A DNA stretch of 25,324 nt from a virus, in IMG/VR virus record IMGVR_UViG_3300042541_000238, positions 1-25,324 of that record; one strand, 5' to 3'. The position numbers and the translations under genes were made by a program. Shown piece after piece: positions 1 to 25,324 of the stretch (the first letter of the stretch is position 1; the number at the start of each line of letters is the position of its first letter). The notes under the pieces were generated by a model that had not been told where the DNA came from, searched no databases, and saw nothing but the letters and a program-made list of their open reading frames with translations.

Positions 1-68
1 GAAATTTAAACGCTGCGCCAGCAGCAGGCGGCGTAGACGCTAATAATCCGCTCTTGCGCGGCAAGTGA
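1..68 (+). CDS. 3' end of an upstream phage gene (partial)
   Basis: The reading frame that starts at base 3 is open and ends with TGA at 66-68, giving 21 residues that finish in NNPLLRGK. The other two forward frames have early stops. The next gene starts 9 bases after this stop in the same direction, so it is probably the previous member of the same virion-gene operon. Too little is present to name the product. A C-terminus of the form NPLL/RGK is common in phage structural proteins, which is only a weak hint. Confidence 0.6.
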   Translation, partial: NLNAAPAAGGVDANNPLLRGK

Positions 69-77
69 GAGTACAAA

Positions 78-2570
78 ATGGCTGATCTAGCATCAATTCT
101 CACTGACCCAAATTACGTTAACGCAAACGAAGCTACTAAAGCGGCTATCTTTGACAAGCTGGCCCCTCAAGACCCAAATTTTTCAAACGCAAATTCAGAG
201 ACACAAGCAGCTATTCGCAGTAAATTTGGGCTACCTGTTTTTGGAACCACAGAAGGCAACGCTGCTTTTGGCAACCCAATGGCAGAACAAAAGTATGGTG
301 GCCCGAAAGACACTAGCCGTATAGACCCATTGACCGCCATAGGCGGGGCTGGTGCGTTTGGCACTGCTATGGGTGTGGCAGCGCCTGAAATTTTGCAGGG
401 CTTGTCAACCGCAACTAGAAGTGTGCCTTATTTGGCTCCCGTCAGTACTGGGCTAGGCATCATGGCTCAAGGCGCAAGACAAACGGGTCGCCTACCCAGC
501 GCGTTTAGCGGCGGCGTTAGCGGTTTAGCCAGCGAAACAGCAGGGCAAGTTGCTGAAGGGATGGGCGCTAGTCAACCAGTGGCTGAAGTAGCAAGGTTTG
601 CTGGTGGTGCTGTAACGCCCGAACTAGCGCCGTTGGCTTTGCAGTTGGGTAGGTTTACAGTTTCTGGCGCTCCTCAACAAGCCGCCATAAGTTTTGCAAA
701 ATCAATGCTTGCCAAACTTACTGACGGGCGCTTATCGCCTGCCGAACAAAAACAACTTGCTGATATACAGTCCAGAATTATGGGTGAGCAAGACCCAGGC
801 CGAGCCATGCAAATTCTTGGCGAAGCGATGGAGTTAGGGTCTGCGGAAACAAGGGCTGCTGGTGTTGCAAGAGCGGCTGCGTTGCACTCAGACGCCGCTC
901 AAGTAGCGCAGAAAGCGCGTTTGGCAGCGGAAGCAGAACTAGCAAAAGTACCAGGGCAACAGGCCAACATTCAATCGCAGCAGGCGTACCTTAAAACACT
1001 TCAAGACCAAGCGCGGAGTGCTGGGTTAAGCACAGTCAGCACGATTGGTGAGAACCGGCCTTTAAATCTTATAGGCGAAGAATTACAAAAAGCAGCGGCT
1101 AAACGCCAAGGCGAACTAAAAACGGCTGCGTCTGCGGCGTATACCGAAACCCAAAAAGAAGTACGAGATATTGTTTCTGGCTTAGAAGCAGCAAATAATT
1201 CAGTCACTGATTTAAGTTCGTACAAAAAATTAGTAGACCGTCTAAAAGCCGAACTAAGGCCCGGTGTTCACTCTCCAGATGTGGCTAGAGGCTATCAAAA
1301 GATACTTGACCAAATTACCGTACCATCAAAAATTGGTGAGGCTCCCGTAGCGTTTCAACCTGCTGTTGGCGGTGGTGTTGTGTCTGTCAGAGGCCCGGCT
1401 AAACCACCAGAAAAACCTACCTTCCAAGCCATTGACGATGCTAGGCGTATGCTGGGAGAAGCGTTTAGGGGCGAGGCCGACGAAGGTTACAAAGCCATTG
1501 GTAACGTGGCGCAAAAAGAATTTTATGGCCTAGTGTCTCAAGTCCAGAAAGATTTTGCTGGTGACGCTCAGACTCGGCTGCTGACCCAATACGCTGATTC
1601 GCGCCCAGGCTTAGAAGTGTTTGGGTCTAAGGCCGGTACTAAATTGACCGGCCTTGACAAAGGTGCGTTGACGCAATTTGCCAGCGACCCGTCAAAAATA
1701 CCGGCTGCGTTTTTCTCAACACCAAAAATGTTTACGTCTTTGGTGGAACTGGTTGGCGACAAAGCGTTAGCAACGCAAGCCGCTCAACAATATGCGGCTA
1801 ATCAGTTGGCATCTAAGCAAACAGCCAAAGAAGTTGGCACTTGGATGACAACCAACCGTGAGTTTTTAAATGCTGTGCCAGAGGTAAAAGCATCTGTAAT
1901 TGCTTATCAAAGCACATTGCAAAACAGCGAACGGGAAATAGCCAACATAGGCGCAAAAATCAAAGGGCTAAACACACCGCTGAACGCGCTGGCGCCAGAA
2001 GCAAAAGCAGCAGCTAACAAAATGCTGACCGAAGGTCGTGCTGGTTCCGCAGCGCTTACCAAAGAAGCCGGTGCAGTGAGTAGCCAATCTGCGGCATTGG
2101 CAGATCAAATATGGGACAGCAGTTCTGCGGCGTTAAAAAATGTGCGGGACGCCGTCAATGGCGGGGACATAAACAGGTGGTCGGCTATTGCCCCCATCAT
2201 AGAGCGTTCGCCAGATGCAAAGAAAGCAGTTTTTGACGCTGTGCGCCAAGTTACCTCAGAGATGGCAACTGGGCCTGGGGCGATTAGAAAGTTCAACGAA
2301 CAGATGCGCCCTGCGCTAGAAAAATTTGGTATGCTAGGCAAAGCAGAAGCAGACTTTATATCCTCAGAGTTAGCAAAAATTAACGCTAAACCAGGGTCTG
2401 ACGTTGAGAAGTTAGGTTTGATTCGGCGTCTAATACTGCAAGGCGTAGCCGGGTACTCCAGTTCTTTGGGTGGGCGACTTGGCGCAGCAGGGTTTAGCTT
2501 TGCTGGTGACATTCCAGGGCAAAACAGCATAGCACCTAGAGCCACCAACCAAAACGCGATGACAAGATGA
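78..2570 (+). CDS. Large Ala-rich internal virion / DNA-ejection-like protein
   Basis: This 830-residue protein begins with two imperfect copies of a motif of about 21 residues (DPNYVNANEATKAAIFDKL, then DPNFSNANSETQAAIRSKF; residues about 10-51). Next comes a Gly/Ala-rich segment (about 85-200) that could insert into membranes, then long Ala/Lys/Gln/Glu helices with coiled-coil character (about 220-370 and 560-700). No lysozyme or transglycosylase catalytic motif was recognised. Large, Ala-rich helical proteins with such an N-terminal repeat, placed just before the lysis genes, fit internal virion or pilot proteins ejected with the DNA. That role is inferred from composition and position. 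A GAGAG Shine-Dalgarno-like sequence precedes the ATG. Its stop overlaps the next start by 4 bases (ATGA). A tape-measure-like role is the main alternative. Confidence 0.6.
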   Translation: MADLASILTDPNYVNANEATKAAIFDKLAPQDPNFSNANSETQAAIRSKFGLPVFGTTEGNAAFGNPMAEQKYGGPKDTSRIDPLTAIGGAGAFGTAMGVAAPEILQGLSTATRSVPYLAPVSTGLGIMAQGARQTGRLPSAFSGGVSGLASETAGQVAEGMGASQPVAEVARFAGGAVTPELAPLALQLGRFTVSGAPQQAAISFAKSMLAKLTDGRLSPAEQKQLADIQSRIMGEQDPGRAMQILGEAMELGSAETRAAGVARAAALHSDAAQVAQKARLAAEAELAKVPGQQANIQSQQAYLKTLQDQARSAGLSTVSTIGENRPLNLIGEELQKAAAKRQGELKTAASAAYTETQKEVRDIVSGLEAANNSVTDLSSYKKLVDRLKAELRPGVHSPDVARGYQKILDQITVPSKIGEAPVAFQPAVGGGVVSVRGPAKPPEKPTFQAIDDARRMLGEAFRGEADEGYKAIGNVAQKEFYGLVSQVQKDFAGDAQTRLLTQYADSRPGLEVFGSKAGTKLTGLDKGALTQFASDPSKIPAAFFSTPKMFTSLVELVGDKALATQAAQQYAANQLASKQTAKEVGTWMTTNREFLNAVPEVKASVIAYQSTLQNSEREIANIGAKIKGLNTPLNALAPEAKAAANKMLTEGRAGSAALTKEAGAVSSQSAALADQIWDSSSAALKNVRDAVNGGDINRWSAIAPIIERSPDAKKAVFDAVRQVTSEMATGPGAIRKFNEQMRPALEKFGMLGKAEADFISSELAKINAKPGSDVEKLGLIRRLILQGVAGYSSSLGGRLGAAGFSFAGDIPGQNSIAPRATNQNAMTR

Positions 2571-2809
2571 CACCCGAAGACCGCTCCCTGCTGATCTCCG
2601 ACCTGCTTGTTGCGCTTAAGAGCAGCGACACCTGCCTCGACATGGAGGAGCAGCAGTGGGTAAAGAACGCCATCAAAGCGCAGAACGACATGGAGCGGCT
2701 GCGGAAGGCCATCATTGAGAAGACACTCGCCGGTCTGATCTGGGCGGCTATTATTGGTGTGGCCTATCTGTTTGTAGATTTCTTGCGAAACCACGGGCTA
2801 AAGATATGA
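2567..2809 (+). CDS. Small single-TM phage protein, holin-like candidate
   Basis: This 80-residue protein has an N-terminal charged helical region (residues 1-50, with a heptad-like stretch around EEQQWVKNAIKAQNDMERL) and one hydrophobic segment at about 54-74 (LAGLIWAAIIGVAYLFVDFL), ending in a short basic tail. The topology fits a small inner-membrane protein. It starts inside the stop of the ejection-like gene (ATGA at 2567-2570) and ends overlapping the next start (ATGA at 2806-2809), so it is translated as part of the chain. Its place two genes before the lysis cassette suggests a holin, antiholin or membrane anchor. No family signature proves this. Confidence 0.6.
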   Translation: MTPEDRSLLISDLLVALKSSDTCLDMEEQQWVKNAIKAQNDMERLRKAIIEKTLAGLIWAAIIGVAYLFVDFLRNHGLKI

Positions 2810-3711
2810 ACTATTACCTTAATGCCTTCAATGAGATGTTGCGTAAGCGGCAGGAGAACCAGATGGGGCGAGGTGGTGGGCAAGACTTTGGTCAGGGCAG
2901 AGAGTACGCCAGCCCGTCTGGGCCTGATGCACTTGGCCTAGGCCCAGCACAAGACAGGTCAGCGTTCCGAGACACCATGCGGGAAATGCCGCCAGCGTTA
3001 GGTTTTGCGTTGGGTAGGATTCCTGGCATTGGCATGGCGTTTAGTCTAGCCAAAGTTGCTGACTACGCAATGGGGAAAGCAGCAGAGGCAAGAAACGCCC
3101 CTGCAAACCAGCAAATGTCTGAGGCTAGGCAAGCGTTTAGGACAAGTGAGATTGCAGACAGAAACTCAGCTATGCAAAATACGCCGCAGCAAGCGTTTAG
3201 ATCAAGTGAACTTTCGGGCATGAACGCGCCCATGCAAAACACCCCGCAACAAGCGTTCCAAACTGGTGAGAAATCATACGCCCCAACAGCTACAGCCCCA
3301 CAGTCCAATAACTTCCTTGCGTCTTTGTTGAGCGGTATTCTTCCCAGTTCCTCAGTGTCTTTGAATCCCGCACAAGTTGAGACTCGGGCGGCTACGTTTA
3401 ACCCGTATGCTGGAGAAAATCCAGTTCTAAGTTCAACGGGTAGTGGCTTTGCTGGCGCTGATATTGGCTTTGGCGGTGGGTTTGGCGGTGGTGTTGGAAC
3501 TGGAATCAGTGGCGGCAGTCCTGCTGATGCTGCTGATTTAGGCTACAACCAAGGCGGCATGGTCACGCCCGAACGCTTGATGGGCCGCGCTCCTGCGCCG
3601 GACGATGGCTACGGGGCGTTACAGGGCGGTGAATACGTCATCACCAAGGCGGCGGTGGAGAGGTACGGCAAGGCGATGATGGACGCTATCAATAATGGCA
3701 CTTTCCGCTAA
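2806..3711 (+). CDS. Virion-associated protein with C-terminal GEYVI motif
   Basis: This 301-residue protein has a Gly-rich, low-complexity body. Residues 109-148 hold two copies of a 20-residue repeat (beginning QAFRTSE and QAFRSSE, each ending MQNTPQ), followed by a partial third copy. Residues about 205-240 are Gly/Phe-rich. The C-terminus (about 262-301) reads GYGALQGGEYVITKAAVERY and then GKAMMDAINNGTFR. A GEYV(I/M)-K-AV-YG-A(I/L)N-G tail like this is common at the end of tape-measure and other minor virion proteins. The hydrophobic stretch near 63-90 could interact with a membrane. I infer a minor structural or ejection protein. It overlaps the upstream gene by ATGA and is followed after 2 bases by the 50-residue lysis-region gene. 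Confidence 0.55.
   Translation: MNYYLNAFNEMLRKRQENQMGRGGGQDFGQGREYASPSGPDALGLGPAQDRSAFRDTMREMPPALGFALGRIPGIGMAFSLAKVADYAMGKAAEARNAPANQQMSEARQAFRTSEIADRNSAMQNTPQQAFRSSELSGMNAPMQNTPQQAFQTGEKSYAPTATAPQSNNFLASLLSGILPSSSVSLNPAQVETRAATFNPYAGENPVLSSTGSGFAGADIGFGGGFGGGVGTGISGGSPADAADLGYNQGGMVTPERLMGRAPAPDDGYGALQGGEYVITKAAVERYGKAMMDAINNGTFR
3130..3285 (+). repeat. 60-bp in-frame tandem repeat coding for 20-residue units
   Basis: Two complete 60-base units (3130-3189 and 3190-3249) and a partial third encode the repeated peptide QAF(R/Q)(T/S)(S/G)E...MQNTPQ inside the virion protein at 2806-3711. The units differ at several bases, so the duplication is not very recent. Confidence 0.75.
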
Positions 3712-3713
3712 TC

Positions 3714-3866
3714 ATGGAATTTTTCGAGGCACTGGCAAAGGGTTGGCCCATGCTGCTGGCGCTGATTACGCTCATCATTGTGCTGGCTAAGATGGACATA
3801 AAAATCGCCGTGCTGGAAGAAAAGGTCAAAAGCCTGTTTGAGATTTTTAACCGTAAAGACAAATGA
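3714..3866 (+). CDS. Short one-TM protein of the lysis region
   Basis: This 50-residue ORF starts 2 bases after the previous stop and ends in an ATGA overlap with the next gene (3863-3866). Residues about 8-27 (KGWPMLLALITLIIVLAKMD) form one membrane segment. The rest (KIAVLEEKVKSLFEIFNRKDK) is a charged amphipathic helix with coiled-coil spacing. The size and topology (short N-terminus, one TM, charged cytoplasmic or periplasmic helix) match small holin-like or i-spanin-like proteins of lysis cassettes. The exact function is inferred. The perfect fit between neighbouring genes is the best evidence that it is real. Confidence 0.65.
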   Translation: MEFFEALAKGWPMLLALITLIIVLAKMDIKIAVLEEKVKSLFEIFNRKDK

Positions 3867-4318
3867 TAGATGTGACCAAGGCCATCGGAGCCGTCGCAGC
3901 CAGCATTGCAGCCATTGGTGGCGGTTACACGCTTGCCGATAAGTTTGGTTGGTTTGACCGGGCTATTCTGGAGTGGTCGCCAGAGCATTTTAAAATCACA
4001 GCAGCGGCTGGACAGGCCATCAACGTCACAGTAGCCCGAATCAAAAAGCGTGATGACTGCTCTGTTGAAAGTTTTACCCCAAGCATCCGTGACGCATCGG
4101 GCATGGTGCATGAGGCAACAACAACAGCAAGCAAGTTCAGCGGCCCCGCAGGGCCACAGATTGATACTTTTTCGTACCAATTGACAATGGTGAGAAAAGA
4201 AAAGATTGCACCCGGCACAGCCACGCTACTAGCAACCATCAAATACAAATGCCCCGAAGGTGAGCGTGTCGTGCAGTACCCTCGCCATGCAAATTTGTCA
4301 TTTTTATTGGAGAAATAA
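3863..4318 (+). CDS. Membrane-anchored or exported protein, lysis region, unknown
   Basis: This 151-residue protein has a hydrophobic N-terminus (residues 5-23, AIGAVAASIAAIGGGYTL) that looks like a signal anchor. A probably beta-rich domain follows with two cysteines (C66 and C130) that could form a disulphide if it faces the periplasm. No lipobox is seen, so it is not a classical Rz1-type o-spanin. It starts within the stop of the 50-residue gene and its last base is the first base of the holin start (TAATG at 4316-4320). Its position between membrane proteins and the holin suggests a lysis accessory or envelope-acting protein. I do not recognise the family. Confidence 0.6.
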   Translation: MIDVTKAIGAVAASIAAIGGGYTLADKFGWFDRAILEWSPEHFKITAAAGQAINVTVARIKKRDDCSVESFTPSIRDASGMVHEATTTASKFSGPAGPQIDTFSYQLTMVRKEKIAPGTATLLATIKYKCPEGERVVQYPRHANLSFLLEK

Positions 4319-4803
4319 TGGACTGGCTTAAACAAATTGCACCTACGATTGCCACTGCTCTTGGTGGCCCCTTGGCTGGCATGGCAGTATCAGCTATTAG
4401 CAAAGCGATTGGCGTTGACCCCGAGAAGGTGGGCGACCTAATCAGCAGCAACAAATTAAGCGCAGAGCAGATTGCTCAAGTGAAATTAGCCGAGATTGAA
4501 CTGCAAAAGCAGGCGCAAGAACTTGGCCTTAATTTTGAAAAGCTGGAAGTTGAAGATCGCAAGAGCGCCAGGGATATGCAGTCAGTCACTAGGTCAGTGA
4601 TGCCGCCAATACTGGCTGCTGCTGTAACTATTGGATTTTTTACCATCATGATTATGATGTTTTTCAACAAGATCGACTCTAGCAACCCGGCTATCTTGAT
4701 GATGCTGGGCAGTTTAGGCACAGCCTGGACGGGCATCATTGCTTATTATTTTGGCAGCAGCGCTGGGAGCCAAGCCAAAACTGATTTGCTGAGTAAAAAA
4801 TGA
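4318..4803 (+). CDS. Three-TM phage holin
   Basis: This 161-residue protein has a hydrophobic region at about 8-30 (IATALGGPLAGMAVSAISKAI), a long amphipathic middle (about 38-95), then two strong membrane segments at about 96-117 (PPILAAAVTIGFFTIMIMMFF) and about 126-148 (ILMMLGSLGTAWTGIIAYYFG), followed by a polar tail with SSAGSQAKTDLL. This arrangement and the conserved GSLGTAWTGIIAYYFGSS-type end match the 3TM holin family also known from gene transfer agents (GTA_holin_3TM). Holins open the inner membrane so the endolysin reaches the cell wall. It overlaps the endolysin start by ATGA (4800-4803), the usual holin-endolysin order. Confidence 0.85.
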   Translation: MDWLKQIAPTIATALGGPLAGMAVSAISKAIGVDPEKVGDLISSNKLSAEQIAQVKLAEIELQKQAQELGLNFEKLEVEDRKSARDMQSVTRSVMPPILAAAVTIGFFTIMIMMFFNKIDSSNPAILMMLGSLGTAWTGIIAYYFGSSAGSQAKTDLLSKK

Positions 4804-5222
4804 CGCCTCACTTTAGCCTTGCCGAGTTGACGATGACAAGCCATCGGCAGTTTGACAACACCCCCAATGCTGCTGAGTTGGCAAACCTGACCCGACTAGC
4901 ACAGTTTCTGGAGTTGGTAAAAGCCAAGCTGGATGGCAAGCCAATCATGGTGAACTCGGCCTTTCGGTCTAAGGCCGTCAATGACTCAGTGGGCAGTAAA
5001 GACACTTCTCAGCACCGGCTAGGCTGCGCTGCTGACATTCGTGTACCCGGCATGACGCCTGACCAAGTTGTACGCGCTATCATGAGCCACGGGCTGTACT
5101 TTGACCAGATCATCAGAGAGTTTGACGCCTGGACGCACATCAGTATCCCAAACACAGCAGCCTTGCTACCCCGGCGTCAGGCGCTCATCATTGACAAGCT
5201 AGGAACTAGACCCTTTGTTTAG
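4800..5222 (+). CDS. Endolysin, M15-type zinc peptidase
   Basis: This 140-residue protein carries the M15 D-Ala-D-Ala peptidase pattern: SxHxxGxAxD at residues 70-79 (SQHRLGCAAD, zinc ligands H72 and D79) and the third ligand in WTHISI (H113). E107 shortly before it is the likely catalytic base. The N-terminal HFSLAELT and the SAFRS segment (53-57) are also typical of the Peptidase_M15_3 group. Such enzymes cleave peptide cross-links in peptidoglycan. No signal peptide is present, so release through the holin encoded immediately upstream is expected. The 3' end overlaps the leftward gene at 5199-5363 by 24 bases in convergent orientation. Confidence 0.9.
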   Translation: MTPHFSLAELTMTSHRQFDNTPNAAELANLTRLAQFLELVKAKLDGKPIMVNSAFRSKAVNDSVGSKDTSQHRLGCAADIRVPGMTPDQVVRAIMSHGLYFDQIIREFDAWTHISIPNTAALLPRRQALIIDKLGTRPFV

Positions 5223-5363
5223 TACCCGGTACGCCTCAATCGCATCCCGCAAGTCACCCCGCAATTGCTCTAGCTGGTCTTGCTGCTGCTGGAGCCGCAG
5301 GTAGGCTTCAAGCGCAAACTTGTCCAGAGTCGCCCTATCCCACGTGTTAAATGTAGGCGTCAT
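5199..5363 (-). CDS. Small coiled-coil protein, distal gene of leftward operon
   Basis: This 54-residue protein (MTPTFNTWDRATLDKFALEA...) is mostly helical: residues about 10-50 (RATLDKFALEAYLRLQQQQ, then DQLEQLRGDLRDAIEAYRVL) have heptad-like leucines and many glutamines. A longer frame would start at 5435, but the ATG at 5363-5361 overlaps the upstream TGA as ATGA, which decides the start by translational coupling. It is the last gene of the leftward operon and its end lies inside the endolysin gene on the other strand. The function is unknown. It could partner the HTH protein encoded next to it. Confidence 0.6.
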   Translation of the reverse strand: MTPTFNTWDRATLDKFALEAYLRLQQQQDQLEQLRGDLRDAIEAYRVLNKGSSS

Positions 5364-5572
5364 GGGTGTGGGCAATCTTCTGGGACAAAGGCTAGGCAAT
5401 GGACGCCAGCATATTTGCTTCTCGACTTCTCCCACCTGTCGATATAGGTGTCAGGCATCAGCGACAAGGAACGACTGATTGCTGATGGCTCTGCGCCCAA
5501 CATCAGCGCCAGTTGCTTGGCAGTCAGGCCATCAGGCGATTGGGCCAAGGCGTCCCGGATTTGTTTAGACAT
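5360..5572 (-). CDS. Small winged-HTH-like DNA-binding protein
   Basis: This 70-residue protein has a helix-turn-helix pattern at about residues 14-40 (DGLTAKQLALMLGAEPSAIS, then RSLSLMPD), followed by a possible wing (YIDRWEKSRSKYAGVHCLAF). This is the layout of MarR/LexA-N-like winged helices, so a role as a small transcriptional regulator is reasonable but not proven. The start is taken as ATG 5572, which forms TAATG with the stop of the 31-residue gene upstream. A GTG two codons earlier (5578) has a GAGGA six bases before it and is an alternative. It may regulate this operon or host genes. Confidence 0.65.
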   Translation of the reverse strand: MSKQIRDALAQSPDGLTAKQLALMLGAEPSAISRSLSLMPDTYIDRWEKSRSKYAGVHCLAFVPEDCPHP

Positions 5573-5667
5573 TACCACGGCGCATCCTCGTAGTTTTCTG
5601 GGTTGAATGGGATGGGTTTGGCTGGCAGCGGCTTGGGCAACTCGGTGGGGAAGGGCCAGTTATCCAT
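5572..5667 (-). CDS. 31-residue proline-rich peptide gene
   Basis: This is a short leftward ORF (MDNWPFPTELPKPLPAKPIP... ending ENYEDAPW). It has a good Shine-Dalgarno (GAAGGAGCGCA before the ATG), its start lies 8 bases inside the upstream gene, and its stop overlaps the next start (TAATG). Seven of its residues are proline, with acidic and aromatic residues at the C-terminus. The two-sided coupling and strong ribosome site support translation. The function is unknown. A disordered proline-rich peptide of this type could bind a host protein. Confidence 0.6.
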   Translation of the reverse strand: MDNWPFPTELPKPLPAKPIPFNPENYEDAPW

Positions 5668-6211
5668 TGCGCTCCTTCAGCAGTTGCTGCGCCCACAGTG
5701 CGCCACCACCAAAAGTCCCATCTGTCCAGACTGCGGTCTGCTTATCCTCATCAGTCAGACCCTGCCACGGGCGCTGTGCAGCAAAGTGGTCAGCAAGTTT
5801 CCTTGCCTTGTGCTTGTCGATGCCTTCTCGGACTAGGGTAGCCACTATCATGTCACGCCACGGGGTTGGCTCTGGCTGTGCTGCGGGTGGGGTGGTGTAG
5901 AGCATTGATTTCAACCAACGAATCTCGATCTCAAACGCCTTGGCTTCGCAGTGTCGAGCACACGGCGCGGGGTGGGTGCCTGCGGCTTGTAAGGCTCGGC
6001 GGTCTGGCTCCTGCTCTGGCTGTGCTACTGGCAATGCCTTCGTGCCACCGCAGTCTTTGTAATGACACGCATCCCCGTCTTGGCACGGGCAGCGAGGGTC
6101 TTTTCCTATGCATGGCTTGGCGTAGACCTGCGTGTCATCGTCCTCGTCCCGCGCTGCTCGGCGCTTGGCCTCTGCCTCAATTCGTCGAAACTCATCGTCC
6201 TCGGAGTTCAT
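5660..6211 (-). CDS. Cys-rich, charged phage protein of unknown function
   Basis: This 183-residue protein starts at ATG 6211, which overlaps the upstream stop as ATGA; a start at 6223 is possible but less likely. The N-terminus is highly charged (residues 1-28). A cysteine cluster follows (C34, C41, C43, C49, H50, C54), then a second C/H group (H80, C84, H87, C88), both suitable for metal binding. Residues 118-183 (PWRDMIVATLVREGIDKHKA, GLTDEDKQTAVW) look like a short helical domain seen in small phage proteins of unknown function. No enzyme motif was recognised. It could be a zinc-ribbon adaptor; that is inference. Confidence 0.6.
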   Translation of the reverse strand: MNSEDDEFRRIEAEAKRRAARDEDDDTQVYAKPCIGKDPRCPCQDGDACHYKDCGGTKALPVAQPEQEPDRRALQAAGTHPAPCARHCEAKAFEIEIRWLKSMLYTTPPAAQPEPTPWRDMIVATLVREGIDKHKARKLADHFAAQRPWQGLTDEDKQTAVWTDGTFGGGALWAQQLLKERNG

Positions 6212-6330
6212 AGCATCCCCCACAAAAATCCAGCCAAGCCAGCAATACCTGTCACGGCAAACAGCACCAGGATTACCGTAGCAATCAGGTGCATCCAGTT
6301 GGCGAGTTCATAGTCATCGTTGTCATTCAT
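6208..6330 (-). CDS. Small one-TM membrane protein
   Basis: This 40-residue protein has an acidic N-terminus (MNDNDDYELANW) and one long hydrophobic helix at about 13-38 (MHLIATVILVLFAVTGIAGL, then AGFLWGM). The start at 6330 lies in an ATGAATGA overlap with the upstream stop, and its own stop overlaps the next start (ATGA). It is expected in the inner membrane, acidic end probably in the cytoplasm or periplasm depending on insertion. The function is unknown. Small phage membrane peptides can act in superinfection exclusion or as lysis modulators. Confidence 0.6.
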   Translation of the reverse strand: MNDNDDYELANWMHLIATVILVLFAVTGIAGLAGFLWGML

Positions 6331-6544
6331 AGTGACCACCATACGCCAGGGTATGCCTAGGCCACAAGAACGCGCTGCTCTCAACAGCACCAGCGTCTTG
6401 CAGCTCCTCCACCGTCCACGGCTTTAATGGCGTTAGCCGTGTATGCCCCGGCGTCACAAACACTGGCATGGTGTAGTGAGGCAGTAATTTGATGCCGTTC
6501 AAGATGTAAACCGTATGCTCTGTCAATTCCAATCTATCACTCAT
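6323..6544 (-). CDS. Hypothetical phage protein (73 aa)
   Basis: The frame is open further upstream (to 6634), but ATG 6544 forms an ATGA overlap with the upstream gene and gives the natural product MSDRLELTEHTVYILNGIKL... of 73 residues. The sequence alternates hydrophobic and polar residues (VYILNGIKLLPHYTMPVFVT) and probably folds as a small beta structure. The C-terminal half has PLKPWTVEELQDAGAVES. No family was recognised. It overlaps the 40-residue membrane gene by 8 bases. Confidence 0.55.
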   Translation of the reverse strand: MSDRLELTEHTVYILNGIKLLPHYTMPVFVTPGHTRLTPLKPWTVEELQDAGAVESSAFLWPRHTLAYGGHYE

Positions 6545-6750
6545 AGCGTTACCTTTCGAGTTTTGAAACCACGGTGAGTAAAGCACTGCACCGACCCGTC
6601 TGCCAGCATCTTCCAGCCAGCGTTCTCGCCGCACATTTTCTGAATCTTCTCCTCAACCGTATCAACCCGCGCCTCGTCTTCGGACGGGCCGTCAAGCAAG
6701 TAGGCCGTGGACATGACTAGGGCGATCAACCCCGCCGCCAGCCAGTTCAT
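6541..6750 (-). CDS. Small exported or membrane-anchored Cys-pair protein
   Basis: This 69-residue protein begins with a hydrophobic segment (MNWLAAGLIALVMSTAYLLDG, about 1-20) that looks like an uncleaved signal anchor. A charged helix (22-38) follows, and then a small domain with C40 and C56 (KMCGENAGWKMLADGSVQCF) that could make one disulphide in the periplasm. The start at 6750 overlaps the upstream stop as ATGA and has GGGAAGAA before it. Its own stop overlaps the next start by ATGA. An envelope-located function is inferred and its nature is unknown. Confidence 0.6.
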   Translation of the reverse strand: MNWLAAGLIALVMSTAYLLDGPSEDEARVDTVEEKIQKMCGENAGWKMLADGSVQCFTHRGFKTRKVTL

Positions 6751-6935
6751 GGTTTCTTCCCAAACTTCAGAATCTCCAGCCGTTCTCGGTTGGAACGTAG
6801 GGTGCAATAGCGTTGGTGGATACGCTCCAGCATGGTCACTCTACGGTGTTGGGTCTGCTCTTCATCCAGCAACGCCAGCAGGTCGGACTCACTGTAGTTG
6901 GGCAGGTCAGTTTGAAATTTTCGCCAAGTTATCAA
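6747..6935 (-). CDS. Small charged helical protein (62 aa), TTG start likely
   Basis: The first ATG in this frame is deep in the ORF. A TTG at 6935 has GGAG seven bases before it, which gives 62 residues beginning (M)ITWRKFQTDLPNYSESDLLA. The protein is charged and helical, with ALLDEEQTQHRRVTMLERI followed by a basic part. The 5' end overlaps the upstream 54-residue gene by 29 bases, and the stop overlaps the next gene by ATGA. The start assignment is less certain than the frame. The function is unknown; a small helical nucleic-acid- or protein-binding factor is possible. Confidence 0.5.
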   Translation of the reverse strand: MITWRKFQTDLPNYSESDLLALLDEEQTQHRRVTMLERIHQRYCTLRSNRERLEILKFGKKP

Positions 6936-7071
6936 TTCTCTTCTCCAGTTCGGCGATGTGGGCCACCACCTTGTTGTAGGCCCGTGACGCGCTATTGTGC
7001 GTCCGAGTGCGGATCAAAAGTTCGGCCTGGGCTGCTTTGAGCCTAGCCCTGAGTTGTGTGATTCGGTTCAC
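6907..7071 (-). CDS. 54-residue coiled-coil protein with GTG start
   Basis: A GTG at 7071 overlaps the stop of the SNF2-like helicase gene as GTGA and opens a 54-residue frame: (M)NRITQLRARLKAAQAELLI..., ending HIAELEKRIDNLAKISN. Both ends have heptad-like hydrophobic spacing, so a short coiled coil is likely. The GTGA coupling and the uninterrupted frame across what would otherwise be a gap are the evidence for the gene. It may work with the helicase encoded just before it, but no homology was recognised. Confidence 0.6.
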   Translation of the reverse strand: MNRITQLRARLKAAQAELLIRTRTHNSASRAYNKVVAHIAELEKRIDNLAKISN

Positions 7072-8369
7072 TTCAGTGCCTCCAGTGCAATGTCAGAAAT
7101 AGCGCGTTTGTCATGGAGCGCCGCCCATATCTTTTCATCTACCGTTTTGTTCGCCACCATGACGTAGCACCACACGTCGTGCCGCTGGCCGCTGCGGTGC
7201 AGGCGCCCGATGGTCTGCTCGTAGAGTTCCAGCGACCAGGGCAGCGACAAGAAGATGATCTTGCTGCCGCCGTGTTGCAGGTTGAGGCCGTGCCCGGCAG
7301 ACTTAGGATGGGCCAGCAGCAGTTCGACCTTGCCAGCGTTCCAGCGTTCGATGGCGTCAGGCTCGTCCAGCGTTACGGCGCGAGGGTAGCGGCGCTTGAG
7401 TTCGGCCAACTCCTCCCGGTAGGTGTAGGCGACGATGGTGTTGGCGTGTTGGTTCTCGGCCAGCAGGTCGTCCAGGGCGTCGAACTTGGCCGAATCGAAC
7501 CAGACGGGCGAGTCGCCGTACACGAACCCAGACGCCATCTGTTGCAGCTTGGCCGTGACCACACCAGCGTTGACGGCCACCGCCTGGGCGTTGGGGAACT
7601 GCGCCACAAACTCCTTCTTCATCTGGTCGTAGGGCTGGCGGTTGACTAGGTCGAACCGCACCGGCACAGTGTGCAGCGGAGGCAGCTTGTCCTTGTACTC
7701 GCCCGGCTCCAGCACGAACGTGGCTGGCTTGATCCGCGCCATGACCTGCTCCAGCGCACCTGGGCGCGGCTCCCACTGGTTAAAGTCCTTGTTGACCAAG
7801 AAGAAGTACTGCTGCTGGAACGCGCCCTTGCTGCGGCCCAGCAGCGACTGATCGACGATCTTGCACTGGCCGAACACGTCCTCTAGGCCGTTGCTGGTGA
7901 AACTGCCGGTCAGACCCCAGCGGGTACGCACCTCGGTGATGACCTTGTTGAAAGCCTTGAATCTGGCGCCAGAGGGGTTCTTCAGCCGGGTCAACTCGTC
8001 AAACACGACAGCGTCAAAGCCCCATGATCTGTCCCAATGGTCGGCCAGCCATTGCAGGTTGTCGTAGTTGGTCACCACGATCTGGGCGTCTGACCCTTCA
8101 ATCGCAGCCAGCCGCTGCTTGGGCGTCCCGACCGCCACCGACACTTCGCGGTACTCGGCCCACAGCTTGGCCTCGGTCGGCCAGACGCTGACGGCCACCC
8201 GCAGCGGCGCCACCACCAGGAACCGGCCCACAAGACACTTGCTAATGAGTTCGTCCATAGCCGACAAGGCGATGGCGGTCTTGCCTGCGCCGACCGGGGC
8301 GAGGATCATGGCCCGGTCGTTCTCGTAGAGGAAGTCAACTGCCTGTTCTTGGTATGGCCTCAGTTCCAT
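7068..8369 (-). CDS. SNF2-like superfamily 2 helicase/ATPase
   Basis: This 433-residue protein has the SF2 motifs in order: Walker A APVGAGKT (24-31), Ia-like VVAPLRVA (52-59), motif II FDELTRLKN (123-131, DELT in place of DEAH), motif III LTGSFTSN (153-160), motif V SAGHGLNLQHG (357-367) and motif VI QTIGRLHRSGQ (385-395). The last two are typical of SNF2-type DNA translocases. Phage versions of this size belong to replication and recombination modules, often beside a VRR-NUC nuclease as here, and probably remodel branched DNA or strip proteins. Its ATG lies inside the end of the methyltransferase-like gene (10-base overlap), so it should be translationally coupled. It has no accessory nuclease domain. 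Confidence 0.9.
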   Translation of the reverse strand: MELRPYQEQAVDFLYENDRAMILAPVGAGKTAIALSAMDELISKCLVGRFLVVAPLRVAVSVWPTEAKLWAEYREVSVAVGTPKQRLAAIEGSDAQIVVTNYDNLQWLADHWDRSWGFDAVVFDELTRLKNPSGARFKAFNKVITEVRTRWGLTGSFTSNGLEDVFGQCKIVDQSLLGRSKGAFQQQYFFLVNKDFNQWEPRPGALEQVMARIKPATFVLEPGEYKDKLPPLHTVPVRFDLVNRQPYDQMKKEFVAQFPNAQAVAVNAGVVTAKLQQMASGFVYGDSPVWFDSAKFDALDDLLAENQHANTIVAYTYREELAELKRRYPRAVTLDEPDAIERWNAGKVELLLAHPKSAGHGLNLQHGGSKIIFLSLPWSLELYEQTIGRLHRSGQRHDVWCYVMVANKTVDEKIWAALHDKRAISDIALEALK

Positions 8370-8935
8370 TGTGTTGCCATTGCGTCAGCAATGCCTTGAA
8401 AAGTTGCGCTGCGAATTTTCCACCTGTCGGCGCTGGGCGGCAGGTTGTACCACTTGGGCAGGCTCTTGCCTGACTTGGTAATGTGTCGGGCGCCTTTGCC
8501 AACAATGCTGGTCGGCGTCAGGTGCGGCAGTCCCTTCAGCCACAGGCAGGTTGTCTTGGTGGCCTCATGCCCAAACATCCACGGCTGGATGATCTGGTCG
8601 GGCTTGCGGATGTGGCTGGAGATGATGCTGACCGGGTTCTCCAGCGCAATGCGCGGTATGGGCGCGTCCAGTAGCTGGCGCACAAAAGCTAGGGCGTCGG
8701 CCTGTTCGGCCTGTTTGTCCTTGAACCATCGTGCGCCCGACACGGCCAAGTGCGTACAGGGCGGGTGCGCCACCATCATGTCCCAATCATCTTTCAGCAC
8801 GTCCATCACATCCCCTTGGTAATGTGGCCCCGACGCGTCGGTCGGCAGCAGATCGCATGACATTGCGTCGTGCCCCCCCCGTATAAACGCATCACGCACA
8901 GACCCGCTATATTCACACGCTATCAATATACGCAT
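8360..8935 (-). CDS. Minimal C5-cytosine methyltransferase-like protein
   Basis: The start is ATG 8935 (MRILIACEYSGSVRDAF...), preceded by AAAGGAA; this gives 191 residues. Motif I resembles C5 methyltransferases (residues 3-28, with ACEYSG and CDL). Motif IV is HPPCTHLAVSG (57-67) with the catalytic-type PC at 59-60, and motif VI is ENP (99-101) instead of the usual ENV. The family's C-terminal motifs (QRRR, IX, X) and a long target-recognition region are not seen, and bacterial enzymes are usually much longer. It may be a compact phage cytosine methylase that protects phage DNA, or a related base-modifying enzyme. It overlaps the VRR-NUC gene by 23 bases and the helicase start by 10. Confidence 0.7.
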   Translation of the reverse strand: MRILIACEYSGSVRDAFIRGGHDAMSCDLLPTDASGPHYQGDVMDVLKDDWDMMVAHPPCTHLAVSGARWFKDKQAEQADALAFVRQLLDAPIPRIALENPVSIISSHIRKPDQIIQPWMFGHEATKTTCLWLKGLPHLTPTSIVGKGARHITKSGKSLPKWYNLPPSADRWKIRSATFQGIADAMATQWN

Positions 8936-9176
8936 CAACCTGTTCCTTTGTCCACAGTACACAGTACCTCTGCCCAAGCCGCGCCATGTCGGCGGCAAAG
9001 ACTTTCTGTAGCGCGGACAGCCGACCGCCGAGGGTCTTGACTTCCACGAACCACACCACGCCGCCGGGCAGCACCACGATGCGGTCGGCTGCGCCGCCGT
9101 GGCCGCGCCACTTGTACGCTACACCGCCCAACGCCTTGACGCGCTTGATTAGGTAGGCTTCGATGTGTTTTTCCAT
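8913..9176 (-). CDS. VRR-NUC domain nuclease
   Basis: This 87-residue protein consists of a single VRR-NUC (PD-(D/E)xK) domain: the N-terminal helix with E3/E6 and K14, GAADRIVVLPGG with D31 (28-38), FVEVKT with E45 and K47 (43-48), and LSALQ with Q57 (53-57). These residues match the active site of the family, which cuts branched or structured DNA in repair and phage recombination. It is the first gene of the leftward operon, directly after the divergent control region, and stands upstream of an SNF2-like helicase as in many phage replication modules. The length is normal for the stand-alone phage form. Confidence 0.9.
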   Translation of the reverse strand: MEKHIEAYLIKRVKALGGVAYKWRGHGGAADRIVVLPGGVVWFVEVKTLGGRLSALQKVFAADMARLGQRYCVLWTKEQVDAYIDSV

Positions 9177-9210
9177 GCACCAAACTTTAACACAGAAAAA
9201 AAGTTTGTGC
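9177..9210. promoter_or_regulatory. Inverted repeat, candidate operator
   Basis: GCACCAAACTTT at 9177-9188 and AAAGTTTGTGC at 9200-9210 are inverted copies with one bulged base and an 11-base centre. The right arm contains the -35 of the rightward promoter and the left arm abuts the VRR-NUC start codon, a position in which a bound repressor could block both directions. The binding protein is unknown. Confidence 0.5.
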
Positions 9211-9234
9211 AGCTTTATTTTTATGTGCTATGAT
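9205..9234 (+). promoter_or_regulatory. Rightward sigma70-type promoter with extended -10
   Basis: The -35 is TTGTGC (9205-9210), the spacer is 18 bases and the -10 is TATGAT (9229-9234), preceded by TG at 9226-9227, which makes an extended -10. The first downstream start codon is at 9274, leaving a leader of about 32 bases. This should drive the replication genes 9274-15565. Confidence 0.65.
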
Positions 9235-9273
9235 GGCCTCACCCAATTCCGGGTAACAACGAAAGTAGAGTCC

Positions 9274-9564
9274 ATGAAAAAAGTTATCAAGATGTATGTG
9301 TACTTCTCAAAGTACTCATTTGACAAGGTGGGGACGTTTGCTGCTTACAGCTTTCGCACACCAGACACGGCTAACCTGACCTTGGTTTGCGAACAAGACA
9401 TTGAGTTCAACGTGCCCGAAAATTACGATCCCACCGCCCAGAAGATCGCCGCGCTGCAAGCCCAAAAAGCAAAGGCGCAAGAAGACTTCAACAATTCCGT
9501 GTTCCAAATCAACGAACTCATCAGCAAACTGCAAGCCCTGGAGTACAACAGTGATCCACAGTAA
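9274..9564 (+). CDS. First gene of rightward replication operon, unknown
   Basis: This 96-residue protein (MKKVIKMYVYFSKYSFDKVG...) is read from ATG 9274, since the longer frame back to 9163 would run through the promoter. The N-terminal half (1-50) is beta-like. The C-terminal half (about 52-92: AQKIAALQAQKAKAQEDFNN, then VFQINELISKLQALE) is a predicted coiled coil. Its last 14 bases overlap the GTG start of the DUF2800-like nuclease, which suggests coupling. No family was recognised; the coiled coil points to a dimeric accessory protein. Confidence 0.65.
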   Translation: MKKVIKMYVYFSKYSFDKVGTFAAYSFRTPDTANLTLVCEQDIEFNVPENYDPTAQKIAALQAQKAKAQEDFNNSVFQINELISKLQALEYNSDPQ

Positions 9565-10675
9565 GATCGTTGGCGGCTCGACCGCCAAGCGGGTCATCCA
9601 CTGCCCCGGCAGTGTGGCCCTGGTCGCCAAAATGCCGCCACAGGTCGAGAACAAGTACATGGCCGATGGCACGGCCCTGCACTCTGCCGTTGACCTGCTG
9701 GTGAACGACGGTGACGCCAGCGCCTACAGCCTGCTGGGTAAGACCTTCAACGGCATCGTGTTGGACGACGACCACTGCGAGAAGTTGAAGACGGCGCTGG
9801 CGCTGCTCGACGAAATTGACCCTTTAGAACAGATGAACTTCAACACGGAGCAGCGGGTCGGCTTTGGTGATTTGCTGCCGGGCGTGTTCGGCTCGACCGA
9901 CCTGATTGGCCGCATAGGCAACCGGGCCATCGTGTTGGACTGGAAGTTTGGCGACGGTGTTGTGGTGACCGCCGAGGAGAACGAGCAGTTGATGTTCTAC
10001 GCTGCTGCCGCCATGAGGACGCCTGAGTCATCCTGGGCGTTTGAAGGCGCGACTGAGGTGGAGTGCGTCATCATCCAGCCCCCGGCGGTGCGGCGCTGGG
10101 TGACCACGCCCGAGCGTATTCGGACGTTCGAACGTGATCTGGTGCAGGCCGTCAAGCAGTCGGCGCTGCCTGACGCGCAGTTGTCGGTGGGCGACCACTG
10201 CCGGTTCTGCCCGGCCAAGCCCATCTGCCCACAGATGACAGGCGCTGCCGACCGGGCGCTGGCGACTACGCTGGATAACCTCGACAAGGGCTTGATTAGC
10301 ACCTACTTAAAAAACGCTGATTTGCTGGAGACTTGGATTTCCAGCCTGCGCGAGTTGGCGCTGTCAATGCTGGAGTCGGGTGCTAGACTGCCCGATTACA
10401 AGCTGGTTGCCAAGAGGGCAATCAGGCAATGGACTGACGAGGACAAGGCCAAGGTTGCCTTGTTTGCGTTGGGCCTTGAAGAATCTGAAGTGATGGAGAC
10501 TTCGCTATTGTCACCGGCCAAGGCTGAGAAGGCGCTCAAAAAGCGCAAGATCGCTTTGCCGACTGATTTGGTTGTCGCTGTCTCTTCGGGTAGTACCCTG
10601 GCAAGCGCGGATGACCCGCGCCCCGAGGTGCTTTTGTTGGGCAAGCAATTGGCCCGTCTTTCTAAACTAAGCTAA
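9551..10675 (+). CDS. RecB/Cas4-like nuclease of DUF2800 type
   Basis: The start is the GTG at 9551 (VIHSKIVGGSTAKRVIHCPG), with a GAG Shine-Dalgarno seven bases before; the product has 374 residues. PD-(D/E)xK nuclease residues are visible: GSTD (114-117, D117), LDWKFGDG (129-136, D130 and K132) and QLMFY (146-150, the QxxxY helix). C18 pairs with a CRFCPAKPIC group (C217, C220, C226). The pattern C-Xn-C-X2-C-X5-C is that of the iron-sulphur cluster in AddB and Cas4 nucleases. DUF2800 proteins stand in phage replication modules ahead of an ssDNA-binding protein and PolA, as here. The likely role is exonucleolytic end processing for recombination-dependent replication. Confidence 0.85.
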   Translation: MIHSKIVGGSTAKRVIHCPGSVALVAKMPPQVENKYMADGTALHSAVDLLVNDGDASAYSLLGKTFNGIVLDDDHCEKLKTALALLDEIDPLEQMNFNTEQRVGFGDLLPGVFGSTDLIGRIGNRAIVLDWKFGDGVVVTAEENEQLMFYAAAAMRTPESSWAFEGATEVECVIIQPPAVRRWVTTPERIRTFERDLVQAVKQSALPDAQLSVGDHCRFCPAKPICPQMTGAADRALATTLDNLDKGLISTYLKNADLLETWISSLRELALSMLESGARLPDYKLVAKRAIRQWTDEDKAKVALFALGLEESEVMETSLLSPAKAEKALKKRKIALPTDLVVAVSSGSTLASADDPRPEVLLLGKQLARLSKLS

Positions 10676-10683
10676 GGTAAAAA

Positions 10684-11313
10684 ATGTCAAATCTTTCAGT
10701 GTTCTCCAAAGCTGGTCTGCCAGCTATCAGTACTCTCTCCAGCGCTCTCAAGAGCATCAGCGCAAGCGCAGGCCCGGTGGGCGTCGTTATCCTCAAAATG
10801 GATAAGGGCGGTCACTGGGTCTTCGGCGCAGACCAGACCGAGGTCGAGGACGACTCGACCTGGGCCGTCAATCCCTTCTCCTTTGTCCACGGCTATATTG
10901 CCTGGGGCGACGGCGAGGTGCTTGGCGAGAAGATGGTCGCGGTCAGCCAGCCGCTGCCCGAGATCGACGATGCACCGCCCGGCGCCAAGAAGGGCTGGGA
11001 GCAGCAGATCGGCATGAGCCTCAAGTGCTTGACCGGCGACGATGCTGGCATGGAAGCGCGGTTTACGACCACTTCGGTGGGCGGCAAGCGCGGCGTCCAG
11101 ACCATCGCCGCTGCGCTGGCCGAGCAGGTCGAGAAGGATCAGACCAAGCCCGTGCCGGTGGTCATGCTCAAGCGGGATCACTACCAGCACAAGTCCTACG
11201 GCAAAATCTACACGCCAATCTTTGAGGTTGTCGAGTGGATTAGCATGGAAGGTGAGCCAGAGGTTGAGGCTCCGGCTCCTGCCGGGCGCCGTCGTCGCTT
11301 AGCGGCAGCGTAA
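10684..11313 (+). CDS. Probable phage ssDNA-binding protein (DUF2815-position)
   Basis: This 209-residue protein has a good ribosome site (TAAGGTAAAAA before the ATG). The body (about 25-190) is beta-rich with aromatic residues (GHWVFGADQTEVEDDSTWAV, FVHGYIAWGDGE, HKSYGKIYTPIFEVVEW), consistent with an OB-like fold. The C-terminus is acidic, then basic (GEPEVEAPAPAGRRRRLAAA), unlike the purely acidic tail of classical SSB. In related phage modules the gene between the DUF2800 nuclease and PolA encodes the DUF2815 ssDNA-binding protein. I infer the same job from position, since direct similarity to DUF2815 is not obvious by eye. Confidence 0.6.
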   Translation: MSNLSVFSKAGLPAISTLSSALKSISASAGPVGVVILKMDKGGHWVFGADQTEVEDDSTWAVNPFSFVHGYIAWGDGEVLGEKMVAVSQPLPEIDDAPPGAKKGWEQQIGMSLKCLTGDDAGMEARFTTTSVGGKRGVQTIAAALAEQVEKDQTKPVPVVMLKRDHYQHKSYGKIYTPIFEVVEWISMEGEPEVEAPAPAGRRRRLAAA

Positions 11314-11324
11314 GCCGTTTTCTG

Positions 11325-11348
11325 ATGCCCATTCGTAAGAGTGGGCAT
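11325..11348 (+). promoter_or_regulatory. Hairpin at the polymerase translation start
   Basis: ATGCCCA (11325-11331) and TGGGCAT (11342-11348) form a perfect 7-bp stem with a 10-base loop. The left arm contains one possible polymerase start codon, and the right arm ends 6 bases before the second. No T-tract follows, so it is not an intrinsic terminator. It could control polymerase translation. Confidence 0.45.
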
Positions 11349-11354
11349 TGGAAA

Positions 11355-13250
11355 ATGATCTGGCTTGATTTTGAAACCCGCTCCACCTGTGACCTAAAGT
11401 CGGCAGGCGTCTACAACTACGCGCAAGACCTCACGACCGAGGTGCTGTGCATGAGTTACGCCGTCGATGATGGTGAGGTGCAGACGTGGACGACAGGCCC
11501 ACTACCTGACTTCACCGGCCACCGCATCATGGCGCACAACGCTGCCTTTGAGCGTTTGATTTTATGGTACGTCTTGCAGGTCAACATCCCGCTGGAGCAG
11601 TTCTACTGCACCGCCGCGCAGGCCCGTGCCAACTGTGCGCCAGGGTCGCTGGAGGACGTGGGCCGGTTCATGGGCGCCAGCATGAAGAAGGATCACAGAG
11701 GCGCTGCCTTGATCCGCAAGATGTGCGTCCCACCTTTCCAAGAGTCGGCTGAGTTGACTGCTGAGATGATCCAGTATTGTGAGCAGGACGTTCGGGCCAT
11801 GAGGGCCATCAGTCAGGCTATGCGGCCACTGTCCGACGAGGAACTGGCCGACTATCACGTCAACGAGCGCATCAACGACCGGGGCGTCTTGGTCGATGTG
11901 CCGCTGTGCCGCGCAGCGGTGTCCTACGCCGCCACTGAGGCCACTGAGATTGCCGAGATTGTTAAGGAAGTGTCCAATGGTGAGTTGACCTCTGTACGGT
12001 CGCCTAAGATGCGCCAGTGGGTCTGGGACAGAGTCGGCCCCGAGGCCCGAGCGTTGATGCAGAAGGACGACAAGGTGAGCATCGACAAGACCGTGAGAGC
12101 CAACCTGCTTAACTGTGAAGGAGTACCGCCAGATGTCCAAGAAATCATCCAGTGCGCCGATGACCTCTGGGCGTCGTCGGTCGCCAAATTCGCCCGACTC
12201 GCCCAACTCGCCGACGTTGAGGACAGCCGAGTCCGAGGCGCCTTCGTCTTTGCCGGAGGGTCAGCTACAGGTCGTGCAAGTAGCTACGGGGCGCAGGTAC
12301 ACAATTTCACACGCAAATGCGCGAAAAGTCCTGATGATGTTAGGGCTGCAATGTGCCGGGGTCACGCCATCGTCCCCAAGTTCGGCCAGCGAGTTACCGA
12401 TGTCCTCCGGGGGATGTTACGGCCTGCACTGATACCAGCCAAGGGTAAACACTTAGTTGTTGCGGATTGGTCATCCATTGAGGCTAGGGTTAACCCTTGG
12501 TTGTCTGGTACAGGTCAGGCCAAGCTAGACGTGTTTGAGTCGGGCCTCGACCCCTACATCGTCAATGCCGCCGGTACTTTCCAGCGCACCTACGACGACA
12601 TCAAGGCCGAGTACGACCGCGACGGCGAGTCGGCCCAGCGCCAGATCGGCAAGGTGCAGGAGTTGGCCTGCGGGTTCGCTGGCGGCGTGGGCGCGTTTGC
12701 GTCGATGGCGCGCATCTACAGTGTGCGCCTGTCCGAGGCCGACTCCAAGCGCATGGTGGACGCATGGCGCCGCAACAATCAGTGGGCCGTCAACTTCTGG
12801 CAGGCGCTCGAGCAGCAGTACACCAGGGCGATGCGGAATAAGAATCAGGAGTTCACCGCCGGGCGGGTTACCTACCTGTTCGACGGCCTGCATCTCTGGT
12901 ATTCTTTGCCCTCGGGCCGGGTGCTGTGCTACCCGTTTGCCCGGTTAGAGGAGGACGGCATCAGCTACGCCAAGGCAGCTTGGAAGCCTGCCCAGGATGC
13001 CAAGGAGTGGCCCCGCGCCCGGCTGTGGCGCGGTCTGGCTTGCGAGAACGTCACCCAGGCAGTTGCCAATGACCTGCTGCGCTACGCGCTGCGACAGTTA
13101 GATGGTGTGGTGCTGCACGTTCACGACGAGATCGTCGTCGAGGGTGGCAGTGAGGATGAAGTGCGTAGGGTGATGACTACGCCGCCAGCTTGGGCCACTG
13201 GCCTGCCGCTGGCCTGTGGAATCAAGACGATGCCGCGTTACGGCAAATAA
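11355..13250 (+). CDS. polA: DNA polymerase I (family A) with 3'-5' exonuclease
   Basis: This is the phage replicative polymerase, 631 residues from ATG 11355; an ATG at 11325 would add ten residues but lies in a hairpin without a clear ribosome site. Counted from 11325, the exonuclease motifs are DFET (15-18), HNAAFE (71-76) and YCEQD (151-155). The polymerase motifs are A, VVADWSSIEAR (378-388); B, RQIGKVQELACGF (439-451); and C, VLHVHDEIVVE (596-606). In motif B the residue equivalent to E. coli Phe762 is Leu447 and the usual Tyr is Phe451, a known viral variant with altered nucleotide selection. There is no 5'-3' exonuclease domain. The length is normal for phage PolA. The primase-helicase gene follows. 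Confidence 0.93.
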   Translation: MIWLDFETRSTCDLKSAGVYNYAQDLTTEVLCMSYAVDDGEVQTWTTGPLPDFTGHRIMAHNAAFERLILWYVLQVNIPLEQFYCTAAQARANCAPGSLEDVGRFMGASMKKDHRGAALIRKMCVPPFQESAELTAEMIQYCEQDVRAMRAISQAMRPLSDEELADYHVNERINDRGVLVDVPLCRAAVSYAATEATEIAEIVKEVSNGELTSVRSPKMRQWVWDRVGPEARALMQKDDKVSIDKTVRANLLNCEGVPPDVQEIIQCADDLWASSVAKFARLAQLADVEDSRVRGAFVFAGGSATGRASSYGAQVHNFTRKCAKSPDDVRAAMCRGHAIVPKFGQRVTDVLRGMLRPALIPAKGKHLVVADWSSIEARVNPWLSGTGQAKLDVFESGLDPYIVNAAGTFQRTYDDIKAEYDRDGESAQRQIGKVQELACGFAGGVGAFASMARIYSVRLSEADSKRMVDAWRRNNQWAVNFWQALEQQYTRAMRNKNQEFTAGRVTYLFDGLHLWYSLPSGRVLCYPFARLEEDGISYAKAAWKPAQDAKEWPRARLWRGLACENVTQAVANDLLRYALRQLDGVVLHVHDEIVVEGGSEDEVRRVMTTPPAWATGLPLACGIKTMPRYGK

Positions 13251-13275
13251 AAACGCCGCCCGGTCAGGGGCGGCG
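13247..13275 (-). terminator. Hairpin between polA and primase, leftward terminator-like
   Basis: CGCCGCCC (13254-13261) and GGGCGGCG (13268-13275) form an 8-bp all-GC stem with a 6-base loop. On the leftward strand it is followed by TTTTTATTT, so it has the form of an intrinsic terminator for leftward transcription. Rightward it has no T-tract and sits one base before the Shine-Dalgarno AAAGGAGG of the primase, where it could instead affect translation. Confidence 0.5.
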
Positions 13276-13288
13276 CAAAGGAGGCAAC

Positions 13289-15565
13289 GTGCAATTTTTA
13301 GAGTTTATCACGGCTCTCGCGCCCGTGGGCGAGACAATGCTGTTTGTGCGCCAGAAACCACAGATGCGTGGGGGCGAGATGCAGTTCCACGCCGACGGGG
13401 CCGTCAAGGCCACTTGGCCGTCGTACCTGCCGTTCCACGGCGTTCGTGCTGGCGAGGCTTGGTACGGCAACACTGCCTCCTTTATCCTCGACCGCTTCGA
13501 GGATGGCCGGGTGTCGGCCAGCGCGGCCAACTGCGAGTACTGCGCCGTGATGGTGCTGGACGACATTGGCTCTAAGAGCAAGACCCCGCCGCTGCCGCCG
13601 ACGTGGATCATGGAAACCTCGGCAGGCAATTACCAGTACGGCTACGTCTTCAGCGAACAGCCGCCCAAGGGCGAGTTCGCCGCCGCCATCAAGGCCATCG
13701 CCGCTGCGGGTTACACCGACCCCGGCGCCTGCAACCCCGTTCGCAACTTCCGACTGCCGGGGTCGGTCAACCTCAAGCCGGACAAAGGCCGCTTTGCTTC
13801 TGCTTTGGTTGAGTTCCACCCCGAGCGCGAGTTCCTGCTGGCCGACATCTGCGCCGCCCTTGAGGTCGTGCCCGGCCCTACCGAGTCGGGCGGCATCCGA
13901 CCGATTCGCATGGCCGACGATGGCGCCGATGACGTGCTGGTCTGGCTGTCGGGCCAGGGGCTGCTGCTCTCGCGCCCCAACGCCGAGGGCTGGGCCGGGG
14001 TCATCTGCCCCAACAACGCCGAGCATACCGACGGCAACCCAGAGGGCCGCTATATGCCCCTCAATCGGGCCTACTGCTGTATGCACGGCCATTGTGTCGA
14101 TCTGGACAGCAACACCTTTCTAGCGTGGGTCGCCGACAATGGTGGCCCCCGTCACGCCCCCGGCCTGCGCGACGACTTGATGGCCGCTCACCTAGAGTTG
14201 GCCCTTGCCAAAATCAAGCCCAGCCCCGAGTTCCCCGACGCCGCCGCCGAGGTCATCGCCGAGGTCGAGCGCAAGGAGTTAGGCCGGGTCGAGAAGTCCG
14301 GTTGGTATTCCCGCTTTGCATACCTCCAAGACGACGAGGCGTTCTTCGATATGCAGGACAGGCGCGAGTTGTCGCGCAACACCTTCAACGCCCTTTTCAG
14401 ACACATCAAGTGCATCTCTATTCACTCCACTGGCAAGTCAGCCCGGCGGGTCGAGGCGTCGGTCTGCTACGACGAGAACCGCCAAGCGGCTGGCGCCCGG
14501 GCCTTGGTCGGCATCACCTACGCCGCTGGCGAGTCCGTGCTGGTCAGCAAGGACGGCCTTGTGTACGGCAACCGCTGGCGCAACTCGCGCCCGACGCCTG
14601 TCGCTTGTGACGTGAGTCGTTGGCTGCGTCACACTGAACGGATGCTGCCGGTCGAGTTTGAGCGTGAGCATATTTTGAACGTGATGGCCCATAAAATTCA
14701 ATATCCAGGCCATAAGATCAACCATGCCGTTTTGTTGGGCGGCAAGCCAGGGTCTGGCAAGGATACCCTCTTCGCCCCGTTTTTTTGGGCCGTTGGAGGC
14801 CCGGCCAAGCTGAATTGTTCGGTCGTAAAAAACGAGGATTTGACTTCGCAGTGGGGCTACGGCCTTGAGTGTGAGGTCATGGAGATCGCCGAGTTACGTC
14901 AGGCCGAGGCCAGAGACCGCCGGGCGCTGGAGAATCATTTAAAGCCTATCATCGCCGCCCCGCCCGAGTATCTGCCGATTAACCGCAAGGGTCTACACCC
15001 GTACTATGCTCTCAACCGAGTGCTAGTGGTCGCGTTTAGTAACGAGCGTGTGGCGATATCGTTGCCCAGCGACGATCGCCGATGGTTCGTGGCGTGGGCC
15101 GAGGCCGGGCGCCTGCCGGAGAGCGAGGCCGTCGCCTTGTGGAATTGGTATCACCACAGGGGCGGTTTCGCTGGCGTGGCGGCGTGGCTGATGGCCCGTG
15201 ATGTGTCTGCTTTCAACCCGTCGGCCCCGCCGCCTATGACCGAGGCCAAGGCTATTCTGGTCGAGGCTGGCATGAGTACCGCTGAGTCGGTGCTGGTCGA
15301 GATGCTCCGCGACCGCCGGGGGCCGTTCGCCCAGGGCGTGATCGGCTCGCCGTTTCACACTGTCTGCGACCGGGTGCAGGGGTCGGGCGCAGCGCCGCCC
15401 GGCATTAAGATCGTCCAGGGCGCCCTCTTCCACGCCCTGCGCGAGGCCGGTTGGATTGATATGGGGTTAGTACACTCGCGAGAGTACAACGCCAAGAAAC
15501 ACGTCTTCGTGGCGCCTGAGTTGGTCAATATGACCCGGTCAGAGATGCGCCGGGCCGTGGCGTGA
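13289..15565 (+). CDS. Primase-helicase: prim-pol-like N-terminus, SF3-like ATPase
   Basis: The start is GTG 13289, five bases after AAAGGAGG; upstream ATGs lie inside polA. The product has 758 residues. The N-terminal part (about 80-165) shows RepB/prim-pol-like motifs: VMVLDDIG, TWIMETSAGNYQYGYVF and NPVRNFRLPGSVNLKP. A Cys/His group follows (about 240-275: GVICPNN...H and YCCMHGHC) and may bind zinc. The helicase domain has Walker A GGKPGSGKDT (484-493), an acidic Walker B-like MEIAEL near 530 and VLVVAFSNERVAISLPSDDR near 575-595, as in DUF5906-type SF3 helicases. It should prime and unwind DNA for the polymerase encoded upstream. The C-terminal 100 residues may be a winged helix. Confidence 0.85.
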   Translation: MQFLEFITALAPVGETMLFVRQKPQMRGGEMQFHADGAVKATWPSYLPFHGVRAGEAWYGNTASFILDRFEDGRVSASAANCEYCAVMVLDDIGSKSKTPPLPPTWIMETSAGNYQYGYVFSEQPPKGEFAAAIKAIAAAGYTDPGACNPVRNFRLPGSVNLKPDKGRFASALVEFHPEREFLLADICAALEVVPGPTESGGIRPIRMADDGADDVLVWLSGQGLLLSRPNAEGWAGVICPNNAEHTDGNPEGRYMPLNRAYCCMHGHCVDLDSNTFLAWVADNGGPRHAPGLRDDLMAAHLELALAKIKPSPEFPDAAAEVIAEVERKELGRVEKSGWYSRFAYLQDDEAFFDMQDRRELSRNTFNALFRHIKCISIHSTGKSARRVEASVCYDENRQAAGARALVGITYAAGESVLVSKDGLVYGNRWRNSRPTPVACDVSRWLRHTERMLPVEFEREHILNVMAHKIQYPGHKINHAVLLGGKPGSGKDTLFAPFFWAVGGPAKLNCSVVKNEDLTSQWGYGLECEVMEIAELRQAEARDRRALENHLKPIIAAPPEYLPINRKGLHPYYALNRVLVVAFSNERVAISLPSDDRRWFVAWAEAGRLPESEAVALWNWYHHRGGFAGVAAWLMARDVSAFNPSAPPPMTEAKAILVEAGMSTAESVLVEMLRDRRGPFAQGVIGSPFHTVCDRVQGSGAAPPGIKIVQGALFHALREAGWIDMGLVHSREYNAKKHVFVAPELVNMTRSEMRRAVA

Positions 15566-15586
15566 AAAAGGCCCCTCGCGGGGCCT
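15565..15586 (-). terminator. Intrinsic terminator of the leftward small-gene operon
   Basis: AGGCCCC (15569-15575), loop TCGC and GGGGCCT (15580-15586) form a 7-bp stem. Read leftward it is followed by TTTTT (15569-15565), a classic rho-independent terminator located directly behind the leftward genes. The rightward side has only TATAGGTTT, so rightward termination of the primase transcript is possible but weaker. Confidence 0.8.
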
Positions 15587-15641
15587 ATAGGTTTAAGAGT
15601 ACTGCTATCAGCGCGGCCAGCAGCGCCGCCGCTAAGAGCAT
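15585..15641 (-). CDS. Possible 18-residue membrane peptide
   Basis: An ATG at 15641 opens MLLAAALLAALIAVLLNL, a purely hydrophobic peptide ending inside the terminator stem. It overlaps the end of the upstream gene by 10 bases. The ribosome site is weak (GGGCG). The same frame is open further upstream without a better start. It resembles the 31-residue hydrophobic peptide of the same operon. It is reported with low confidence because short hydrophobic frames arise easily in GC-rich DNA. Confidence 0.3.
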   Translation of the reverse strand: MLLAAALLAALIAVLLNL

Positions 15642-15850
15642 GGGCGCCCCCAGGCGTCGGCCAGGGCCGTAAAGGTGACGCCCGGCCCGGCTGGCTGGCC
15701 GAACAGGCCCGGCCCCCGCCGTACGCGCCCCCAGGCGTCGAGCCGGTTGAGGTTGACTAGGTCGCCGCGCTTGACCGCGCCGTAAACCTGATCCCGAGTC
15801 CAGCCGTCGGCCAGCAGTTCCCGCATGGTCTTGGGGTCGGTCAGGCGCAT
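15632..15850 (-). CDS. Small HTH-like protein (72 aa)
   Basis: This 72-residue protein begins MRLTDPKTMRELLADGWTRD. Residues about 7-40 (TMRELLADGWTRDQVYGAVK, then LVNLNRLDAWGR) look like a compact helix-turn-helix or DNA-binding helical bundle. The C-terminal 30 residues are Gly/Pro-rich (GPGLFGQPAGPGVTFTALA). The ATG lies 10 bases inside the end of the upstream 58-residue gene (ATGCGCCTGA). A regulatory function is inferred only from the helical pattern. Confidence 0.55.
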   Translation of the reverse strand: MRLTDPKTMRELLADGWTRDQVYGAVKRGDLVNLNRLDAWGRVRRGPGLFGQPAGPGVTFTALADAWGRPCS

Positions 15851-16017
15851 AGTCCCTCCGCATAGGCCAGGGCGTCGGCCTCGTCGGTGTAGTACCGCGC
15901 CGGGCCTACTGTCTGGCCGCTATCGTCGTCGCGCAGCAGGACGCGCCAGCGCCCGTCGGGGGTCTGGGTGACCTCCGACGTAATCATAAATTCGACGTTA
16001 AAGAATTCAGTTCGCAT
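15841..16017 (-). CDS. Small acidic protein (58 aa)
   Basis: This leftward ORF (MRTEFFNVEFMITSEVTQTP...) starts 11 bases inside the upstream gene (ATGCGAACTGA) and ends 10 bases inside the next one. An alternating pattern (FNVEFMITSEV, GRWRVLLRDDDSG) suggests a small beta-sheet, followed by a helix (YYTDEADALAYAEGL). Net charge is acidic. The overlaps on both sides support it as a real member of the operon. The function is unknown. Confidence 0.6.
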   Translation of the reverse strand: MRTEFFNVEFMITSEVTQTPDGRWRVLLRDDDSGQTVGPARYYTDEADALAYAEGLCA

Positions 16018-16330
16018 CGCAGACCTCCATGCTATCCTCGCCCATTGGCACGGTCAGCCGGTCGCTGAGTCCCTCGTAAAACCCGGCCAGGTTAGCGTCA
16101 CCATATGGCGCAGCCAGGTTTTTAAAGTTGCGCCGAGTACTGTTGAGCGCGTAGTACTCTTGCACGTACGCCGCCGTGCTGACGTTGCCGTCGGTCGGGT
16201 ATAGGCGCCGGTCGCCGCCCTTTGATTTGACCGGCTTGTGCTTGCCGGTGAGTTTGAGAATGTCACTTAGAAACGTGTGCCGGTCGTCGCGCACGACATA
16301 CCGGGCGCGGTTGAGGGTAATGGTTTTCAT
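16007..16330 (-). CDS. Small hypothetical protein (107 aa)
   Basis: The start at ATG 16330 has GGAG eight bases upstream and an ATGA overlap with the previous stop; the much longer upstream frame is not used. The N-terminus is basic (MKTITLNRARYVVRDDRHTF, followed by KHKPVKSKGGDRR), the middle is polar and aromatic (VSTAAYVQEYYALNSTRRNF), and the end is acidic (MGEDSMEVCDAN). It may bind nucleic acid through the basic N-terminus. No family was recognised. Confidence 0.6.
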   Translation of the reverse strand: MKTITLNRARYVVRDDRHTFLSDILKLTGKHKPVKSKGGDRRLYPTDGNVSTAAYVQEYYALNSTRRNFKNLAAPYGDANLAGFYEGLSDRLTVPMGEDSMEVCDAN

Positions 16331-16539
16331 TGTGTGTTCTCCAAAAAATACTCGGGGTGACGGCCAGTGATTTTGATATGTTCCTGCTGCCAAGCGCGGT
16401 CGATAAATTCTAGAACTGCTTTGGCGCGCGCCGATTTGTAGATGTACCGTTTCTGATCGTGCCAGATATCGACAGTCCCGCGCTGGTGCGCGTCGGTGTA
16501 ACCGGGCGCGCCCGCCCGGTAGGTGATAATGTGTCTCAT
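16327..16539 (-). CDS. Small basic hypothetical protein (70 aa)
   Basis: This 70-residue protein (MRHIITYRAGAPGYTDAHQR...) starts at an ATGA overlap, with GGAGGA shortly before the ATG, and ends with another ATGA overlap. It has an RYIYKSARAKAVLEFIDRAW helix, a basic charge and several histidines. It is similar in style to the small accessory proteins of phages and plasmids that modify host processes, but no function can be assigned. Confidence 0.6.
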   Translation of the reverse strand: MRHIITYRAGAPGYTDAHQRGTVDIWHDQKRYIYKSARAKAVLEFIDRAWQQEHIKITGRHPEYFLENTQ

Positions 16540-16844
16540 GCTTCCTCCACCGAGAAATATTGAGCAATAGTGTCAGCGTCAATGCCCGAGTCCTCGCACC
16601 ACGCCAGGGCTTCGGTCGGGGTCATGGCCTGTATGCCGTGGCCGCCGGACATACCGTTGCTGCCGCATGGCCGCGACCACCGGCTGTAGGCGCCGCCCGT
16701 GCCCTGCACGAAAAAGGCGCCTTTGGGGGTGCGGTACAGGTCGGTGTCCTCAAAATGAAAATCACCAAAATTCGCGTACTGGTGATTACCGATCCACACG
16801 GCCGTGTCGGTGTTGTAAATTTTGCCGTTGATGATGCGTTTCAT
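16536..16844 (-). CDS. Hypothetical phage accessory protein (102 aa)
   Basis: This 102-residue protein has GGAG nine bases before its ATG. The N-terminal part (1-45) alternates beta strands (KRIINGKIYNTDTAVWIGNH, DFHFEDTDLYRTPKGAFFV). A Gly/Ser/Cys stretch follows (GGAYSRWSRPCGSNGMSGGH), and a C-terminal helix (MTPTEALAWCEDSGIDADTI) ends it. Small proteins of this layout, with a KIYNT-like start and an E-A-W-C helix, occur in accessory regions of phages and plasmids without known function. The 5' leader contains the hairpin at 16878-16902. Confidence 0.6.
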   Translation of the reverse strand: MKRIINGKIYNTDTAVWIGNHQYANFGDFHFEDTDLYRTPKGAFFVQGTGGAYSRWSRPCGSNGMSGGHGIQAMTPTEALAWCEDSGIDADTIAQYFSVEEA

Positions 16845-16877
16845 AAAATGTACTCCAGGTTATTGGCATGAGTGCCC

Positions 16878-16902
16878 GTCAGGCGCCGCCCGGGCGCCTG
16901 AC
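16878..16902. promoter_or_regulatory. Perfect 10-bp hairpin between operon genes
   Basis: GTCAGGCGCC (16878-16887) and GGCGCCTGAC (16893-16902) form a perfect stem with a 5-base loop, in the gap between the 31-residue and 102-residue genes. No T-tract follows on either strand, so a transcription terminator is unlikely. It may be an RNA-processing or attenuation structure. Confidence 0.55.
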
Positions 16903-16908
16903 AGTCCA

Positions 16909-17004
16909 TCACGCGACTAGCACGTCAAAATAGGCCAGCATCGCGGCCAGTAGCGCGGCCAGCATGAGCAGCGCCAGCCCGGCCACGGCCAGCCGGGCCG
17001 TCAT
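16909..17004 (-). CDS. 31-residue one-TM membrane peptide
   Basis: ATG 17004 overlaps the upstream TGA as ATGA and opens MTARLAVAGLALLMLAALLA, then AMLAYFDVLVA. Apart from T2 and R4, nearly all residues are hydrophobic up to position 26, making one transmembrane helix. The coupling supports translation. It resembles the small hydrophobic toxins and membrane modulators of phages, but no family can be named. Confidence 0.5.
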   Translation of the reverse strand: MTARLAVAGLALLMLAALLAAMLAYFDVLVA

Positions 17005-17348
17005 GCCGTCGCCCCGTGCCGTTCGGCGATATCGCCCCAGCAGCCGATCCGATATGACGAGCCGTAGCGCACCAGCGTCGGCGTGTAAGTGTCGCCAGCG
17101 TTGAGGTACAGGCACTCGCCGCGCCGAGTAGTGAACCCCTCGACGCCGTGAAACCCGCCGAGCGCGTTTAAACACTCCATGCGGATATCTTGCGTTGTTG
17201 GCGGGTGATAACACTCGGCCAGCCGCGCAGCGCCTACGGGCGTTCGCAGTAGCTGGTCGCGTGACATTTTCAACAGTGTTTTGGCCTGGGCGGCGTCGGC
17301 GCCAAATAGCTGGCGCAGTGCGCGGGTTGATGGTGAGCGTAAAGGCAT
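17001..17348 (-). CDS. Small basic hypothetical protein (115 aa)
   Basis: The start at ATG 17348 (MPLRSPSTRALRQLFGADAA) has AAGGGG seven bases before it, and that site overlaps the upstream stop. Residues about 5-45 are helical and basic (ALRQLFGADAAQAKTLLKMS). The second half has C and G residues in a probable beta fold (MECLNALGGFHGVEGFTTRR, GECLYLNAGDTYTPTLVRYG). A longer frame to 17381 lacks a ribosome site. The function is unknown. Confidence 0.6.
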   Translation of the reverse strand: MPLRSPSTRALRQLFGADAAQAKTLLKMSRDQLLRTPVGAARLAECYHPPTTQDIRMECLNALGGFHGVEGFTTRRGECLYLNAGDTYTPTLVRYGSSYRIGCWGDIAERHGATA

Positions 17349-17358
17349 GATAATCCCC

Positions 17359-17682
17359 TTAAAAACTTGAAGCGTAGACAATCAGACCAGCAGACGTGAG
17401 GCCGACCACTGAGGTGCGATCCTCAAGGTATTGCACGGCGACCGGGATAGCATCCTCTTTTTCGTCGTCGTTCAATTCGACGCCGTGGCTCTCAAGTATC
17501 TCTACTGGCGTCGATTCGGCATAGTCGCAACATAGGCCGATAACGTCGAGTTCGTAGTCGGGATGCACGTCTTCCAAATAGTCGAACAGCAGGCCAAGCG
17601 CCTCGTAGCTGAATTGGTCTTGACGCCCGGCGGCGCGGAAGGCGTCGCGGAACTGGCTGGCGTGGTTGATAGTCTGTTTCAT
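17359..17682 (-). CDS. Acidic phage/plasmid accessory protein (107 aa)
   Basis: This 107-residue, strongly acidic protein has a recognisable FRDAF(R)AAGRQDQFSYEALGLL pattern (residues about 11-32), then FDYLEDVHPDYELDVIGLCC (33-52), and a C-terminal segment (TSVVGLTSAGLIVYASSF). Proteins with the FSYEALGLLFDYLE...ELDVIGLCCDYAE signature are common in plasmids and phages of Proteobacteria, with no established function to my knowledge. High acidity raises the possibility of DNA mimicry, which is inference only. The start at 17682 follows GAGTACACAAT. Confidence 0.65.
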   Translation of the reverse strand: MKQTINHASQFRDAFRAAGRQDQFSYEALGLLFDYLEDVHPDYELDVIGLCCDYAESTPVEILESHGVELNDDEKEDAIPVAVQYLEDRTSVVGLTSAGLIVYASSF

Positions 17683-17718
17683 ATTGTGTACTCTATTGAA
17701 TGATGCGGATCGCATCGC

Positions 17719-17741
17719 ATAGCGGCCAGCGCGGCCGCTAT
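17719..17741. promoter_or_regulatory. Perfect 9-bp hairpin in operon gap
   Basis: ATAGCGGCC (17719-17727) and GGCCGCTAT (17733-17741) form a perfect stem with a 5-base loop, in the 68-base gap between the first and second genes of the leftward operon. No T-tract is seen. Together with 16878-16902 it may be an mRNA-processing or stability element. Confidence 0.5.
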
Positions 17742-17750
17742 ACGCTGAGA

Positions 17751-17999
17751 TCAGTAGCCGAACATGAAGGCAGGCAGGGACTGCTTGCGGATCAGGCTTT
17801 TGCGGGTTGCAGGATGCATTGTGGCAACCCGCTCCCATTGTTGAGCGGCTTCGGCCGCCACGTCAGCATCTAGCATGGCGGCTTGCGTCAAACTATCATT
17901 GCCGCCAAAGGTAACAACGTACAAGGCAACAGTTGCTTGGGCAACAGTTGCTGCGTGACGTGCTGTTGCGGCTTTGTTGAGTGCTTCGGATTTTGTCAT
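17751..17999 (-). CDS. First gene of leftward small-gene operon (82 aa)
   Basis: This 82-residue Ala-rich protein begins MTKSEALNKAATARHAATVA and has AAAGG eight bases before its ATG. Residues 1-30 and 38-66 look helical; the end is KSLIRKQSLPAFMFGY. It is separated from the next gene by 68 bases holding a hairpin, so its expression could be set separately. No family was recognised. Confidence 0.55.
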   Translation of the reverse strand: MTKSEALNKAATARHAATVAQATVALYVVTFGGNDSLTQAAMLDADVAAEAAQQWERVATMHPATRKSLIRKQSLPAFMFGY

Positions 18000-18044
18000 T
18001 TGGTGTGCCTTTACTGTAGTGGACTAAGAGAATTCGACCCTCTC

Positions 18045-18053
18045 ACTATATAA
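18045..18053 (-). promoter_or_regulatory. Possible leftward -10 for the small-gene operon
   Basis: The leftward strand reads TGCTTATATAGT across 18045-18056, giving a TG-extended TTATAT (18053-18048) or TATAGT (18050-18045) as the -10, about 40 to 45 bases before the start codon at 17999. No good -35 is visible, so this is a weak assignment. Confidence 0.35.
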
Positions 18054-18071
18054 GCATAAGAGAATCGTGCC

Positions 18072-18098
18072 AGCACTTGGGCGCGTGCGCTAAGTGCT
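18072..18098. repeat. 7-bp inverted repeat upstream of leftward promoter
   Basis: AGCACTT (18072-18078) and AAGTGCT (18092-18098) are perfect inverted copies with a 13-base GC-rich centre that itself contains GCGC-GT-GCGC. It lies just upstream of the possible leftward -10 and could be a regulator site. Confidence 0.5.
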
Positions 18099-18235
18099 TG
18101 ATACGTAACACTATTTACTACGTAGGTGTTTACCCTTAGTGCTTTGTGGGTGATGTGGGCGATTGTGTGGGTGATGGCGCAGGTGTGATCTTGCCCTCTG
18201 AAAAACCCCTCTTGTGTGTCATGTGTGTCATATAT

Positions 18236-18264
18236 TTGTATAGGTCTATGAAAATATATATACT
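18236..18264 (+). promoter_or_regulatory. Rightward promoter overlapping a LexA box
   Basis: TTGTAT (18236-18241), a 17-base spacer and TATACT (18259-18264) form a good sigma70 pattern. The -10 overlaps the first four bases of the LexA-type box, the usual arrangement for a LexA-repressed promoter. Transcription would run through the repeat array towards the terminase genes. Confidence 0.5.
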
Positions 18265-18280
18265 GTATATAATAACAGTA
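18261..18280. promoter_or_regulatory. LexA-type SOS box
   Basis: The sequence is TACTGT, eight A/T bases (ATATAATA), then ACAGTA. It keeps the full CTGT-N8-ACAG core and both flanking TA pairs of the enterobacterial LexA consensus and is palindromic in its arms. It overlaps a rightward promoter. Confidence 0.75.
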
Positions 18281-18330
18281 TGAATAGTGTATGACTTCCA
18301 CGTTTGCGGCGCGACTTCAAATCGAAAATG

Positions 18331-18387
18331 ATGGCACACATGACCCACATCACCCACACGCATGGAAGTGTGTGCCATGTGTGCCAT
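18331..18387. repeat. 12-bp perfect inverted repeat with extra half-sites
   Basis: ATGGCACACATG (18331-18342) and CATGTGTGCCAT (18376-18387) are perfect inverted copies 33 bases apart. Further copies of the TGTGCCA half-motif occur at 18371-18377, and on the other strand at 18404-18414 (ACATGGCACAC). The cluster could bind an initiator or repressor. Confidence 0.65.
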
Positions 18388-18417
18388 ACAGCCATGATGA
18401 CACACATGGCACACGCT

Positions 18418-18534
18418 GCCGTGTGCTGGCTGGCCGTGCTGGCCGTGTGCTGGCTGGCTGGCTAGCCGTGTGCTGGCTGGCTGGCTAGCCGTGTGCTGGC
18501 TGGCTAGCCGTGTGCTGGCTGGCCGTGTGCTGGC
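18418..18534 (+). repeat. Array of GCCGTGTGCTGGC direct repeats
   Basis: Six units begin with GCCGTGTGCTGGC and are separated by variable CTGG/CTA additions, so the period changes (15, 19 or 23 bases). One shortened unit reads GCCGTGCTG. GCTAGCC junctions recur three times. The pattern resembles iterons or a slippage-prone tandem repeat. Units are too short and have no unique spacers, so it is not a CRISPR array. Confidence 0.75.
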
Positions 18535-18550
18535 ACACACGACACACGGC
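18522..18550. repeat. Inverted repeat closing the direct-repeat array
   Basis: GCCGTGTG (18522-18529) and CACACGGC (18543-18550) are inverted copies with a 13-base centre (CTGGCACACACGA), so the last direct-repeat unit can form a hairpin with the sequence after it. No T-tract follows. Confidence 0.5.
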
Positions 18551-18663
18551 GTAGTTAGCGCCCACTACCCTGGCTAGTTAGTTAGTGCTTACAAACCTGG
18601 GGGTGGGGGTGGCAGGGCCGAGCGGTTAGGGCCACAGCTACGGAGCGTCAGCGAACAATTTTT

Positions 18664-18694
18664 TTGCTGTTAATTTTTATTTTTATGGTATAAA
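18664..18694 (+). promoter_or_regulatory. Possible promoter of the packaging operon
   Basis: TTGCTG (18664-18669) and TATAAA (18689-18694) are separated by 19 bases, slightly long, in an AT-rich tract immediately before the terminase small-subunit start at 18702. If used, the mRNA would have almost no leader, so an upstream promoter (for example 18236-18264) may contribute. Confidence 0.4.
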
Positions 18695-18701
18695 ACGGAA
18701 C

Positions 18702-19100
18702 ATGATGTCACTGCCTTTATCTATTAGGACGCTCAAGGCGACTGAGTCGCGCTTGCAATCGGTGTACGAAGCAGCCCGGTTAGGCTTGCATGGCGAGACA
18801 CTGGCGCTTGCAGCCGGTATGCTGCCGCAAGAGTACCTGACGCTGTGCAACTTTGACCCGGTTGTCGGCATGGCTGCGCTCAAGGGCAAAGCCGACGGCG
18901 AACGCGAGATGGCCGAGATACTGCACAACGCAGCGCGCAACGGGGACGCCAAAGCCGCGCTAGAGATACTGAAGCATCAACACGGCTGGGTTGCCAAGCA
19001 GGCTATATCGGTCGAAGTCAACCAGCGCATCTCCATCACCCAGGCACTAGAACAAGCAGAGATGCGCGTTATAAATGCAATCGACTATCTACCAACCTGA
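18702..19100 (+). CDS. Terminase small subunit (probable)
   Basis: This 132-residue, mostly helical protein lies directly before the large terminase gene, which it overlaps by 26 bases. Helices at about 8-60 (IRTLKATESRLQSVYEAARL, ETLALAAGMLPQEYLTLCNF) look like an N-terminal DNA-binding bundle. The middle (KADGEREMAEILHNAARNGD, AALEILKHQHGW) and the end (NQRISITQALEQAEMRVINA) match the common layout of phage small terminases. It would recognise the packaging site and load the large subunit. The noncoding repeats just upstream could include that site. ATG 18702 or 18705 may be used. Confidence 0.75.
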   Translation: MMSLPLSIRTLKATESRLQSVYEAARLGLHGETLALAAGMLPQEYLTLCNFDPVVGMAALKGKADGEREMAEILHNAARNGDAKAALEILKHQHGWVAKQAISVEVNQRISITQALEQAEMRVINAIDYLPT

Positions 19101-20598
19101 AGACGAGCAGGAACTCATGGCAAGGCTATGGGTTCCATCGCTCAAAGATAACCCACTGGCGTTTGTTCTGTATTTGTTTCCCTGGGGTCAGAAAGGTACG
19201 CCGCTGGAGCATTTCTCTGGCCCAAGAAAGTGGCAGCGGGATGTGTTGAATGATATTGCTACGCATATTAAGAATAATAAGGGTATGGTGGACTTTGCCG
19301 TACTCCAAGAAGCAGTATCAAGCGGTCGGGGTATTGGTAAGTCGGCGTTAGTATCTTGGCTGACTATATGGATGTTGTCCACTAGGATTGGCTCAACAAC
19401 CATCATATCGGCGAACAGTGAGAACCAGCTACGCTCAATTACCTGGGCTGAGATTACCAAGTGGTTGGCAATGTCTATTAACAGTCACTGGTTTGAAGTC
19501 TCAGCTACGCGAGTGACGCCTGCAAAGTGGTTGACTGAGTTGGTGGAACGGGATTTGAAGAAGGGAACCCGGTATTGGGGCGTAGAGGGTCGGCTTTGGA
19601 GTGCAGAGAACCCTGATGCTTATGCTGGCGTACACAATTTTGATGGTGTGCTGGTGATTTTTGATGAGGCCAGTGGTATTGATGATTCGATCTGGGCGGT
19701 GACGGGTGGATTCTTCACAGAAAACACGCCGAATCGCTTTTGGTTGGCGTTTAGCAACCCACGGCGCAACACGGGGTATTTTTATGAGACTTTTCACTCA
19801 AAGCGGGACTTTTGGGTGACTAAGGTGGTGGATGCAAGGACGGTGGAGGGTACGGACAAACAAGTTTATGAGCGGATTATTCAAGAATACGGGCCGGACA
19901 GTGCCCAGGCGCACGTTGAGGTGTATGGTGAGTTTCCGAGTGCGGGGGATGACCAGTTTATTCCATCAAATACGGTCGATGAGGCCATGAAAAGGCCAAA
20001 GTACAAGGACAATTCAGCGCCAATCATCATTGGTGTAGACCCGGCGCGGTTTGGGGCTGATGCTACGGTGATTGCGGTGCGGCAGGGGCGGGATATTGTG
20101 GCGATTAAAAAGTACCGGGGTGATGATACGATGACGGTGGTGGGGCATATCATTGAGGCGATGGAGGAATACAAGCCTGCAATGGTGGTGATTGATGAAG
20201 GTGGGTTGGGGGCGGGGATTGTGGATAGGCTCAAGGAGCAGCGGTACAAGATAAAAGGTGTAAACTTTGGGAATAAGGCCAAAAACCCGATCATGTACGG
20301 TAATATGAGGGCGCAGATGTGGGGTGACATGAAGGACTGGCTCAAATCTGCTAGTATTCCGCAGGATAGGTTTTTAAAGACTGACCTTATTAGCCCCCTA
20401 ATGAAGCCTGACTCACGGGGTACGATCTTCTTGGAGAGCAAGAAAGAGATGAAAGCACGGGGTTTAGCTAGTCCAGACGCTGCGGATGCGATATGCGTGA
20501 CGTTTGCTTTCCCTGTGGCGCATCGGGAGTATCGAGAGCCAACGCCTCGCAGGTACTCGGATCACTCGGCGGTGTCTACAGGTTGGATGGGATCATGA
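19075..20598 (+). CDS. terL: Terminase large subunit
   Basis: This 507-residue packaging motor has its ATPase domain first: Walker A SGRGIGKS (83-90), Walker B VLVIFDEAS (192-200, D197 and E198) and the coupling motif SNPRRNTG (227-234). The RNase H-fold nuclease follows: IGVDPARFGAD (319-329, D322), MVVIDEGGLG (370-379, D374) and SPDAADAI (466-473, D468 and D471). These acidic residues are those expected to hold the metal ions that cut concatemeric DNA. It works with the small subunit upstream and the portal downstream. Its TGA overlaps the next ATG (ATGA, 20595-20598). Confidence 0.95.
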   Translation: MQSTIYQPEDEQELMARLWVPSLKDNPLAFVLYLFPWGQKGTPLEHFSGPRKWQRDVLNDIATHIKNNKGMVDFAVLQEAVSSGRGIGKSALVSWLTIWMLSTRIGSTTIISANSENQLRSITWAEITKWLAMSINSHWFEVSATRVTPAKWLTELVERDLKKGTRYWGVEGRLWSAENPDAYAGVHNFDGVLVIFDEASGIDDSIWAVTGGFFTENTPNRFWLAFSNPRRNTGYFYETFHSKRDFWVTKVVDARTVEGTDKQVYERIIQEYGPDSAQAHVEVYGEFPSAGDDQFIPSNTVDEAMKRPKYKDNSAPIIIGVDPARFGADATVIAVRQGRDIVAIKKYRGDDTMTVVGHIIEAMEEYKPAMVVIDEGGLGAGIVDRLKEQRYKIKGVNFGNKAKNPIMYGNMRAQMWGDMKDWLKSASIPQDRFLKTDLISPLMKPDSRGTIFLESKKEMKARGLASPDAADAICVTFAFPVAHREYREPTPRRYSDHSAVSTGWMGS

Positions 20599-20849
20599 AA
20601 AAAGGTGTATCTTTATCAGTTGGGCGTGGCGAGAAGCTGCCAACGTCCAAGGGCGCTGGTTTGACTGCCAAGGGCCGTGCTGTATACAATGCAGCCACTG
20701 GCTCTAATTTGAAGGCTCCTGCCCCAAACCCCAAGACCAAGGCAGACCAGGGCAGGAAAGACTCGTTTTGTGCAAGAATGGGCGCAGTAGCTGCCAACGC
20801 CAAAGATGGCGAACGCGCTAAAGCAGCCCTTAAACGATGGAAGTGCTAA
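20595..20849 (+). CDS. Small basic protein, DUF6321-like
   Basis: This 84-residue protein starts at the ATGA overlap with the terminase stop; an earlier ATG at 20493 lies inside the terminase gene. The pattern GLTAKGRAVYNAATGSNLKA (residues 22-41), SFCARMGAV and a C-terminal ALKRWKC resembles a conserved domain of phage and bacterial proteins that I believe is DUF6321. It has many Lys/Arg/Gly residues and two cysteines (C61 and C84). Gene order between terminase and portal suggests a packaging or head-related role; that is inference. Confidence 0.7.
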   Translation: MKKGVSLSVGRGEKLPTSKGAGLTAKGRAVYNAATGSNLKAPAPNPKTKADQGRKDSFCARMGAVAANAKDGERAKAALKRWKC

Positions 20850-20850
20850 T

Positions 20851-21006
20851 ATGAAGACATCAAAACCCGGCCTCTATGCCAACATTAATGCCAAGCAAGC
20901 CCGCATTAAGGCTGGCTCTGGCGAGAAAATGAACAAAGTCGGCAGCAAGGCAGCGCCTAGCAAGCAAGACTTTGTAAATTCGGCTAAGACGGCGAAGAAG
21001 AAGTAA
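20851..21006 (+). CDS. Small Lys-rich phage protein (51 aa)
   Basis: This 51-residue protein reads MKTSKPGLYANINAKQARIK, then AGSGEKMNKVGSKAAP and ends in NSAKTAKKK. The GLYANI-AK-ARIKAGSGEKM-K-GSKGAP pattern is conserved in small phage proteins next to terminase or portal genes. It has GGAAG seven bases before the ATG and joins the next gene by TAATG (21004-21008). It is strongly basic and may bind DNA. The function is unknown. Confidence 0.7.
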   Translation: MKTSKPGLYANINAKQARIKAGSGEKMNKVGSKAAPSKQDFVNSAKTAKKK

Positions 21007-21131
21007 TGCCACTCAAAAAGTCACCTACGCCTGCGGCGTTCAAGGCCAATATCAGGGCCGAGGTCAAGGCAGGCAAGCCTGTCAAACAGGCCGTGGCAAT
21101 TGCTTACTCTGTTAAGAAGAAAGCAAAGTAA
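21006..21131 (+). CDS. Small Lys-rich protein (41 aa), DUF6496-like
   Basis: This 41-residue ORF joins both neighbours by TAATG overlaps (21004-21008 and 21129-21133). It begins MPLKKSPTPAAFKANIRAEV and continues KAGKPVKQAVAIAYSVKKKAK, a pattern found in many small phage and bacterial proteins (I believe DUF6496). It is highly basic. Its conserved core and perfect packing between neighbours make it a confident gene despite its length. The function is unknown; DNA or head binding is possible. Confidence 0.75.
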   Translation: MPLKKSPTPAAFKANIRAEVKAGKPVKQAVAIAYSVKKKAK

Positions 21132-23323
21132 TGGCTGACTACACCGGCATTAACAAGGCTGGCAAGGTCGCCGATGTTGGTGGGGGCGATGACGTAGAGT
21201 ACAGCGATATGCTCTCCACCATGCGCTCTCGCATGACAATGGCGGTGGATGCCTACAGTGAGAGCCGGGGCAATGAACTAGACGACCTGCGGTTTATGGC
21301 GGGTAGTCCAGACAACCAGTGGCAATGGCCTGCTGATGTACTGGCGACTCGCGGGGCCGTTCAGGGGCAGACCATCAACGCCCGTCCCTGCCTGACTATT
21401 AACAAGTTGCCGCAGCACGTGCGGCAAGTCACCAACGACCAGCGGTACAACAAGCCTAGCGGCAAAGTTATACCTGCGGATGACGTTGCTGACCCTGAGA
21501 TGGCAGAGATATTCAACGGCATAGTGCGGCACATTGAGTACATCAGTGACGCTGACATTGCCTACGCAACTGCCTGCGAGAACCAAGTCACCTATGGTGA
21601 AGGCTACATTCGGGTACTGACTGAGTACTGCGACGAGAACAGCTTTGACCAAGAACTCAAGATAGGTCGTATCCGCAACTCATTCTCGGTCTACATGGAC
21701 CCCGCCATCCAAGACCCATGCGGCGCGGATGCCCGGTGGTGCTTTGTTACTGACGATGTGCCCAAAGACGAGTACGAGCGCCTGTACCCAGACGCTGCGC
21801 CTATCAGTAGTTTGTTGTCCCTTGGGATTGGCGACCAAGACCTACAGCAATGGCTGCGCGATGACACAGTGCGGATTGCGGAGTACTTTTATCGGGAGTA
21901 CAAGGCCGAGACACTGAACCTATACCCCAACAACATTACGGCGTTCAACAACACGCCTGATGACAAGCAACTCAAGATGCTTTACGGCAAGCCGTTAAAG
22001 ACTCGGATTTCGCAGCGGGAAAAGGTTTGCTGGGTCAAGACCAACGGCTACGAGGTGCTGGAGAAGCGCGATTGGGCGGGTAAGTACATTCCCATCGTGC
22101 GGGTGGTGGGCAATGAGTTTGAGGTCAACGGACAGATTTATGTCTCTGGCTTGGTGCGAAACGCCAAGGATGCCCAGCGGATGTACAACTACTGGGTAAG
22201 CCAAGAAGCAGAGATGCTGGCCCTAGCGCCCAAGGCTCCGTTCATTGGCTACGGTGGGCAGTTTGAAGGGTACGAAACCCAGTGGAAGACCGCCAACACC
22301 ACCAACTGGCCCTACCTTGAGGTCAACCCAGATGTGACTGATGGTGCTGGCGCTACCCTGCCACTGCCCCAACGTGCCCAGCCCCCGATGGCCTCTAGTG
22401 GCCTTTTGCAAGCCAAATCGGGGGCATCTGAGGACATTAAGGCGGCAACTGGACAGTACAACGCTAGTCTGGGCATGGGTGGGAACGAGCGCAGCGGCAA
22501 GGCTATCCTAGCCCGTCAGCGCGAGGGTGACGTTGGAACCTACCACTATGTAGACAACCTAGCCCGTGCCATACGCTACGTGACCCGGCAACTGCTGGAC
22601 ATGATTCCCAAAATCTACGACACCCAGCGTATTGCCCGAATCATTGGTGAAGACGGCGATACTGAGATGGCAAAGATTGACCCGTCCCAAGAGATGCCGG
22701 TCAAGCGGATCGTCAATCAAGAAGGCATTGAGATTGACAAAATCTACAACCCCAATGTTGGCAAGTACGATGTGGTGGTGACAACCGGCCCAAGCTACAG
22801 CACTCGGCGGCAAGAGACACGGGAAGAAATGGCCCAACTGCTGCAAGGCAACCCGGCGCTCATGCAGATCGCAGGCGACTTGTTTGTTAAAGCGATGGAT
22901 TGGCCTGGGGCAGATGAGTTGGCTAAACGGCTGGCTAAGACCATTGACCCCAAACTGTTGAGCGACGATGAAGACCCGGCCCTGCAAGCTGCCAATATGC
23001 AGATGCAGGCAATGGGGCAGGAGATGCAGCAGATGCAAGAAATGCTGCTAAACGTCCAGCAATCAATGGAAGCGCAAGAGTTGGAAATCAAACGGTTTGA
23101 CTCTGAGGTCAAAGCCTACGATGTAGAAACCAAACGCATGACGGCGGTGGCTGCTGCCATGACGCCTGACCAGATACAAGAGATCGTCCTAGGTACTGTG
23201 CAAGGCATGATAACCAGCGGTGATCTGATGAGTTCGATGCCGATGGAGCCAATGATGGGCCAAGACCAGATGGGCCAAATGATGCCACCTGAAATGATGC
23301 CGCCACCAAACCAAGGTATGTAA
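21131..23323 (+). CDS. Portal protein, P22-like
   Basis: This 730-residue portal forms the dodecameric ring through which DNA is packaged and ejected. P22-portal features include RFMAGSPDNQWQWP near residues 54-67, RPCLTINKLPQHVRQVTNDQ near 84-103, the ACENQVTYGEGYIRVLTEYC segment near 144-163, SFSVYMDPAIQDP near 184-197 and the GNERSGKAILARQREGDVGT helix near 454-473. The C-terminal part (about 620-730) is a Gln/Met-rich coiled coil (QMQAMGQEMQQMQEMLLN), then a Met/Pro-rich tail, similar to the barrel-forming tail of P22-type portals. It follows the terminase and the small basic genes in the same operon. Confidence 0.93.
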   Translation: MADYTGINKAGKVADVGGGDDVEYSDMLSTMRSRMTMAVDAYSESRGNELDDLRFMAGSPDNQWQWPADVLATRGAVQGQTINARPCLTINKLPQHVRQVTNDQRYNKPSGKVIPADDVADPEMAEIFNGIVRHIEYISDADIAYATACENQVTYGEGYIRVLTEYCDENSFDQELKIGRIRNSFSVYMDPAIQDPCGADARWCFVTDDVPKDEYERLYPDAAPISSLLSLGIGDQDLQQWLRDDTVRIAEYFYREYKAETLNLYPNNITAFNNTPDDKQLKMLYGKPLKTRISQREKVCWVKTNGYEVLEKRDWAGKYIPIVRVVGNEFEVNGQIYVSGLVRNAKDAQRMYNYWVSQEAEMLALAPKAPFIGYGGQFEGYETQWKTANTTNWPYLEVNPDVTDGAGATLPLPQRAQPPMASSGLLQAKSGASEDIKAATGQYNASLGMGGNERSGKAILARQREGDVGTYHYVDNLARAIRYVTRQLLDMIPKIYDTQRIARIIGEDGDTEMAKIDPSQEMPVKRIVNQEGIEIDKIYNPNVGKYDVVVTTGPSYSTRRQETREEMAQLLQGNPALMQIAGDLFVKAMDWPGADELAKRLAKTIDPKLLSDDEDPALQAANMQMQAMGQEMQQMQEMLLNVQQSMEAQELEIKRFDSEVKAYDVETKRMTAVAAAMTPDQIQEIVLGTVQGMITSGDLMSSMPMEPMMGQDQMGQMMPPEMMPPPNQGM

Positions 23324-23324
23324 C

Positions 23325-23774
23325 ATGACATCCCTATCCCCCACGCCCAAGCTGCAATTCTTTGATGCCAACGGCGCACCTCTGGCTGGTGGGCTGCTGT
23401 ATACCTACGAGGCTGGCTCGACTACACCACTAGCCACTTACACCGACAGCACTGGCGTCAGCGCCAATACTAACCCCATCGTCTTGGACAGCCGTGGAGA
23501 GGCCAACGTGTGGCTGGAAGGTGCAATATACAAGTTTGCCCTGTACACCAGCGCAGGCGTGTTGATCTGGACGGTAGACAACATCAACGGCAGCACCTTT
23601 GCCTCTAATGCTACGGGTGATGGAACAACAACTGCTTTCTCGGTGGTTAACGGGTTTACCGCCATCTACATTAACGGCGTGTATCAGAACCGCAATACCT
23701 ATACAGTGACTAGCGGTACGGTGACATTTAGCCAAGCACCGCCTATTACATCTATTATTGAATTTGTGTTCTAA
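23325..23774 (+). CDS. Tail fibre/spike adaptor-like protein
   Basis: This 149-residue protein has two recognisable beta domains. Residues about 6-75 (PTPKLQFFDANGAPLAGGLL, YTYEAGSTTPLATYTDSTG, then NPIVLDSRGEANVWLEG) match the N-terminal domain often found at the start of phage tail fibre and spike proteins, which attaches them to the virion. Residues about 96-149 (GDGTTTAFSVVNGFTAIYIN, then GVYQNRNTYTV) match a small beta domain of T7-like fibre proteins. It is short, so it may be the connector that binds the larger fibre and spike encoded next. AAGG lies eight bases before the ATG. Confidence 0.75.
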   Translation: MTSLSPTPKLQFFDANGAPLAGGLLYTYEAGSTTPLATYTDSTGVSANTNPIVLDSRGEANVWLEGAIYKFALYTSAGVLIWTVDNINGSTFASNATGDGTTTAFSVVNGFTAIYINGVYQNRNTYTVTSGTVTFSQAPPITSIIEFVF

Positions 23775-23784
23775 GGAGAACAGA

Positions 23785-24360
23785 ATGTTAAAAACAGTCA
23801 CCAATATCATTAACGCCAGCCAGATCACAGGCGTTCTACCAGTTGTCAACGGCGGCACAGGCGTTACTACCAGCACAGGTACTGGCAATACCGTCTTATC
23901 TGCTGCGCCTACGCTGTCTGGTAACGTAAACCTATCCACAGGCAACCTAGTCATCGGCACAGCAGGCAAAGGCATTGACTTTTCTGCCGACCCATCTGCT
24001 GCTGGCATGACCAGCGAGTTGTTTGATGACTATGAAGAAGGGACTTGGACTCCAAACCAAGGTGCTGGATTGGTTGTCACAGGCGCATTTAGCTCTACTG
24101 GAACATACACAAAAATTGGTAGACAAGTAACTATAACTGGTTCTGTGTCTGGCGCAACTAGTATTTCTGTTAGTGCTATTGGTGTCATTTGTTCAAATTT
24201 GCCATTTACTGTTACTACACAAAACACAGTTGGTTCAGCCCTTGCAAATTGGACAGGCGTTACAAATTGTTTAGCTGCAGCTACTAGCACAGATTTATAT
24301 TCAGGCGGCAGTTTATCAACAACAAATAGTATTATTTTTACAGTAACTTACTTTGTTTAA
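23785..24360 (+). CDS. Tail fibre protein with GTW-type C-terminal domain
   Basis: The start at ATG 23785 has a strong AAGGAG site. The product has 191 residues. The N-terminal half is Gly/Thr/Ser-rich repetitive fibre sequence (VVNGGTGVTTSTGTGNTVLS, TLSGNVNLSTGNLVIGTAG). After residue 80 comes ELFDDYEEGTWTPNQGAGL and a beta domain (YTKIGRQVTITGSVSGATSI) found at the end of many phage fibres. Base composition changes near 24060, inside the gene, to AT-rich codons, suggesting that the receptor-facing domain was exchanged by recombination. Confidence 0.75.
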   Translation: MLKTVTNIINASQITGVLPVVNGGTGVTTSTGTGNTVLSAAPTLSGNVNLSTGNLVIGTAGKGIDFSADPSAAGMTSELFDDYEEGTWTPNQGAGLVVTGAFSSTGTYTKIGRQVTITGSVSGATSISVSAIGVICSNLPFTVTTQNTVGSALANWTGVTNCLAAATSTDLYSGGSLSTTNSIIFTVTYFV

Positions 24361-24372
24361 TTAGGAACAACC

Positions 24373-25324
24373 ATGTCACTTACAAAAGTTTCATATTCAA
24401 TGATTCAAGGTGCGCCTGTTAATGTCCTTGATTTTGGCGCAGTTGGTGATGGGGTTGCAGATGATACAGCGGCTATACAGGCAGCGATTGATTACGTTGG
24501 GTCAATACATGGAACTTTAATTATTCCAGCAGGGTTGTATAAAACAACTGCCACCTTATACATTGACCAAAGCGAGTTTATGTTATTTGGCACAGGAGCT
24601 ATCAATACTGGCGTTGGTGCATCAAGAGGTTTGTCTGGCGATAAAACAACAGGTTCAGTTATTCAATACACAGGTACAGCATGTGCGCTGCAAGTTAGTA
24701 ATTCACGTTCAGCAAACCCGTTGACAGATGGCACAAACCCTGGCTTTATTTTTAACATTCAAATACACAATTTACGCATTGAAGTCCCTGCTAACTGCGT
24801 TAACGGTATGTTGGTGTTTCAAGCAGCAGGGGGATACTTTTTTAACATTTCAATTTGGGGTAGTCAATCAACTGGTGGCGTTGCGGCGGGTACAACTTTA
24901 CTTACGATTAGAGCTGGCATCAATAACATTTTTGAAAAAATTGATTGTTTAGGCATTGGTAGATACACAACAGCGGTTCCTGATTACAATTATTACGTTA
25001 ATTTTGGCGTACAGCTAACACTTGGTTATGCTAATGACTTAGCAACCACAACTATTTTTAGACGTTGTTATTTTCATTATTGCAATATTGGTGTAAACCT
25101 TTCCTACATATTTGAATTTGAAGATTGTATATTTGAGTCTTGTAAACAAGGTATTGTTTGTTTATCAGATATAACATCTAATTTTGAAAGATGTTGGTGG
25201 GAAGCAAATATTACTTCAGACATTGTTTTTAATAATAGTATTGTTTCGCTAAAAGATTGCAGAATTAACGCCAATACCCGACAACAATTTTTTTCAACAG
25301 GCGGCGGCGTTCAAAGATTACAGT
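24373..25324 (+). CDS. Tail spike with pectate-lyase (beta-helix) fold, partial
   Basis: ATG 24373 (AGGA six bases before) opens a frame with no stop to the end of the window, 317 codons so far. Residues 16-45 (VNVLDFGAVGDGVADDTAAI, then QAAID) carry the classic VxDFGAxGDGxxDDTxAIQxAI start of phage pectate-lyase-superfamily spikes. The rest has the short repeated beta-strand pattern of a right-handed parallel helix with frequent N, G and C residues. Such proteins bind and often cleave surface polysaccharide and decide host range. The sequence is markedly AT-rich compared with the portal (17 of 60 G+C at 25081-25140; 38 of 60 at 22801-22860), a sign of transfer. Confidence 0.85.
   Translation, partial: MSLTKVSYSMIQGAPVNVLDFGAVGDGVADDTAAIQAAIDYVGSIHGTLIIPAGLYKTTATLYIDQSEFMLFGTGAINTGVGASRGLSGDKTTGSVIQYTGTACALQVSNSRSANPLTDGTNPGFIFNIQIHNLRIEVPANCVNGMLVFQAAGGYFFNISIWGSQSTGGVAAGTTLLTIRAGINNIFEKIDCLGIGRYTTAVPDYNYYVNFGVQLTLGYANDLATTTIFRRCYFHYCNIGVNLSYIFEFEDCIFESCKQGIVCLSDITSNFERCWWEANITSDIVFNNSIVSLKDCRINANTRQQFFSTGGGVQRLQ

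Follow-up and report, generated by a model that had tools for sequence, protein, structure and literature searches.

Can a phage in which no integrase or phage repressor is recognised leave it to its host's DNA-damage alarm to switch on its packaging and virion genes? The question is raised by a LexA-type palindrome ahead of the terminase genes in a 25,324-base IMG/VR virus record, the whole of which was analysed here (hereafter, the window). The perfect LexA-type site at the start of these genes, kept in many relatives, suggests that in this freshwater phage the timing of their expression is probably decided by the damage state of the host.

The box and its control region

The palindrome TACTGT-N8-ACAGTA lies at positions 18261–18280 (TACTGTATATAATAACAGTA) and matches 12/12 specified bases, bearing out the near-ideal LexA site that an earlier note on the window had claimed there. 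It contains the CTGT-N8-ACAG palindrome by which LexA (SOS) boxes of beta- and gammaproteobacteria are recognised, CTGTatatatatACAG being the LexA box of E. coli and of most beta- and gammaproteobacteria (PMC3108266). It is one base apart, in the spacer, from the E. coli umuD LexA box (TACTGTATATAAAAACAGTA); the umuDC box is the site of a bacterial SOS gene, whereas the present one sits in a phage. No other site in the window comes within two mismatches, and no second box was found at the replication operon. Under a first-order Markov model, the number of such sites expected is 0.0006 for the window, 0.00017 for the 702-bp gap ahead of the terminase genes and 0.00008 for the 85 bp of AT-rich sequence that surround the box, in agreement with the note's view that a chance box in a gap of about 700 bp is improbable. 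A core match at 6249–6264 was rejected as a second box: its spacer is GC-rich, the flanking TA bases are missing and the chance expectation is 0.42 per window.

The genes that bear on the reading of the box are as follows.

17751–17999, minus strand: first ORF of a divergent leftward block of small genes, taken from the ORF list, no family match above the cut-off
18702–19100, plus strand: probable terminase small subunit (terS), first gene of the rightward operon, assigned from its position next to terL and the gene order of DSL-LC05
19075–20598, plus strand: terminase large subunit (terL; phrog_2, annotated relatives)
21131–23323, plus strand: P22-like portal protein (phrog_156)
4800–5222, plus strand: endolysin (peptidase M15; PF08291, phrog_894), close to where the rightward late block ends on the circular map

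The control gap thus runs for 702 bp, from the start of the leftward ORF at 17999 to terS at 18702. The terS ORF returned no family match of its own in the family searches; DSL-LC05 carries an annotated terminase small subunit in the same gene order. Tailspike-like genes also lie to the right of the box, together with terS, terL and the portal gene. Elsewhere, a rightward replication block (exonuclease, DNA polymerase and primase) spans 9.4–15.6 kb, and a helicase, a methyltransferase and a nuclease are encoded leftward at 7.1–9.2 kb. The late-gene order of DSL-LC05 equals that of the window and several relatives of 36–38 kb have short end overlaps, like complete circular assemblies, suggesting a late block that probably extends from terS round the circular map as far as the lysis genes. 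A megablast search of the region against isolated phages returned no match. At 5360–5578 (minus strand), the window encodes a small winged-helix-like protein with weak MarR/ArsR matches, a possible phage regulator.

The following elements were located in the control gap.

18213–18230, plus strand: tandem pair of 9-bp repeats (TGTGTGTCA), immediately upstream of the proposed promoter, from sequence
18236–18264, plus strand: putative promoter reading rightward, TTGTAT-N17-TATACT, with which the box overlaps, from sequence; weak, with 8/12 consensus bases
18261–18280, no strand assigned: putative LexA-type operator TACTGT-ATATAATA-ACAGTA, an exact match with N8 and half-sites conserved in relatives
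18332–18358, minus strand: three inverted copies of the 9-bp repeat (TGGCACACA, TGACCCACA and TCACCCACA), downstream of the box, from sequence
18369–18415, no strand assigned: further 9-bp repeat copies, two in each orientation, from sequence

The promoter proposed in the earlier note is present, with TTGTAT at 18236–18241, a 17-bp spacer and TATACT at 18259–18264, and the box does overlap its proposed −10. However, it falls under the threshold of the promoter scan, which did not report it, and its weak −35 (TTGTAT) is not kept in relatives. As the −10 letters TACT belong to the box, they provide no independent evidence for a promoter. A perfect TATAAT occurs inside the box, at 18268–18273.

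Repeats of the TGTGTGTCA type, in forward and inverted pairs, surround the box across 18213–18415. Many relatives have tandem 9-bp pairs of other sequence in the same place (e.g. TGTGGACAA, TTTGGGTCA and TGTTGGCTA), some of them similar to DnaA boxes. These repeats might act as an origin, as activator sites or in packaging. Between the box and terS, the leader contains low-complexity CTGGCTGGCTAGCC / GTGTGCTGG repeats (18420–18535).

Conservation of the box and variation of the slot

Comparison across related phages, which the earlier note had put forward as a check, was carried out on 80 terL and 80 terS loci and revealed that the half-sites and the N8 spacing are kept in many relatives, while a minority of close relatives are boxless. 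The identical 20-mer occurs in near relatives from different metagenomes, a sister group has the textbook TACTGTATATATATACAGTA in place of the window's box and locus L157 carries TACTGTGTATATATACAGTA. Within the clade, the half-sites are fixed and the spacer varies (ATATAATA, GTATATAT and ATATATAT). The members without the box are L005, L168 and the complete genome G025 (L172); L165 has a spacing of N6 instead of N8, and L170 and L179 have ATTGTATATAGTATACAAT in the slot.

A per-column figure for half-site conservation is inflated, as its rows were chosen for having the box; a spacing control free of that choice was obtained by counting CTGT-Nk-ACAG (k=3–14) across 100 distinct control regions, within the AT-rich slot of each. 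The N8 spacing was found in 14 of 22 clade slots and in 4 of 78 slots outside the clade, with every other spacing from N3 to N14 returning 0 or 1. Dinucleotide shuffles gave means of 0.035 and 0.078 slots against the 14 and 4 observed, and none of 400 reached the observed counts.

In a FastTree phylogeny of terL, 10 changes are needed for the LexA type, at least five of them forced by starred branches, and the box is found beside different 9-bp repeats across relatives. Together, these observations indicate that the box is not one inherited accident but has been gained, lost or exchanged repeatedly. Separately, the terL of G002 (L003) is 98 % identical to that of the window, yet its control region, terS and replication block are unrelated, suggesting module exchange.

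More distant relatives hold ATTTCATAATGTGAAAT, TGTAAGGAAATTCCTTACA, TAAGGGTATACCCTTA or TACTATATAGCTATACAGTA in the slot; given that many relatives have different palindromes there, the slot itself is not specific to LexA. Across the terL-anchored loci L001–L226, the inverted repeat at this slot, approximately 770–1070 bases upstream of terL, falls into five or more types, as if an exchange of operators had taken place.

A probable host-LexA operator and the timing of the late genes

Related contigs are binned with metagenome-assembled genomes (MAGs) of Rhodoferax, Burkholderiales, Methylococcaceae and others, a mixture too great to settle the host. The 20-bp pattern returned 28 sites in 31 genomes of the family of the Rhodoferax MAG, against 0 for the reversed control. 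The genes adjoining four of these sites were checked by family search, and three proved to be imuA and one to encode a PA0069 radical SAM protein. The motif marks SOS genes in this family, which is a plausible host group. The identical 20-mer is also found in unrelated phages, where it precedes umuD-like and integrase genes. Of the other palindromes in the slot, the TGTAAGG type (type III) was found in 0/61 genomes belonging to this family, and the ATTTCA type (type II) at scattered single sites only; a role for either as a host motif was thus unsupported in that family. Being absent or scattered there, these palindromes may be bound by phage proteins or by the regulators of other hosts.

Searches for lysogeny genes were negative. 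No integrase match above the cut-off was returned for any virus or phage record tested, a Peptidase_S24 repressor was absent from 24/24 records, and no HTH_3 repressor match above the cut-off was found in the virus records tested, the one match below it being in DSL-LC05. The note had seen no repressor or integrase in the window, and the near-complete relatives are likewise without an integrase, S24 or HTH_3 match. Neither a dedicated phage repressor nor integration functions are recognised in the virus records, and small HTH proteins of other kinds are possible. The distant relative DSL-LC05 is predicted to be virulent (BACPHLIP).

Taking these data together, we consider it quite probable that the box is a host-LexA operator on a rightward late promoter, its likeliest role being to delay the late genes until the SOS response, given that no integrase or repressor is recognised and that the replication operon is boxless. 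Intact host LexA bound at 18261–18280, over the −10 and start region, would block RNA polymerase and hold down the late promoter, which would read terS, terL, the portal gene and the virion genes. RecA filaments on single-stranded DNA, whether external damage or the replicating phage is its source, would then provoke LexA self-cleavage and release the promoter. With boxless replication genes, early functions could run first, SOS then opening the late block. LexA binding, promoter activity and the biological role are inferred, and the mechanism is read from the anatomy of the locus.

The use of host LexA envisaged by the note is well supported at the sequence level by the conserved half-sites and N8, an SOS motif in a plausible host family and the missing S24 repressor and integrase, with binding itself predicted. 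The note's further suggestion of an induction switch exceeds the evidence, as nothing points to lysogeny, the replication operon is boxless, DSL-LC05 is predicted virulent and the box is lost in some close relatives. The data are fitted at least as well by late genes that are held back until DNA damage occurs, damage or single-stranded DNA produced by phage replication included.

Precedents and competing readings

The nearest precedent is GIL01, a temperate tectivirus of Bacillus thuringiensis, in which host LexA binds the late promoter P3 (capsid and lysis genes) and no dedicated phage repressor exists; further LexA sites lie at its replication promoter P1, and the phage proteins gp6 and gp7 act as cofactors (PMC6182141, PMC4551915). 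As in GIL01, the predicted LexA site of the window is at a proposed late promoter, here between the divergent leftward ORFs and terS-terL, and no repressor or integrase is recognised. Unlike GIL01, the window has a podophage-type genome of the tailed phages with a single box, none at the replication operon and no sign of lysogeny. Since a LexA site at the replication promoter was looked for and none was found, we do not file the window phage as GIL01-type.

In the temperate Gifsy prophages, phage 186 (Tum) and N15 (AntC), LexA controls an antirepressor that acts on the phage repressor (PMC3121763). There, as in the window, a LexA box in the phage genome ties phage genes to SOS; in the window, however, the box precedes terS, terL, the portal gene and the virion genes, and a phage repressor was not found. 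A parallel idea of timing is CtrA-dependent lytic deferment in phages of Alphaproteobacteria, some postulated to be virulent, in which sites for a host regulator are proposed to time lysis by host state (PMC9437464), although the regulator is another one (CtrA, of the cell cycle) and the phages are unrelated. A literature search for a LexA box on the terminase operon of a virulent phage found none in the collection of papers searched, which is not proof of absence.

If the late genes are indeed LexA-gated, phages without recognisable lysogeny genes would still read the damage state of their host, and the GIL01 principle would apply also to tailed phages that are common in lakes. Earlier lysis would be predicted under damaging conditions and as a result of phage replication, and the relatives with and without the box would constitute a natural, direct test of lysis timed by host state.

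A different life style with the same operator would have LexA act, in the manner of GIL01, as lysogeny repressor for a temperate phage that does not integrate, so that damage induces a dormant extrachromosomal genome. We regard this as unlikely, its probability overlapping with that of the late-gene delay on account of the shared operator. It accommodates the lack of an integrase and S24 repressor and the LexA site on a late promoter, but not readily the boxless replication operon and boxless relatives, nor the virulent prediction for DSL-LC05. Plasmid records contained no close relative (38 % identity at best among the matches listed), and phage-plasmid status was rejected on these distant matches.

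Somewhat less probable still is a phage-encoded dimeric regulator of fast-changing specificity that binds the slot, the clade's site being merely LexA-like. The differing palindromes in the relatives' slot (ATTTCATAATGTGAAAT, TGTAAGGAAATTCCTTACA, TAAGGGTATACCCTTA and ATTGTATATAGTATACAAT) favour such a protein, as does the failure of types II and III to behave as motifs in the bacterial family tested; a few small HTH-like phage proteins could be candidates (5360–5578 in the window and, by eye, 22575–22829 in G030). Yet no gene in the leftward block or among the window ORFs tracks the LexA-type box, no regulator tracking types II and III was evident in a whole-genome comparison of three genomes, and an exact 12/12 match to LexA with N8 at several tree positions would be a remarkable coincidence.

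With host LexA retained as the preferred reading of the box, we tentatively suggest a wider picture that we hold to be possible but somewhat doubtful: a widespread family of integrase-less freshwater podophages would have a swappable operator slot over the late promoter. A host LexA box would occupy the slot in one lineage, and also at other places on the tree, and time the late genes by an SOS response which phage replication may raise; in other lineages, the slot would hold operators of other regulators.

It is improbable that the palindrome belongs, along with the 9-bp repeats and the AT-rich stretch, to an origin of replication or a pac/cos site instead of acting as a transcription operator. 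The forward and inverted repeats flank an AT-rich core and recur in relatives, some being DnaA-box-like (TTGTCCACA), the region adjoins terS, and the close TerL relative G002 is without both the window's replication block and a similar terS. Nevertheless, LexA half-sites at exactly N8 are left unexplained, type V sites keep the left promoter-like letters and not the symmetry, and an origin or packaging site can coexist with an operator. A chance resemblance, for which the AT-rich surroundings and their many TATA-like runs might be invoked, is scarcely credible in the face of the shuffle averages and the conservation of the exact spacing.

A DnaA domain IV protein was considered as the binder of the 9-bp repeats and set aside, being found in 1/24 records only (MW202483). 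In that record (L147; MW202483.1, 31477–31671), it is a small phage protein matching the DnaA DNA-binding domain (PF08299).
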